Below are positions 1 to 64,000 of a stretch of DNA of 64,000 bases, piece by piece. The notes under the pieces were generated by a model. It did no database searches, had not been told where the DNA came from, and saw only the letters and a list, made by a program, of their open reading frames with translations. Source of the stretch: Burkholderia sp. NRF60-BP8 (GTDB taxonomy: Bacteria > Pseudomonadota > Gammaproteobacteria > Burkholderiales > Burkholderiaceae); contig NZ_CP013373.1 of NCBI RefSeq assembly GCF_001522585.2, positions 682,001-746,000 on the forward strand, given 5' to 3'. Position 1 is the first letter of the stretch, and each line of letters begins with the position of its first letter. Both the position numbers and the translations under genes were made by a program.

Positions 1-1047
1 GTGCTGGGCGCCTATGCCGACCGCGCGGGCCGCAAGGCCGCGCTCACGCTGTCGATCCTGCTGATGATGGCCGGCACGCTGATCATCGCGGTGTTGCCGA
101 CCTACGAGACGATCGGCGTCGCCGCGCCGGTGATCCTCGTCGCCGCGCGGCTGATGCAGGGCTTTTCGGCAGGCGGCGAGTTCGGCAGCGCAACCGCGTT
201 CCTCGCCGAGCACGTCCCGGGCCGGCGCGGCTTCTTCGCGAGCTGGCAGGTCGCGAGCCAGGGGCTCACGACGCTGCTCGCCGCCGGCTTCGGCACCGTG
301 CTGAACGCGCAGCTGTCGGCCGCGCAGATGGCGTCGTGGGGCTGGCGCGTGCCGTTCTTCTTCGGGCTGCTGCTCGGGCCGGTCGCGTACTACATCCGCA
401 CCAAGGTCGACGAGACGCCCGAATTCCTCGCGGCCGAAGGCACCGCGAACCCGCTGCGCGATACGTTCGCGTCGCACAAGGCGCGCCTCGTCGCGGCAAT
501 GGGCGTGGTCGTGCTCGGCACCGTCGCGACCTATCTCGTGCTGTTCATGCCGACCTACGGCGTGAAGCAGCTCGGCCTCGCGCCGTCCGCCGCATTCGCG
601 GCGATTCTCGTCGTCGGCGTGATCCAGATGGCGTTCGCGCCGCTCGTCGGCCACTGGTCGGATCGCTACGGCCGCGTGCGCGTGATGATCGCGCCGGCCG
701 TCGGCATTCTCGTGCTGATCTATCCGGCGTTCGCGTATCTCGTCGCGCATCCGGGCTTCGGCACGCTGATCGCGCTGCAGGTGCTGCTCGCGTTCCTGAT
801 GACCGGCTACTTCGCGGCGCTGCCGGGGCTGTTGTCCGAGGTGTTTCCGGTGCAGACGCGCACGACCGGGATGTCGCTCGCGTATAACGTCGCGGTGACG
901 ATCTTCGGCGGCTTCGGGCCGTTCATCATCGCGTGGCTGATCCGCGAGACCGGGATGAAGACCGCGCCGAGCTTCTACCTGATGTTCGCGGCCGTGCTGA
1001 GCCTCGCGGCGCTGGTCGTGCTGCGGCGGCGGTTCGGGTTTCGCTGA
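1..1047 (+). CDS. MHS-family MFS transporter, 5'-truncated by the window
   Basis: This is a polytopic inner-membrane secondary transporter of the metabolite:H+ symporter (MHS) group, related to ShiA, ProP and citrate carriers. The fragment opens inside the loop 2-3 signature (YADRAGRK) and continues through about ten hydrophobic segments. A second loop motif (GHWSDRYGRVRV) lies near residue 220. Family members are about 430 residues, so roughly 80 N-terminal residues lie outside the window, and the GTG at base 1 is probably an internal valine. The gene converges on the S41 protease with only 17 bases between stop codons. The substrate cannot be read from the sequence; organic or amino acids are typical of the group. 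Confidence 0.85.
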   Translation: MLGAYADRAGRKAALTLSILLMMAGTLIIAVLPTYETIGVAAPVILVAARLMQGFSAGGEFGSATAFLAEHVPGRRGFFASWQVASQGLTTLLAAGFGTVLNAQLSAAQMASWGWRVPFFFGLLLGPVAYYIRTKVDETPEFLAAEGTANPLRDTFASHKARLVAAMGVVVLGTVATYLVLFMPTYGVKQLGLAPSAAFAAILVVGVIQMAFAPLVGHWSDRYGRVRVMIAPAVGILVLIYPAFAYLVAHPGFGTLIALQVLLAFLMTGYFAALPGLLSEVFPVQTRTTGMSLAYNVAVTIFGGFGPFIIAWLIRETGMKTAPSFYLMFAAVLSLAALVVLRRRFGFR

Positions 1048-1064
1048 AAGGGGCGGACGGCGCG

Positions 1065-2666
1065 TCAGTTGCCGCCGCGCTCGCACACCGGTTGCGCCGG
1101 CATCAGTTGCGGCGGCGCGTCGACGCTCCGGACCGGGCGCCCCGCGAGCGCGGCGAGCGCCTGTCGGAGCTGCCAGTCCGCGGCCGTGCCGAACGCGCGC
1201 TGCGGCAGCGCCGCGCTCCTCGCCGTATCGATCTTCGCGAATGCGCGCCGCTCGCGCAGCTTCTGCCGATCCTTGCGCACCTTCGCGAACGGATCGGGCG
1301 CCTGGCGGTCCGCGTACGGTGCGCGCGGAAGATCGACTTCCCGGTACCACAGCAGCACGCCGTCGACGTCCGAATCGACGCGCGGCGGCACGAGCCAGTC
1401 CGGCACGACGCCATAGCCGTCCATCGGGCAGCCGTTCGGCCGCAGGTTGCGCGCGAACGTGAAATTGAGACGCGTGCCGTCGATCAGGTCGACGCCCGTC
1501 TGCGCGAGCCCTTTCCCGTAGGTCGGCATGCCGAGCAGTTTCGCGCGGCCGAGATCCTTCAGCGCGGCCGCGGTCGCTTCGGCCGCCGACGCGCTCTGCC
1601 CGTCGACCAGCACCACGAGCGGCACCGTGCGCCACCAGTCGTCGGCCTGCAGCGGCGCGAGCGGGTCCTGCCCGTGCATGACGGGCAGTTGGTAGTCGGG
1701 CCAGTTGGTCGTGTAGCGGCGGCGGTGCGTGTCGCCGCGCTCGACCGTCACCATCGCGGTGCGGTCGCGTCCCGCGAACAGCGCGGTGATGCCGATCGCC
1801 GCATTGAGCGCGCCGCCGCCGTTGATGCGCAGGTCGAGGATCACGCCCTTCGGCGGCGGTCCCGTGCGGCGCGCGGCCTGCACCGCGTCGATATAGTCGC
1901 CGACCGCCGGCTCCGGAAAGCTCGACAGCCGCGTGTAGAGGATGTCGCCGTCGAGCCGCTTCGCGGTCGCCGGATGCGGTTTGACGATCGTGCGCACGGG
2001 CGCGAAGCTCAGCACCGCATGCTTCGGGCCGCGCTGCACGGTGAGCTTCAGCGGCACGCCCGCGTCGCCCTTCGCGAGCTTCATCAACTCGCTGCCGTCG
2101 ATGCCGACGACGCTTCGGTCGTTCATCGCGACGACGAGATCGTCGGGCCGCACGCCGGCTTTTTCGGCCGGCGCATCGGGAATCACGTCGATGATGTGCA
2201 GCCCGTCGGGCCGCGTCTCGAACACGATGCCGATGCCCGGCGTGCCGTCGCGCGCGCGCCGTTCGTCGTCGCGCCGTTCCTGCTCTTCCTTCGCGTTGAA
2301 GAAGCGTGCGTACGGCAGCGTCTTGATGCCTTCGTGGGTCGCGGCGTCGAGCAGCGCGCCGATATCGACGTCGGTCAGGTGCTGTTTCTTCAGCACTTCG
2401 ACCGCCGCTTTCAGTTCGCAGAGCTGCGGCTCCCAGTCGGGCGGGCAGGGCGACGGCGGTTGGGCGGCGGGCGCGGAAGCGGCGGCGGGTGAAGCGGCAG
2501 GCAGCGAAGCGGCGGAGGGTGAAGCGGCGGAGGGTGAAGCGGCGGAGGGTGAAGCGGCGGGCGGCGCGGATGCCGGTTGCGCACCGGCGAGCGGCGCATA
2601 CGGGCACGCGGTCGCGACGGCTGCGCAGACGGCGAGGCGACGAACGACACGCATGGGAGGCATCAT
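1065..2666 (-). CDS. S41 C-terminal-processing family serine protease with PDZ domain
   Basis: This is a predicted periplasmic protease of 533 residues. It has a signal-peptide-like N-terminus (basic, then hydrophobic, to about residue 29) and an Ala/Ser/Pro linker at about 31-72 encoded by a 15-bp tandem repeat. A PDZ domain spans about 140-220 and an S41 catalytic domain about 240-440. The Ser-Lys dyad is visible as S360 (in QSASAAE) and K385 (in TYGKG). The 25-residue spacing equals that of E. coli Prc. The protein is probably a carboxyl-terminal processing peptidase acting on periplasmic proteins; its substrate is unknown. ATG codons at 2666, 2663 and 2654 are all possible starts. I chose the first, since none has a strong Shine-Dalgarno sequence. 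Confidence 0.85.
   Translation of the reverse strand: MMPPMRVVRRLAVCAAVATACPYAPLAGAQPASAPPAASPSAASPSAASPSAASLPAASPAAASAPAAQPPSPCPPDWEPQLCELKAAVEVLKKQHLTDVDIGALLDAATHEGIKTLPYARFFNAKEEQERRDDERRARDGTPGIGIVFETRPDGLHIIDVIPDAPAEKAGVRPDDLVVAMNDRSVVGIDGSELMKLAKGDAGVPLKLTVQRGPKHAVLSFAPVRTIVKPHPATAKRLDGDILYTRLSSFPEPAVGDYIDAVQAARRTGPPPKGVILDLRINGGGALNAAIGITALFAGRDRTAMVTVERGDTHRRRYTTNWPDYQLPVMHGQDPLAPLQADDWWRTVPLVVLVDGQSASAAEATAAALKDLGRAKLLGMPTYGKGLAQTGVDLIDGTRLNFTFARNLRPNGCPMDGYGVVPDWLVPPRVDSDVDGVLLWYREVDLPRAPYADRQAPDPFAKVRKDRQKLRERRAFAKIDTARSAALPQRAFGTAADWQLRQALAALAGRPVRSVDAPPQLMPAQPVCERGGN
2506..2550. repeat. Three perfect 15-bp tandem repeats in the S41 protease linker
   Basis: The unit gaagcggcggagggt occurs three times in direct succession, with degenerate copies on both sides. 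Read on the minus strand it encodes the pentapeptide PSAAS. Because 15 is a multiple of three, gain or loss of units would change linker length without a frameshift. Confidence 0.9.
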
Positions 2667-2808
2667 CGGGACCGCACGTTCAGACGGGTGGCGAGGCGCG
2701 TGTCGGGTGCGCGAAGGCAACCGGCACGCGACGGGGCAGGGCGGTGACGATTGTAGCCGACCCTCGCGACCGCGCCGGCCGCCTGCCGTACCGCGGTGGC
2801 CCCGCACA

Positions 2809-2838
2809 TAAAAAAACCGGCCCAAACGGGCCGGCTTT
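2809..2838 (-). terminator. Rho-independent terminator of secF
   Basis: A 7-bp perfect GC stem (CCGGCCC 2817-2823 and GGGCCGG 2828-2834, four-base loop) is followed on the minus strand by seven T residues. It lies 24 bases past the secF stop codon and closes the yajC-secD-secF transcript. Confidence 0.85.
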
Positions 2839-2861
2839 TCGAAGCCGAAACGGCGTAGCGC

Positions 2862-3812
2862 TCAGACCTGCGCGCCGGCGTTCGGATCGTCCGGATCGTG
2901 CGCGGCCTTCTTTTCCTTGATCAGGTCTTCGCGCTTGATGCCGAGCCACATCGCGAGCGAACCCGCGACGAACACCGACGAGTAGATGCCGAACATGATG
3001 CCGACCGTCAGCGCGAGCGCGAAGTAGTGCAGCGTCGGACCGCCGAAGAAGAACATCGACAGCACCATCATTTCCGTCGACGTGTGCGTGATGATCGTGC
3101 GCGACATCGTGGTCGTGATCGCGTGGTTGATCACTTCCTGCACGCTCATCTTGCGTTCGCGGCGGAACGTTTCGCGGATCCGGTCGAAGATGACGACCGA
3201 CTCGTTGACCGAGTAGCCGAGCACCGCGAGGATCGCCGCGAGCACCGCCAGCGAGAACTCCCACTGGAAGAACGCGAAGAAGCCGAGAATGATCACGACG
3301 TCGTGCAGGTTGGCGATGATGCCGGCCACCGCGTACTTCCATTCGAAGCGGAACGACAGGTAGATCACGATGCCGATCACGACGCACGCGAGCGCGAGCA
3401 GACCGTCGGTCGCGAGCTCGCGGCCGACTTGCGGGCCGACGAACTCGACGCGCTGCAGCGTCACGTCCGGGCTCTGCGCCTTCAGCGCGCCCATCACCTG
3501 GTCGCTCTGCTGCGCGGACGTGAGGCCTTCCTTCAGTTGCAGGCGGATCAGCACGTTGCGCGACGTGCCGAAGTTCTGCACCTGCGCATCGGCATAGCCG
3601 AGCTTGCCGAGCGTCGCGCGCACGGGTTCGAGCTGCGCGGCCTGCTGGTACTGGACCTCGATCACCGTGCCGCCGGTGAATTCGACGGACAGGTGCAGCC
3701 CGCGGTGGAACAAGAAGAACACGGCGGCGAGGAACGTGACCAGCGAGATCACGTTGAACACCAGCGCGTGCCGCATGAACGGAATGTCTTTACGGATGCG
3801 GAAAAATTCCAT
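2862..3812 (-). CDS. secF: Protein translocase subunit SecF
   Basis: SecF is an inner-membrane component of the SecDF-YajC complex. Using proton-motive force, it pulls translocating preproteins into the periplasm. The 316-residue protein has a first membrane helix at about 17-37 (RHALVFNVISLVTF), a periplasmic P4-type domain, and a C-terminal five-helix bundle containing the family motif GYSVNESVVIFDRIRE. Its length equals that of E. coli SecF (323). It starts 18 bases after the secD stop and is followed by a strong terminator, so it is the last gene of the operon. Confidence 0.97.
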   Translation of the reverse strand: MEFFRIRKDIPFMRHALVFNVISLVTFLAAVFFLFHRGLHLSVEFTGGTVIEVQYQQAAQLEPVRATLGKLGYADAQVQNFGTSRNVLIRLQLKEGLTSAQQSDQVMGALKAQSPDVTLQRVEFVGPQVGRELATDGLLALACVVIGIVIYLSFRFEWKYAVAGIIANLHDVVIILGFFAFFQWEFSLAVLAAILAVLGYSVNESVVIFDRIRETFRRERKMSVQEVINHAITTTMSRTIITHTSTEMMVLSMFFFGGPTLHYFALALTVGIMFGIYSSVFVAGSLAMWLGIKREDLIKEKKAAHDPDDPNAGAQV

Positions 3813-3830
3813 GGCTTCGTCTCCGGCGCC

Positions 3831-5861
3831 TTATTGGGTCGAGCCCGGTTTCTTCGGCGACACGCCTTGCTGCGCGCGGTTGCGCAACTGCGGCTTGCCG
3901 GCGCGCGGCGCGTTGCCCTTCGCCGGGGCGGCGAGCTTCGCGGCGCGGGCAGTGTCGGTCGATTCGTCGGCCGCGTCGAACGACGCGCCGGCGGCACCCG
4001 CCGCGGCGCCTTCCGGCTTCCACACCTGGCCGATCGCGAGCGACTTCAGCTTCTTGCGGCCGCCGTACCAGAGGTTGACGATCCCGCGCGAGAAGAACAC
4101 CGCGGAGAACATCGACGTCAGAATGCCGAGGCAGTGCACGATCGCGAACGCGCGAACCGGGCCCGAGCCGAACGCGAGCAGCGCGAGGCCGGCGATCAGC
4201 GTCGTGACGTTCGAGTCGAGAATCGTCGCCCACGCGTGCGCGTAGCCGGCCTGGATCGCGAGCTGCGGCGGCTGGCCGGCGCGCAGTTCCTCGCGCACGC
4301 GCTCGTTGATCAGCACGTTCGAGTCGATTGCCATGCCGAGGGCGAGCGCGATGGCCGCGATGCCCGGCAGCGTCAGCGTCGCCTGCATCAGCGACAGCAC
4401 GGCGACGAGCAGCAACAGGTTCACCGACAGGCCGATCACCGACACCACGCCGAACAGCATGTAGTACGCGACCATGAATACGGCGATCGCGCAGAAGCCC
4501 CAGATCACCGAGTGGATGCCCATCTTGATGTTGTCGGCGCCGAGGCTCGGGCCGATCGTGCGTTCCTCGATGATGTCCATCGGCGCGGCGAGCGAACCGG
4601 CGCGCAGCAGCAGCGCGAGGTCGGCCGCGGCCTGCGGCGTCGGCTGGCCCGTGATCTGGAAGCGGTCGCCGAGTTCGGACTGGATCGTCGCGACCGTCAG
4701 CACTTCGCCCTTGCCCTTCTCGAACAGCACCATCGCCATCGGCTTGCCGATGTTCTCGCGCGACACGGCGCGCACCGCACGGCCGCCCGCCGAATCGAGG
4801 CGGATGTTGACCGACGGACGCTGGTGATCGTCGAAGCCGGCCGACGCGTCGATGATGCGGTCGCCGGTGAAGATCACGTCCTTCTTCAGCAGCACGGGCG
4901 CCTGGTTGCCCTGCGTGAACAGTTCCTCACCCGGCGGCACGGGGTCGTTCGGGTTCGGGTGCGTGTTGATCGGGTCGGCGAGGCGCGCCTCGAGCGTCGC
5001 GGTGCGGCCGATGATGTCCTTCGCCTTCGCGGTGTCCTGCACGCCCGGCAGTTCGACGACGATGCGGTCGCTGCCTTGCTGCTGCAGGATCGGCTCGGAC
5101 ACGCCGAGTTCGTTCACGCGGTTGTGGAGGGTGGTCAGGTTCTGCTTGAGCGCGGCGTCTTCCACGGACTTCTGCACGGCCGGCGTGAAGGTGCCGACCA
5201 CCTGCGTGCCGCCGCCGCCGGGCTGCGTCGCCCATTGCAGCTCGGTGATCGACGCGGCGAGCACCTTGCGGGCGTCTTCCGCCGTCTGCGCATCGCTGAA
5301 GTTGACGACCACGGACTGCTCGACGCGGCTCACGCCGCCGTCGCGGATGTTCTTGTCGCGCAGCAGCGTGCGCGCGTCGGACGCGTCGGAGTCGAGCTTC
5401 TTCGTGAGCGCGCCCGTCATGTCGACCTGGAGCAGGAAGTGCACACCGCCGCGCAGGTCGAGGCCGAGATACATCGGCAGCGCGTGCAGGGCGGTCAGCC
5501 AGCGCGGCGACGCGCTCTGCAGGTTCAGTGCGACGACGTACTGCGGATCGTTCGGGTCGGCGTTCAGCGACTTCTGCAGCAGGTCCTTGACGCGCAGCTG
5601 CGTATCGGTGTCCTTCAGGCGCACGCGGATGTTCGCGTTGGTCGCCGTGTTCTCGAAGGTGACGTCGTCCGGCGCGATCTGCGCGGACGCGAGCGCCGAT
5701 TCGACCTGGGTCAGCGTGGCCGAGTCGAGCTTGACCGTGGCCTTGCCGCTCGACACCTGCACCGCCGGCGCTTCGCCGAAGAAGTTGGGCAATGTGTACA
5801 GAAGGCCGATGGCGAGCGCCACGACCATCACGACATATTTCCAGAGTGGATAACGATTCAT
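3831..5861 (-). CDS. secD: Protein translocase subunit SecD
   Basis: SecD is the larger partner of SecF in the Sec translocase accessory complex. An N-terminal membrane helix (about 7-25) is followed by the periplasmic P1 domain with the conserved LGLDLRGGVHF motif, and then by the membrane bundle with GMAIDSNVLINERVREE. At 676 residues it is about 60 longer than E. coli SecD. The excess lies in a cytoplasmic tail (about residues 615-676) rich in Ala, Lys and Pro, with no recognisable fold. The gene follows yajC by 106 bases and precedes secF by 18. Confidence 0.97.
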   Translation of the reverse strand: MNRYPLWKYVVMVVALAIGLLYTLPNFFGEAPAVQVSSGKATVKLDSATLTQVESALASAQIAPDDVTFENTATNANIRVRLKDTDTQLRVKDLLQKSLNADPNDPQYVVALNLQSASPRWLTALHALPMYLGLDLRGGVHFLLQVDMTGALTKKLDSDASDARTLLRDKNIRDGGVSRVEQSVVVNFSDAQTAEDARKVLAASITELQWATQPGGGGTQVVGTFTPAVQKSVEDAALKQNLTTLHNRVNELGVSEPILQQQGSDRIVVELPGVQDTAKAKDIIGRTATLEARLADPINTHPNPNDPVPPGEELFTQGNQAPVLLKKDVIFTGDRIIDASAGFDDHQRPSVNIRLDSAGGRAVRAVSRENIGKPMAMVLFEKGKGEVLTVATIQSELGDRFQITGQPTPQAAADLALLLRAGSLAAPMDIIEERTIGPSLGADNIKMGIHSVIWGFCAIAVFMVAYYMLFGVVSVIGLSVNLLLLVAVLSLMQATLTLPGIAAIALALGMAIDSNVLINERVREELRAGQPPQLAIQAGYAHAWATILDSNVTTLIAGLALLAFGSGPVRAFAIVHCLGILTSMFSAVFFSRGIVNLWYGGRKKLKSLAIGQVWKPEGAAAGAAGASFDAADESTDTARAAKLAAPAKGNAPRAGKPQLRNRAQQGVSPKKPGSTQ

Positions 5862-5967
5862 GAGGGGGCCGAACGGGTGGTTGGCGTGAAAGCGTCGCGT
5901 CCGGCGCCGCGGCGGCCCGCGCTCTCAGGCGGGCACGGCGCGGGGAGCCGGACGCTCGGTATAAGCC

Positions 5968-6291
5968 TTACAGCGACTTGATCGTGCCCTTCGGCAGAAT
6001 GGTCGTGACGGCAGCCTTCTGCACGGTGATTTCGGTGCCTTCGGCGATTTCGACGCCGATGTAGCCTTCGGTGACCTTCGTCACCTTGCCGACGAGGCCG
6101 CCGCTCGTGACGACTTCGTCGCCCTTCGCCATGGCCGCGAGCATGTTGCGGTGTTCCTTCTGGCGCTTCATCTGCGGACGGATCATGATGAAGTACAGCA
6201 CCGCGAACATCAGGATGAGCGGCAGGAAGCTCATCAGGCTCGATTCGGCGCCACCGGCACCTTGCGCGAAGGCATTGGAAATGAACGGCAC
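5968..6291 (-). CDS. yajC: Preprotein translocase subunit YajC
   Basis: This is a 107-residue single-pass inner-membrane protein that associates with SecDF. One strong hydrophobic helix (SFLPLILMFAVLYFIMIRP, about residues 21-39) is followed by the family motif RPQMKRQKEH and a small cytoplasmic beta domain (GDEVVTSGGLVGKV). Size and order, yajC then secD then secF, are as in most proteobacteria. The gene is 255 bases from tgt, so it may use its own promoter there or read-through from tgt. Confidence 0.96.
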   Translation of the reverse strand: MPFISNAFAQGAGGAESSLMSFLPLILMFAVLYFIMIRPQMKRQKEHRNMLAAMAKGDEVVTSGGLVGKVTKVTEGYIGVEIAEGTEITVQKAAVTTILPKGTIKSL

Positions 6292-6546
6292 GTTGGTCTC
6301 TCCGTAGGGGAAGATCGAAAAATAAGCCGGTTATTCTACCACCGGCCCCATGCGCAAACGGCGCGGCAAATGCGCTTTCGGATCAAGCTGTTAAAGCGCG
6401 AACCGATACCGTTGCGGCTTGCTTGGAAAGGCAATTGTAATGTTTGATGGCTCGGTTCGGCGGGCGGGCCGGGGTTTTTTAGTGCGTGTCCTATTGGATA
6501 TCGTTTTCTTTCAGGTCGTGTCCTACAGGGGCCGCCCGCCGGCCAG

Positions 6547-8995
<2,449 letters not shown>

Positions 8996-9162
8996 GCGGG
9001 CTGGTTCGAAACGGCCGGCGGGCGCCGCCGACAGGGCGGAAACGCGTAAACGGCGCGCGCGAGCCGCTATGATGGCGGGATGCGCGGCCTGGCCGGCGCC
9101 GTTCGTTCGGACGACGTGAAAGCCGCTATTGTACTTGCCTTGCGAAGCACCCAGACGATCCG

Positions 9163-11511
9163 ATGCCCGTATCACCCCGCCGCTCCTCCGCCGCCGTTGC
9201 CGATTCCGCCGATCCGTTCGACGCGGACGATGCCGTGCCGCCCGCGCAAGCCGCGGGCGAGCGCGCCGCGCCGCGTGGCGCGGCATCGCGTCGCGCGGGC
9301 CCGAAGCGCGGCGCCGACGGGCGGCTCGCGCAGCCGGCCGCGGCCGCGCCCGGCGTCGAACCCGGCGCGGACGGCGACGAAGCGGCGGAAGCGGGCGCAC
9401 CCGGCGCACCCGGCACGAAGCGCAAGAAGAAACCGGCCGCGGACAAACCCGTGAAAACCGCCGACAAGCTCGCGAAGCTCGGCCTCACGCGCTCGATCGA
9501 TCTCGTGCTGCATCTGCCGATGCGCTACGAGGACGAAACCACGCTCACACCGATCGGCGAACTGCTGCCGGGCGGCATCGCGCAGACCGAAGGCGTCGTG
9601 TTCGACAACGAGGTCGCGTACCGGCCGCGCCGCCAGCTCGTCGTGAAGATCCAGGACGACGACGGCGAGCAACTCGTGCTGCGGTTCCTGAATTTCTATG
9701 GCTCGCAGGTCAAGCAGATGGCCGTCGGCCAGCGGCTGCGCGTGCGCGGCGACGTGCGCGGCGGCTTCTTCGGAATGGAGATGGTGCATCCGGCCGTGCG
9801 CGTCGTCGAAGCCGATGCGCCGCTGCCGCAGGTGCTCACACCCGTCTACCCGAGCACGGCCGGCGTGTCGCAGGCGTATCTGCGCAAGGCGATCGAGAAC
9901 GCGGTCGAGCGCACGCCGCTGCCCGAGCTGCTGCCGCCCGAGATCGAGCGCGACTACCTGAAGCCGCTCGGCGTGCCGACGCTCGCGCAGGCCGTGCGGA
10001 TCCTGCACCACCCGGGCGTCGATTCCGACGAAGCCGCGCTGATGGACGGCTCGCATCCGGCATGGACGCGCATCAAGTTCGAGGAGCTGCTCGCGCAGCA
10101 ACTGTCGCTCAAGCGGGCGCACGAGGAGCGCCGCACCCGCGCCGCGCCCGCGATGCCGCGCCGCGCCGCGACCGATACCGATGCGTTGACCACGCGCCTT
10201 TACGCGGCGCTGCCGTTCACGTTGACCGGCGCGCAGGCGCGCGTCGTCGACGAGATCGCGCACGACCTCACGCTCCCGCACCCGATGCAGCGCCTGCTGC
10301 AGGGCGACGTCGGCAGCGGCAAGACGGTCGTCGCGGCGCTGGCCGCCACGCAGGCGATCGACGCCGGCTACCAGGCCGCGCTGATGGCGCCGACCGAAAT
10401 CCTCGCGGAACAGCACGCGCGCAAGCTGCGCGCATGGCTCGAGCCGCTCGGCGTCACGGTCGCATGGCTCGCGGGCAGCCTGAAGGCGAAGGAGAAACGC
10501 GCGGCGATCGAGGCCGCCGCGCTCGGCACCGCGCAGCTCGTGATCGGCACGCACGCGATCATCCAGGACACGGTCGAATTCGCGCGGCTCGGCCTCGTGA
10601 TCGTCGACGAGCAGCACCGCTTCGGCGTCGAGCAGCGTCTCGCGTTGCGCGCGAAGGCCGCGAATGCCGCCAACGGCGCGCGCGACTTTCAGCCGCACCA
10701 ACTGATGATGTCGGCCACGCCGATTCCGCGCACGCTCGCGATGACGTACTACGCGGACCTCGAGGTATCGACGATCGACGAGTTGCCGCCCGGCCGCACG
10801 CCCGTGCTGACGCGCCTCGTCGGCGACGCGCGGCGCGAGGAAGTGATCGCCCGCGTGCGCGAGGCCGCGCTGACCGGGCGCCAGGTGTATTGGGTGTGCC
10901 CGCTGATCGAGGAGAGCGAGACGCTGCAGTTGCAGACGGCCGTCGAAACCTACGAGACGCTGGCCGCGGCGCTTCCCGAGTTGAAGGTCGGCCTCGTGCA
11001 CGGCCGCCTGTCGCCGGCCGACAAGGCGGCCGTGATGGAAGCGTTCACGCGCAACGAAGTGCAGTTGCTGGTCGCGACGACCGTGATCGAAGTCGGCGTC
11101 GACGTGCCGAACGCGTCGCTGATGGTGATCGAGCACGCGGAGCGGTTCGGCCTCGCGCAGCTGCACCAGTTGCGCGGCCGCGTCGGGCGCGGCACCGCGG
11201 CGTCGGTGTGCGTGCTGCTGTACACCGGACCGCTGTCGATCGCCGGCCGCGAGCGGCTGAAGACGATGCGCGAGACGACCGACGGTTTCGAGATCGCGCG
11301 GCGCGACCTCGAAATCCGCGGCCCCGGCGAATTCCTCGGCGCGCGCCAGTCGGGTGCGGCGATGCTGCGCTTTGCGAACCTCGAGACCGACGGCTGGCTG
11401 ATCGATCCTGCCCGCGAGGCCGCGGCGCGGCTGATTGCCGCGTATCCGGAGGTCGTCACGCAGCATCTCGCGCGCTGGCTCGGCGCGCGCGAGCAGTACC
11501 TGAAGGCCTGA
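9163..11511 (+). CDS. recG: ATP-dependent DNA helicase RecG
   Basis: RecG remodels stalled replication forks and Holliday junctions. The 782-residue protein has the wedge (OB) domain after LHLPMRYED (about residues 118-126), Walker A in [12 protein letters not shown], a DEQH box ([13 protein letters not shown]), helicase motif [14 protein letters not shown] and motif [11 protein letters not shown]. It is about 90 residues longer than E. coli RecG (693). The extra length is an Ala/Pro/Arg-rich, low-complexity N-terminal region ending in a Lys run (KRKKK). A start at 9163 gives this full length, and a later start cannot be excluded. oxyR follows on the same strand after 126 bases. Confidence 0.95.
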
Positions 11512-11637
11512 TCGACCGGCTTGGGGCCGGATCGGAGGCCGCCACTCGACGCATCGCGATGCAGAGAAACTTGGCGAACCTGGGTCAGAGGGTGTATAAA
11601 TTAAACCTATCGCCTGTATATCTCTGATTGACCCACA

Positions 11638-12597
11638 ATGACCCTGACTGAATTGAAGTACATCGTCGCGGTCGCGCGCGAGCGGCATTTCGGTCGCGCG
11701 GCCGAAGCGTGCTTCGTGAGCCAGCCGACCCTGTCGGTGGCGATCAAGAAGCTCGAAGACGAGCTCAACGTGCAGATTTTCGAGCGCGGCGCGAGCGAAG
11801 TGAGCGTGACGCCGATCGGCGACCAGATCGTCACCCAGGCGCAGCGCGTGCTCGAGCAGACGTTCGCGATCAAGGAGATCGCGAAGCAGGGCAAGGACCC
11901 GCTCGTCGGCCCGTTCCGCCTCGGCGTGATCTACACGATCGGGCCGTACCTGCTGCCGACGCTCGTCAAGCAGATGATCCAGCGTGTCCCGCAGATGCCG
12001 CTGATGCTGCAGGAGAACTACACGCTGAAGTTGCTCGAACTGCTGAAGCAGGGCGAGATCGACGCCGCGATCATGGCGCTGCCGTTCCCCGAAACCGGCC
12101 TGATGGTGCGGCCGCTGTACGACGAGCCGTTCGTCGTCGCGCTGCCGGCCGGCCATCCGTGGGAGAAGCGCGACGAAATCGACGCCGAGGATCTGAAGCA
12201 GGAAACCATGCTGCTGCTCGGCAACGGCCACTGCTTCCGCGATCACGTGCTCGGGGTGTGTCCGGAACTGATGCGCTTCTCGCAGACGGCCGACGGCATC
12301 CAGAAGACGTTCGAGGGCTCGTCGCTCGAAACCATTCGCCACATGGTCGCGAGCGGCGTCGGCATCACCGTGCTGCCGCGGATGTCGGTCGCCGAGATCG
12401 GCCCGCGCGCGAACGGCCCCGATGCCGAGCTGCTGTCGTACGTGCCGTTCAACGAACCGGTGCCCGACCGCCGCGTGGTGCTCGTGTGGCGCAAGAGCTT
12501 CACGCGGATGCCGGCGATCGACGCGATCAGCGACGCGATTGCCGCATGCGAGCTGCCGGGCGTCGCGAAGCTCGACATGCCGGCCACGATGAACTGA
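11638..12597 (+). CDS. oxyR: Hydrogen peroxide-sensing LysR-type regulator OxyR
   Basis: OxyR is a transcription factor that is activated when peroxide forms an intramolecular disulfide. The 319-residue protein has an N-terminal winged helix-turn-helix (about 1-60, with AEACFVSQPTLSVAIKKLE). Its regulatory domain has both redox cysteines, C199 in GNGHCFRDH and C208 in GVCPEL, numbered exactly as in E. coli OxyR. katG and dps, classical OxyR targets, lie directly downstream on the same strand. A rho-independent terminator at 12631-12658 separates oxyR from them, so the katG unit should have its own promoter. Confidence 0.97.
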   Translation: MTLTELKYIVAVARERHFGRAAEACFVSQPTLSVAIKKLEDELNVQIFERGASEVSVTPIGDQIVTQAQRVLEQTFAIKEIAKQGKDPLVGPFRLGVIYTIGPYLLPTLVKQMIQRVPQMPLMLQENYTLKLLELLKQGEIDAAIMALPFPETGLMVRPLYDEPFVVALPAGHPWEKRDEIDAEDLKQETMLLLGNGHCFRDHVLGVCPELMRFSQTADGIQKTFEGSSLETIRHMVASGVGITVLPRMSVAEIGPRANGPDAELLSYVPFNEPVPDRRVVLVWRKSFTRMPAIDAISDAIAACELPGVAKLDMPATMN

Positions 12598-12630
12598 CGT
12601 GCCGACGAGGCGTCTGTGGCAGCGTGATGA

Positions 12631-12658
12631 ACGGGGTCGTGTGACCCCGTTTATTTTT
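12631..12658 (+). terminator. Rho-independent terminator of oxyR
   Basis: An 8-bp perfect stem (ACGGGGTC 12631-12638 and GACCCCGT 12643-12650) with a GTGT loop runs straight into TTATTTTT. It begins 34 bases after the oxyR stop codon. Confidence 0.85.
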
Positions 12659-12660
12659 CC

Positions 12661-12725
12661 CTATCGTATAGATGAAATTTATCAAATTCAAATAATTGAT
12701 AGATATAGATAGAATCCTCTACATG
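12661..12725 (+). promoter_or_regulatory. AT-rich katG promoter region with candidate OxyR site
   Basis: This is an abrupt AT-rich island in otherwise GC-rich sequence, just after the oxyR terminator. At 12668-12682 the pattern ATAG-N7-TTAT matches nine of the ten defined bases of one half of the classical OxyR consensus, and the second half is degenerate. CTAT-CGT-ATAG (12661-12671) and the inverted repeat TATCAA/TTGATA (12680-12685 and 12696-12701) overlap it. Control of the downstream small ORFs, katG and perhaps dps is inferred from position. Confidence 0.5.
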
Positions 12726-12785
12726 GATTGATGTCGAGCCGATGGGCGAGATGCACGTTGGATGCAAGCGTCAAAGGAGGATGTC

Positions 12786-12923
12786 ATGATGCGGTCGGTA
12801 TTGAAGCACGCGCAGCGGAACATCCCGTCGCGCGACACGGTCGTACATCGCGCCAGGGCGGCGATTCGCGGCCTGCGCCCGATTGCGTTCGCGTACCTGG
12901 CGGACCGTGTGTATGGCGGATGA
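12786..12923 (+). CDS. Possible 45-residue basic protein in the katG leader
   Basis: This is an unrecognised small ORF. A near-perfect Shine-Dalgarno sequence (AAAGGAGG, 12773-12780) stands five bases before the ATG at 12786. The predicted product is 45 residues, strongly basic (nine Arg, one Lys), with a C-terminal half rich in Ala, Leu and Ile that could form an amphipathic helix and ends in Tyr-Gly-Gly. It is the first ORF after the candidate OxyR-controlled promoter and lies 66 bases before the next small ORF. It could encode a stress-induced small protein or be a translated leader peptide. No homologue comes to mind, so coding status is uncertain. Confidence 0.45.
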   Translation: MMRSVLKHAQRNIPSRDTVVHRARAAIRGLRPIAFAYLADRVYGG

Positions 12924-12989
12924 GTGCCGCCGCACGCCGGTCCAGTGTTCCCCCGAATCACCTGCCGTCGAGCCTTGAGGGAGCATCGC

Positions 12990-13118
12990 ATGTCCGATAT
13001 CCGAAAAACCGCCCGCGTCGCCGGTACGACGGCTACCGGCAGCCGCTTCCCCGAGTGCCCCGCCTGCGGCGCACGGCAACGGGAACGCGTGTCCAGGGCC
13101 GCGCACGACATCCCGTAG
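12990..13118 (+). CDS. Possible 42-residue protein with a CPAC motif upstream of katG
   Basis: This is an unrecognised small ORF. The ATG at 12990 is preceded at seven bases by GAGGGAG. The product begins MSDIRKTARVAG and carries one CxxC knuckle (FPECPACGARQRE, cysteines 23 and 26), then a basic tail. A single CxxC could bind a metal together with other ligands or take part in thiol chemistry, which would fit a peroxide-response locus. That is inference. It ends 102 bases before katG. Conservation across related genomes would decide whether it is real. Confidence 0.4.
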   Translation: MSDIRKTARVAGTTATGSRFPECPACGARQRERVSRAAHDIP

Positions 13119-15407
<2,289 letters not shown>

Positions 15408-15452
15408 ACCCGGCCGCATCCCGATAGCGGTGATGCAGTCATGCAGTAACGT

Positions 15453-15485
15453 GAAACGGCCGGTCCGGCGACCGGCCGTTTCTTC
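15453..15485 (+). terminator. Hairpin terminator after katG
   Basis: A 12-bp perfect stem (GAAACGGCCGGT 15453-15464 and ACCGGCCGTTTC 15471-15482) with a six-base loop is followed by only a short T-rich run. It begins 45 bases after the katG stop. With so weak a T-tract it may terminate only partly and let transcription reach dps. Confidence 0.65.
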
Positions 15486-15518
15486 CCTGAACGATGTCTT
15501 GTCAAAGGAGTGACGACC

Positions 15519-15689
15519 ATGACGCAAATGATGCTCGACATGCGCGCGGCCGCGTTGCCCATTCTGCGATCGCCGGTGGAGCTGGCGCGCTACGTCGTCG
15601 GCTTCGCGATCGTCGTCGGCGGAGCGGCGGAGCTGGCCTCGCAGGCGCTGCACGCGCTCGCGCCGGTCGTGTCGGCCGCCGGCGGTTGA
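15519..15689 (+). CDS. Possible 56-residue hydrophobic small protein between katG and dps
   Basis: This is an unrecognised small ORF. AAAGGAG (15504-15510) stands eight bases before the ATG at 15519. The product starts with a Met-rich stretch ([14 protein letters not shown]). A long nonpolar segment follows (about residues 24-54, including [17 protein letters not shown]), compatible with one membrane-associated helix. There are no Cys or His residues. It sits between the katG terminator and dps (120 bases further), in the peroxide-response block. Strong ribosome-binding site and codon bias favour a real gene. Confidence 0.55.
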
Positions 15690-15809
15690 GGGCGGCAACG
15701 GATTCGCGACGCTAGACTGGCGAGTCGCGAACGGATGCCGCGCGATGCGGCATGCGGATTGCCCGATGCATTTTCGCCGGTTCGACATTTCGAATGAGGA
15801 GTCCCGAAG

Positions 15810-16298
15810 ATGGCCAAGAAAGGCAACGCCACGCAGATCAACATCGGCATCAGCGACAAGGACCGCAAGAACATCGCGGAGGGCCTGTCGCGCCTGCTCG
15901 CCGATACGTTTTCGCTGTACCTGAAGACCCACAATTTCCACTGGAACGTGACCGGACCGATGTTCAACACGCTGCACCTGATGTTCGAGGAGCAGTACAA
16001 CGAACTATGGCTCGCGGTCGACTCCGTCGCCGAGCGCATTCGCACGCTGGGCGTCGTCGCGCCCGGCACGTTCGGCGATTTCGCGAAACTGTCGTCGGTG
16101 CCGGAAGCGAAGGGCGTGCCGGCCGCCGAGGAGATGATCCGCCAACTCGTCGAAGGGCACGAGACGGTCGTGCGCACCGCGCGCGAAATCTTCCCGATCG
16201 CCGACGCGGCGAGCGACGAGCCGACCGCCGACTTGCTCACGCAGCGCTTGCAGACGCACGAAAAGACCGCATGGATGCTGCGGTCGCTGCTCGCGTGA
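15810..16298 (+). CDS. dps: Dps-family DNA-binding ferroxidase
   Basis: Dps is a dodecameric ferritin-like protein that oxidises Fe(II) with peroxide, stores the iron and protects DNA. The 162-residue four-helix protein has the intersubunit ferroxidase residues in [10 protein letters not shown] and, downstream, the helix [24 protein letters not shown] with the Asp and Glu ligands. A Lys-containing N-terminus (MAKKGNA) may contact DNA. GGAG precedes the ATG. The katG-dps arrangement is one I recall as OxyR-controlled in B. pseudomallei. Here a hairpin and a small ORF lie between the two genes. Confidence 0.96.
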
Positions 16299-16504
16299 GC
16301 CCGAAGCCGCTGGTGCGTCGGGCCGGGCCCGGGCAGGCCGGCGCCGAATCTGTCCCTGGATCGATGTCCGCCGCCGCGCGGCCGTGCGCAGCGGGCCGCG
16401 GCGGCCGGCCCGCCCGCCGCGACCGTGGGCCGCGGGTCGCGCCGACATGACGCGCAGCGCCGCTCGGCTCTAAAATGCCGGGATTCTCTTCCTGGTGCTT
16501 CGCC

Positions 16505-17368
16505 ATGCTTGCCCGCTTTCCCCTGTATCTGCGGCTCGTCCGGATGGACAAGCCGATCGGCAGCCTGCTGCTGCTGTGGCCGACGCTCAACGCGCTGTGG
16601 ATCGCATCGGACGGTAAGCCGCGCTGGCCGCTGCTCGTGATCTTCACGCTCGGCACGCTGCTGATGCGCTCGGCCGGCTGCGCGATCAACGATTACGCCG
16701 ACCGCGATTTCGACCGCCACGTGAAGCGCACGGCCGACCGGCCGCTGACGTCGGGCAAGATCCGCGCATGGGAGGCCGTCGCGATCGCGGTCGGGCTGTC
16801 GTTCGTCGCGTTCCTGCTGATCCTGCCGCTCAATACGCTGACGAAAGAATTGTCGGTCGTCGCACTGTTCGTCGCCGGCTCCTATCCGTTCATGAAGCGC
16901 TTCTTCGCGATTCCGCAGGCGTATCTCGGCATCGCGTTCGGCTTCGGCATCCCGATGGCGTTCGCGGCCGTGCAGGACACGGTGCCGATGCTGGCGTGGG
17001 TGATGCTGGTCGCGAACATCTTCTGGTCGGTCGCGTACGACACCGAATATGCGATGGTCGATCGCGACGACGACATCAAGATCGGCATCCGCACGTCCGC
17101 GCTGACGTTCGGCCGCTTCGACGTCGCGGCCGTGATGGCGTGCTACGCGGTGACGCTCGGCATCTACGTGTGGATCGGCGTGACGCTCGGCTTCGGCCTC
17201 GCATACTGGGCCGGCTGGGCGGCGGCGCTCGGCTGCGCGCTGTATCACTACACGCTGATCAAGGGTCGCGAACGGATGCCGTGCTTCGCGGCGTTCCGCC
17301 ACAACAACTGGCTCGGCGGCGTGCTGTTCGCGGGCATCGCCGCGCATTACCTGCTGGCCGCTCGCTGA
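16505..17368 (+). CDS. ubiA: 4-hydroxybenzoate octaprenyltransferase
   Basis: UbiA is an inner-membrane prenyltransferase that attaches the polyprenyl tail to 4-hydroxybenzoate in ubiquinone synthesis. With the start at 16505 ([20 protein letters not shown]) it is 287 residues. The first Asp-rich motif is [11 protein letters not shown] and the second is [16 protein letters not shown]. About eight hydrophobic helices are apparent. An upstream ATG at 16475 adds ten residues without family similarity. It is the last plus-strand gene of the block and ends at a bidirectional terminator facing proC. Confidence 0.96.
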
Positions 17369-17409
17369 ACGACACCCCGACATATCGCGCCTTTGCGGGC
17401 GGCGCCAAC

Positions 17410-17440
17410 GAAAAAAGCGACCCGACGGTCGCTTTTTTTA
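17410..17440. terminator. Bidirectional terminator between ubiA and proC
   Basis: The stem GCGACC/GGTCGC (17417-17422 and 17427-17432) is flanked by an A-run on the left and a T-run on the right, so it can end both ubiA (plus) and proC (minus). The two genes converge here. Confidence 0.9.
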
Positions 17441-17476
17441 CGTCCGGCGCCGGCCAAACCGGCGCCGTTGTCGCGC

Positions 17477-18289
17477 TTACGCGCGGCCGAGCTCGTCGCC
17501 CATTTCCTTCGCGCGCGCGTCGGCTGCGAGCGCGCCGCGCACGATCGCTTCCTTCACGCCCTGCGCGTCGAACGCCGCGAGCGCGGCGGCCGTCGTGCCG
17601 CCCTTCGACGTCACGCGTTCGCGCAGCACGCTCGCCGGCTCGCCCGATTGCGCGGCCAGTTGCGCGGCGCCCGCGAACGTCGCGACCGCGAGCGCGCGGC
17701 CCTGTTCGTCGTTCATGCCGAGACGGCGCGCGGCTTCCTGCAGCGCTTCGATGAAATAGAACACGTATGCGGGGCCGCTGCCCGAAATCGCCGTGACCGC
17801 GTCGAGCTGCGATTCGTCGTCGAACCACACGATCTCGCCGACCGCGCCGAGCACGCTCGACGCGAGTTCGCGGCCTGCCGCGTCGACGCCCGGCAGCGCG
17901 GCCAGGCCGGTCACGCCCATGCCGACCAGCGCCGGCGTGTTCGGCATCGTGCGCACGACGCGCGCGTAGCCGCCGAGCCAGCGGGCGAGATCCGTGCCGC
18001 GGATGCCGGCCGCGATGCTGATCACGAGCTGCGACTTCAGGTGCGGCGCGAGCGCCTGCGCGACGTCCTTCAGCACCTGCGGCTTCACCGCGAGCACGAT
18101 CGCGTCGTAATCGGCGAGCGTTGCGTCGACGGCCGCGCCGGTGCGCACGCCGAATTGCTGCGCGGCGCGCGCGCGGACGTCTTCGTTGATGTCGACGGCA
18201 TACAGGCCGTCCGCGGCGACGCCGCGCTTGATCAGGCCGCCGATCAGGGCCGCGGCCATGTTGCCGCCGCCGATGAATGCGATTTTCAT
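17477..18289 (-). CDS. proC: Pyrroline-5-carboxylate reductase
   Basis: ProC performs the last step of proline synthesis, reducing 1-pyrroline-5-carboxylate with NAD(P)H in the cytosol. The 270-residue protein starts with the Rossmann motif IAFIGGGNMAAALIGGL. It contains the family segments AVKPQVL, RTMPNTPALVG and the C-terminal signature ISGSGPAYVFYFIEAL. The ATG at 18289 gives the standard length. It follows yggS by 53 bases on the same strand, a widespread pairing. Confidence 0.97.
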   Translation of the reverse strand: MKIAFIGGGNMAAALIGGLIKRGVAADGLYAVDINEDVRARAAQQFGVRTGAAVDATLADYDAIVLAVKPQVLKDVAQALAPHLKSQLVISIAAGIRGTDLARWLGGYARVVRTMPNTPALVGMGVTGLAALPGVDAAGRELASSVLGAVGEIVWFDDESQLDAVTAISGSGPAYVFYFIEALQEAARRLGMNDEQGRALAVATFAGAAQLAAQSGEPASVLRERVTSKGGTTAAALAAFDAQGVKEAIVRGALAADARAKEMGDELGRA

Positions 18290-18342
18290 GATGTCGGGAA
18301 TGAGCGAGTGAGTGAACGGAAAGGCGGAAAAGAACGCGGCGT

Positions 18343-19041
18343 TCAGCGCGAGTAGTCGCGCGCGCCGAAGATCGCGGTGCCGACGCGCACGATCGTCGCG
18401 CCTTCGAGCACGGCCGCGTCGAGATCGGCGGACATGCCCATCGACAGCGTGTCGAGCGGCAGGCCGTCGGCGCGCAACGCGTCGAACAACGCGCGCAGCG
18501 CGCGGTGCGGCGCGCGCTGCGCGTCGGTGTCGGCGGCCGGCTCGGGAATCGCCATCAGGCCGCGCAGCCGCAGCGACGGCAGCGCGGCGACCGCCCGCGC
18601 GACCTCGGCCACGTCGGCCGGCGCGACGCCGCTCTTCGACGCCTCGCCGCTGATGTTCACCTGCACGCATACGTTGAGCGGCGGCAGGTGCGCGGGGCGT
18701 TGTTCCGACAGGCGCTGCGCGATCTTCAGCCGGTCGACCGAATGGACCCAGTCGAAGCGCTCGGCGACGGGGCGCGTCTTGTTCGATTGCAGCGGCCCGA
18801 TGAAATGCCATTCGAGGCTCGCGCGCAGGTCGGCGAGCGCGTCGATCTTGTCGATCGACTCCTGCACGTAGTTCTCGCCGAAGGCGCGCTGCCCGGCTGC
18901 ATGCGCGGCGCGCACGTCGTCGGCCGGAAACGTCTTCGACACGGCGAGCAGCGATACGGTGGCGGGATCGCGGCCGGCCGCGCGGGCGGCGTCGGCGATG
19001 CGGCGGTGAACGGAGTCGAGACGGGCGGCGAGATCGGACAT
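18343..19041 (-). CDS. yggS: YggS-family pyridoxal phosphate homeostasis protein
   Basis: This is a cytosolic PLP-binding protein of the alanine racemase-like fold-type III barrel, with a homeostatic rather than a known catalytic role. The start at 19041 ([14 protein letters not shown]) gives 232 residues. The PLP lysine is in [13 protein letters not shown]. Other family blocks are [27 protein letters not shown] and [13 protein letters not shown]. An upstream GTG/ATG option adds seven residues. It is followed by proC. Confidence 0.95.
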
Positions 19042-19174
19042 GACGGGCACGGAAGCAGGCACGCAAGCAGCGCGGAAACGGGCATGAAGCCGATGCGCAG
19101 CGATCCGCGGCGCATCGATCCGCTCATTATACGGACGCCGCGCGCCTGCCCGTCATGCGTGAACGGGCGCTAGC

Positions 19175-20401
19175 CTAGCCGTACAGCAAGTGCTCGACGA
19201 GCTGGATCCAGTGGGCGACCGGCACCTGCGTGCCGCTTTGCAGATGCGCGATGCAGCCGATGTTGCCGGATACGATCATCTGCGGTTCGAGCGCCTGCAG
19301 CTTCAGCAGCTTCTGCTTGCGCAACCGGTACGACAGCGACGGCTGCGTCAGCGAGTAGGTGCCGGCCGAGCCGCAGCACAGATGGCTGTCGGCCGGCAGC
19401 CGCACGTCGATGCCGAGCGTCTCGAGCAGGCGCTCGACCTTGCCGCGCGACTGCTGCCCGTGCTGCAGCGTGCACGGCGGGTGGTACGCGACCGTATGGA
19501 TCGCGCGGCGCCGGGCGATCGTCGCGAGTTCGGCCTCGAACGCGAGCAGCACGTCGGAGATGTCGCGCGTCAGCGACACGATGCGTTGCGCTTTCTCCGC
19601 ATAGGCCGGATCGTCGCGCAGCAGGTGCGCGTATTCGAGCACCGTCGCGCCGCAGCCCGATGCATTCATCACGATCGCCTCGGCGCCCTGTTCGACGTGG
19701 GGCCACCACGCGTCGATGTTGCGGCGCGCGTCGTCGAGCGCTTCGTCGTGATAGTTCAGATGCAGGCGGATCGCGCCGCAGCAGCCCGCGTCAGGCGAGA
19801 CGACCGTCTCGATGCCGAGCGCGTCGAGCACGCGTGCGGTCGCGATGTTGATGTTCGGCAGCATCGACGGCTGCACGCAGCCGCCGAGCATCAGCATCTT
19901 GCGCGTATGCGTGCGGTGCGGCCATTCGAGCAGCCGCGTGCGCGGCGGCACCTTGTCGCGTAGCCGCTTCGGCAGCAGCGGCCGCACGTGCTGGCCGAGC
20001 CGCATCGCCGGAGAGAACAGCGCGGCGTTCGGCACGACGCTCGCGAGCACGCGGCGCATGAGCCGCTGCTGCGCGGGGCGTTCCACCTGCGCCTCCACGT
20101 GCTTGCGGCCGATCTCGACGAGCCGGCCGTACTGGACGCCGGACGGGCAGGTCGTCTCGCAGCTGCGGCAGGTGAGGCAGCGGTCGAGGTGCTGCTGCGT
20201 GCTGCGCGTGACGGGCGCGCCTTCGACCATCTGCTTGATCAGGTAGATGCGTCCGCGCGGGCCGTCGAGTTCGTCGCCGAGCAGTTGATAGGTCGGGCAG
20301 GTCGCGGTGCAGAACCCGCAGTGCACGCACTTGCGCAGGATCGCGTCGGCCTCGTCGCCGTCGGGCGTATTGCGGATGAAATCGGCGAGGTTCGTTTGCA
20401 T
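19175..20401 (-). CDS. glcF: Glycolate oxidase iron-sulfur subunit GlcF
   Basis: GlcF is the iron-sulfur subunit of glycolate dehydrogenase, passing electrons from the FAD subunits to the respiratory chain. The 408-residue protein has two [4Fe-4S] clusters near the N-terminus (CVHCGFCTATCP and CLTCRSCETTCPSG). Two C-terminal CCG domains follow (DAGCCGAIRLH and HLCCGSAGTYSL), as in the heterodisulfide-reductase-like family. The length equals E. coli GlcF (407). It starts seven bases after the glcE stop, indicating translational coupling, and is last in the glc unit. Confidence 0.96.
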   Translation of the reverse strand: MQTNLADFIRNTPDGDEADAILRKCVHCGFCTATCPTYQLLGDELDGPRGRIYLIKQMVEGAPVTRSTQQHLDRCLTCRSCETTCPSGVQYGRLVEIGRKHVEAQVERPAQQRLMRRVLASVVPNAALFSPAMRLGQHVRPLLPKRLRDKVPPRTRLLEWPHRTHTRKMLMLGGCVQPSMLPNINIATARVLDALGIETVVSPDAGCCGAIRLHLNYHDEALDDARRNIDAWWPHVEQGAEAIVMNASGCGATVLEYAHLLRDDPAYAEKAQRIVSLTRDISDVLLAFEAELATIARRRAIHTVAYHPPCTLQHGQQSRGKVERLLETLGIDVRLPADSHLCCGSAGTYSLTQPSLSYRLRKQKLLKLQALEPQMIVSGNIGCIAHLQSGTQVPVAHWIQLVEHLLYG

Positions 20402-20408
20402 CCTGCCC

Positions 20409-21497
20409 TCAAAGTTCCGGGTACAGCCGGCCGCGATTGAAGATGCGCGCGGGATCGAACGCGCTCTTCAGCCCGCGGTGGATCTTCATCATCGGCGCGG
20501 GCAGCGGTGTGAACACGCCCGCACTGCGGTCGTAGGTGTCGCCCGCGCGGAACAGCGTCGCATGGCCGCCGGCCTGCTTCGCGCTCATGCGCACGGTTTG
20601 CGCGTCGGCGTCGGTGATCCACCAGCGCTGCGCGCCGCCCCATTCCATCAACTGCGTGCCGGGCAGATGCATCGGTTCGGTGATCGACGGCAGCGACAGG
20701 CGCCACAGCGCGTAGCCGGGCGGGATGCCGTTGAAGAACGGATCGGTATGCTCGCGCAGGCCGGACCAGAAGCGCTCGGCCTCGACCGCGTCGACGACTT
20801 CGCCGCCGAGCAGCGTTTTCGCGGATTTCACGGCGGCTTCCGCGCCCGACAGGCGCAGCACGAGCGTGCCGTTGCGCCACGCGCTCGCGCTGACCGGCAG
20901 CGGATGGCCGCCCCATTCGTTGAGCTTGCGCACCGCGTCGGTCGCGGTCATCTCGAATTTGAGCGTGACTTCGGCGACAGGCATCGGCAGCACCTTGATC
21001 GACAGGTCGAGCATGAGCCCGAGCGTGCCGAGCGCGCCGGCCATCAGCCGTGACACGTCGTAGCCGGCGACGTTCTTCACGACCTGCCCGCCGAAGCGCA
21101 GCGTTTCGCCGCGACCGTTCATCAGCGTGGTGCCGAGCACGAAATCGCGCGGTGCGCCGCAGGTGGCGCGGCGCGGGCCCGCGAGGCCGGCCGCGACGCA
21201 GCCGCCGACGGTGGCCGAACGGCCGAAGTGCGGCGGCTCGAACGGCAGCATCTGGCCGTGCTCGGCGAGGACGGTTTCAAGTTGCGCGAGCGGCGTGCCT
21301 GCGCGGACCGTGACGACGAGTTCGGCCGGGTCGTACGACACGACGCCTTGAAACGCGCGCGTGTCGAGTATTTCGCCCTCGAGCGCCTGGCCGTACCAGT
21401 CCTTGGTGCCGCCGCCGCGGATCCGCAGCGGCCGGCCGTCGGCACTGGCGGCGCGGATGCGCTCGGCCCATCCGGCGACGATGTCGTCCTCTTCCAT
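20409..21497 (-). CDS. glcE: Glycolate oxidase FAD-binding subunit GlcE
   Basis: GlcE is the smaller flavoprotein subunit of glycolate dehydrogenase. The 362-residue protein has a PCMH-type FAD domain with the segment PFEPPHFGRSATVGGCVAAG and a C-terminal region ending RIFNRGRLYPEL, as in GlcE. The substrate-binding cap is shorter than in GlcD. It is 184 bases downstream of glcD and seven upstream of glcF. I see no clear promoter or terminator in the 184-base gap, which is simply GC-rich. Confidence 0.94.
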   Translation of the reverse strand: MEEDDIVAGWAERIRAASADGRPLRIRGGGTKDWYGQALEGEILDTRAFQGVVSYDPAELVVTVRAGTPLAQLETVLAEHGQMLPFEPPHFGRSATVGGCVAAGLAGPRRATCGAPRDFVLGTTLMNGRGETLRFGGQVVKNVAGYDVSRLMAGALGTLGLMLDLSIKVLPMPVAEVTLKFEMTATDAVRKLNEWGGHPLPVSASAWRNGTLVLRLSGAEAAVKSAKTLLGGEVVDAVEAERFWSGLREHTDPFFNGIPPGYALWRLSLPSITEPMHLPGTQLMEWGGAQRWWITDADAQTVRMSAKQAGGHATLFRAGDTYDRSAGVFTPLPAPMMKIHRGLKSAFDPARIFNRGRLYPEL

Positions 21498-21681
21498 GTT
21501 CCGTTGCTTTCTCGTCTCGTTGTCCGGTCGATTGTACCGGGGTGGCGCGATTCCACATCGCGACTATCCCTAAGCCCAGTCCCGCAGCCGGCATGTGCGG
21601 CCGGCACGCGAACGCGCCGCGCGGGCACGGCGGACCCGCGCCCCGCGGCCGCCGGTGCGGGCCGCGACCCGCGCGCGCCGC

Positions 21682-23175
21682 TCAGAAGCGCGGCAGGTCG
21701 GGGTGCGGCAGCAACCCGCCGCGCACGTGCTGGCGCCCGTATTCGGCGCAGCGCGCGCGGGTCGGGATGCCCTTGTCCGGGTTCAGCAGCCCGGCCGGAT
21801 CGAATGCGCGCTTGACCGCGAAGAACGCATCGCGCTCCTGCGGCGAGAACTGCACGCACATCGAATTGAGCTTTTCGATACCGACGCCGTGCTCGCCCGT
21901 CACGCTGCCGCCGAATTCCACGCAGCATTCGAGGATCTCCGCGCCGAACTGCTCGGCGCGGTGCAGCTCGTCCGGATCGTTCGCGTTGTAGAGGATCAGC
22001 GGATGCATGTTGCCGTCGCCCGCATGGAACACGTTGATGCAGCGCAGCCCGTAGCGCGTCTCGAGCTGCTCGATGCGCGCGAGCAGCGGGCCGATCGCGC
22101 GGCGCGGCACGGTGCCGTCCATGCAGTAGTAATCGGCGGAAATGCGGCCGGCGGCCGGGAACGCGTTCTTGCGGCCGGACCAGAAGCGCAGCCGTTCGCT
22201 TTCGTTGCGCGACACCTGGATGCGCGTCGCGCCGTGTTCGCGCAGCACGGCCGTCATCCGCACGATTTCCTCGGCGACTTCTTCGGGCGTGCCGTCCGAT
22301 TCGCACAGCAGGATCGCCTTCGCGTCGAGGTCGTAGCCCGCGTGCGTGAACGCCTCGACGGCTTGCGTCGCCGGCTTGTCCATCATCTCGAGCCCGGCCG
22401 GGATGATGCCCGACGCGATGATCGCCGCGACGGCCTCGCCGCCCTTGACGACGTCGTCGAAACTCGCCATCACGAGCTGCGCGGTCTGCGGCTTCGGGAT
22501 CAGTCGCACCGTGACCTCGGTGACGATCGCGAACATCCCTTCGCTGCCGATCATCACGGCAAGCAGGTCGAGGCCCGGCATGTCGAGTGCGAGCGAGCCG
22601 AACTCGACGATCTCGCCGTCGATCGTCACCGCGCGCACGCGCATCACGTTGTGCACGGTCAGCCCGTATTTCAGGCAGTGGACGCCGCCGGAATTTTCCG
22701 CGACGTTGCCGCCGATCGTGCAGGCGATCTGCGACGACGGGTCGGGTGCGTAATACAGGCCGTACGGCGCGGCCGCTTCCGAGATCGCGAGGTTGCGCAC
22801 GCCGGGCTGCACGGTCGCCGTGCGTGCGTACGGGTCGACTTCGACGATGCGCGTGAAGCGCGCGAGCGACAGCACGACGCCGAGCGCGATCGGCAGCGCG
22901 CCGCCCGACAGGCTGGTGCCGGCGCCGCGCGGCACGATCGGCACTTCCATGCGGCGGCAGATCTGCACGATCCGCTGCACCTGCGACTCCGTCTCGGGCA
23001 ACGCGACCGCGAGCGGCAGCCGGCGGTACGCGGACAGGCCGTCGCATTCGTACGGCGCCGTGTCCTCGTCGCGGTACAGCAGGCAGTGCGTCGGCAGCAC
23101 GGCCATCAGCGCCTGCACGACTTCGCGCTGGCGCTGCGCGCGTGCGGCGCTCGACAGTTCGACGGGAGCGTTCAT
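21682..23175 (-). CDS. glcD: Glycolate oxidase FAD-linked subunit GlcD
   Basis: GlcD is the catalytic flavoprotein of glycolate dehydrogenase, which oxidises glycolate to glyoxylate. The 497-residue protein has an FAD_binding_4 domain (PIVPRGAGTSLSGGALPIA, GGNVAENSGG) and an FAD-oxidase C-terminal domain with FHAGDGNMHPLILY and GEHGVGIEKLN. Length agrees with E. coli GlcD (499). It lies between a second GlcD-like oxidase upstream and glcE-glcF downstream. Confidence 0.96.
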   Translation of the reverse strand: MNAPVELSSAARAQRQREVVQALMAVLPTHCLLYRDEDTAPYECDGLSAYRRLPLAVALPETESQVQRIVQICRRMEVPIVPRGAGTSLSGGALPIALGVVLSLARFTRIVEVDPYARTATVQPGVRNLAISEAAAPYGLYYAPDPSSQIACTIGGNVAENSGGVHCLKYGLTVHNVMRVRAVTIDGEIVEFGSLALDMPGLDLLAVMIGSEGMFAIVTEVTVRLIPKPQTAQLVMASFDDVVKGGEAVAAIIASGIIPAGLEMMDKPATQAVEAFTHAGYDLDAKAILLCESDGTPEEVAEEIVRMTAVLREHGATRIQVSRNESERLRFWSGRKNAFPAAGRISADYYCMDGTVPRRAIGPLLARIEQLETRYGLRCINVFHAGDGNMHPLILYNANDPDELHRAEQFGAEILECCVEFGGSVTGEHGVGIEKLNSMCVQFSPQERDAFFAVKRAFDPAGLLNPDKGIPTRARCAEYGRQHVRGGLLPHPDLPRF

Positions 23176-23212
23176 GAGGTCTCCTGCGTGGGCGCGGCGT
23201 CGCGCCGCCGTG

Positions 23213-24646
23213 TCAGCACGTGAAAATCTTGCCCGGATTCATCAGGTTGCGCGGATCGAGCGCGAGCTTGATCGCGCGCATCGTGTCGATGGCGTTGTCG
23301 CCGTGCTCCTTCGGCAGGAAGCGCATCTTGTGCAGCCCGACGCCGTGCTCGCCCGTGCAGGTGCCGCCCAGGCGCAGCGCGCGCTCGACGATCCGGTCGT
23401 TGATGCGTTCGGCTTCGGCGAGTTCCTCGGGCTTGTCGGGATCGATCAGGATCGCGACGTGGAAATTGCCGTCGCCGACGTGCCCGACGATCGGGCAGGG
23501 CAGCGACGACGCGCGCAGGTCGAGCTCGGTTTCCTCGACGCACGCGGCGAGCTGCGAGATCGGCACGCACACGTCGGTCGTCACCGCGCGGCAACCGGGC
23601 TTCAACTGCAGCATCGCGAAGTACGCGTTGTGGCGCGCGGACCAGAGCCGCGTGCGATCCTCGGGGCGCGTCGCCCATTCGAAGCCCTGGCCGGAATGCT
23701 GGCCGGCGAGCGCCTGCACAAGTTCGGCCTGTTCCTTCACGCCGGCGTCGGTGCCGTGGAATTCGAAGAACAGCGTCGGCGCTTCGGTCAGCGTCAGGTT
23801 CGAGTGACGGTTGATCGAGCGCACCGCGAGCGCGTCGACGAATTCGACGCGCGCGATCGGCACGCCGATCTGGATCGTCTCGATCACCGTGCGGACCGCG
23901 TCGCCCATCGTCGGGAACGTGCAGATCGCGGCCGACACGGCCTCGGGCAGCGGATGCAGGCGCAGCGTGATCTCGGTGATCACGCCGAGCGTGCCTTCGG
24001 ACCCGACGAACAGCCGCGTGAGGTCGTAGCCGGCCGACGACTTGCGCGCGCGCGAGCCGGTTTTCACCACGCGGCCGTCCGCGAGCACCGCGCTCAGGCC
24101 GAGCACGTTCTCGCGCATCGTGCCGTAGCGCACGGCGTTGGTGCCCGACGCGCGGGTCGCGGTCATCCCGCCGATGCTCGCGTCGGCGCCCGGATCGATC
24201 GGGAAGAACAGGCCGGTGTCGCGCAACGCTTCGTTGAGCGCCTTGCGGGTGATACCCGGCTCGACCGTCACCGTGAGATCTTCGGCGTTGATCGACAGCA
24301 CGCGGTTCATGTCCGACAGGTCGAGCGACACGCCGCCGCGCACCGCGAGCAGGTGGCCTTCGAGCGACGAGCCGGCGCCGTACGGGATCAGCGGCACGCC
24401 GTAGAGCGAGCACAGCGACACGACTTCGCGCACGTCGTCGGTGCTGCGCGCGAACACGACGGCGTCGGGCAGTTGCGGATCGAACGGGGATTCGTCGCGG
24501 CCGTGATGGGCGCGAACCGCGTCGGCGGTCGACACGCGCTCGCCGAAAGCGGCGCGCAGCGCATCGAGCATGGCGGGGGGCAGCGGGCGGCGCGTGGCGG
24601 CCGGCGGGGCAGGGTGATTCACGAATGTCTCCTGACTACTTTTCAT
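23213..24646 (-). CDS. Second FAD-linked oxidase, D-lactate dehydrogenase/GlcD-like
   Basis: This is a cytosolic or membrane-peripheral flavoprotein of the same two-domain family as GlcD. The 477-residue protein has IPYGAGSSLEGHLLAVRGG in the FAD domain and HVGDGNFHVAILIDP and CTGEHGVGLHKMRFLP in the C-terminal domain. The wording of these motifs is closer to cytochrome-type D-lactate dehydrogenases than to GlcD. It starts the minus-strand series, 37 bases before glcD, and may feed D-lactate or another 2-hydroxyacid into the same electron path. The substrate is not provable from sequence. Confidence 0.88.
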   Translation of the reverse strand: MKSSQETFVNHPAPPAATRRPLPPAMLDALRAAFGERVSTADAVRAHHGRDESPFDPQLPDAVVFARSTDDVREVVSLCSLYGVPLIPYGAGSSLEGHLLAVRGGVSLDLSDMNRVLSINAEDLTVTVEPGITRKALNEALRDTGLFFPIDPGADASIGGMTATRASGTNAVRYGTMRENVLGLSAVLADGRVVKTGSRARKSSAGYDLTRLFVGSEGTLGVITEITLRLHPLPEAVSAAICTFPTMGDAVRTVIETIQIGVPIARVEFVDALAVRSINRHSNLTLTEAPTLFFEFHGTDAGVKEQAELVQALAGQHSGQGFEWATRPEDRTRLWSARHNAYFAMLQLKPGCRAVTTDVCVPISQLAACVEETELDLRASSLPCPIVGHVGDGNFHVAILIDPDKPEELAEAERINDRIVERALRLGGTCTGEHGVGLHKMRFLPKEHGDNAIDTMRAIKLALDPRNLMNPGKIFTC

Positions 24647-24758
24647 GCTGTCGGCTCATTCTACGCTGTAACGTCCGCTGCGCCTGCCGCCGCGGGCTGC
24701 GATAATCGCGTTCCAGCCAACCGGGCCGCGTGGCGGCCGCGCACGAGAGGACATTCGC

Positions 24759-25310
24759 ATGGGCAACCGCTTGAGCAAGATCGCGACGCGCACGGGCGAC
24801 GACGGTACCACCGGGCTGGGCGACGGGCGGCGCATCGGCAAGGACGACGCGCGGATCGCCGCGATCGGCGACGTCGACGAACTGAACTCGAATCTCGGCG
24901 TGCTGCTGGCCGAGCCGTTGCCGGACGACGTGCGCACGGCGCTCGTCACGATCCAGCACGACCTGTTCGATCTCGGCGGCGAGCTGTGCATTCCCGGCCA
25001 CACGGTGCTCGACGATACGCATCTCGCGCGCCTCGACCGGTGGCTCGCCGACTACAACGCGACGCTGCCGCCGCTGAAGGAATTCATCCTGCCGGCCGGC
25101 TCGCGCGCCGCATCGCTCGCGCACGTCTGCCGAACCGTGTGCCGCCGCGCGGAGCGCTCGATCGTCGCGCTCGGGCGCGGCGACGCGCTCAACGATGCCC
25201 CGCGGCGGTACGTGAACCGGCTGTCCGACCTGCTGTTCGTGCTGGCGCGCGTGCTGAACCGCGCCGGCGGCGGCGCCGACGTGCTGTGGGAGCGCGGGCG
25301 CGTCCGCTAG
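24759..25310 (+). CDS. PduO-type cob(I)alamin adenosyltransferase
   Basis: The enzyme transfers the adenosyl group of ATP to cob(I)alamin, giving coenzyme B12. The 183-residue all-helical protein has the N-terminal ATP loop RTGDDGTTGLGDGRRIGKDDAR, the conserved GDVDELNSNLGVL and the C-terminal RTVCRRAERSIVAL. It is the PduO/MMAB type, unrelated to CobA. A GATAAT hexamer at 24701-24706 could be its -10 element. No cobalamin riboswitch is visible upstream, and the gene stands alone, divergent from the FAD oxidase. Confidence 0.93.
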   Translation: MGNRLSKIATRTGDDGTTGLGDGRRIGKDDARIAAIGDVDELNSNLGVLLAEPLPDDVRTALVTIQHDLFDLGGELCIPGHTVLDDTHLARLDRWLADYNATLPPLKEFILPAGSRAASLAHVCRTVCRRAERSIVALGRGDALNDAPRRYVNRLSDLLFVLARVLNRAGGGADVLWERGRVR

Positions 25311-25363
25311 CGCGCCGCCACGTTTTTGCGCGCTGCGACAATTTGTCCGGCGGGCGTTCGTTT

Positions 25364-25392
25364 TTAAACATGTATTGTATGAGCATGTTTAA
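25364..25392 (+). promoter_or_regulatory. 9-bp inverted repeat in the hmp promoter, candidate NsrR operator
   Basis: TTAAACATG (25364-25372) and CATGTTTAA (25384-25392) form a perfect inverted repeat with an 11-base spacer in an AT-rich patch. The right arm ends one base before the GGAG of hmp. The arm sequence and overall span resemble NsrR operators, which repress hmp until nitric oxide is present. Binding is inferred. No nsrR gene is in the window. Confidence 0.6.
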
Positions 25393-25404
25393 CGGAGAAC
25401 GCAC

Positions 25405-26613
25405 ATGACCCACCTCACCGCTGACCAGATGGCCCGTGTGAAGGCCACGGCCCCCGTCCTCGCCGAGCACGGCGCGACGATCACGAAGCATTTCTATCAG
25501 CGCATGTTCGCGCGTCATCCGGAACTGAAGAACCTGTTCAACCAGACGCACCAGAAGACCGGCAGCCAGCCCGAAACGCTCGCGAAGGCCGTTTATGCGT
25601 ATGCGGCCAACATCGACAACCTCGGCGCGCTCGGCGGCGCGGTGGCGCGCATCTCGCACAAGCACGCGAGCCTGAACATTCGCCCCGAGCACTACCCGAT
25701 CGTCGGCGAGAACCTGCTTGCGTCGATCGTCGAAGTGCTCGGCGACGCGGTCGATGCCGCCACGCTCGAAGCGTGGCGCGTCGCGTACGGCCAGCTCGCG
25801 CAGATCATGATCGGCGCCGAGGCCGATCTGTACGCGAACGCCGCGTGGAGCGGCTTCCGTCCGTTCAAGGTCGCGCGCAAGGTGCGCGAAAGCGACGAGA
25901 TCACGTCGTTCTACCTGACGCCCGCCGACGGCGGCGCGGCGCCGACGTTCGAGCCGGGCCAGTACCTCACCGTGAAGCGCTTCATCGGCGATCTCGGCGT
26001 CGACCAGCCGCGCCAGTACAGCCTGTCCGATGCGCCGCACGGCAAGTGGCTGCGCATCTCGGTGAAGCGCGAGGCCGGCAAGGCCGAAGCGATCCCGGCC
26101 GGCAAGGTATCGACGCTGATGCACGACGGCGTGGAAGAGGGTGCGATCGTCGAGGTGACCGCACCGATGGGCGACTTCTCGCTGAAGCGCGACGCGGATA
26201 CGCCGGTCGTGCTGATCTCGGGCGGGGTCGGCATCACGCCGATGATGTCGATGGCATCGACGCTGATCGCCGAAGGCAGCAAGCGCGATGTGCGATTCAT
26301 CCACGCATGCCGTTCGGGCGCGGTGCACGCATTCCGCGACTGGCTGAACGACGCGGCGCGCGAGCACGCGAACGTGAAGCGCACGGTGCTGTACGAACGG
26401 GTCGGCCCGAACGACCGCGCCGGTGTCGATCACGATCTCGAAGGGCGCCTGACGCCGGAACGCGTGCAGCAGTACGCGCTGGTGCCGGACGCCGACTACT
26501 ACGTCTGCGGGCCGGTCGCGTTCATGAAGGCGCAGCGCGACGCGCTTGTCGCGCTCGGCGTCGCGCCGGAACGCGTGAATACCGAGATCTTCGGGTCGGG
26601 TGCGCTCGAGTGA
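25405..26613 (+). CDS. hmp: Flavohaemoglobin, nitric oxide dioxygenase
   Basis: Hmp converts nitric oxide to nitrate using O2 and NAD(P)H in the cytosol. The 402-residue protein has a globin domain (1-138) with proximal haem ligand H85 (ISHKHASL) and distal Tyr31. A ferredoxin-reductase FAD domain (about 150-260, RQYSLSD) and an NAD domain (about 265-402, ISGGVGITPMMSM and YYVCGPVAFMK) follow. Domain order and length match E. coli Hmp (396). GGAG lies eight bases before the ATG. Regulation by nitric oxide through the inverted repeat just upstream is likely. Confidence 0.97.
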   Translation: MTHLTADQMARVKATAPVLAEHGATITKHFYQRMFARHPELKNLFNQTHQKTGSQPETLAKAVYAYAANIDNLGALGGAVARISHKHASLNIRPEHYPIVGENLLASIVEVLGDAVDAATLEAWRVAYGQLAQIMIGAEADLYANAAWSGFRPFKVARKVRESDEITSFYLTPADGGAAPTFEPGQYLTVKRFIGDLGVDQPRQYSLSDAPHGKWLRISVKREAGKAEAIPAGKVSTLMHDGVEEGAIVEVTAPMGDFSLKRDADTPVVLISGGVGITPMMSMASTLIAEGSKRDVRFIHACRSGAVHAFRDWLNDAAREHANVKRTVLYERVGPNDRAGVDHDLEGRLTPERVQQYALVPDADYYVCGPVAFMKAQRDALVALGVAPERVNTEIFGSGALE

Positions 26614-26680
26614 GGATCCAACGGCCGGTTTCGGCCCACGCAACGCCGCTCAGAGCGCGATTGCGTATCGAGCAGCAGCT

Positions 26681-26950
26681 TTACGGCGCGAGTTCCTGGT
26701 CCGCGCTGGCATCGAAGTCGGCAGCGATCGATTCGTCGCCCGCATTGAATGCCTCGACGCCGGTCGGGATGTTCGATCCGGCAAGCAGCTGACGCGCCGC
26801 GCCGATCCGCTTCGGCGCGGCGTAAGGCACGATTCGGGCGACCGGATGGCCATTGCGGGCGATCACGATTTCGGATTCGCGCCCCAATTCGAGCGCTTCG
26901 ACGAGGCTTGAAAGCCGCAACTTGGCGTCGTGCATGTTGACGGTCGGCAT
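26681..26950 (-). CDS. Orphan Phd/YefM-type antitoxin
   Basis: This is a predicted antitoxin and autorepressor of a type II toxin-antitoxin system. From the ATG at 26950 the product is 89 residues. Its N-terminal half (MPTVNMHDAKLRLSSLVEAL, then EIVIARNGHPVARIVPY) has the typical Phd fold pattern. The C-terminal half is acidic and probably disordered, the part that normally neutralises the toxin. No toxin is present. The 67 bases downstream on the same strand lead directly into the end of the convergent hmp gene, and aroG lies upstream. An ATG at 27007 would add 19 residues without family similarity. Confidence 0.82.
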   Translation of the reverse strand: MPTVNMHDAKLRLSSLVEALELGRESEIVIARNGHPVARIVPYAAPKRIGAARQLLAGSNIPTGVEAFNAGDESIAADFDASADQELAP

Positions 26951-27032
26951 GGTCGCTTCTCTGGTCAGCCAGCCAATGTTCGCTGGTCTAGCGGAATGAC
27001 ACGCCAACCGCAGGCTGGCCGCATGGCCAATG

Positions 27033-27069
27033 CGCCGGCAGGCTGCGCCATACGGTCAGCCTGCCGGCG
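27033..27069 (-). terminator. 13-bp perfect hairpin directly after aroG
   Basis: CGCCGGCAGGCTG (27033-27045) and CAGCCTGCCGGCG (27057-27069) pair perfectly around an 11-base loop, four bases past the aroG stop codon. No T-run follows on the minus strand, so it may act as a weak terminator or a 3'-end stabiliser between aroG and the antitoxin gene. Confidence 0.6.
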
Positions 27070-27073
27070 TCGT

Positions 27074-28147
27074 TCAGTTGCCGCTGCCGCGCGCGACCCG
27101 GCGCGCCTTCACGGCTTGCGCGAGGCCTTCGAGCACCTTCACGCTATCGTCCCACGCGATGCACGCGTCGGTGATGCTCTGACCGTAGGTCAGCGCGCAG
27201 CCTTCCTTCAGGTCCTGGCGACCCTCGACGAGGTGCGACTCGATCATCACGCCGACGATGCGTTCGTCGCCGGCCGCGATCTGGCGGCCGATGTCGGCGC
27301 ACACGGGGATCTGGTTCTCGTGCTTCTTCGAGCTGTTCGCGTGGCTCGCGTCGATCATCAGGCGCGCGGCGAGGCCGGCCTTGCCGATGTCCGCGCAGGC
27401 GGCGTTCACGCTGTCCGCGTCGTAGTTCGGCGTCTTGCCGCCGCGCAGGATCACGTGGCAATCCTCGTTGCCGGCCGTCGACACGATCGCCGAATGGCCG
27501 CCCTTCGTCACCGACAGGAAATGATGCGGCTGCGACGCGGCCTTGATCGCGTCGACCGCGATCTTCACGTTGCCGTCGGTGCCGTTCTTGAAGCCGACCG
27601 GGCACGACAGCCCCGACGCGAGCTCGCGGTGCACCTGCGACTCGGTCGTGCGCGCGCCGATCGCGCCCCACGAGATCAGGTCGGCGATGTACTGCGGGCT
27701 GATCATGTCGAGGTATTCGGTCGCGGCCGGCAGCCCCATTTCGTTGATCTGCAGCAGCAGCTCGCGCGCGGTGCGCAGCCCTTCGTTGATCTTGAAGCTG
27801 TTGTCGAGGTGCGGATCGTTGATGAGCCCCTTCCAGCCGACCGTCGTGCGCGGTTTCTCGAAGTACACGCGCATCACGATTTCCAGTTCGCCGTTGAAAC
27901 GCTCGCGCTCCTTCACGAGCCGCCCCGCGTATTCGATCGCCGCCTTCGTGTCGTGGATCGAGCACGGCCCGATCACGACGATCAGCCGGTCGTCCATCCC
28001 GTGCAGGATGCGGTGCATCGACTGGCGCGAGTGGTAGATCAGCTCGGACGCGGCTTCGGAGCACGCGAATTCGCGGATCAGGTGGGCGGGCGGCGTCAGT
28101 TCCTTGAGTTCGCGAATGCGGACGTCGTCGGTGTTGTGCGGGGGCAT
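27074..28147 (-). CDS. aroG: 3-deoxy-7-phosphoheptulonate (DAHP) synthase, class I
   Basis: The enzyme condenses phosphoenolpyruvate with erythrose 4-phosphate, the first step of the shikimate pathway. The 357-residue protein has the family motifs LIVVIGPCSIHD, RVYFEKPRTTVGWKG, GARTTESQVHRELASG, VGFKNGTDG and IDASHANSSKKHENQ. The metal-binding Cys and His residues are in GPCSIHD and SHANS. It resembles the AroF/AroG type, which is usually feedback-inhibited by one aromatic amino acid; which one is not readable here. AGGAG lies seven bases before the ATG. Confidence 0.96.
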   Translation of the reverse strand: MPPHNTDDVRIRELKELTPPAHLIREFACSEAASELIYHSRQSMHRILHGMDDRLIVVIGPCSIHDTKAAIEYAGRLVKERERFNGELEIVMRVYFEKPRTTVGWKGLINDPHLDNSFKINEGLRTARELLLQINEMGLPAATEYLDMISPQYIADLISWGAIGARTTESQVHRELASGLSCPVGFKNGTDGNVKIAVDAIKAASQPHHFLSVTKGGHSAIVSTAGNEDCHVILRGGKTPNYDADSVNAACADIGKAGLAARLMIDASHANSSKKHENQIPVCADIGRQIAAGDERIVGVMIESHLVEGRQDLKEGCALTYGQSITDACIAWDDSVKVLEGLAQAVKARRVARGSGN

Positions 28148-28277
28148 GCTGTTTCTCCTGGTTTTCCGGGGCGCCGTTCGGTCAGTGCGCGTGCGGCGGA
28201 TTCATCGATTCGGGCAATTCGGTGGTGTCGGTCGGGGCCGCGGGACCGCTGCGGCGACGACCGGCTGGCGAAGGGCG

Positions 28278-28312
28278 AAAAAAAACCGCCGGGTTCGCCG
28301 GCGGTTTTTTCG
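28278..28312. terminator. Bidirectional rho-independent terminator
   Basis: AACCGCCGG and CCGGCGGTT pair around a five-base loop (28284-28306), with an A-run on the left and six T residues on the right. It lies 234 bases past the tldD stop, so it may serve as a back-up terminator protecting the aroG promoter from read-through. Confidence 0.8.
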
Positions 28313-28492
28313 GGAATTTCGGTTGCGCTTCACGCGCCATCAACCCTCTCGATCCGCCAGCGGTCTGAGATACCAAAAAAAGTAAAAGTAAAACTTGGCG
28401 GACATGACGGAAATTCGGCTCGTCAAAAAAGTTGATTCGGAATTTATACCCCGTCCCTGGACGGCTGGCAACCGGGAATCGTCAAAAATGCG

Positions 28493-28530
28493 GACAATCC
28501 GCGCGTTTTGGTCAAAAAGCGCGGATTGTC
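28493..28530 (-). terminator. Long hairpin terminator after tldD
   Basis: GACAATCCGCGC (28493-28504) and GCGCGGATTGTC (28519-28530) pair perfectly. The loop itself contains complementary TTTT and AAAA tracts that could extend the stem. On the minus strand a short T5 run follows. It begins 15 bases after the tldD stop. Confidence 0.7.
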
Positions 28531-28545
28531 TGCACCGCGATGCGG

Positions 28546-30012
28546 TTATGCCGTACCGCCGACCGTCATCTTGTCGATCCGCAGGGTCGGCTGGCCGACG
28601 CCGACCGGCACGCTCTGGCCTTCCTTGCCGCACACGCCGACGCCCGTGTCGAGCGACATGTCGTTGCCGATCATGCTCACGTACTTCAGCGATTCCGGGC
28701 CGCTGCCGATCAGCGTCGCGCCCTTCACCGGGTAGGTGATCTTGCCGTTCTCGATCATGTACGCCTCGGACGCCGAGAACACGAACTTGCCGTTCGTGAT
28801 GTCGACCTGGCCGCCGCCGAAGTTCACCGCGTACAGGCCGTTCTTCACCGACGCGATGATTTCCTGCGGATCCTTGTCGCCGTTCAGCATGTAGGTGTTC
28901 GTCATGCGCGGCATCGGCAGCGCCGCGTACGACTCGCGCCGCGCGTTGCCCGTGACCGGCATCTTCATCAGGCGCGCGTTCAGCGTGTCCTGGATGTAGC
29001 CCTTCAGGATGCCGTCCTCGATCAGCGTCGTGCACTGCGTCGGGTTGCCTTCGTCGTCGATGTTCAGCGAGCCGCGGCGGTTCGGCAGCGTGCCGTCGTC
29101 GACGACGGTCACGCCCTTCGCGGCGACCTGCTCGCCGATCCGGCCCGCGAACGCGGACGAGCCCTTGCGGTTGAAGTCACCCTCGAGGCCATGGCCGATC
29201 GCCTCGTGCAGCAGCACGCCCGGCCAGCCCGGCCCGAGCACGACCGTCATCGCGCCGGCCGGCGCGGGGCGGGCATCGAGGTTGACGAGCGCCGCGTGCA
29301 CGGCGTCGTCGACGTAGCGCGACAACACTTCGTCGGTGAAGTAGCCGTAGTCGAAGCGGCCGCCGCCACCGCCCGAGCCGATTTCGCGGCGGCCGTTCTG
29401 TTCGGCGATCACCGTGACCGACACGCGCACGAGCGGCCGGATGTCGGCCGCGAGCGCGCCGTCGCTGCGCGCGACCAGCACGACGTCGTATTCGCCGGCG
29501 AGCCCGGCCATCACCTGCGTGACGCGCGGGTCGCGCCCGCGCGCCATCTGCTCGATGCGTTCGAGCAGCTTGACCTTGGCCGTCGCGTCGAGCGACGCGA
29601 GCGGGTCGGACGGCAGGTACAGGTCGCGGCCCGAGATGCCCGTCAGCGACGTGGCTGCCCTGATCTTCTGGCGGCCGCCGCCGGCCGCCGCGATGGCCTT
29701 GGTCGCGGCGGCGGCTTGCGCGATCGCTTCGGGCGACAGGTCGTCCGAATACGCGAACGCGGTGCGATCGCCCGCGACCGCGCGCACGCCGACGCCCTGG
29801 TCGATGCTGAAGCTGCCCGACTTGACGATGCCTTCCTCGAGGCTCCACGCTTCGCTGCGGGTCGCCTGGAAGTACAGGTCCGCGTAGTCGACGCGATGCG
29901 TGAAGATGTCGGCGATCGTGCGCGTGAGCAGGCTTTCGTCGAGGCCGTACGGCGTGAGCAGGATGTCCTTCGCCAGCGCGAGGTTGCGGATGCCGGGTTC
30001 GATGATGTTCAT
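28546..30012 (-). CDS. tldD: Metalloprotease TldD
   Basis: TldD is the zinc protease subunit of the TldD-TldE complex, which degrades unfolded peptides and matures modified peptides. From ATG 30012 (MNIIEPGIRNLALAK) it is 488 residues. The catalytic zinc motif HEAIGHGLEGD is present (HExxxH), with the conserved C-terminal TNTYMLNGD and GNDMSLDTGVGVCGKEGQ blocks. An ATG seven codons upstream is possible. No tldE/pmbA is in the window. The order yhdP, amidase, tldD recalls the yhdP-tldD neighbourhood of E. coli. Confidence 0.95.
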   Translation of the reverse strand: MNIIEPGIRNLALAKDILLTPYGLDESLLTRTIADIFTHRVDYADLYFQATRSEAWSLEEGIVKSGSFSIDQGVGVRAVAGDRTAFAYSDDLSPEAIAQAAAATKAIAAAGGGRQKIRAATSLTGISGRDLYLPSDPLASLDATAKVKLLERIEQMARGRDPRVTQVMAGLAGEYDVVLVARSDGALAADIRPLVRVSVTVIAEQNGRREIGSGGGGGRFDYGYFTDEVLSRYVDDAVHAALVNLDARPAPAGAMTVVLGPGWPGVLLHEAIGHGLEGDFNRKGSSAFAGRIGEQVAAKGVTVVDDGTLPNRRGSLNIDDEGNPTQCTTLIEDGILKGYIQDTLNARLMKMPVTGNARRESYAALPMPRMTNTYMLNGDKDPQEIIASVKNGLYAVNFGGGQVDITNGKFVFSASEAYMIENGKITYPVKGATLIGSGPESLKYVSMIGNDMSLDTGVGVCGKEGQSVPVGVGQPTLRIDKMTVGGTA

Positions 30013-30097
30013 GCGGATATCGGGAGTTCTCAAAAAGTTGTCGGGTGCTGCCGTGCAGACGGGTGGGCCGCACGGCGTGTCAAGCGGTGCGGCGGAT

Positions 30098-30925
30098 TCA
30101 GGTCAGCACGCGGTGCCGCCATGCGGGCAGGCTCTGGCGTACGTCGGCGATGCGCTGCGGATCGATCGTGCCGAGCACGACGCTGGCGCCCTCGTCGCGG
30201 ACCGCGACGATCTCGCCCCACGGGTCGATCAGCATGCTGTGGCCCCACGTGCGCCGGCCGTTCTCGTGCTTGCCGCCCTGCGCGGCCGCGAGCACGTAGC
30301 ACTGGTTCTCGACGGCCCGCGCGCGCAGCAGCGTTTCCCAGTGCGCGCGGCCCGTCGTATACGTAAACGCCGACGGCACGACCATCAGCGCGCAGTCGCC
30401 CATGCGGCGGTACAGCTCCGGAAAGCGGAGATCGTAACAGACCGACAGGCCGACCTGCCCGAACGGCGCGTCGAACGCGACGACCGTGTCGCCCGCGCGG
30501 ATCGTGCGCGCCTCGTCGAACGATTCGTCGCCTTTCTCGAAGTTGAACAGGTGGATCTTGTCGTAGCGCGCGGCCTCGTGGCCGGACGGATCGAACACGA
30601 GCGTCGTGTTCAGCACGCGATCGGGCTCCGGCGCCTTCAGCGGCAGCGTGCCGCCGATCACCCAGATGCCGTGGCGGCGCGCCGCGTCGGCGAGGAAGTG
30701 CTGGATCGGGCCGTCGCGGTACGGTTCGGCGAGCGCGAGCTTGTCGGTGTCGCGGTGACCCATGAAGCAGAAATACTCGGGCAGCAGCACGAGCTGCGCG
30801 CCTTCGCCGGCGGCTTCCGCGATCAGGCGGCGCGCTTCGGCCAGATTGCGTGTGACGTCCGGCGTGCTCACCATCTGCAGCGCGGCGACCCGGAAGGGCG
30901 TGGCGGAACGGGCGTGGTCGGTCAT
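30098..30925 (-). CDS. Nitrilase-superfamily carbon-nitrogen hydrolase
   Basis: This is a cytosolic amidase of the Nit1/Nit2 branch. From ATG 30925 (MTDHARSATPFRVAALQMVS) the 275-residue protein shows the complete catalytic triad: E50 in LLPEYFCF, K123 in YDKIHLFNF and C163 in SVCYDLRFPE. This branch is known to repair deaminated glutathione or hydrolyse omega-amides. The specific substrate here is inferred only from family membership. It lies 62 bases after yhdP and 85 before tldD on the same strand. Confidence 0.9.
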   Translation of the reverse strand: MTDHARSATPFRVAALQMVSTPDVTRNLAEARRLIAEAAGEGAQLVLLPEYFCFMGHRDTDKLALAEPYRDGPIQHFLADAARRHGIWVIGGTLPLKAPEPDRVLNTTLVFDPSGHEAARYDKIHLFNFEKGDESFDEARTIRAGDTVVAFDAPFGQVGLSVCYDLRFPELYRRMGDCALMVVPSAFTYTTGRAHWETLLRARAVENQCYVLAAAQGGKHENGRRTWGHSMLIDPWGEIVAVRDEGASVVLGTIDPQRIADVRQSLPAWRHRVLT

Positions 30926-30987
30926 CGCGGAATCGGTTGCGTCATAAATGGGGTGCGGCCCGGCACCCTGCGCGCTTCGATGCGCGC

Positions 30988-33900
30988 TCAATGGCTCGCT
31001 GCATCGGCCGGACCGTGATTCATCTTACCCTGATCGCCGCGCACCCGCTCGATGTGCGGGTGCGCCCACGAGCCGGTGATCGCGTAGTCGAGCGCGAACG
31101 CCCGCGACAGCGTCTCGGACAGCGCATAGTTCGCGGCCAGCACGCCGACGCCGAGCAGCGGGTTGATGATGGCCGCGCCGATCGCGGCTGCGCCCGCGCT
31201 GATTTTCGGCGCGACGTGCGCATGCAGATCCTGCGTCTCGGCGCCGAGATCGACCGCGCCGCGCACGGTGACGTTCGCGGGGCCCGTCATCATCGAGAAG
31301 TCGTCGGTGCGCGCGATCCCGTTCGAAATCCGGCCGGTACCGGTGATCTTGTCGAACGGCAGCCCCTTGCCGACCACGTCGCGGAAGTTCAGCGTCAGGA
31401 AGCGCGCGAGGCTTTGCAGGCTCAGCACGCCGAGCAGTTTCGCCGCGCCCGGATCGACCTTCAGGATCTGCCCGTGTTCGAGGTCGACCGCGACCTGGCC
31501 GCCGAGCGACGGGAAGTCGAGCGCGGTCGGGCCGCCGCGCCAGCCGACCTTGCCCGTGACCGAGCCGTGACCGTCCGCGAGCGTGCGCGGCAGGCCGACG
31601 CGGTCGAGCAGCGCACCCGCGTTGTCGATGTCGAGCTTGAAGTCGAACACGGTGCGGCGCGGCGCGTCGGGTTCGTCGGCGCCGCGAGCGAGCGCGCGGC
31701 GCGACGTGCGCCAGTTGCCGGTCGCCGTGAGCTTCGCGGCCGGGTTCGACAGTTCCAGCTTGTCGAGCTGCCACACGGGCGTGCCGTCTTCGTCGATGTT
31801 GCGTGCGTTGACGACGAGGCGGCCGATGTCGTGATCGCGCGCGACGACCTGATCGACGATCAGGTCGATCGACGGCATCGGGCGGTCGGCCGGCGTCGGC
31901 AGGTTCATCGCGCGGCCGACGAGGTCGTGCTGCGAACTCTGCGGCACGACGAGCTTCGCGAGCCGCGCGTTGAGCACGCCCGCACCGTTGTGACCGCCGC
32001 CCGGCGCCCACGACAGGTAGCCCGAGACCTGGTTCGACGCGATGTTCGCCTGCCAGAGGTCGTCGACGTGCGACGCGCCGACGATCACGTTTTCCCAGTT
32101 GCGCTTGAGCAGTTTCAGCGTGCCGAAATGGAACGCGAAGCGCTTCGGCGCGAAGCTCGCGACATCGACGCGCGGCGCAGCCTGCGGCGCCGGCGCGTGC
32201 GGCGTGTCGGGCTGCAGCGTATGGGCGAGGGCGAGCCACGCGTCGGCGTCCAGTTCGCCGACGTCGACGGCCGCGCTCACGCCGTCCTGCGGCATGTCGG
32301 GCATCCGGTGGATGCCCATCGCGCCGCGCACCGCGCGCAGCGGCTGGCCGCGCGTCGCGTCGAGCAGGTAGGTCGCGCTCACCGGGCCGAGCGTCAGGTC
32401 GGCGTGTTCGAGGCGTTTGCCGTCCGCCTGCGGCGCCGGCTGCAGCGTGAAGCGGAACGGCATCGGCGTGCCGGCCGGCTTCGCGAACGGCGCCGGGAAG
32501 TTCAGCGCCACGCCGGTCAGGTCGGATTGCGCGCTGACGTCGGGCAGGCGGCCCGGCGCGCCGCGCACGGCGATCTTGTACGGCGCGTCGCCGACCACGT
32601 GCTCGAGCAGCGCGGCGGCCGCGCCGTGCAGGTTCAGGCCGCGCGCGGCGTCGAGCGCGAGCCGGCCGTCGACGTCCACCGCGTACGGGCCGTGCGACTG
32701 GAAGTTGCCGTTCGCGCGCACCGGGCCGCCGAGGAAGTGCCCCGACAGCGCGCGCAGCGACGCGCCGGCCTCGGTGAAGCCGACGCTGCCGCGCAGGGCC
32801 GACAGCGGCGGCACGCCGCTGGTCGACAGCGTGTTGCCGCCGAACGCGAGCGTGCCTTCGACGTGCGTGTGCGGATGGGGGACGTGCTGCGGAATCGTGA
32901 TCTTGAGCGCGAGCGACGCGGGGCCCTGCGCATCGATGCGCTGGCCGATGTGGTTGCTCATCGTGCCGAGCGAGCTGTTGTCCGCGTAGTCGATCAGGTC
33001 GGCGAGCGGGCCCTGCGCATGGCCGTCGATGATCAGCGGCGAGTGCGACGGATTGCCGAGATCGTCGATGCGGCCGGCGACCTTCGTCAGCGCGACGCGC
33101 TTGTAGTGCGCGCGCTCGATGTCGAAGCGCAGCTTGTTCTGCGCGAGCTCGAACACGCCGTCGATGCCGTCGAGCGCGGGCCAGACGCTCGGCGTGCCGT
33201 TCGCGAGCTTGCGCGGCGGGTACGGCGTCGGCTCGAAGCGGCCGCCGGTGAACGGCGCGACGATGTGGAACACGCCGGCGTCCGGCTCGTGTTCGAACGG
33301 GAATTTCTCGAGCGGGCCGCGCGCGACGATCGACGCGCCCTTGGTCACCTTGCCGTCCTGCAACGCGTGGCCGAGATAGTCGCGCAGGTGTTCGGACATC
33401 CCGGTCGGCAGGTAGCGCGGAATGCGCGCGACCGACGCGCGCGCGAAATCGGCGCGCAGGTCGAGCGAGCCGCGGCCGTGGCCGGGGTTCGTGTATGAGC
33501 CCGACACCGCGATTTCGGCATCGGGGTTCGACACGAGCAGGTCGGGCAGCGACACGTCGACGCGCGCGTGCTTGTCGCCGGGCGCGGGCGTGATCGTCCA
33601 TTTGGCATTGCCGCGCAGCCGGTCGAACGTCAGGCGCGGCTCGTCGAATTCGCCGGGCACGGTGACGGCCGCGTTGACCGTGTCGATATGCGCGGCGCCG
33701 CCCGTCTCGTTCGCGTCGACGCGGCCCCACAGGTTCTCGACGCCCGGCCAGCCGGCGCGCGGGTGGCCGCGCGGCGAGAGGCCGGGCGGCGGCTCCTGCG
33801 CGGCGAAGCTGATGCCTTGCAGATCGCCGAGGAAGCGGTAGCGGACGATCGGCGCGGCGCCCAGGCGCCGCTCCTCGTCGGCGAGATCGGCGTGCGCGGG

Positions 33901-35187
33901 TTTCGCGCGCTCGACCTCGATGTGATAGTTCGACACCATCCCGCGCGGGTCGATCTTGATCAGCTCGTTGCGCAGGCGCGCCGGCAGCGGCAGCCCGCGG
34001 ATGAATTCGCTGAGGATGCCGAGATCGACGCGGTCGCCGACCACGCTGAGCAGTTGCCCTTGGTTCGCGGTCGGCACGCGGTAGCGCGCGGTCAGCGTCG
34101 ACAGCGCGAGCGAGCGGGCGAGCGGCGTGCCGTCCGGCAGCGGCGGCTGGCCGAGCTCCGCATTGAAGCGCGTCAGGTGCAGCGTGTAGTCGTGGCCAGC
34201 GTCGAGCACCATGTCCCAGCCGAAGCCGACCGTCGGCACGTCGAGCCGCGGCTGCGTCGGGCGCACGCGCAGCGCGACGTCGGCGCCTTGCAGGTCGCCG
34301 CCCGCCGAGCGCAGGTGGCCGTCGCCGAAGGTCGCCCAGATCGCGTTGTCGATCCGGCCCGCGTGGATCGTGAGCGGCACGTCGAGATAGCGCGTGAGCG
34401 TCTGCAGGTCGACGGGGCCGGTCGACAGGTAGGCGTCGCCGGTCCAGTTCGACGGCTTGCCGATCGGCGCGAGCGGCTTGTGTTTGAAGCGCGCGCGGAA
34501 ATCGAGCGGGCCGAGCAGCAGCGTGCCGTTCGCGGGCGCCTGCAGCGCGGCCTTGTGGACGCGGCCGTCGTTGAGCACCGCGAGCCGGATGCCCGACAGC
34601 ACGAGCTCCGGCGCGTCGTGCTGCGCGTCGCGCCAGCGCAGCGTGCCGCCGCGCAGCACGATCGCCTCCTGCTTCAGCAGCCAGGTGCCGAACGTGTCGT
34701 TGCCGCCGTGGGTGGTGGCCACGCCGACGCCGGCGACGCTCAGCGAGCCGTCGGCCGCGCGCGCGACGACGAGGTCGGGCTGGTCGACGATCAGGCTCGA
34801 CAGCGCGGGCGACAGCCGCAGCAGCGACATCCACGACAGCGCGGCCGTCGCGTGCGGCACCGACAGCGCGACCTGGCCGTCACGGCCGCGAATCGTCAGG
34901 TTCGTGAGTTCGACGCCCGGCTGCATGCCGGACCAGTTCGGGGAAAGCTTGCCGATCGAAAGCTGCGCGTGGAGCTTGTCGGACACGGCGCGCTCGATGC
35001 GCGGGCGGAATTCGTCGATGCGGGGCAGCAGTACGTAGCGCAGCCCGAGGAGGGCGCCGGACGCGACGAAGTAGGTGCCGATCCCGACTGCCAGCGTCAC
35101 CCTGAACACGCGACGCAGGACCGGATGATCGTGCTTCGGAGGTCCCGCTTCGGGCGCAGCTACGGCGGATTCCTGACGGTCGGACAT
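30988..35187 (-). CDS. yhdP: YhdP-family AsmA-like envelope protein
   Basis: This is a very large (1399 residues) inner-membrane-anchored protein of the AsmA-like/DUF3971 family. Members of the family move phospholipids from inner to outer membrane. A basic cytoplasmic N-terminus is followed by one membrane helix (about 28-48, VTLAVGIGTYFVASGALLGL). A long beta-rich periplasmic region and an AsmA-type C-terminal segment follow (GNWRTS, ILKVDPGAAKLLGVLSLQSL, TGTGRISNGIARTDDFSM). E. coli YhdP is 1266 residues. The gene diverges from glnE and heads the yhdP-amidase-tldD series. Confidence 0.9.
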   Translation of the reverse strand: MSDRQESAVAAPEAGPPKHDHPVLRRVFRVTLAVGIGTYFVASGALLGLRYVLLPRIDEFRPRIERAVSDKLHAQLSIGKLSPNWSGMQPGVELTNLTIRGRDGQVALSVPHATAALSWMSLLRLSPALSSLIVDQPDLVVARAADGSLSVAGVGVATTHGGNDTFGTWLLKQEAIVLRGGTLRWRDAQHDAPELVLSGIRLAVLNDGRVHKAALQAPANGTLLLGPLDFRARFKHKPLAPIGKPSNWTGDAYLSTGPVDLQTLTRYLDVPLTIHAGRIDNAIWATFGDGHLRSAGGDLQGADVALRVRPTQPRLDVPTVGFGWDMVLDAGHDYTLHLTRFNAELGQPPLPDGTPLARSLALSTLTARYRVPTANQGQLLSVVGDRVDLGILSEFIRGLPLPARLRNELIKIDPRGMVSNYHIEVERAKPAHADLADEERRLGAAPIVRYRFLGDLQGISFAAQEPPPGLSPRGHPRAGWPGVENLWGRVDANETGGAAHIDTVNAAVTVPGEFDEPRLTFDRLRGNAKWTITPAPGDKHARVDVSLPDLLVSNPDAEIAVSGSYTNPGHGRGSLDLRADFARASVARIPRYLPTGMSEHLRDYLGHALQDGKVTKGASIVARGPLEKFPFEHEPDAGVFHIVAPFTGGRFEPTPYPPRKLANGTPSVWPALDGIDGVFELAQNKLRFDIERAHYKRVALTKVAGRIDDLGNPSHSPLIIDGHAQGPLADLIDYADNSSLGTMSNHIGQRIDAQGPASLALKITIPQHVPHPHTHVEGTLAFGGNTLSTSGVPPLSALRGSVGFTEAGASLRALSGHFLGGPVRANGNFQSHGPYAVDVDGRLALDAARGLNLHGAAAALLEHVVGDAPYKIAVRGAPGRLPDVSAQSDLTGVALNFPAPFAKPAGTPMPFRFTLQPAPQADGKRLEHADLTLGPVSATYLLDATRGQPLRAVRGAMGIHRMPDMPQDGVSAAVDVGELDADAWLALAHTLQPDTPHAPAPQAAPRVDVASFAPKRFAFHFGTLKLLKRNWENVIVGASHVDDLWQANIASNQVSGYLSWAPGGGHNGAGVLNARLAKLVVPQSSQHDLVGRAMNLPTPADRPMPSIDLIVDQVVARDHDIGRLVVNARNIDEDGTPVWQLDKLELSNPAAKLTATGNWRTSRRALARGADEPDAPRRTVFDFKLDIDNAGALLDRVGLPRTLADGHGSVTGKVGWRGGPTALDFPSLGGQVAVDLEHGQILKVDPGAAKLLGVLSLQSLARFLTLNFRDVVGKGLPFDKITGTGRISNGIARTDDFSMMTGPANVTVRGAVDLGAETQDLHAHVAPKISAGAAAIGAAIINPLLGVGVLAANYALSETLSRAFALDYAITGSWAHPHIERVRGDQGKMNHGPADAASH

Positions 35188-35292
35188 GCGGCGGACGGGC
35201 GGCGATATGGTAGTTTTGCAGACTGACGTTGAAATGTATCACACGGGTTCGTGCCGGCGGCCGTTGGGGCAGCGCGGCACGGGCTTTCCGGC

Positions 35293-35338
35293 GCGCGGCG
35301 TCGCGACGGGCGCACGAGCGTCCGTCGCGACGCCGCGC
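35293..35338. repeat. 17-bp perfect inverted repeat between yhdP and glnE
   Basis: The arms 35293-35309 and 35322-35338 are perfectly complementary (core GCGTCGCGACGG). Inside them a G-T wobble and a further CGC/GCG pairing (35311-35313 and 35318-35320) leave only a four-base ACGA loop. The structure would be a hairpin of about 21 bp. It lies 82 bases before the glnE start, and no T-run follows on either strand. Confidence 0.85.
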
Positions 35339-35419
35339 CGAGTCCATGGGGCCGGTCGGCAGCGGGGCGCGCACGCGCCGGCCCGCCGCCCCCGGCCTTT
35401 CCGCCAGGCCCGCTTCTCG

Positions 35420-38221
35420 ATGACCGACGCTTCCGACCTGATCAGCACGTCCTATTCCCGATATCTGGCCCGCGCGGCTGCCGCTCGACCCGCGCTGGCC
35501 GAGCAGGTCGCCGCGTGGGCGGCCGCGCCGCTCGGCCGCGCGCAGCTCGACGCGCGCTTGACCGAGCTGCTCGCGACGCCGGCCGGCACGGCCGCGCCGG
35601 GCGACGAGCAACTGAAGCGCGCGCTGCGGCAATTGCGCGCCGAGGCGTTCGGTGCGGTCGCGGAGCGCGACCTGCGCGGGCTGGCGAACGTCGCCGAGGT
35701 CACGGGCGCGATGACCGATCTCGCCGAGGTGGCCGTGCAGCGCTCGCTGGCACTGCTGTCGGCCGAACTCGAGGCGCTGTACGGCGAGCCGCGCGGCGCC
35801 GACGGCCAGCGCGTCGTGCTCGGCGTGGTCGGGATGGGCAAGCTCGGCGGCCGCGAGCTGAACGTGTCGTCGGACATCGACCTGATCTTCGTCTACGAGG
35901 ACGACGGCGAGACCACCGGCGGCGCACGTTCGCCGCTGTCCACGCAGGAATACTTCACGCGGCTCGGCCGGCGCCTGATCGGCGTGCTGTCCGAGGTCAC
36001 GGCCGACGGCTACGTGTTTCGCGTCGACATGCGGCTGCGCCCGAACGGCGATTCGGGGCCGCTCGTGTGCAGCCTCGGCATGCTCGAGGAATATTTCTAC
36101 GTGCAGGGGCGCGAGTGGGAGCGCTATGCGTGGATCAAGGGGCGGCTCGTGTCGGAAGGCGACAGCGACGCGGCGCAGCGGCTCGCGTCGCAGCTCGAGT
36201 CGATCGTCAAGCCGTTCGTCTACCGTCGCTATCTCGATTTCGGCGTGATCGGCGCGATCCGTTCGCTGCACCAGCAGATCCGGCACGAAGCGGCGCGGCG
36301 CGCGTCGATGCGGCCCGACAAGGCCGACGACATCAAGCTTGGGCGCGGCGGGATCCGCGAGATCGAGTTCAGCGCGCAGGTGTTCCAGTTGATCCGCGGC
36401 GGCCAGGATGCGGGATTTCGCGTGCGGCCGACGCTCGCGGTGCTGCGGCATGCGCAGGCGCGCGGGCTGATCGGCGACGACGTATGCGCCTGCCTGACCG
36501 ACGCCTACAACTTCCTGCGTACGCTCGAGCACCGGCTGCAGTATCGCAACGACGCACAGACGCACGCGATGCCGGTCGAGCCCGACGAGCGCGCGGCGCT
36601 GGCCGCGTCGCTCGGTTTTGCCGACTATGCGGCGCTGATGACGGTGCTGGATGGCCACCGCACGTTCGTCGAAGCGCAGTTCGACCAGATTTTCGCCGAC
36701 AAGGCGAGCGGCGCGCCGTGCGCGGCCGGCGACGACACGGCCGCCGCGTGGATCTGGAGCGGCGCGCTGGCCGACGACGGCGAGGACGACGCGCTGGTCG
36801 CGCGCCTCGACGGCCTGGGCTTCGCCGATCCGGCCGCCGTGCTCGCGCGGCTGCGCGCGATCTGGCAATCGTCGCGCTATACGGGGCTGCCGGAAAAGAG
36901 CCGGCAGCGCTTCGACAGCGTCGCGCAGCGCGCGCTCGACGCCGCGCCGAAGATCGACGCCGCGCGCCGCGACGACACGATCGTGCGCCTGTTCGACCTG
37001 CTGGAGACGGTCAGCCGGCGCGGCGTCTATCTCGCGCTGCTGACCGAATATCCGGCCGCGCTCGACCGCGTGCTGTCGGTGCTCGGCGCGACGCGCTGGG
37101 GCGGCGGCTACCTGATCCGCCACCCGCAGCTGCTCGACGAATTGCTCGACGACGAGGCGATCGCGAGCCCGTTCGACTGGCCCGCGTTCAAGGATGCGCT
37201 GCGCGCGCGGCTCGCGGCGGCCGACGGCCCCGAGCAGCAGATGGACCTGCTGCGCCACGCGCAGCATGCGGAGGTGTTCCGGATCCTGCTGATCGATCTG
37301 GCCGGGCAACTGTCGGTCGAGCACGTGAGCGACCGGCTGTCCGAGCTGGCCGACGCGGTGCTCGACGTGACGATCGAAGTCGTCTGGTCGCAGCTCGCGA
37401 AGCGTCACCGCGACGTGCCGAAGTTCGCGGTGATCGCGTACGGCAAGCTGGGCGGCAAGGAGCTCGGCTATGCGTCGGATCTCGACCTGATCTTCCTGTA
37501 CGACGACCCGGACGAGCGTTCGGCGGACGTCTACACGACCTTCACGCGGCGCCTGATCACGTGGCTCACGACCGCGACCGGCGCGGGCGCGCTGTTCGAC
37601 ATCGACCTGCGGCTGCGGCCGAACGGCGAGGCCGGGCTGCTCGTCACCGATCTCGACGCGTTCCGTCGCTATCAGCTGCGCGAGGGCGATGCGGCGAACA
37701 CCGCGTGGGTGTGGGAGCACCAGGCGCTGACGCGCGCCCGCTACAGCGCGGGCGACGCGCAAATCGGCGCGGATTTCGAGGCGATCCGCCAGCAGGTGCT
37801 GACGACGCCGCGCGACGGCGCCGTGCTCGCGAAGGAGATCGTCGACATGCGCGGCAAGGTGTTTGCCGGCCACCCGAACCAGACCGCGCTGTTCGATCTG
37901 AAGCACGATCGCGGCGGGATGGTCGACATCGAGTTCATCGTCCAGTACTGGGTGCTGCTGCATGCGTCGAGCGACGCCGAGCTGATCCGCAATACCGGCA
38001 ACATCGCGTTGCTGCGCGAAGTCGCGCGCTTCGGACTGATGGGCGAGGACGAGGCCGAGCGCGTCGGCGCGGCGTACCGTAAATATCGGAAGCTGCAGCA
38101 CAAGCTGCGGCTCGACGGGATGGAGAAGGCGCGCGTCGATCCGGCGGTGGTGGCGGACGAGCGCGCGGCCGTGACGGCGCTGTGGACGCGTGTGTTCGGC
38201 GCGGTTGAAACGGGCGTTTGA
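35420..38221 (+). CDS. glnE: Bifunctional glutamine synthetase adenylyltransferase/deadenylylase
   Basis: GlnE controls glutamine synthetase activity by adding AMP to, or removing it from, the enzyme in response to PII. The 933-residue protein has two nucleotidyltransferase domains. The N-terminal deadenylylase shows GMGKLGGRELNVSSDIDLIF (about 138-157), and the C-terminal adenylyltransferase shows AYGKLGGKELGYASDLDLIF (about 673-692). Both DxD metal motifs are intact. E. coli GlnE has 946 residues, which supports the ATG at 35420. The frame is open further upstream but lacks family similarity. Confidence 0.97.
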   Translation: MTDASDLISTSYSRYLARAAAARPALAEQVAAWAAAPLGRAQLDARLTELLATPAGTAAPGDEQLKRALRQLRAEAFGAVAERDLRGLANVAEVTGAMTDLAEVAVQRSLALLSAELEALYGEPRGADGQRVVLGVVGMGKLGGRELNVSSDIDLIFVYEDDGETTGGARSPLSTQEYFTRLGRRLIGVLSEVTADGYVFRVDMRLRPNGDSGPLVCSLGMLEEYFYVQGREWERYAWIKGRLVSEGDSDAAQRLASQLESIVKPFVYRRYLDFGVIGAIRSLHQQIRHEAARRASMRPDKADDIKLGRGGIREIEFSAQVFQLIRGGQDAGFRVRPTLAVLRHAQARGLIGDDVCACLTDAYNFLRTLEHRLQYRNDAQTHAMPVEPDERAALAASLGFADYAALMTVLDGHRTFVEAQFDQIFADKASGAPCAAGDDTAAAWIWSGALADDGEDDALVARLDGLGFADPAAVLARLRAIWQSSRYTGLPEKSRQRFDSVAQRALDAAPKIDAARRDDTIVRLFDLLETVSRRGVYLALLTEYPAALDRVLSVLGATRWGGGYLIRHPQLLDELLDDEAIASPFDWPAFKDALRARLAAADGPEQQMDLLRHAQHAEVFRILLIDLAGQLSVEHVSDRLSELADAVLDVTIEVVWSQLAKRHRDVPKFAVIAYGKLGGKELGYASDLDLIFLYDDPDERSADVYTTFTRRLITWLTTATGAGALFDIDLRLRPNGEAGLLVTDLDAFRRYQLREGDAANTAWVWEHQALTRARYSAGDAQIGADFEAIRQQVLTTPRDGAVLAKEIVDMRGKVFAGHPNQTALFDLKHDRGGMVDIEFIVQYWVLLHASSDAELIRNTGNIALLREVARFGLMGEDEAERVGAAYRKYRKLQHKLRLDGMEKARVDPAVVADERAAVTALWTRVFGAVETGV

Positions 38222-38321
38222 ACGAAAGCGGAAAGCGGGGCGGGCGCGGCATCGATCCGCCTACCGCCCCGAGCCGAATGGGCGAGCCCGTTCGACTCGA
38301 GCGGGACAGGCGGCGGCAATG

Positions 38322-39971
38322 TCAGGCCGCCAGCATTTCCTTCGCGTGCTTGCGCGTGGTGGCCGTGATTTCGAGCCCGCCGAGCATCCGCGCGACCTCC
38401 TCGATCCGGCTGGCGCGGTCGAGCGCAACCACGGTCGATACCGTGCCGCCGCGTTCGTCGGCGCCCTTCGCCACCTGGAAATGATGGTCGCCGCGCGCGG
38501 CGACCTGCGGCAGGTGCGTCACGCACAACACCTGGCGGTCGCGCCCGAGCTGGTGCAGCAGGCGGCCGACCACTTCGGCGACGCCGCCGCCGATTCCCGT
38601 ATCGACTTCGTCGAAGATCAGCGTCGGCGTCGGGCTCGCCGCGCTGGCGATCACCGCGAGCGCGAGACTGATCCGCGCGAGTTCGCCGCCCGACGCGACC
38701 TTCGCGAGCGGCCGCAGCGGCACGCCCGGGTGACCGGCCACGCGGAATTCGACCTGCTCGAGCCCGTGCGGGCCGCCGTCTGCGAGCGGCACGAGCGCGA
38801 CTTCGAAGCTTCCGCCCGCCATCGACAATTCCTGCATGCCGGCCGTGACGGCCGCGCCGAGCGCCTTGGCCGCCTGCGCGCGCGCCTTCGACAGGCGTTT
38901 GGCGTCGGCGAGATAGGCTTCCCGCGCCTTGGCCTGCGCCGCCTCGAGCGCGCCGAGATCGGCGGCCGCGTCGAGCGCGGCGAGTTGCGCGCGGCGCGCC
39001 GCATGCTCTTCGTGCAGCGTGTCGGGCGGCAGCCGGAACTTGCGGGCGGTCGAGTGCAGCGCGTCGAGACGCGTTTCGACCTGCGCGAGCCGCTCGGGGT
39101 CGAGATCGACGCGCTGTGCATAGTGCGACAGCGAATAGACGGCTTCCTGCAACTGGATCTCGGCCGGCTCCAGCGACGCGAGCGCATCGCCGAGCGCGGT
39201 GTCGTAGTCGGCCAGGCCGCGCAGCTTCGACACGATCGCGCCGAGCTGCGCGAGCATCGCGTCGTCGGACTCGGACAGCGCGTTGAGCGCGCCGCGTACG
39301 CCTTCGATCAGGTTCGCCGAATGCGACAGGCGCTTGTGTTCGTTGCTGACTTCGTCCCACTCGCCGGCTTGCGGCGCGAGCTTGTCGAGTTCGGCGAGCT
39401 GCCATGCGAGCTTTTCGCGTTCGAGCTGCAGCTCGCGCTCGTGCGCCTTCGCGGCGTCGATCGCCTGCGTCGCGTCGCGCCACACGCGCCACGCGCGCGC
39501 GACGTTCGCGGCATCGGCGACGAGCCCCGCGTGCGTGTCGAACAGCTCGCGCTGCGCGTCGGGCCGCATCAGCAACTGATGCGCGTGCTGGCCGTGGATG
39601 TCGACGAGCATCTCGCCGAGCTCGCGCAGTTGCGCGAGCGTCGCGCTGGTGCCGTTGATGAAGGCGCGCGAGCGGCCGTTCGCGTCGATCACGCGGCGCA
39701 GCATCACGGTGTCCTCGGCGTCGAACGCGTGCTCGTCGAGCCAACGCGCGACGCGGTCGTGCGGCGTGAATTCGGCCGTGATGTCGGCGCGGCCGCAGCC
39801 GGTGCGCACGACGCTCGCGTCGGCGCGTTCGCCGAGCGCGAGGGCGAGGGCGTCGATCAGGATCGATTTGCCGGCGCCGGTTTCGCCGGAAAAGACGGAA
39901 AAGCCGCTGTCGAATTCGAGATCGAGCGCGGCGACGATGACGAAGTCGCGGATCGAGAGGTGGCGGAGCAT
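38322..39971 (-). CDS. recN: DNA repair protein RecN
   Basis: RecN is an SMC-like ATPase acting on double-strand breaks. The 549-residue protein starts with the usual MLRHLSIRDFVIV and has Walker A in FSGETGAGKSILIDAL. A long central coiled coil (about residues 150-370) follows, then the ABC signature region VASGGELARISLAL and Walker B TLIFDEVDTGIGGG. The length equals E. coli RecN (553). It follows nadK by 19 bases on the same strand, so the two are probably co-transcribed. Confidence 0.97.
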   Translation of the reverse strand: MLRHLSIRDFVIVAALDLEFDSGFSVFSGETGAGKSILIDALALALGERADASVVRTGCGRADITAEFTPHDRVARWLDEHAFDAEDTVMLRRVIDANGRSRAFINGTSATLAQLRELGEMLVDIHGQHAHQLLMRPDAQRELFDTHAGLVADAANVARAWRVWRDATQAIDAAKAHERELQLEREKLAWQLAELDKLAPQAGEWDEVSNEHKRLSHSANLIEGVRGALNALSESDDAMLAQLGAIVSKLRGLADYDTALGDALASLEPAEIQLQEAVYSLSHYAQRVDLDPERLAQVETRLDALHSTARKFRLPPDTLHEEHAARRAQLAALDAAADLGALEAAQAKAREAYLADAKRLSKARAQAAKALGAAVTAGMQELSMAGGSFEVALVPLADGGPHGLEQVEFRVAGHPGVPLRPLAKVASGGELARISLALAVIASAASPTPTLIFDEVDTGIGGGVAEVVGRLLHQLGRDRQVLCVTHLPQVAARGDHHFQVAKGADERGGTVSTVVALDRASRIEEVARMLGGLEITATTRKHAKEMLAA

Positions 39972-39990
39972 GGTGTCGGGCGGAGCGGCG

Positions 39991-40893
39991 TCAGGACGCC
40001 TTGTCGTCTTCGTTCGATGCGTGTTCGTTCCAGTGCAGCTTCTTGCGCAGCGTCGTGTAGTAGCTGTAGCCGATCGGATGCAGGAACGGCACCGTGTGCT
40101 TCGAGCGGCGCACCTCGATCGTATCGTTCAGTTCGAGCGACGTGAACGACTGCATGTCGAAGTTCACGTTGACGTCGCGGCCGCCGACGATCTGGATCGC
40201 GATCTTCGAATCGTCGGGCAGCACGATCGGCCGGTTCGACAGCGCGTGCGGCGCGATCGGCACGAGCACGATGCCCGCCAGTTGCGGATGGAGGATCGGG
40301 CCGGCCGACGACAGCGCATACGCGGTCGAGCCGGTGGGCGTCGCGACGATCAGGCCGTCCGAGCGCTGGTTGTACATGTAGCGGCCGTCGACCGACGCGC
40401 GCAGCTCGACCATCCCGGAGAAGCCGCTGCGGTTCACGACGACGTCGTTGAACGCGAGCGCGTGGTAGATCGGTTCGCCGTCGCGCACGATCCGCGCCTC
40501 GAGCAGCGAGCGCTCCTCGCGCTCGAACTTGCCGGCCAGCATCACGGGCACGAGCGCCTGCATGTCGGATGCCGCGATGTCGGTGATGAAACCGAGCCGC
40601 CCGTGGTTGATCCCGATCAGCGGGGTCCGGTAGGGCGCAAGCTGGCGGCCGATGCCGAGCATCGTGCCGTCGCCGCCGAGCACGATCGCCACGTCCGCTC
40701 GCGCCCCGATTTCGGCCGGCGTGAGCGCCGGGTACCCGGCGATGCCGATTTCGCGTGCTGTCTCGCCTTCGAACACGACCTCGCAGCCGAGCGTGGCGAT
40801 GCTGTCGGCCAGCGTGGCGAGCGGCTCGGCGATGCCGGGCGTGTTGCTCCGGCCGACGAGCGCGACAGTGTTGAACTGATTACCGGTTTTCAT
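39991..40893 (-). CDS. nadK: NAD kinase
   Basis: NadK phosphorylates NAD to NADP in the cytosol. From ATG 40893 ([15 protein letters not shown]) the 300-residue protein has the GGDGT motif ([12 protein letters not shown]), [10 protein letters not shown], the NE/D-like AFNDVVVNR and [15 protein letters not shown]. Length agrees with the family (292 in E. coli). The open frame continues 50 codons upstream without similarity, into the hrcA promoter region. It diverges from hrcA, with 131 bases between the start codons. Confidence 0.97.
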
Positions 40894-41024
40894 GCCGGCA
40901 TTACACCATAGCTCGTTGACGAAAAGAACCGGCTGTGCGCCGACGGGGCCGGATCGGGCCGGCCCGCGCAATGGTGGTCGACGCCACTCGCCGCGCTCGC
41001 GCGGTTGCGCTAAAATTTTCCACC

Positions 41025-42047
41025 ATGCTAGATCCTCGCGCACGAACCCTCCTGAAAACCCTGATCGAACGGTATATCGCCGACGGTCAGCCGGTCGGAT
41101 CGCGCACGTTGTCCCGTTACTCCGGGCTCGAGCTGAGCCCGGCGACGATCCGCAACGTGATGTCCGACCTGGAGGAGCTCGGCCTCGTGTCGAGTCCGCA
41201 CACGTCGGCCGGCCGGGTGCCGACGCCGCGCGGCTACCGGCTGTTCGTCGATACGATGCTGACGGTCGAGGCGCCGATCGACGCCGAGGCCGTCGCGCGC
41301 CAGGTGCAGAACACGCTGCAGGCCGGCGAGCCGCAGCAGCGGGTGGTCGCCGCCGCCGCGAGCGTGCTGTCGAACCTGTCGCAGTTCGCGGGTGTCGTGC
41401 TGACGCCGCGCCGCAGCCACGTGTTCAAGCAGATCGAGTTCATGCGCCTGTCCGACAAGCGCATCCTGCTGATCATCGTCACGCCCGAGGGCGACGTGCA
41501 GAACCGCATGCTCGCGACGCCGCGCGACTATTCGCCGTCGCAGCTGACCGAGGCGTCCAACTACATCAATGCGCATTTCGCCGGGCTGTCGTTCGACGAG
41601 GTGCGCCGCCGCCTGCGCGACGAGATCGACCAGCTGCGCGGCGACATGACGACGCTGATGCACGCGGCCGTGACGGCCAGCACCGAGGTGCCCGACACCG
41701 AGGACACCGTGCTGATTTCCGGCGAGCGCAACCTGCTCGAAGTGGCGGATCTGTCGTCCGACATGGCGCGGCTGCGCAAGCTGTTCGACGTATTCGACCA
41801 AAAGACGGGCCTCCTGCAACTGCTCGACGTGTCGAGCCACGCCCAGGGCGTGCAGATCTTCATCGGCGGCGAATCGACGCTCGTGCCGATCGAGGAAATG
41901 AGCGTCGTCACCGCGCCGTACGAGGTGAACGGGCAGATCGTCGGCACGCTCGGCGTGATCGGCCCGACCCGGATGGCGTACAACCGCGTGATACCGATCG
42001 TCGACATCACCGCGCGCCTGCTGTCGCTCACGCTGAGCCAGCAATAG
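41025..42047 (+). CDS. hrcA: Heat-inducible transcription repressor HrcA
   Basis: HrcA represses chaperonin operons by binding CIRCE operators and is itself folded by GroEL. From ATG 41025 ([21 protein letters not shown]) the protein has 340 residues. A winged-helix domain ([23 protein letters not shown]) is followed by the family blocks [21 protein letters not shown] and [21 protein letters not shown] found no CIRCE element near grpE, dnaK or hrcA by eye, so its target is probably elsewhere, most likely groESL. TAAAAT at 41011-41016 may be part of its promoter. Confidence 0.96.
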
Positions 42048-42055
42048 CCAGCAAT
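42036..42055. repeat. 10-bp tandem duplication across the hrcA stop codon
   Basis: AGCCAGCAAT occurs twice in succession. The first copy ends inside the hrcA stop codon (TAG), so the second copy is untranslated. It is followed by the palindromic sequence CCGGCGATCGCCGG. Confidence 0.85.
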
Positions 42056-42145
42056 AACCGGCGATCGCCGGCCCGATCCCGCCCCGCTATCGTGCCGTGC
42101 CGCCGCTTGTGGCGACAGTCGGCCGAACGGCACGGGGCGGCCCGC

Positions 42146-42151
42146 TATAAT
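42146..42151 (+). promoter_or_regulatory. Candidate -10 element of hemH
   Basis: A perfect TATAAT stands 41 bases before the hemH ATG in otherwise GC-rich DNA. No good -35 hexamer is seen 17 bases upstream. The match alone suggests hemH can be transcribed independently of hrcA. Confidence 0.45.
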
Positions 42152-42192
42152 TGAGGGCCGTCCGGTCCCGTGCCTCGAGCACGTCCTTGCCC

Positions 42193-43257
42193 ATGCGTTT
42201 CGATCTCGAGCCGCCTTCGAACATCGCGGCCGCCCATCGCATCGGTGTGCTGCTGATCAATCTCGGCACGCCCGACGCGCCCACGCCGCGCGCGGTGCGG
42301 CGCTACCTGGCCGAATTCCTGTCGGATCCACGGGTCGTCGAAATCCCGCAGGCCGTCTGGCAGGTGCTGCTGCGCACGCTGATCCTGCCGCTGCGCGGCC
42401 GTGCCTCCGCGAAGAAATACGCGGCCGTCTGGATGCCCGAGGGCTCGCCGCTGCGCGTGTACACCGAGCGTCAGACCGACAGCGTGCGGCACCTGCTCGT
42501 GTCGAACGGCTATCACGTGACGGTCGACTACGCGATGCGCTACGGCAGCCCGAACATTGCGCATGCGCTCGCGCAGTTCAAGCGCGCGGGCGTCGAGCGC
42601 GTGCTGTTGATGCCGATGTATCCGCAATACTCGGCGTCGACCACGGCCACCGCGTTCGATGCCGCGTTCGACGCGCTCGCGCGCATGCGCAACCAGCCGG
42701 AAGTGCGCACGGTGCGGCACTACGCCGACCATCCGGCCTATATCCATGCACTGGCCGAACAGGTGCGCCAGTACTGGGCGCAGCATGGCCGGCCCGATTT
42801 CGCGGCCGGCGACAAGCTGGTGCTGAGTTTCCACGGCGTGCCGAAGCGCACGCTCGACCTCGGCGACCCGTATCACGACCAGTGTCAGCAGACCGGCGCG
42901 TTGCTGATGGCCGCGCTCGGGCTGTCGAGTACCGAATGCCGCGTCACGTTCCAGTCGCGCTTCGGCAAGGCCGAATGGCTGCAGCCGTACACCGCGCCGA
43001 CGTTGCGCGAATTCGGCGAGGCCGGCGTGCGGCGGGCGGACGTGTTCTGTCCCGGCTTCACGGCCGATTGCCTGGAGACGATCGAGGAAATCGGCATGGA
43101 AGTGCGCGACGAGTTCCTCGCCGGCGGCGGCAAGACCTTCCACCGCATTCCGTGTCTGAACGGCGCGTCCGCGTGGATCGGCGCGCTCGGCGAGATCGTC
43201 GCGGAGAATCTGCAGGGCTGGCCCGTCAAGGCCGCGCAGCCCGAAACGGTCGGTTGA
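42193..43257 (+). CDS. hemH: Ferrochelatase
   Basis: HemH inserts Fe(II) into protoporphyrin IX, the last step of haem b synthesis. From ATG 42193 ([18 protein letters not shown]) the 354-residue protein shows [20 protein letters not shown], the active-site His in LSFHGVPKR and the acidic ligand region [17 protein letters not shown]. The length is typical of proteobacterial enzymes, which include a short C-terminal extension. It lies between hrcA and hslR in a plus-strand series. Confidence 0.97.
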
Positions 43258-43346
43258 GACGAGATGAAACGATTTCCACGCGCTTTTCGTTCGCCGTTTT
43301 CCCGGAAAGCGGTCAGCCTCCTTGGGGCGGCCCTGCGGAGACTGAC

Positions 43347-43754
43347 ATGAACTACAAGATTTCCACCGAGCCGGGCGCGAAGCTGCGCATCGACAAATGG
43401 CTGTGGGCGGCCCGGTTCTTCAAGACGCGCTCGCTCGCGACCGATGCGGTCGACAAGGGACACGTGAAGATCGGCGGTGCAGCGGTCAAGCCGGCGAAGG
43501 ACGTGCGAGTGGGCGACGAGGTCGAGATTGCGATCGACGGCATCGTCTGGCACATTGCCGTGCTGGGCGTGTGCGACGTGCGCGGCCCCGCAAGCGTCGC
43601 GCAGACGCTCTACGAGGAAACGGAAGCGGGGCGGGCCGCGCGGCTCGCCGAACTGGAGCGACGCCGCACGTATCGCGAGCCGGCGGCCGGGCTGCACGGC
43701 CGGCCGACCAAGCGCGACCGGCGCATCATCGACAGATTTTCTGGTGGGAGCTGA
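43347..43754 (+). CDS. hslR: Hsp15-like S4-domain RNA-binding protein
   Basis: This is a small heat-shock protein that binds free 50S ribosomal subunits carrying a nascent chain and helps recycle them. The 135-residue protein has an S4 domain (about 14-75, RIDKWLWAARFFKTRSLAT, HVKIGG, VKPAKDVRVGDEVEI) and a basic C-terminus (RPTKRDRRIIDRF). This matches E. coli HslR (133). GCGGAG precedes the ATG at 43347. Its neighbours hrcA and grpE-dnaK fit a stress role. Confidence 0.92.
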   Translation: MNYKISTEPGAKLRIDKWLWAARFFKTRSLATDAVDKGHVKIGGAAVKPAKDVRVGDEVEIAIDGIVWHIAVLGVCDVRGPASVAQTLYEETEAGRAARLAELERRRTYREPAAGLHGRPTKRDRRIIDRFSGGS

Positions 43755-43887
43755 ACATCTGGTCGAACGTCGCCCGCGCGCTTCCGTATTCGGTCGTGCG
43801 GTCGGTGACGGCTCCCGACAGGCAGATGGTGGTGGTGCCGGCAATGAGTACCAGCGCGACCACCGATATCGCAAAGGTCAGTTTCAC
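43726..43887 (-). CDS. Possible 53-residue membrane or exported protein, GTG start
   Basis: This is an unrecognised small ORF on the strand opposite to its neighbours. GAGGGGAG stands four bases before the GTG at 43887. The product has a textbook signal or anchor segment (VKLTFAISVVALVLIAGTTT), then a polar tail of about 33 residues with one Cys at 22 and one near the C-terminus. The sequence before Cys22 does not fit a lipobox well. Its last 29 bases overlap the end of hslR, tail to tail. The ribosome-binding site and signal-like N-terminus make a real gene likely, but function is unknown. Confidence 0.55.
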   Translation of the reverse strand: MKLTFAISVVALVLIAGTTTICLSGAVTDRTTEYGSARATFDQMFSSHQKICR

Positions 43888-44240
43888 GGTACTCCCCTCG
43901 AGAACAAGGGTGAAAACGGCGCCAGGTGGATGTCGGGCGGCGGTCAGCTAGGGGTAAACACGCTTTTCCGACGCTTGAGTGGAGTGTAGTGCAGCGGGCC
44001 TGTGCGGAGCTAGTACTTGCCGGGTAAGCGTTGTTACAGGCCGTTTCGCCCGATCCGGCGAACGATGCGACGCCTGCACCAGGAAACGCGCGGTTGTTTC
44101 ACGGCATTGGCGAATGTCGGCGAAAGACCCTCTTGAAATCGCAGTTTTCGCCCTTATTTGCACCACCAATGTGCGGTGCCGTCGGGTATACGTCCGACGG
44201 TTGCCGATTTGGCTTCAACCTCTAATCGACTTTCAGCGAC
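43888..44240. other. Intergenic region upstream of grpE
   Basis: This 353-base region lies between the divergent small membrane ORF and grpE. Apart from the sigma32-like promoter at 44132-44157 I see no gene or strong hairpin. Its GC content is lower than that of neighbouring coding DNA, as expected of a promoter-bearing interval. Confidence 0.75.
44132..44157 (+). promoter_or_regulatory. Sigma32-type heat-shock promoter of grpE
   Basis: CTTGAAA (44132-44138) and CCCTTAT (44151-44157), with a 12-base spacer, match the sigma32 pattern CTTGAAA-N11-15-CCCCATnT. They lie about 84 bases before the grpE ATG. Confidence 0.75.
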
Positions 44241-44786
44241 ATGGAAAACACGCAAGAGAACCCGGCTACCCAATCGGCCGAAGACATCGGTAGCGAAAAG
44301 CAGGCGGCGCAAGGCGCCGCACCCGCCGCCGAAGCCGCCGACGCGGCGCTCGCGGAGGCTCAAGCCAAGGTCGCCGAGCTCCAGGAAAGCTTCCTGCGGG
44401 CGAAGGCCGAGACCGAGAACGTGCGCCGCCGCGCGCAGGACGACGTGTCGAAGGCGCACAAGTTCGCGATCGAGAGCTTCGCGGAACACCTGCTGCCCGT
44501 GCTGGACAGCCTGGAAGCGGCCGTCAGCGATACCTCCGGCGACATCGCGAAGGTGCGCGAAGGCGTCGAGCTGACGCTGCGGCAGTTGACGAGCGCGCTC
44601 GAGAAGGGCCGCGTCGTCGCGATCAACCCGGTCGGCGAGAAGTTCGATCCGCACCAGCACCAGGCCATTTCGATGGTGCCGGCCGAGCAGGAGCCGAACA
44701 CCGTCGTCACGGTGCTGCAAAAGGGCTACATGATCGCGGACCGCGTGCTGCGCCCGGCGCTCGTCACCGTCGCCCAGCCGAAGTAA
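44241..44786 (+). CDS. grpE: Nucleotide exchange factor GrpE
   Basis: GrpE releases ADP from DnaK and so resets the chaperone cycle. The 181-residue protein has an acidic, flexible N-terminus and a long helix (about 40-95, [21 protein letters not shown]) for dimerisation. A C-terminal beta domain carries the signature [19 protein letters not shown]. Length is normal (E. coli 197). It is first in the grpE-Trx-dnaK-dnaJ series and follows a sigma32-type promoter. Confidence 0.97.
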
Positions 44787-44796
44787 GGCGGCCGAC

Positions 44797-45240
44797 ATGG
44801 TGCCCGCCAGCGTCGATCCGGCCGCGTTCGACGTATTCGACATGCAGGCGCTCGACGCCGGCACGTTCGACGCGGCCATCGACGGCGCGGGCGACGCACT
44901 GGCCGTGGTGTTCTTCTGGGGCGTCGACTGCTTCAACTGCGAGATCGCGAAGAAGGCGATGCTCGCGCAGCCCGACGCGATCCGCGCGCTGGGCCTGAAG
45001 TGGTTCCATTGCAACGTGTACGAGCACCCACAGCTGGGGCGCCGCTTCGGGCTGCACGGCGTGCCGACGTGGTTCTTCTTCCACCGCGGCAAGCGGCTGG
45101 GCCGTGCGACCGGCTGGCATGGCCTCGCGCAGTTCCAGGCAGCCGTCGCGGCGGCGCGCGCGAAGATGGCCGCGGCGGGAGGCGCGCCGTCCGGCGAAAG
45201 CGTCGGCGGCCGGCACGATCCGCTAGCCGGCGGCGATTGA
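44797..45240 (+). CDS. Thioredoxin-fold protein between grpE and dnaK
   Basis: This is a cytosolic thioredoxin-like protein of 147 residues without a signal peptide. The active-site dithiol is C45-F-N-C48 (in FFWGVDCFNCEI) and the cis-proline is P90 (in HGVPTWFFF), both placed as in thioredoxins, though the usual WCGPC is replaced. The C-terminal 20 residues are Gly-rich and probably disordered. It starts ten bases after the grpE stop and must be co-transcribed with it. Position suggests a redox role linked to the DnaK system, but its partner is unknown. Confidence 0.88.
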   Translation: MVPASVDPAAFDVFDMQALDAGTFDAAIDGAGDALAVVFFWGVDCFNCEIAKKAMLAQPDAIRALGLKWFHCNVYEHPQLGRRFGLHGVPTWFFFHRGKRLGRATGWHGLAQFQAAVAAARAKMAAAGGAPSGESVGGRHDPLAGGD

Positions 45241-45271
45241 AAAAATTTAATATCCGCATCGCTCGTCAGGT

Positions 45272-45299
45272 CTTGAAAACGGATCGGACGGACGCATTT
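45272..45299 (+). promoter_or_regulatory. Sigma32-type heat-shock promoter of dnaK
   Basis: CTTGAAA (45272-45278) and ACGCATTT (45292-45299), with a 13-base spacer, fit a sigma32 promoter about 90 bases before the dnaK ATG. It would give dnaK a heat-inducible start separate from grpE. Confidence 0.7.
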
Positions 45300-45388
45300 C
45301 GGGAACAGAGTTGAATTCTGGCGTGCGAAACCACCCAAAAACGCGGCGTTTCGTGCAGCAAACAAGCATTTCTGGAGATTAGGAAAAA

Positions 45389-47341
45389 ATGGGAAAGATC
45401 ATCGGTATTGACCTCGGCACCACGAACTCGTGCGTCGCCATCATGGAAGGCAACCAGGTCAAGGTCATCGAGAACTCGGAAGGCGCGCGCACCACGCCGT
45501 CGATCATCGCCTACATGGACGACAACGAAGTCCTCGTCGGCGCGCCGGCCAAGCGCCAGTCGGTGACCAACCCGAAGAACACGCTGTTCGCCGTGAAGCG
45601 CCTGATCGGCCGCCGTTTCGAAGAGAAGGAAGTCCAGAAGGACATCGGCCTGATGCCGTACTCGATCATCAAGGCCGACAACGGCGATGCATGGGTCGAA
45701 GCGCACGGCGAAAAGCTCGCGCCGCCGCAGGTGTCGGCCGAAGTGCTGCGCAAGATGAAGAAGACGGCGGAAGACTACCTCGGCGAGCCGGTCACGGAAG
45801 CCGTGATCACCGTGCCGGCGTACTTCAACGACAGCCAGCGCCAGGCGACCAAGGACGCCGGCCGCATCGCGGGCCTCGAAGTCAAGCGGATCATCAACGA
45901 GCCGACGGCAGCCGCGCTCGCGTTCGGCCTCGACAAGGCCGAGAAGGGTGACCGCAAGATCGCCGTGTACGACCTCGGCGGCGGCACGTTCGACGTGTCG
46001 ATCATCGAGATCGCGGACGTCGACGGCGAAATGCAGTTCGAAGTGCTGTCGACCAACGGCGACACGTTCCTCGGCGGCGAAGACTTCGACCAGCGCATCA
46101 TCGATTACATCATCGGCGAGTTCAAGAAGGAGCAGGGCGTCGACCTGTCGAAGGACGTGCTCGCGCTGCAGCGCCTGAAGGAAGCGGCCGAAAAGGCGAA
46201 GATCGAGCTGTCGTCGAGCCAGCAGACCGAAATCAACCTGCCGTACATCACGGCGGACGCGTCTGGCCCGAAGCACTTGAACCTGAAGATCACCCGCGCG
46301 AAGCTGGAAGCGCTGGTGGAAGACCTCGTCGAGCGCACGATCGAACCGTGCCGCATCGCGATCAAGGACGCAGGCGTCAAGGTGTCGGACATCGACGACG
46401 TGATCCTGGTCGGCGGGCAGACGCGCATGCCGAAGGTCATGGACAAGGTGAAAGAGTTCTTCGGCAAGGATCCGCGCCGCGACGTGAACCCGGACGAAGC
46501 CGTCGCGGTTGGCGCGGCGATCCAGGGCCAGGTCCTGTCGGGCGACCGCAAGGACGTGCTGCTGCTCGACGTGACCCCGCTGTCGCTCGGTATCGAGACG
46601 CTCGGCGGCGTGATGACGAAGATGATCAGCAAGAACACGACGATCCCGACGAAGCACGCGCAGGTGTACTCGACGGCGGACGACAACCAGTCGGCCGTGA
46701 CGATCAAGGTGTTCCAGGGCGAACGCGAAATGGCGGCGGGCAACAAGCTGCTCGGCGAGTTCAACCTCGAAGGCATCCCGCCGGCACCGCGCGGCGTGCC
46801 GCAGATCGAAGTGACCTTCGACATCGACGCGAACGGCATCCTGCACGTCGGCGCGAAGGACAAGGCGACCGGCAAGGAAAACAAGATCACGATCAAGGCG
46901 AACTCGGGCCTGTCCGAGGCTGAAATCGACCAGATGATCAAGGACGCGGAAGCGAACGCAGCGGAAGACCACAAGCTGCGCGAGCTGGCCGATTCGCGCA
47001 ACCAGGGCGACGCGCTGGTTCACAGCACGAAGAAGGCGCTGACCGAGTACGGCGACAAGCTGGACGCGGGCGAGAAGGAAGCGATCGAAGCGGCGCTGAA
47101 GTCGCTCGAGGACGTGCTGAAGGACACGTCGGCCGACAAGGCGGCGATCGACGCGAAGGTCGAGGAGCTCGGCAAGGTGTCGCAGAAGCTCGGCGAGAAG
47201 ATGTACGCCGACATGCAGGCCCAGCAGGCGGGTGCGGCCGGCGCGGCCGGTGCGGCGGAAGGCGCGGCCCATGCGGGTGGTGCGCAACAGGCTGCCGACG
47301 ACGTCGTCGACGCCGAGTTCAAGGAAGTGAAGAAGGACTAA
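45389..47341 (+). CDS. dnaK: Molecular chaperone DnaK (Hsp70)
   Basis: DnaK is the ATP-dependent Hsp70 that binds exposed hydrophobic peptides. The 650-residue protein has the N-terminal ATPase ([25 protein letters not shown] and [10 protein letters not shown]), a substrate-binding domain (after [14 protein letters not shown]), a helical lid and the EF-type acidic C-terminus ([13 protein letters not shown]). It starts with [10 protein letters not shown]. The long leader contains a sigma32-type promoter. dnaJ follows after 253 bases that include a 10-bp hairpin. Confidence 0.99.
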
Positions 47342-47363
47342 GCCGGGTTGCCATGGCACCGTA

Positions 47364-47388
47364 CGCCGCGCGCGAAATGCGCGCGGCG
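47364..47388 (+). other. GC-rich hairpin in the dnaK-dnaJ intergenic region
   Basis: CGCCGCGCGC (47364-47373) and GCGCGCGGCG (47379-47388) form a perfect 10-bp stem with a five-base loop, 22 bases after the dnaK stop. No T-run follows, so it is more likely a transcript stabiliser or partial attenuator than a full terminator. Confidence 0.6.
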
Positions 47389-47594
47389 CGGCTGACAAGC
47401 GGTCTGTCTTTCCTTCCGGATGGCCGGATCGACTCCACGCCTGGCGGGCCTTGCGGCCCTCCGGGCACATTTGTTTTTTGGCGGGTGCTGCATGAGCCGT
47501 CCGCGGACGGCGCAGCGCCAGACGAGTCGAGAGACTTTACTGCGGGCGAAAGGAGCCGCCGCGTGCGCGATGCGTGGCGGCACAGTGAATCGAT

Positions 47595-48731
47595 ATGGCG
47601 AAACGGGATTACTACGAGGTTCTGGGCGTCGCGAAGAACGCGAGCGACGACGAAATCAAGAAGGCATATCGCAAGCTTGCGATGAAGTATCACCCTGACC
47701 GCAATCCGGACAGCAAGGATGCGGAAGAGCATTTCAAGGAGGCGAAGGAAGCCTATGAAATGCTGTCGGATGGTCAGAAGCGGGCCGCGTACGACCAGTA
47801 CGGCCACGCGGGCGTCGATCCGAACATGGGCGGTGCGGGCGCGCAGGGCTTCGGCGGCTTCGCGGATGCATTCGGCGACATCTTCGGCGACATCTTCGGC
47901 CAGGCCGCGGGCGGCGCCGCGCGCGGCGGCCGCGGCGGCCCGCAGGTGTATCGCGGCGCCGACCTGCGCTACAGCATGGAAATCACGCTCGAGCAGGCCG
48001 CGCACGGCTACGACACGCAGATCCGCGTGCCGAGCTGGGTGTCGTGCGAAGTCTGTCACGGCTCGGGGGCGAAGCCCGGCACGAAGCCGGAAACCTGCCC
48101 GACCTGTCACGGCCAGGGCACGGTGCGCATGTCGCAGGGCTTCTTCAGCATCCAGCAGACCTGCCCGAAGTGCCACGGCACGGGCACCTACATCCCCGAG
48201 CCGTGCGCGCATTGCCACGGGTCGGGCAAGGTGAAGGAAACCAAGACGCTCGAAGTGAAGATCCCGGCCGGGATCGACGACGGGATGCGGATCCGCTCGG
48301 CCGGCAACGGCGAGCCGGGCATCAACGGCGGGCCGCCGGGCGACCTGTACGTCGAGATCCACATCAAGCCGCACGCGGTGTTCGAGCGCGACGGCGACGA
48401 TCTCCACTGCCAGATGCCGATTCCGTTCACGACCGCCGCACTCGGCGGCGAGATCGAGGTGCCGACGCTGGCCGGCCGCGCGTCGTTCCCGGTGCCGGAA
48501 GGCACGCAGTCGGGCAAGACGTTCCGCCTGCGCGGCAAGGGCATCAAGGGGCTGCGTTCGAGCATCGCGGGCGATCTGTACGTGCACGTGCAGGTCGAGA
48601 CGCCGGTGAAGCTGACCGATCACCAGCGCGACCTGCTCAAGCAGTTCGAGAAGTCGCTGGCCGAGGGCGGCGCGCGTCACAGCCCGCAGAGCAAGAGCTG
48701 GTTCGACCGGGTGAAGAGCTTCTTCGAGTAA
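47595..48731 (+). CDS. dnaJ: Co-chaperone DnaJ (Hsp40)
   Basis: DnaJ delivers substrates to DnaK and stimulates its ATPase. The 378-residue protein has a J domain with the HPD motif at residues 33-35 (KYHPDRNP) and a Gly/Phe-rich linker (about 75-115). Four zinc-binding CxxCxGxG repeats follow ([32 protein letters not shown]), then the C-terminal client-binding domains. Length equals E. coli DnaJ (376). It is type I DnaJ and follows dnaK on the same strand. pabB-pabC follows four bases after its stop codon. Confidence 0.98.
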
Positions 48732-48735
48732 CGGC

Positions 48736-50643
48736 ATGACTGAAGGCAACGAGAGCGCGTCGTTCGCGCTCTTGGACGATTGCGACTCGACCGCGTCCGC
48801 GCGGTCGAGTCGTTTGTATTCGGGCTTCGTGCGCGAACGCGTGTGCACGGACCCGGCGCAGCTCGACGCCATCGACGCGGCGCTCGGGCAGGATCTGCGC
48901 GACGGGCTGCATGCGGTCGTCGTCGGCGATTACGAATTCGGACGCAACCTGCAACGGGCGCAGCCGGGCGATGCCCCGCTGCGCTTTTTGCTGTATGCGC
49001 GCTGCGAGCGGCTGTCGCGCGACGACGTCGACGCATGGCTCGCGCAGCAGGACGGCGGCGGCACGCCGTCGATCGCGGGCGTCGCGCACGTCGCGAAGAG
49101 CGTGTCGCGCGATGCGTTCGACGCGGCGATCGCCGCGGTGCACGACGCGCTGCGCGCGGGCGATTCGTATCAGGTCAACTACACGTACCGGCTGAATTTC
49201 GACGTATTCGGCACGCCGCTCGCGCTGTACCGGCGGCTGCGCGCGCGCCAGCCGGTGCGGTACGGCGCGCTGATCGCGCTGCCCGACGGCGCGTGGGTCG
49301 TGTCGTGCTCGCCGGAGCTGTTCGTCGAGAAGCATGGCGACGTGCTGCGCGCGCGGCCGATGAAGGGCACCGCGCCGCGCTCGGCCGACCCGCGTGAAGA
49401 CGCGGCGGCGGCCGCGTTCCTCGCGAGCGACCCGAAGAACCGTGCGGAAAACGTGATGATCGTCGACTTGCTGCGCAACGACGTGTCGCGGATCGCGCGC
49501 ACGGGCAGCGTCAAGGTGCCGGCGCTGTTCTCCGTCGAGCCGTATGCGTCGGTGTGGCAGATGACGTCGACGGTCGAAGCCGGCTGGCGCGACGGCACGA
49601 CTTTCGCGCAGATGCTGCGCGCGCTGTTTCCTTGCGGGTCGATCACGGGCGCGCCGAAGTACCAGACGATGCAATTGATCGATGCGATCGAGTCGACGCC
49701 GCGCGGGCTGTATACCGGTGCGATCGGCTGGCTCGACGCACCGAAGGACGAGGCCGCGTCGGCAGGCGCTGCGGCCGGGTGCGGCGATTTCTGCCTGTCG
49801 GTCGCGATCCGGACGCTGACGCTCGATGCGGTCGCAGCCGACCCGGCCGCGACGATCGCCGCGCGCGACGCGGCAACGGTTGCCGCCGGCCGGCGGCGCG
49901 GCACGATGGGCGTCGGCGCGGGCATCGTGCTCGACAGCGTCGCGGCCGATGAATACGCGGAGTGCGAATTGAAAGCGCGATTCCTGACGGATGCCGACCC
50001 CGGCTTCCAGCTGTTCGAAACGACGGCCGCGACGCGGGCGGACGGAATCCGCCATCTCGATCGCCATCTCGCGCGGCTGCAACGCAGTGCGGAGGCGTTC
50101 GGGTTTCGCTTCGATGCCGACGCGTTGCGTCGCGAGATCGATGCGCGCTGCGCGGCGCTCGACGGCGACGGCGCGTACCGGATGAAGCTCTCGCTGGCGA
50201 AGGACGGCACGATCGAGATCGTCGCGGCGCCGCTCAAGCCGCTGCCGGCGGGGCCCGTCGGCGTGCTGCTGGCCCCCGCGCACGGCTTCGCGCCCACCCG
50301 CGCGAGCGATGCGCTGCTGCTGCACAAGACCACGCGCCGCGCCGAATACGACCGCGCGTGGCAGGCGGCGGAGGCGCTCGGCGGGTTCGACATGCTGTTC
50401 GTCAACGAGCGCGGCGAGGTGACGGAAGGCGGCCGCTCGAACCTGTTCGTGAAGCTCGACGGCCAGTGGGTGACGCCGCCGTTGACGAGCGGCGTGCTGC
50501 CGGGCGTGATGCGCGGCGTGTTGCTCGACGATCGCGCGTTCGGCGCGGTGGAGCGGGTCGTCATGCGCGACGATCTGGCGCGCGCGCAGGCGTTGCTGTT
50601 GACCAACGCACTGCGCGGGGCGCTCGACGCGGTGCTGAAGTGA
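48736..50643 (+). CDS. pabB: Fused aminodeoxychorismate synthase component I and aminodeoxychorismate lyase
   Basis: This single 635-residue protein carries two consecutive steps to p-aminobenzoate, a folate precursor. The N-terminal chorismate-binding domain (to about residue 415) shows SYQVNYTYRL, MKGTAPRS, AENVMIVDLLRNDVSRIA and FPCGSITGAPK. The C-terminal part (about 430-635) is a class IV aminotransferase like PabC (LHKTTRRAEYDRAW, FVNERGEVTEGGRSNLFV, TSGVLPGVMRGVLL). A glutamine amidotransferase partner (PabA) is needed for ammonia and is not in the window. It starts four bases after dnaJ. A strong terminator follows. Confidence 0.94.
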   Translation: MTEGNESASFALLDDCDSTASARSSRLYSGFVRERVCTDPAQLDAIDAALGQDLRDGLHAVVVGDYEFGRNLQRAQPGDAPLRFLLYARCERLSRDDVDAWLAQQDGGGTPSIAGVAHVAKSVSRDAFDAAIAAVHDALRAGDSYQVNYTYRLNFDVFGTPLALYRRLRARQPVRYGALIALPDGAWVVSCSPELFVEKHGDVLRARPMKGTAPRSADPREDAAAAAFLASDPKNRAENVMIVDLLRNDVSRIARTGSVKVPALFSVEPYASVWQMTSTVEAGWRDGTTFAQMLRALFPCGSITGAPKYQTMQLIDAIESTPRGLYTGAIGWLDAPKDEAASAGAAAGCGDFCLSVAIRTLTLDAVAADPAATIAARDAATVAAGRRRGTMGVGAGIVLDSVAADEYAECELKARFLTDADPGFQLFETTAATRADGIRHLDRHLARLQRSAEAFGFRFDADALRREIDARCAALDGDGAYRMKLSLAKDGTIEIVAAPLKPLPAGPVGVLLAPAHGFAPTRASDALLLHKTTRRAEYDRAWQAAEALGGFDMLFVNERGEVTEGGRSNLFVKLDGQWVTPPLTSGVLPGVMRGVLLDDRAFGAVERVVMRDDLARAQALLLTNALRGALDAVLK

Positions 50644-50709
50644 CGGGGTGACGGCTCGAGCAGCGTGCCCGGGCCGCGGCCGCCGAGCATCGGCCACGCG
50701 GCTTCCGGA

Positions 50710-50748
50710 AAAAAAGCGCGGCGCCCGCAAAGGGCGCCGCGTTTTTTT
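50710..50748. terminator. Bidirectional terminator between pabB-pabC and panB
   Basis: CGCGGCGCCC (50717-50726) and GGGCGCCGCG (50732-50741) form a perfect 10-bp stem flanked by A-runs and T-runs, able to end both the plus-strand chaperone/folate unit and the minus-strand hda-panB unit. Confidence 0.92.
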
Positions 50749-50786
50749 ATCGGCGGGGCACCGGCGAACGAGCCGCCGGGTGCGCG

Positions 50787-51602
50787 TCAGAACGAGTGTT
50801 CCGGGCCCGGGAACGACTGGTCCTTCACCGCGCTCACGTAGGCTTCGACGGCCGCCTGAATGCTCGGCTGTCCCTGCATGAAATCCTTCACGAAACGCGG
50901 CCGCTTGCCGGGGAACACACCGAGCATGTCGTGCAGCACGAGTACCTGCCCCGAGCAGTCGACGCCCGCGCCGATGCCGATCGTCGGGATCTTCAGCATG
51001 TGCGTGACTTCGGATGCGACGAGCGTCGGCACGGCTTCGAGCACGACGAGTTGCGCACCGGCTTCCTCGATCGCGCGCGCATCGCGCAGCAGTTGCGCGG
51101 CGCCCGCTTCGGTCTTGCCCTGGACCTTGAAGCCGCCGAACGCATGCACCGACTGCGGCGTGAGGCCGAGATGCGCGCACACGGGCACCGACCGTTCGAC
51201 GAGGAAGCGGATCGTATCGGCGAGCCATTCGCCGCCTTCGAGCTTGACCATCTGCGCACCCGCGCGCATCAGCTTGACCGAATTCGCGAACGCGTCGGCC
51301 GGCGTCCCGTACGTGCCGAACGGCAGATCGGCGACGACGAGCGCACGCGGCTGCGCACGTGCGACACAGGCCGTGTGATAGGCGATGTCGTCGAGCGACA
51401 CGGGCAGCGTGGTCGTATGGCCCTGCAGTACGTTGCCGAGCGAATCGCCGATCAGCAGCACGTCGGTGCCGGCGCGATCGAGCAGCGCCGAAAAGCTCGC
51501 GTCGTAGCACGTGAGCATCGCGATCTTCTCGCCGGCGTCGCGCATTGCCTGCAGCTTGGGTACCGTCACGGCAGGCCGGCTCGATTCCTGGAGATAGGTC
51601 AT
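50787..51602 (-). CDS. panB: 3-methyl-2-oxobutanoate hydroxymethyltransferase
   Basis: PanB makes ketopantoate from 2-ketoisovalerate and 5,10-methylene-THF in pantothenate/CoA synthesis. The 271-residue TIM-barrel protein shows [17 protein letters not shown], the metal/substrate motif [22 protein letters not shown] and [20 protein letters not shown]. Length is standard. It is the last gene of the minus-strand unit, 43 bases after dgk. panC and panD are not present here. Confidence 0.97.
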
Positions 51603-51645
51603 GGGAAATCCGGGTCGATGAGGGAGGAACGACAGGCGGGACGCG

Positions 51646-52332
51646 TCAACGCGCCGTCTCGCCCTTGACGAAGAATTCCTTGCGGCCGCGCATCGTCTCG
51701 ATGCGCTCGACCAGCAGGGCGAGATCCTCGGGGGAATCCAGCGGATTCAGGTGTTCGGCCGCGACCGTCAGCACCGGCGTGCGGTCGTAGTGGTAGAAGA
51801 ATTCGTTGTACGCGTCGACGAGCGAGCGCAGGTATGCGTCGCTGATCTGCAGCTCCATCGGCGTCCCGCGCTTCTGGATGCGCGAGAACAGCACTTCGGG
51901 GCTGGCCTGCAGGTAGACGACGAGATCGGGCGACGGCGCCTGCGGCACGTCGACGTGCGCGGCGACCGAGCGATACAGCTGCCACTCGTCTTCCGGCAGG
52001 TTCAGCCGCGCGAAGATGTCGTTCTTCTGCGGCATGAAATCGGCGATCACGGGCCGGCCCGTGTCGAGCGCGCCGATCAGCTCGCGCGCCTGCTGCGCGC
52101 GCTGCAGCGCGAACGACAGCTGGACGGGCAGCGCGTAGCGCGCGGTGTCGCGATAGAAGCGCTCGAGGAACGGGTTGTCCTGCGGGCGTTCGAGCAGCGT
52201 CTGCATCGACCAGCGCTCGGCGAGCAGGCGCGCGAGCGTCGTCTTGCCGACGCCGATCGGGCCTTCGATCACGAGATAGCGGTGCGGGGCGCGCAGGTCG
52301 GGCGCGGTGACGGTCAGCGGAGTCGAGTTCAT
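51646..52332 (-). CDS. Deoxynucleoside kinase
   Basis: This is a P-loop kinase of the deoxyadenosine/deoxyguanosine kinase family, probably salvaging deoxynucleosides. From ATG 52332 ([17 protein letters not shown]) the protein has 228 residues. It shows Walker [18 protein letters not shown], the conserved [16 protein letters not shown] region, and SRIQKRG resembling the lid. The start overlaps the folK stop by four bases (ATGA), indicating translational coupling. Base specificity is not readable. Confidence 0.9.
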
Positions 52333-52871
52333 CGGCAGCGGGTCTTGTCGGCGTTTTCGCCGGCGGCGAGCGCCTTCTGCATCGGGCACTGGCAGGTTTG
52401 CACCTTTTCGACGCGCTGATCCGCGACCGCGGCGAGAAAGGCGTCGGCACGGCCGCGCGCGGGGATGTCGAGCGCCGGCTCGATTTCGACGAGCGGCACG
52501 AGCGCGAATGCGCGGTCGGTGAGGCGCGGGTGCGGGACGATCAGGTCGGGTTCGTCGATCGAATCGGCGCCGAACAGCAGGATGTCGAGGTCGAGCGTGC
52601 GCGGCGCATTGCGGTACGGGCGCTCGCGGCCGAAGTGATGTTCGATCTTCTGGCAGAGCGCGAGCAGCTCGCGGGCCGACAGCGTCGTGTCGAGCTTGAC
52701 GACGCAGTTGTAGTAGTCATCGCCGCCGGCTTCGAACGGCGCCGTGCGATACAGGCTCGACTTGCCGAGGATCGAGATGGTGCGCTGCTGCGCGAGGCAC
52801 ACCACCGCGTCCTTCAGGGTCTGGCGTGCATCGCCGAGATTCGCCCCCAATCCGATATATGCAACCGTCAT
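52329..52871 (-). CDS. folK: 2-amino-4-hydroxy-6-hydroxymethyldihydropteridine pyrophosphokinase
   Basis: FolK pyrophosphorylates the pterin precursor of folate using ATP. The 180-residue protein has VAYIGLGANLGD, the signature RPYRNAPRTLDLDILLFG and LIVPHPRLTDRAFALVPL. The C-terminal 20 residues (with CQCP) are extra relative to E. coli FolK (159). It is translationally coupled to the deoxynucleoside kinase gene by a four-base overlap and follows pcnB by 35 bases. Confidence 0.96.
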   Translation of the reverse strand: MTVAYIGLGANLGDARQTLKDAVVCLAQQRTISILGKSSLYRTAPFEAGGDDYYNCVVKLDTTLSARELLALCQKIEHHFGRERPYRNAPRTLDLDILLFGADSIDEPDLIVPHPRLTDRAFALVPLVEIEPALDIPARGRADAFLAAVADQRVEKVQTCQCPMQKALAAGENADKTRCR

Positions 52872-52906
52872 GGCATCACTTCCTACGTCGTTCGCCGGCG
52901 CATGCG

Positions 52907-54454
52907 TCAGTCGTCGGAACCGCTCGCGGTATCGCCCGCGGTATCCGGCGCCTGCGCGGCGGCGCCTTCACCCGGATTGCGGTTTCGCGCGCCGCCGCGG
53001 CGGCGCCGCTTGCGGGGCGATTTTTCCTTCGAGCCGCCCTGCGTGAGCAATGCCTCGCGAGCGGCGGCGTCGCCTTCGATGAAATCCGTCCACCACTGTC
53101 CGACTTCCGCGTCGAGCTCGCCGGATTCGCAGCGTAACAGGAGGAAATCATACCCCGCTCTAAACCTTTGGTGTTCCAGCAGCCGCATCGCGCTGCGGCC
53201 CGAGCGCTTCTCGAGGCGCAACTGCAGGCCCCAGATCTCGCGCATGTCGGCCGAGTAACGCTTGTGGATCGCGAGTTTCTCGGTCTGCATGTCGAGCACG
53301 TCGTCCATCGCACGATGGAGCGCCGGCACCGGGATTTCGCCCGCGGCCGTGTACTGCTCGAAGCGCTGGCGCATGTCGTGCCACAGCAGCGTCGCGAACA
53401 GGAAACCCGGCGACACCGGCTTGCCGGCGCGCACGCGCGCGTCGGTGTTGTTCAGCGCGAGCGTGATGAACTTCTCGCCCTGCGGCTGTTCGAGCACGAC
53501 GTCGAGCAGCGGCAGCAGCCCGTGATGCAGGCCTTCCTTGCGCAGCCGCTGCAGGCACGCGAGCGCGTGCCCCGACAGCAGCAGCTTCAGCATTTCGTCG
53601 AACAGGCGCGCGGCCGGCACGTTGTTGATCAGGTCGGCGAGCGCGTGGATCGGCTCGCGCGTATGCGGTTCGATCTCGAAATCGAGCTTCGCTGCGAAGC
53701 GCACGACGCGCAGCATCCGCACCGGATCCTCGCGGAAGCGGGTGGCCGGATCGCCGATCATCCGCAACAGGCGCGCGCGTACGTCGGCCATCCCGTCGTG
53801 ATAGTCGAGCACCGTCTGCGTCGACGGGTCGTAGTACATCGCGTTGATCGTGAAGTCGCGGCGCGCGGCGTCCTCGTGCTGCTCGCCCCACACGTTGTCG
53901 CGCAGCACGCGGCCGCTCGCATCGACCGCGTGCGTGCGGCGATCGAGTTCGTCGCGCTTCAGGCGCTTCGGCGGCTCGGCCGCGGCCGCCTCGGGCGGCG
54001 CGTCGACCAGCGCGCGGAACGTCGATACCTCGATCAGCTCCTGGCCGAACTGCACGTGGACGATCTGGAAGCGGCGGCCGATCAGGCGCGCGCGGCGGAA
54101 CAGGCGCTGCACCTCGGTGGGCGTCGCGTCGGTCGCGACGTCGAAGTCCTTCGGCGCGATGCCGAGCAGCAGGTCGCGCACCGCGCCGCCGACGATGAAC
54201 GCGCGAAAGCCCGCCTGCTGCAGCGTGTCGGTCACGCGTACCGCGTTCCTCGAGATCAGTGCCGGGTTGATGCCGTGCACGCTGGCCGGCACGACGGTCG
54301 GCGCATGGTTGCTGCGCGATTGCTTCGCGCCGCCGCGGGCGCCCTTCGGCGCGCGCGGGGCAGCAGGGGCCGCTTCGTCGGCCGGGGCCGCGGCGGGAGG
54401 CGTTTGCTCGGTTTCGTCCTGCCCGAGCAGCTTGCGAATGAATTTTTTGATCAC
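52907..54454 (-). CDS. pcnB: Poly(A) polymerase I
   Basis: PcnB adds poly(A) tails to RNA 3' ends, marking them for decay. The GTG at 54454 (VIKKFIRKLLGQDE) gives 515 residues and fits just after the HAD gene. The class II nucleotidyltransferase core is clear: FIVGGAVRDLLLGIAPKDFD with the DxD, RRFQIVHVQFG, RRDFTINAMYYD and RFREDPVRMLRVVRFAAKL. The N-terminal linker is Ala/Pro-rich. The C-terminal tail is Arg-rich (RKRRRRGGARNRN), as in RNA-binding tails of this family. The pcnB-folK neighbourhood is common in proteobacteria. Confidence 0.94.
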   Translation of the reverse strand: MIKKFIRKLLGQDETEQTPPAAAPADEAAPAAPRAPKGARGGAKQSRSNHAPTVVPASVHGINPALISRNAVRVTDTLQQAGFRAFIVGGAVRDLLLGIAPKDFDVATDATPTEVQRLFRRARLIGRRFQIVHVQFGQELIEVSTFRALVDAPPEAAAAEPPKRLKRDELDRRTHAVDASGRVLRDNVWGEQHEDAARRDFTINAMYYDPSTQTVLDYHDGMADVRARLLRMIGDPATRFREDPVRMLRVVRFAAKLDFEIEPHTREPIHALADLINNVPAARLFDEMLKLLLSGHALACLQRLRKEGLHHGLLPLLDVVLEQPQGEKFITLALNNTDARVRAGKPVSPGFLFATLLWHDMRQRFEQYTAAGEIPVPALHRAMDDVLDMQTEKLAIHKRYSADMREIWGLQLRLEKRSGRSAMRLLEHQRFRAGYDFLLLRCESGELDAEVGQWWTDFIEGDAAAREALLTQGGSKEKSPRKRRRRGGARNRNPGEGAAAQAPDTAGDTASGSDD

Positions 54455-54459
54455 GACGT

Positions 54460-55137
54460 TCAGAAGAGATCCAGGATGCGCCAGCCGCGGTTGCTTGCGT
54501 GCGCACGCAGCGTGTCGTCGGGGTTGGTCGCGATCGGGTCGGTGACTTTCTCGAGCAACGGAATGTCGTTGTGCGAGTCGCTGTAGAAATAGCTGTGTTC
54601 GAAGTCGTCCCAGTGCTTGCCGAGCGATGCGAGCCACGCTTCGGTGCGCACGATCTTGCCTTCGCGATAGCTCGGCGTACCGGTCGGCCGGCCCGTGTAC
54701 GGCGAATCGGGATGCCCGTCGGTCGTTTCGGCCTCGCACGCGATCAGCGTGTCGACGCCGAACGCGGTCGCGATCGGGCGCGTGATGAATTCGTTGGTGG
54801 CCGTCACGACGCAGCACAGATCGCCGGCGTCGATGTGCTTGCGCACGAGTTCGAGCGCGGCGGGCGTCATCGCGGGGCGGATCACCTCGTGCATGTACTG
54901 CTCGTGCCATTCGGCCAGCTGCGCGCGCGAATACTTCGCGAGCGGCGTGAGCATCGCGCACAGGTACGCGTGGATGTCGAGCTTGCCGGCCTTGTAGTCG
55001 GCGAAGAACTGATCGTTCTGACGCGAGAAGCTTTCCGCGTCGACGATGCCGAGCTTCACCATGAAGCGACCCCATTCGTGGTCGCTATCGGTCGGGATCA
55101 GCGTGTGATCGAGGTCAAAGAGTGCCAGATTAGTCAT
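54460..55137 (-). CDS. HAD-superfamily phosphatase, SerB-like subfamily IB
   Basis: This is a cytosolic phosphatase of 225 residues. The nucleophile motif is LALFDLDHTLIPTDSD (D8 and D10), motif II is in CVVTATNEF, and motif IV is YFYSDSHNDIPLLEKV. This pattern belongs to the HAD-IB group, which includes phosphoserine and histidinol phosphatases. The substrate is uncertain. A histidinol-phosphatase role has been proposed for some relatives. It lies 11 bases after hda and five before pcnB. Confidence 0.9.
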   Translation of the reverse strand: MTNLALFDLDHTLIPTDSDHEWGRFMVKLGIVDAESFSRQNDQFFADYKAGKLDIHAYLCAMLTPLAKYSRAQLAEWHEQYMHEVIRPAMTPAALELVRKHIDAGDLCCVVTATNEFITRPIATAFGVDTLIACEAETTDGHPDSPYTGRPTGTPSYREGKIVRTEAWLASLGKHWDDFEHSYFYSDSHNDIPLLEKVTDPIATNPDDTLRAHASNRGWRILDLF

Positions 55138-55148
55138 GGGAGCGCATT

Positions 55149-55892
55149 TTACTCGAAGCGGTTCGGGCCCGTGCCCGGTGGAGCGATGTCGTCGCCGGGA
55201 CGCGCGAGCATCCGGCGCAGCAGCGGCAGCGTGACCGCGCGTTTCTGCTCGAGCGAGAAGCGGTCGAGCGCGTCGAGCAATGCCATCAGGCTCGGCATGT
55301 CGCGGCGGAAATGGGTCAGCAGGTACGCGGCGATGTCGTCGGTGAGCGCGATCCCGCGCTCCTTCGCCGCGAGCTTGAGCACGGCGATCTTGCCAGCGTC
55401 GGACGGCGGCGACAGGTGGAACACGAGCCCCCAGCCGAGCCGCGTGCGCAGGTCCTCACGCACGTCGAGCGCGAGCGGCGCCGCCGGGCCCGCCGCGACG
55501 AACGCGCTCGACGGGTGCGCGCGCACTTCGTTGAACAGGTTGAACAGCGCGACCTGCTGCGTGTCGCTCATCCGGTCGCAGTCGTCGATCGCGTAAATGC
55601 CGATGCGCGGGTCGAACGTGAACGCGCCGAGCGGGCTCTGCGGCGTCAGGTAGCGCGCGTAGCCGTACGACGCGTCGCTCACGAGCGCCTGCAGCAGGTG
55701 GGTGCGGCCGCTGCCCGGTTCGCCCCAGATATAGAACGACCGGTCCGGCACGGGGCCGGCCGCGAGCGCGAGATCGAGCTTCTGCAGGCGCGTGACGAGC
55801 TCGTCGTTCTCGTCGCTCATGATGAAGTTGTCGAACGTGGCGGGCGGCGGCGTGCCGAGATCGAGCGTCAGTTGACGGGACACAGCAGTCAC
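55149..55892 (-). CDS. hda: DnaA regulatory inactivator Hda
   Basis: Hda works with the beta clamp to make DnaA hydrolyse ATP after initiation. The 247-residue protein has an N-terminal clamp-binding motif (QLTLDL, residues 7-12) and an AAA+ domain with Walker A IWGEPGSGRTHLLQAL and Walker B-like IYAIDDCDRM. The arginine-finger region is in the C-terminal half. GTG codons at 55892 and 55883 are both possible starts. I chose the first because it keeps more residues before the clamp motif. It heads the six-gene minus-strand unit and diverges from purM. Confidence 0.93.
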   Translation of the reverse strand: MTAVSRQLTLDLGTPPPATFDNFIMSDENDELVTRLQKLDLALAAGPVPDRSFYIWGEPGSGRTHLLQALVSDASYGYARYLTPQSPLGAFTFDPRIGIYAIDDCDRMSDTQQVALFNLFNEVRAHPSSAFVAAGPAAPLALDVREDLRTRLGWGLVFHLSPPSDAGKIAVLKLAAKERGIALTDDIAAYLLTHFRRDMPSLMALLDALDRFSLEQKRAVTLPLLRRMLARPGDDIAPPGTGPNRFE

Positions 55893-56095
55893 AATGCGGG
55901 TCGGTTGAAAAAACGCGTGCCGTACGCCGGGCACGCGCGAGGGAAGGCGCCCCGGCTGGCTTCACGCGCGACCGTACGCACGGCGCGGCGCGGGTTTCGG
56001 CGCGCTTCGCCCGGCGATGAAAACGGGGACGTGTTGACCAAGATGCGATCCCTGACGATTCGGTGCTGGGAATTCCGGCCAACCGGCCGGCTTCG

Positions 56096-56114
56096 GGTAA
56101 AATCGCATTTTACC
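56096..56114. promoter_or_regulatory. 8-bp inverted repeat upstream of purM
   Basis: GGTAAAAT (56096-56103) and ATTTTACC (56107-56114) are perfectly complementary around CGC. This AT-rich palindrome lies 20 bases before the purM start in the hda-purM divergent promoter region. It could be an operator or part of the core promoter. It does not resemble the E. coli PurR site. Confidence 0.45.
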
Positions 56115-56133
56115 GACCTTCTCGCATTCCCCC

Positions 56134-57189
56134 ATGAATCCTCCGAAATCCGCTCCCGACGCTCAGGGTCTGTCCTACCGCGACGCAGGCGTCGACATCG
56201 ACGCAGGCGACGCGCTCATCGACAAGATCAAGCCTTTTGCGAAGAAAACCTTGCGCGACGGCGTGCTCGGCGGCATCGGCGGGTTCGGCGCGCTGTTCGA
56301 AGTGCCGAAGAAGTACAAGGAGCCCGTGCTCGTGTCGGGCACCGACGGCGTGGGCACCAAGCTCAAGTTGGCCTTTCATCTGAACAAACACGACACCGTC
56401 GGCCAGGATCTCGTCGCGATGAGCGTGAACGACATCCTCGTGCAGGGCGCCGAGCCGCTGTTCTTTCTCGACTACTTCGCGTGCGGCAAGCTCGACGTCG
56501 ACACGGCCGCGACCGTCGTCAAGGGCATCGCGCAGGGCTGCGAACTGTCGGGCTGCGCGCTGATCGGCGGCGAAACCGCCGAAATGCCGGGCATGTACCC
56601 GGACGGCGAATACGACCTGGCCGGCTTCGCGGTCGGCGCGGTCGAGAAGAGCAAGATCATCGACGGCAGCACGATCGCCGAAGGCGACGTGGTGCTCGGC
56701 CTCGCATCGAGCGGCATCCACTCGAACGGCTTCTCGCTCGTGCGCAAGATCATCGAGCGCGCGAATCCCGATCTGTCGGCGGATTTCCACGGCCGCTCGC
56801 TGGCCGACGCGCTGATGGCGCCGACGCGCATCTACGTGAAGCCGCTGCTCGCGCTGATGCAGAAGCTGACGGTGAAGGGCATGGCGCACATCACGGGCGG
56901 CGGTCTCGTCGAGAACATCCCGCGCGTGCTGCGCGAAGGCCTCACCGCCGAGCTCGACCAGCACGCATGGCCGCTGCCGCCGCTGTTCAAGTGGCTGCAG
57001 GAGCACGGCGGCGTCGCCGACGCGGAAATGCACCGCGTGTTCAACTGCGGGATCGGCATGGCCGTGATCGTCTCGGCGGCCGATGCCGACGCAGCGATCG
57101 CCGACCTGACCGCCGCCGGCGAACAGGTGTGGAAGATCGGCACCGTGCGTGCGACCCGCGAAGGCGAGGCGCAGACGGTCGTGGTCTGA
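56134..57189 (+). CDS. purM: Phosphoribosylformylglycinamidine cyclo-ligase
   Basis: PurM closes the imidazole ring in de novo purine synthesis, using ATP to make AIR. The 351-residue protein shows [14 protein letters not shown], the ATP-binding [40 protein letters not shown] and [14 protein letters not shown]. Length agrees with E. coli PurM (345). It is a single-gene unit between a divergent promoter region and a strong terminator. Confidence 0.98.
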
Positions 57190-57217
57190 CGCACGGCAGC
57201 AGCAGAATGCAGTATGG

Positions 57218-57253
57218 AAAGCCGCCCGGCATCGCTCCGGGCGGCTTTTTTTT
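57218..57253 (+). terminator. Rho-independent terminator of purM
   Basis: AAAGCCGCCCGG (57218-57229) and CCGGGCGGCTTT (57237-57248) pair perfectly around a seven-base loop and are followed by more T residues. It lies 28 bases past the purM stop. Confidence 0.92.
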
Positions 57254-57300
57254 CGGGCGCCGCGTGCGTACGGACGCGCGCCGATGAAGGAGGAGCGACG

Positions 57301-57696
57301 ATGACCGAAGACGAACGCGCGATCCGCGAGCTCGTGGAAACCTGGTTCGTGTCGAGCCGGCGCGGCGATCTGGCGACCGTGCTCGACCTGATCGCCGACG
57401 ACGCGATCTTCATGGTGGCCGGCAAGCCGCCGTTCGACAAGGCGGCGTTCGCGGCCGCGTCGCGCGACGCGAACGCCGGTGCGGCCCCCCCGCCGAAGAT
57501 CGACGGCCGCTACCGGATCGACGAGCTGCGCGTGATCGGCGATTGGGCATACATGCGCAATTTCATCGAGATCGACGCGACGCCGCCAGGCGGCGAGACG
57601 ATCCGCCGGTCGGGCCACACGCTGACGATTTTCCGCAAGGCCGACGGCCGCTGGCAGCTCGTGCGCGACGCGAATCTCGTCACGCTCGCGGGCTGA
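57301..57696 (+). CDS. NTF2-like protein, SgcJ/EcaC-type family
   Basis: This is a 131-residue cytosolic protein of the cone-shaped NTF2/SnoaL-like fold (DUF4440-related). ATG 57301 follows AAGGAGG and begins MTEDERAIRELVETWFVSSR. Family features are the N-terminal helix, DLIADDAIFMVAGKPP, the central RIDELRVIGDWAYMRN and the C-terminal HTLTIFRKADGRWQLVRDAN. Members include hydrolases, isomerases and non-enzymes, so function is unassigned. It lies between purM and tetA (convergent) and has no clear partner. Confidence 0.88.
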   Translation: MTEDERAIRELVETWFVSSRRGDLATVLDLIADDAIFMVAGKPPFDKAAFAAASRDANAGAAPPPKIDGRYRIDELRVIGDWAYMRNFIEIDATPPGGETIRRSGHTLTIFRKADGRWQLVRDANLVTLAG

Positions 57697-57718
57697 GCGC
57701 GACGGCGCCCGACTGCGC

Positions 57719-58915
57719 TTACGCGGAGGCCCGCGGTGCGTTCACTGGGCGCGCGCCGGCCAGCAACGGCGGCACGAGCAGGTACAGCAGCGCGGCCGCA
57801 GCCCACACGAGCCCCGGCCAGGTCGCGCGCGTCGCCGCGTAGGTCGCGGTGACGACCAGCGGCCCCGCGACGCCGATCAGGCTCGCCACGCTCGCCAGCG
57901 TGCCCTGCAGTTCGCCCTGGCGCGCGTCGTCGACCTGCCGAGCGAGCATCGCCTGCAACGCCGGCAGCGTCATGCCGCCGGCCGCGAACAGCGGCAGCAG
58001 CGCAAACGGCACCCAGGCGGCGGTGGCGCACGCGATGACCGCCAGCCCGAGCGCGTCGCCTGCGAGGCCCAGTGCGAGCGCGCGCCGCTCGCCGAGCCGC
58101 GCGATCAACGGCCCGATCGCGAACGCCTGCGCGAGCGCGTGGCACGCGCCGTAACCGGCGAGCGACAGCCCGGCGACCGGCGTCGACCAGCCGAAATGTT
58201 CCTGGCCGTACAGAATCCACAGCGTCGCGGGCGCCTGCGACACGAGCGCCACGATCACGTAGATGCCGACCAGCGGCGCCAGCGCGGGCGCGCCGCTCAG
58301 CCGGCGCAGGCTCGCGAACGGGTTCAGCGCGCCGACCGTCCGGCCTTCCCGGGCCGGCCGCGATTCCGGCAGCACGCGCCACACGAGCACGAGGTTCAGC
58401 GCATTGAGCAACGCGGCCGCGACGAACGGCGCACGCAGGTGCAGCACGCCGAGCAGCCCGCCGATCAGCGGGCCGGCGATGAAGCCGATGCCCATCATCG
58501 CGCCGAGCTGGCCGAAGCGCCGGGCGCGATCCGGTTCGGCCGTCACGTCGGTCACGTACGCGGTCGCGACCGCGACGTTCGCGCCGGTGATGCCCGCGAG
58601 CAGCCGCCCGACGTAAAGCCACGCGAGCGTCGGCGCGAGCGCCATCAGCAGATAATCGAGCGCGGCACCCGCGAGCGACGCGAGCAGCACCGGGCGGCGG
58701 CCGAAACGGTCGCTCAGCGCGCCGAGCAGCGGCGCACACAGGAACTGCGCGAACGCGTACAGCGCGAGCAGGATTCCGTAGTGGGTGTCGGTGCTGCCCG
58801 CGCCGGCGAGCGAACGCAGCAGCCCGGGGAGGATCGGCATCACGATCCCGACGCCGATCGCGTCGAGCAGGACCGTGGCCAGGATGGCAATCAGGGACGG
58901 GTTCAAGAGAATCAC
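57719..58915 (-). CDS. tetA: Tetracycline-efflux MFS transporter, TetA class A/C-like
   Basis: This is a 12-helix proton-coupled efflux pump of 398 residues. It keeps TetA hallmarks: LLDAIGVGIVMPILPGLLR in helix 1, the loop 2-3 motif GALSDRFGRRPVLLASL, LLAGITGANVAVA in helix 5, and MLARQVDDARQGELQGTLAS in the central C-half. By memory, these are close to TetA(A)/TetA(C). The GTG at 58915 lies inside the first tet operator; TTG at 58906 is an alternative start. It is divergent from tetR. Composition is native (high GC), so it looks like a resident gene rather than a recent transposon. Confidence 0.88.
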   Translation of the reverse strand: MILLNPSLIAILATVLLDAIGVGIVMPILPGLLRSLAGAGSTDTHYGILLALYAFAQFLCAPLLGALSDRFGRRPVLLASLAGAALDYLLMALAPTLAWLYVGRLLAGITGANVAVATAYVTDVTAEPDRARRFGQLGAMMGIGFIAGPLIGGLLGVLHLRAPFVAAALLNALNLVLVWRVLPESRPAREGRTVGALNPFASLRRLSGAPALAPLVGIYVIVALVSQAPATLWILYGQEHFGWSTPVAGLSLAGYGACHALAQAFAIGPLIARLGERRALALGLAGDALGLAVIACATAAWVPFALLPLFAAGGMTLPALQAMLARQVDDARQGELQGTLASVASLIGVAGPLVVTATYAATRATWPGLVWAAAALLYLLVPPLLAGARPVNAPRASA

Positions 58916-58932
58916 TCTATCGATGATAGAGT
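58914..58932. promoter_or_regulatory. tet operator, tetO1-like
   Basis: ACTCTATCGATGATAGAGT is a 19-bp imperfect palindrome. Compared with the Tn10 tetO1 as I remember it (ACTCTATCATTGATAGAGT), only the two bases at the centre differ. It overlaps the tetA start codon. Confidence 0.9.
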
Positions 58933-58950
58933 GCGAAGTATTCCACAGTT

Positions 58951-58969
58951 TCCCTATCGGTGATAGAGA
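58951..58969. promoter_or_regulatory. tet operator, tetO2-like
   Basis: TCCCTATCGGTGATAGAGA differs by one central base from the Tn10 tetO2 as I remember it (TCCCTATCAGTGATAGAGA). Its last base is the first base of the tetR ATG. Centre-to-centre distance to the first operator is 37 bases, against about 30 in Tn10. Confidence 0.9.
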
Positions 58970-59601
58970 TGAAGGACACGGGAGCGCGGCTGACGCGCGA
59001 CACGGTATTGCGCGCGGCGCTCGAATTGCTGGACGAGGTGGGAATCGACGGACTGTCGACGCGACGGCTTGCCGAGCGGCTCGGCGTGCAATCGCCGACG
59101 CTGTACTGGCATTTCAGGAACAAGGCCGAGCTGCTCGACGCAATGGCCGAGACGATCATGCTCGAGCGTCACGGCGCGTCGCTGCCGCGGCCGGGCGACG
59201 TGTGGGATGCATGGCTCGCGGAGAATGCGCGCAGTTTTCGCCGAGCGCTGCTGGCCTATCGCGACGGCGCACGCCTGCATGCCGGCACGCGGCCGCGCGC
59301 CCTGCATTTCAGCTCGATCGAACGCAAGGTCGCGCTGCTCGGCGACGCGGGATTCACGCCGGACGAAGCGGTCGACGTGATGGTCGCGATCGGCCGCTTC
59401 GTGGTCGGATGGGTGCTGGAAGAGCAGGCGGCGCCGGACGGCGAAGCCGATGCGCCGCTGCCGGACGCGGCCGAGTACCCGCGGCTCGCAAAAGGCTGGG
59501 CTGCGCTGCGCGAGCGCAGCGGCGACGAAGCGTTCGAGCGCGGCATCGCGTGGATCGTCGACGGCGCCCGCGCGCGCCTGACGGCGCGGCGGGCGGACTG
59601 A
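58969..59601 (+). CDS. tetR: Tetracycline-responsive repressor TetR
   Basis: The protein is 210 residues. Its recognition region, TRRLAERLGVQSPTLYWHFR, is nearly that of Tn10 TetR. With a constant offset of four, the tetracycline-contacting residues H64, N82, F86, H100, T103 and E147 of TetR(B) correspond to H68, N86, F90, H104, T107 and E151 here, by my hand alignment. It should repress tetA and itself and release DNA on binding tetracycline-Mg2+. The ATG at 58969 abuts the second operator; GTG at 58960 is an alternative inside that operator. Its end converges with miaA, five bases apart. Confidence 0.92.
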   Translation: MKDTGARLTRDTVLRAALELLDEVGIDGLSTRRLAERLGVQSPTLYWHFRNKAELLDAMAETIMLERHGASLPRPGDVWDAWLAENARSFRRALLAYRDGARLHAGTRPRALHFSSIERKVALLGDAGFTPDEAVDVMVAIGRFVVGWVLEEQAAPDGEADAPLPDAAEYPRLAKGWAALRERSGDEAFERGIAWIVDGARARLTARRAD

Positions 59602-59606
59602 CCGCG

Positions 59607-60581
59607 TCAGCCCGGCGAGCGGCCGTCGAGGACGCGTTCGAGTGCGTCGAGCGCGCGGGCCGTCGAATCCGGCGCGATGCAGTCGACCACGATCCGCTCC
59701 GGCATCGCGCGCAGCCACGTGATCTGGCGCTTGCACAGCTGGCGTGTCGCGAAGATGCCCTTGTCGCGCATCGTCCGGTAGTCGGTGACGCCGTCGAGGA
59801 ATTCCCACGCCTGCCGGTAGCCGACGCAGCGCATCGACGGCAGGTCGGGATGGAGATCGTCGCGGCGCCGCAGCCGTTCGACTTCGTCGATGAAGCCCGC
59901 GTCGAGCATCGCGTCGAAGCGCTGCGCGATTCGTGCGTGCAGCACCGCGCGATCCGACGGCTCGAGCGCGACCGGCACGAAGCGGTATGCGGCGGCCGCA
60001 TCGTCCGTACGGCGCGGCGCGGCGAGCAGCACCGACATCGGCTGTCCGCTCAGCATGAAGATTTCCAGCGCGCGCTGGATCCGCTGCGAATCGTTCGGCG
60101 CGAGCCGCGCGGCCGTGTCGGGGTCGACTTGCGCGAGCCGCGCGTGCAGCGCGGGCCAGCCGTCGCGCGCGGCGTCGGCGTCGAGTGCTGCGCGGATCTC
60201 CGCGTCGGCGCCCGGCAGGTCGTTGAGCCCTTGCGTCAGCGCCTTGTAGTACAGCATCGTGCCGCCCGCGAGCAACGGCGTGCGGCCGCGCGCGACGATC
60301 TCGCCGATCAGGCGCAGCGTGTCCGCGCGGAATTCCGCGGCCGAATACGCGTCGGCCGGGTCGATGATGTCGATCAGGTGATGCGGCACGCTCGCGCGGT
60401 CGTCGCGCGACGGTTTCGCGGTGCCGATATCCATGTCGCGGTAGACGAGCGCCGAATCGACGCTGACGATCTCGATCGGGCGGCGCGCGGCGAGCGCCAG
60501 CGCCGCGGCCGTCTTGCCGGAAGCGGTGGGGCCGAGCAGGCAGGCGATCGTCGTCGGGCTGGACTGCGAAGAAGCGCTCAT
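59607..60581 (-). CDS. miaA: tRNA dimethylallyltransferase
   Basis: MiaA transfers a dimethylallyl group to A37 of tRNAs reading UNN codons. From ATG 60581 ([18 protein letters not shown]) the protein has 324 residues. It shows the P-loop [58 protein letters not shown] and RRYAKRQ-like [13 protein letters not shown]. Its start overlaps the mutL stop by four bases, so the two are translationally coupled. mutL-miaA is a conserved pair in proteobacteria. Confidence 0.97.
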
Positions 60582-62554
60582 TGCCCGCGCATGAAGAGAC
60601 GGTCGAGATCGTTCAGCGTGAGCTGATACCAGGTCGGCCGGCCGTGATTGCACTGGTCCGCGCGCTCGGTCGCCTCCATCTGGCGCAGCAGCGCGTTCAT
60701 CTCGTCGAGCGTCAGGCGCCGGTTCGCCCGCACCGCGTGATGGCACGCGAGCGTGCCGAGCAGTTCGTGCTGGCGCTCGGTGAGCACGCGCGAGCCGCCG
60801 AACGCGTGCAGGTCGGCGAGTACCGCGCGCGCGAGCGACTGCAGGTCGGCATCCTTCAGCAGCGCCGGCACCGCACGGATCGCCAGCGTCGTCGGCGACA
60901 GCACCGCGAGGTCGAAGCCGAGCGATTCGAGCGTGTCGCGCTCTTCCTCGACCGTGCCGATCTCGACCGGCGTGGCCGTCATCGAGATCGGCAGCAGCAG
61001 CGACTGTACGGCGACCGAGCGATCCGCGAGCGCGTTCTTGAATTGCTCGTACAGGATCCGCTCGTGCGCCGCGTGCATGTCGACGATCACGAGACCGTAC
61101 GCGTTCTGCGCGAGCACGTAGATCCCGTGGATCTGGCCGAGCGCGAAGCCGAGCGGCTGCTCGTCGTGCGCGGGCGGCGACGCGGCGAAGCCCGGCAGCG
61201 GCGCGGCCGGGGCGTCGGCGGCATCGCGCGCTACGAGCGTCGTGCCGTCCGGCGTGCCCGCGCCGCTGTCCTTGCGGCCGAACAGCGCATCGTAGAGCGC
61301 GAGCGGTTGCGCGACGGGCAGCGTGCCCTGCGTCATCCGCGCCTGGCGCATCCACGTGTTGCCCGCCGACGACGAAGACGACGGCGCCGAGAATCCGCTG
61401 CCGCTGCTTCCGCCGCTCGGGCTCCGGCCGAGCGGCGTATCGAGGAACGATGCCGGCCCGCGCGGCGCGGGTTCGATATGCGCGGCATGGCCGCCCGCGG
61501 TGGTTTCCGGCGATGCGCCCGCATGGCGGGCAAGCGCCCGCTGCACCGCGTGGAACACGTACTGGTGGATCGAGCGTGAATCGCGGAACCGCACTTCGAT
61601 CTTCGACGGATGCACGTTCACGTCGACGGCTTCGGGCGGCAGGTCGAGGAACAGCACGTACGACGGGTAGCGGTCGCCGTGCAGCACGTCCTCGTAGGCC
61701 GCCCGCACCGCGTGCGTCAGCAGCTTGTCGCGCACGAAGCGGCCGTTCACGAAGAAATACTGCTGGTCGGCGCGCCCGCGGCTCGCGGTCGGCAGGCCGG
61801 CGCAGCCGTAGACGGCGAGCGGGCCGGCCTGCTCGTCGAGCGGCAGGTGCGCCGTCGCGAAGCTTTCGCCGAGAATCTTCGCGACGCGCTGCGCGGGCTC
61901 GGTCGCATTCCAGTGCTCGACGGCCTTGCCGTTGTGCAGCACCGAGATCGCGACGTCCGGCCGTGCGAGCGCCGCGCGGCGGATCATTTCCAGGCAGTGG
62001 CCGAATTCCGTCTGCTCGCTCTTCAGGAACTTGCGCCGCGCGGGCGTGTTGAAGTACAGCTCGCGCACCTCGATCGTCGTGCCGGTCGAGCCGGCGGCGG
62101 GCGACAGCACGCCCGTCTGCGCGTCGATCTTCGTCGCGTGCGCAGCATCGGCCGTCCGGCTCGTGATCGACATCTCGGCCACCGACGCGATCGACGCGAG
62201 CGCTTCGCCGCGAAAGCCCAGCGTCGCGACCGCCTCGAGCTCCTCGAGCGAGCGGATCTTGCTGGTCGCGTGGCGCATCAGCGCGAGCGGCAGTTCGTCG
62301 GGCGGAATCCCGCAGCCGTCGTCGGTGATCGAGATGCGCTTGACGCCGCCTTCTTCCAGCACGATGCGCAGCGTCGTCGCGCCGGCGTCCATCGCGTTCT
62401 CGAGCAGTTCCTTGACGACCGACGCCGGGCGTTCGACGACCTCGCCGGCGGCGATCTGGCTGATCAGCTGGTCGGGCAGGGGCTGGATCGCGCGCAGCGG
62501 GCGCGCGGCGGGGGCGGGCGCGGCGCCCGCGGCCGTTTCGGTGATATCGGACAT
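60578..62554 (-). CDS. mutL: DNA mismatch repair protein MutL
   Basis: MutL links MutS mismatch recognition to strand incision. The 658-residue protein has a GHKL ATPase ([26 protein letters not shown] and [15 protein letters not shown]). A Pro/Ser-rich linker follows (about 350-460), then a dimerisation domain. The C-terminal domain keeps endonuclease motifs: D492-M-H-A with E498 and E503, A603-C-H-H-A-V-R, and C635-N-H-G-R-P. E. coli MutL, which relies on MutH, lacks these. The protein is longer than E. coli MutL (615) because of the linker. Confidence 0.97.
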
Positions 62555-62737
62555 GGCCGAATTATAGCGAGGCCGCGAACGCGTGCCGGGGCGGCCGGCC
62601 GTTACGTTTTTTCACGGAGCCTTAAGGTAGTTTCGGTATCATCACCCCGTTGCACGCGCCGCCTTGGCTGGCGGGCGCCTCGGCCATCCCTGGCCTGTTC
62701 CGGCCGTTCCGGCCCTACCGCCTTCGAGGAATCGCAT

Positions 62738-63421
62738 TTGGATACGCTGCTTCATTTCGTCAACCTTGTCCTGCATATCGACGCTTTCCTCGGCGATTTC
62801 ATCCGGCAGTACGGCGCGTGGGTCTATCTCGTCCTGTTTCTGATCGTGTTCTGCGAGACGGGGCTCGTCGTGTTCCCGTTCCTGCCCGGCGACTCGCTGC
62901 TGTTCATCGGCGGCGCGTTCGCGGCGACGGGCGAAATGAACGTCGGCCTGCTGATCGTGCTGCTGCTCGTCGCGGCGATTTCCGGCAACACCGTGAACTA
63001 CCTGATCGGCCGCTGGATCGGCCCGAAGGTGTTCAATACGCATATTCCGGTGCTCGAGCGGTTCCTCGATCGCGCCGCGCTGCAGAAGACCCATTCGTTC
63101 TACGACAAGCACGGCGGCAAGACGATCGTGCTCGCCCGTTTCATTCCGGTCGTGCGCACGTTCGCGCCGTTCGTCGCGGGCGCATCGTCGATGAGCGTCG
63201 CGCGCTTCCAGTTGTTCAACGTGATCGGCGCGCTGGTGTGGGTCCTGCTGCTCGTGCTGCTCGGCTATTTCTTCGGCAACATCCCGTTCATCCGCCAGTA
63301 CCTGAACGTGATCGTGCTGGTCGGGATCGGCGCGGCGATCGTGCCGGTTGCACTCGGCGCGGTGTGGAAGCTCGTGCGCGGGCGGCGGGCGGATGGGGCA
63401 CCGAAGGCGGGCGGGCGCTGA
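62738..63421 (+). CDS. DedA-family inner-membrane protein
   Basis: This is a multi-pass membrane protein of the DedA/SNARE-associated (VTT) family; relatives recycle undecaprenyl phosphate or move lipids. A TTG at 62738 (product LDTLLHFVNLVLH) follows GAGGA and gives 227 residues. The frame upstream shows no similarity. Conserved features are the re-entrant loop motif FLPGDSLLFIGG, GRWIGPKVF, and RFIPVVRTFAPFVAG with the essential Arg. Four to five hydrophobic helices are visible. It is monocistronic and ends at a strong terminator. The particular DedA paralogue cannot be told. Confidence 0.9.
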   Translation: MDTLLHFVNLVLHIDAFLGDFIRQYGAWVYLVLFLIVFCETGLVVFPFLPGDSLLFIGGAFAATGEMNVGLLIVLLLVAAISGNTVNYLIGRWIGPKVFNTHIPVLERFLDRAALQKTHSFYDKHGGKTIVLARFIPVVRTFAPFVAGASSMSVARFQLFNVIGALVWVLLLVLLGYFFGNIPFIRQYLNVIVLVGIGAAIVPVALGAVWKLVRGRRADGAPKAGGR

Positions 63422-63448
63422 GCGCGTTGCTTCTTGTCTGGAGCAGTC

Positions 63449-63476
63449 AAAGCGTGGCGAGAGCCACGCTTTTTTT
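63449..63476 (+). terminator. Rho-independent terminator of the DedA gene
   Basis: AAAGCGTGGC (63449-63458) and GCCACGCTTT (63463-63472), with a GAGA loop and further T residues, lie 27 bases past the DedA stop. The convergent mscS gene ends 31 bases beyond. Confidence 0.9.
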
Positions 63477-63506
63477 CGTTCGTACGGTTCGGCCGCTGCT
63501 TCCGTT

Positions 63507-64000
63507 TTACGTGTTGCGATGCGAGATCGGCGTTTCGGGCGTCGGATAGCCGGCGTCGCGGAACGTTTCGAGGATCACGCGGTTGGTGTCGCAGTACACC
63601 TGCCAGTAGTTCTCCGGCTGAGTCGACGGGCGCACGAACAGCAGCGGACCTTCCGGCGTGAACTGCAGCACGCCGACGTCCGGTGCCGGCACTTTCAGCA
63701 CGTTCGGAATCAACTGGATTTGCGTCTTCAGGCGGTTGATCGCATCGGCCGCGTCGACGCCGTTCGCGATCTTCGCGGTCAGGTCGACGCGGCGGTGCGG
63801 CGTCGCGCTGTAGTTCGCGATGTTGTCCGAGAAGATCTTGTTGTTGCCGACGATCGTCACGATGTTGTCGGCGGTGATGATCGTCGTGCCGAACAGGCCG
63901 AGCTCCTTCACGGTGCCGGTGACGCCGCCCGCGCTGATCACGTCGCCGATCTTGAACGGGCGCAGCACCTGCATGAACACGCCGGCGGCGAAATGCGCGA
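63507..64000 (-). CDS. mscS: Small-conductance mechanosensitive channel MscS, 5' part outside the window
   Basis: This is the C-terminal part (about 164 residues) of an MscS-family channel, which opens under membrane tension to release osmolytes. The visible start is the end of the pore helix (AHFAAGVFMQVLRPFKIGD). The beta domain (GTVKELGLFGTTIITADN, VGNNKIFSDNIANYS) and the cytoplasmic alpha-beta vestibule follow. The C-terminus ends PTPETPISHRNT. Full-length members are about 280 residues. The gene runs off the right edge on the minus strand. Confidence 0.92.
   Translation of the reverse strand, partial: AHFAAGVFMQVLRPFKIGDVISAGGVTGTVKELGLFGTTIITADNIVTIVGNNKIFSDNIANYSATPHRRVDLTAKIANGVDAADAINRLKTQIQLIPNVLKVPAPDVGVLQFTPEGPLLFVRPSTQPENYWQVYCDTNRVILETFRDAGYPTPETPISHRNT

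Follow-up and report, generated by a model that had tools for sequence, protein, structure and literature searches.

A chromosomal Tet(64)-class tetA-tetR pair with two tet operators in the Burkholderia cepacia complex

The locus lies in a 64-kb stretch of Burkholderia DNA, which as a whole is referred to here as the window. It consists of two divergent genes, tetA and tetR, separated by a short region with two palindromic operators and enclosed by housekeeping genes. The features are the following:

56134..57189, plus strand: purM (AIR synthase), the left neighbour, with the Pfam domains AIRS and AIRS_C; found in 36 of 37 syntenic stretches
57301..57696, plus strand: small open reading frame with a DUF4440/SnoaL-like domain (Pfam), between purM and tetA
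57719..58906, minus strand: tetA, tetracycline efflux pump of the Tet(64) class and the major facilitator superfamily, assigned by NF012174 and identity to Tet(64)
58914..58932, no strand: operator O1 on the tetA side, 19-bp palindrome ACTCTATCGATGATAGAGT
58915..58921, minus strand: GATAGAG half-site of O1, candidate ribosome-binding sequence 8 nt before the tetA TTG, as read from the sequence
58933..58950, no strand: 18-bp spacer between the operators with a conserved TATTCCA, proposed divergent promoter core
58942-58937, tetA strand: -10-like AATACT (AATAAT in the consensus of the copies)
58951..58969, no strand: operator O2 on the tetR side, 19-bp palindrome TCCCTATCGGTGATAGAGA
58969..59601, plus strand: tetR, tetracycline repressor of 210 aa, assigned by NF010319; ATG in 37/37 syntenic copies
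59607..60581, minus strand: miaA (IPP transferase), the right neighbour, followed by mutL (Pfam IPPT and MutL_C); 37/37 syntenic copies

The 37th stretch, in which purM is missing (L041), ends early at the edge of its contig.

The TetA protein passes the NCBIfam equivalog NF012174, which describes the Tet(A)/Tet(B)/Tet(C) pump, with 493.3 bits against a cut-off of 475. Its closest named relative among the matches listed (the best 120 of 6118) comes from Burkholderia sp. MSMB2157WGS, with 98% identity. The first-pass annotation had placed the start of this gene at a GTG inside the first operator, at position 58915, which would give a protein of 398 aa instead of the 395 aa counted from the TTG at 58906. 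This GTG was rejected, as the codon at 58915 is GTG in 11 and ATG in one of the 37 syntenic copies, whereas the TTG, in the context TTGAA[TC]CC, is present in all 37, the window included. Two database proteins, P0003 and P0026 (Tet(64)), have MNPS as their first residues, corresponding to the TTG start; P0004 starts two residues before that. Translation of tetA most likely starts at the TTG at 58906. In one copy (L063, probably Burkholderia cenocepacia NCTC13227), the tetA match is split into two pieces that overlap but lie in different frames, which suggests a broken frame or a sequencing error.

The TetR protein passes the equivalog for tetracycline repressors (NF010319, NCBIfam) with 290.9 bits, the cut-off being 265, and its best solved relative is the class A TetR (5mru). 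When one record was taken for each plasmid-borne class, the identity reached 52% for class A, 48% for C, 46% for G, 43% for D, 41% for E, and 38% for B. Chromosomal and other relatives are closer: 64% for Mycetohabitans, 63% for Serratia nevei, and 78% for B. ubonensis LMG 20358. The contacts of TetR with tetracycline-Mg2+ are taken here to be the class positions 64, 82, 86, 100, 103, and 147. All six are present in the aligned window protein as H68, N86, F90, H104, T107, and E151, just as had been read at first pass. Five of these contacts never vary among the 37 syntenic TetR copies, and the equivalent of His64 is replaced by Arg in four (L058, L065, L067, and L068), which include B. stagnalis and B. 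ubonensis. B. ubonensis carries this Arg, though its tetA is reported as inducible in a passage of PMC10482803.

The recognition helix, described at first pass as kept, is kept only in part. It reads SPTLYWH, and its first residue is Ser in 37/37 syntenic copies and in 33 of 49 other rows, in place of the Gln38 with which the helix begins in the rows of classes A, B, C, D, E, and G (QPTLYWH in class B); the rest of the helix is maintained. The TetR position 44 (Thr40 in class B) was compared with operator base pair 6 at the 82 of 86 loci that had a site to score. Thr occurs with C.G and Ala with T.A: among the Thr rows, 61 are all C.G and six are mixed; among the Ala rows, nine are T.A, two mixed, and one C.G; three Ser rows are C.G. 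This pattern across loci agrees with what Tn10 work is said to have found for Thr40 and base pair 6. Many rows are related and therefore not independent of one another, so the pattern can serve to check consistency but not as a test.

Both operators are located within the 62 bases separating the start codons of tetA (TTG) and tetR, with a centre-to-centre distance of 37 bp. O2 overlaps the tetR ATG by one base, the A, and the same overlap is observed in 37/37 syntenic copies. A search of the 64-kb window for CTATCNNTGATAGAG with up to two mismatches gave four matches, which are these two sites read on both strands; shuffled windows gave a mean of 0.34 matches, and none of 100 shuffles reached four. 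No further tet operator with up to one mismatch was found besides O1 and O2 in the whole Burkholderia genome (7.08 Mb in three contigs). A scan for the operator pair in other Burkholderia, suggested with the first annotation, recovered two operators in all 37 syntenic copies. The O1 core CTATCG[AG]TGATAGAG is present in each of them, and the exact 19-mer of the window in 13; for O2, the exact 19-mer occurs in 33. The spacing is 37 bp in 20 copies and 38 bp in 17. In two copies (L034 and L065), O2 is damaged, which may loosen the autoregulation of tetR.

The palindromes had been likened to the Tn10 operators tetO1 and tetO2, with two and one central bases off, and their 37-base spacing had been described as unlike Tn10. 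Both statements agree with an annotated class B plasmid record (L216), in which the operators, reverse-complemented, are ACTCTATCATTGATAGAGT and TCCCTATCAGTGATAGAGA and stand 30 bp apart. When O1 is read on the opposite strand, just one base differs from the class B operator. In the class B record, the ACTC...GAGT operator is next to tetR and the TCCC...GAGA operator next to tetA, and the window has the reverse. As the order is swapped, the likeness to tetO1 and tetO2 does not extend to their positions.

The 18-bp spacer is a candidate for the core of two divergent promoters. Six of the seven columns of its TATTCCA are invariant in the 37 copies, and the seventh is conserved in at least 90%. 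Such a near-invariant element probably belongs to the tetA promoter. Because a consensus scan for sigma-70-type promoters gave no site, the promoter positions are putative. The GATAGAG half-site of O1 may in addition serve in the binding of the ribosome to the tetA message.

Taken together, the locus is, with high confidence, a tetracycline efflux switch of the Tet(64) class that is resident in the Burkholderia cepacia complex and would work by standard TetR-tetracycline derepression. The following steps are modelled on the known TetR/TetA family, from which operator binding, promoter positions, export, and induction in the window strain are transferred. When the drug is absent, TetR dimers would occupy O1 and O2 and block the divergent promoters in the spacer, so that both tetA and tetR would be switched off. 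Tetracycline-Mg2+ would then enter the pocket in the TetR core formed by the six contact residues. As a result, the drug-bound repressor would leave the operators, and both genes would be freed. TetA, as a predicted inner-membrane antiporter, would export tetracycline, and the TetR produced alongside it would reset the switch.

A second arrangement of a TetR-like gene was observed in 3/65 Burkholderia genomes (L128:4378-6606, L129:785-2989, and L073:3382-5606) and in Rhizobium sp. Root1203 (L193:1456-3561). In these loci, the gene is divergent from an FAD monooxygenase and not from tetA. The Burkholderia copies of the repressor score 209-214 bits, below the cut-off of 265, and their pocket reads H, N, F, H, S, E in L128 and L073. 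The monooxygenase is polyketide-hydroxylase-like, with RdmE, GrhO5, and MbnF as relatives, and palindromes resembling tet operators are located at the boundary of the two genes. It is possible that this enzyme is controlled by TetR and acts on tetracyclines or other aromatic polyketides.

The pairing of a TetR relative with such a monooxygenase in three Burkholderia and one Rhizobium, together with the chromosomal and conserved location of the tetA-tetR locus, speaks for a different ligand. According to this alternative, the main ligands of TetR and TetA are aromatic polyketides from nature or other compounds of the soil, and tetracyclines are one ligand among several. This is considered unlikely, since both proteins pass tetracycline-specific curated cut-offs and the tetracycline contacts are kept.

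The chromosomal place of the switch is fixed. TetR exceeds the cut-off in 39 of 65 Burkholderia genomes, in one of them only when its frame neighbours are included. In 37 of these 39, tetR and tetA are placed beside miaA and mutL, with both operators present; absence of the pair from close relatives would have counted against an old resident switch. The species with the syntenic pair include B. lata, B. seminalis, B. arboris, B. cepacia, B. anthina, B. latens, B. metallica, B. ubonensis, B. stagnalis, and B. cenocepacia. The small DUF4440/SnoaL-like reading frame comes and goes independently of tetA: it is found in 25 of 37 stretches with tetA and in 15 of 24 without it.

The remaining 26 of the 65 genomes have no such TetR, and 24 of them were inspected beside miaA (G050, in which no miaA was found, and G057 were left out). 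The 6-kb stretch beside miaA contains neither tetA, tetR, nor an operator with up to two mismatches in any of the 24. In 23, purM stands beside miaA, within 0.7 kb of it in 21; two others (L111 and L112) have 2.4-2.7 kb of other sequence between the two genes. As purM adjoins miaA where the tet genes are missing, the site is empty in most TetR-lacking genomes. When mapped onto a tree of 59 purM rows (36 from genomes with and 23 from genomes without the pair), the presence of the pair requires 11 changes, compared to 18.5 for shuffled labels, and none of 500 shuffles was as low as 11; well-supported branches force only two changes. In our reading, the pair was inherited and repeatedly lost, and the purM tree fits gain or loss alike.

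The other two of the 39 TetR-positive genomes (L071, G052:C4; L072, G025:C124) carry a different tetA-tetR pair with 49-51% identity. Its operators are of the AATTTATC type and 32 bp apart, and its TetR has Ala at the position of Thr40. In an order-wide sample, four of 300 genomes pass the TetR cut-off. Two of the four are Burkholderia, and the other two have TetR rows identical to class G and class C plasmid rows. In a genome from another family of the order (G157:C1:1943835-1945473), the match to a tetracycline-repressor TetR is divided into two parts separated by about 1 kb, which looks like an interruption of the gene.

The composition of both genes is native. The GC content at third codon positions (GC3) is 0.93 for tetA and 0.85 for tetR, similar to the 0.90 of purM and miaA, which bears out the high native GC noted at first pass; the absence of a flanking transposon also stands, with the stretch from purM to mutL filled by named genes. 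In comparisons with 36 relatives, tetA has a median dN/dS of 0.10 and tetR one of 0.16, next to 0.05 for purM, 0.16 for miaA, and 0.12 for mutL, and both tet genes are under purifying selection. Their median dS (0.31 and 0.36) is higher than that of purM (0.13), miaA (0.21), and mutL (0.22), which may reflect faster change or some exchange between species.

Phylogenetic trees were built for TetR (62 rows, with 13 of the 37 Burkholderia rows kept) and TetA (56 rows). Both were obtained by a quick method with midpoint roots and without an outgroup, and several rows are long-branched. The Burkholderia genes form one clade with a support of 98 in the TetR tree and 99 in the TetA tree. The mobile classes A, B, C, D, E, and G are found together on one side of a branch (88 and 99, respectively), and none of the mobile classes is nested in the Burkholderia clade in either tree. 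Serratia, tet(39), and Mycetohabitans are nearest to Burkholderia with supports of 81-84, but the quick method and long branches leave the exact sister unsure. For the different pair of L071 and L072, TetR groups with the mobile classes and TetA with Lysobacter, on long branches. These trees place the window pair beside the mobile classes A-E and G. The earlier view of an old resident switch or intrinsic efflux system is supported by the common location in 37/39 genomes, the GC3, the purifying selection, and the separate clade.

The tet family is best known from transposons and plasmids, and at least 5000 plasmid records match the window TetR. It could therefore be proposed that a mobile module of class A, B, or C type was recently inserted into the chromosome. 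The best plasmid match is, however, a Mycetohabitans megaplasmid with 62.6% identity, and TetR(A) reaches at most 53.2%, both among the best 60 of at least 5000 records. Synteny in 37 of the 39 TetR-positive genomes, the clade of its own, the GC3 close to that of purM and miaA, and the gene-filled purM-to-mutL stretch stand against such an insertion as well. A recent mobile origin is rejected on the grounds of synteny, clade, and composition and is hardly credible.

The reverse relationship, in which the resident lineage gave rise to the classical mobile classes A-E and G, was raised at first pass as an ancestral form of the mobile tet modules. The resident genes are chromosomal, GC-rich, and native, and their operators and pocket are common to residents and mobile classes, which such an ancestry would explain. 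The mobile classes A, B, C, D, E, and G are nevertheless opposite to Burkholderia across a branch (88 for TetR, 99 for TetA) in trees with midpoint roots, and the residents stand beside them. The operator spacing also differs (37-38 bp against 28-32 bp in the mobile classes), as does the residue at position 38 (Ser against Gln). The ancestor proposal is not supported and is very improbable. The sole mobile class seen near the resident lineage is tet(39) of Acinetobacter, which is found with chromosomal Serratia genes at weak to moderate support.

Within the resident-switch reading, a broader proposal can be made tentatively. The Ser38-type repressors of Burkholderia, Serratia, Comamonadaceae, Sphaerotilaceae, and Stenotrophomonas might form an old chromosomal lineage with operator pairs 34-39 bp apart, which was the source of the mobile tet(39) of Acinetobacter. 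Since the same repressor scaffold is also paired with the polyketide-hydroxylase-like FAD monooxygenase, the switch may originally have served the defence against natural aromatic polyketides. As a whole, this proposal is rather doubtful.

These results show that much of the Burkholderia cepacia complex has this tetracycline switch among its inherited genes, and not as a recent acquisition. This helps to interpret resistance-gene calls in these genomes and to place the mobile tet classes.

Among known systems, the Tn10-type class B module shares the divergent genes, the two operators, and the same pocket residues. It differs in protein identity (TetA 41%, TetR 38-41%), in the 30-bp spacing, in the swapped operator order, and in Gln38. 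Membership in this module would imply close kinship and a mobile context; the window has 41% and 38% identity and a fixed housekeeping neighbourhood. The tet(39) pair of Acinetobacter falls on the same side of the trees and has Ser at position 38 and a 37-bp spacing, but it is located on plasmids, with a TetA identity of 57% and a TetR identity of 52-54%.

The operator spacing of nearer relatives is 34 bp in Rubrivivax, 35 in Pelomonas, 36 in Pandoraea and Luteibacter, 37 in Serratia, Mycetohabitans, and tet(39), 38 in Delftia, and 39 in Acidovorax, several of these pairs counting a second site with one or two mismatches. The mobile classes A, B, C, D, E, and G have a spacing of 28-32 bp; that of Lysobacter enzymogenes is 32 bp, and Nitrospirillum and Mesorhizobium both have 26 bp.

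The chromosomal tetA-tetR pair of Serratia marcescens and its kin is presumably tet(41); a literature search for tet(41) with Serratia gave no match. This pair has 70-71% identity in TetA and 59-62% in TetR, shares the 37-bp spacing, and is near in both trees with weak support. Unlike the window pair, it belongs to another genus, and the distance between the tetR start and the nearest operator is greater; the TATC core is mismatched in one of the two operators.

The closest system is Tet(64) of B. ubonensis. By the naming rule, a TetA belongs to a named class when it is at least 80% identical to the named class protein. The window TetA shares 88% identity, over 97% of the length, with the database protein P0026, which carries the name "tetracycline efflux MFS transporter Tet(64) [Burkholderia ubonensis]", within the clade supported at 99. 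P0026 in turn groups with the syntenic TetA of B. ubonensis at 97% identity. The divergent tetR and the same site are also shared, as the locus of B. ubonensis LMG 20358 (L067) is syntenic. Tet(64) of B. ubonensis was reportedly described by Somprasong et al. in 2021. This work (doi 10.1128/AAC.01767-20) is among the references of PMC13055311, PMC9220107, PMC13391677, and PMC10482803, the last of which states, citing it, that tetA and tetR of B. ubonensis are induced 16-22-fold by tetracycline and doxycycline. An excerpt of a 2020 screen for tetracycline resistance genes (PMC7725328) gives predicted new efflux genes in Burkholderia cenocepacia and Pandoraea pulmonicola. The available passages of a 2015 review of Burkholderia efflux (PMC4396416) describe no tetA-tetR pair and name another tetracycline exporter, BcrA.

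The window and B. ubonensis pairs share, besides the TetA identity of 88%, a TetR identity of 78% (LMG 20358), the same purM/miaA/mutL place, and the same operator cores. They differ in the species, within the same complex, in one end and the centre of O1 in L067, and in the pocket, where the window TetR has the His64 equivalent and the B. ubonensis TetR has Arg. The determinant is already known, and the window holds a further species copy of the described Tet(64) class.
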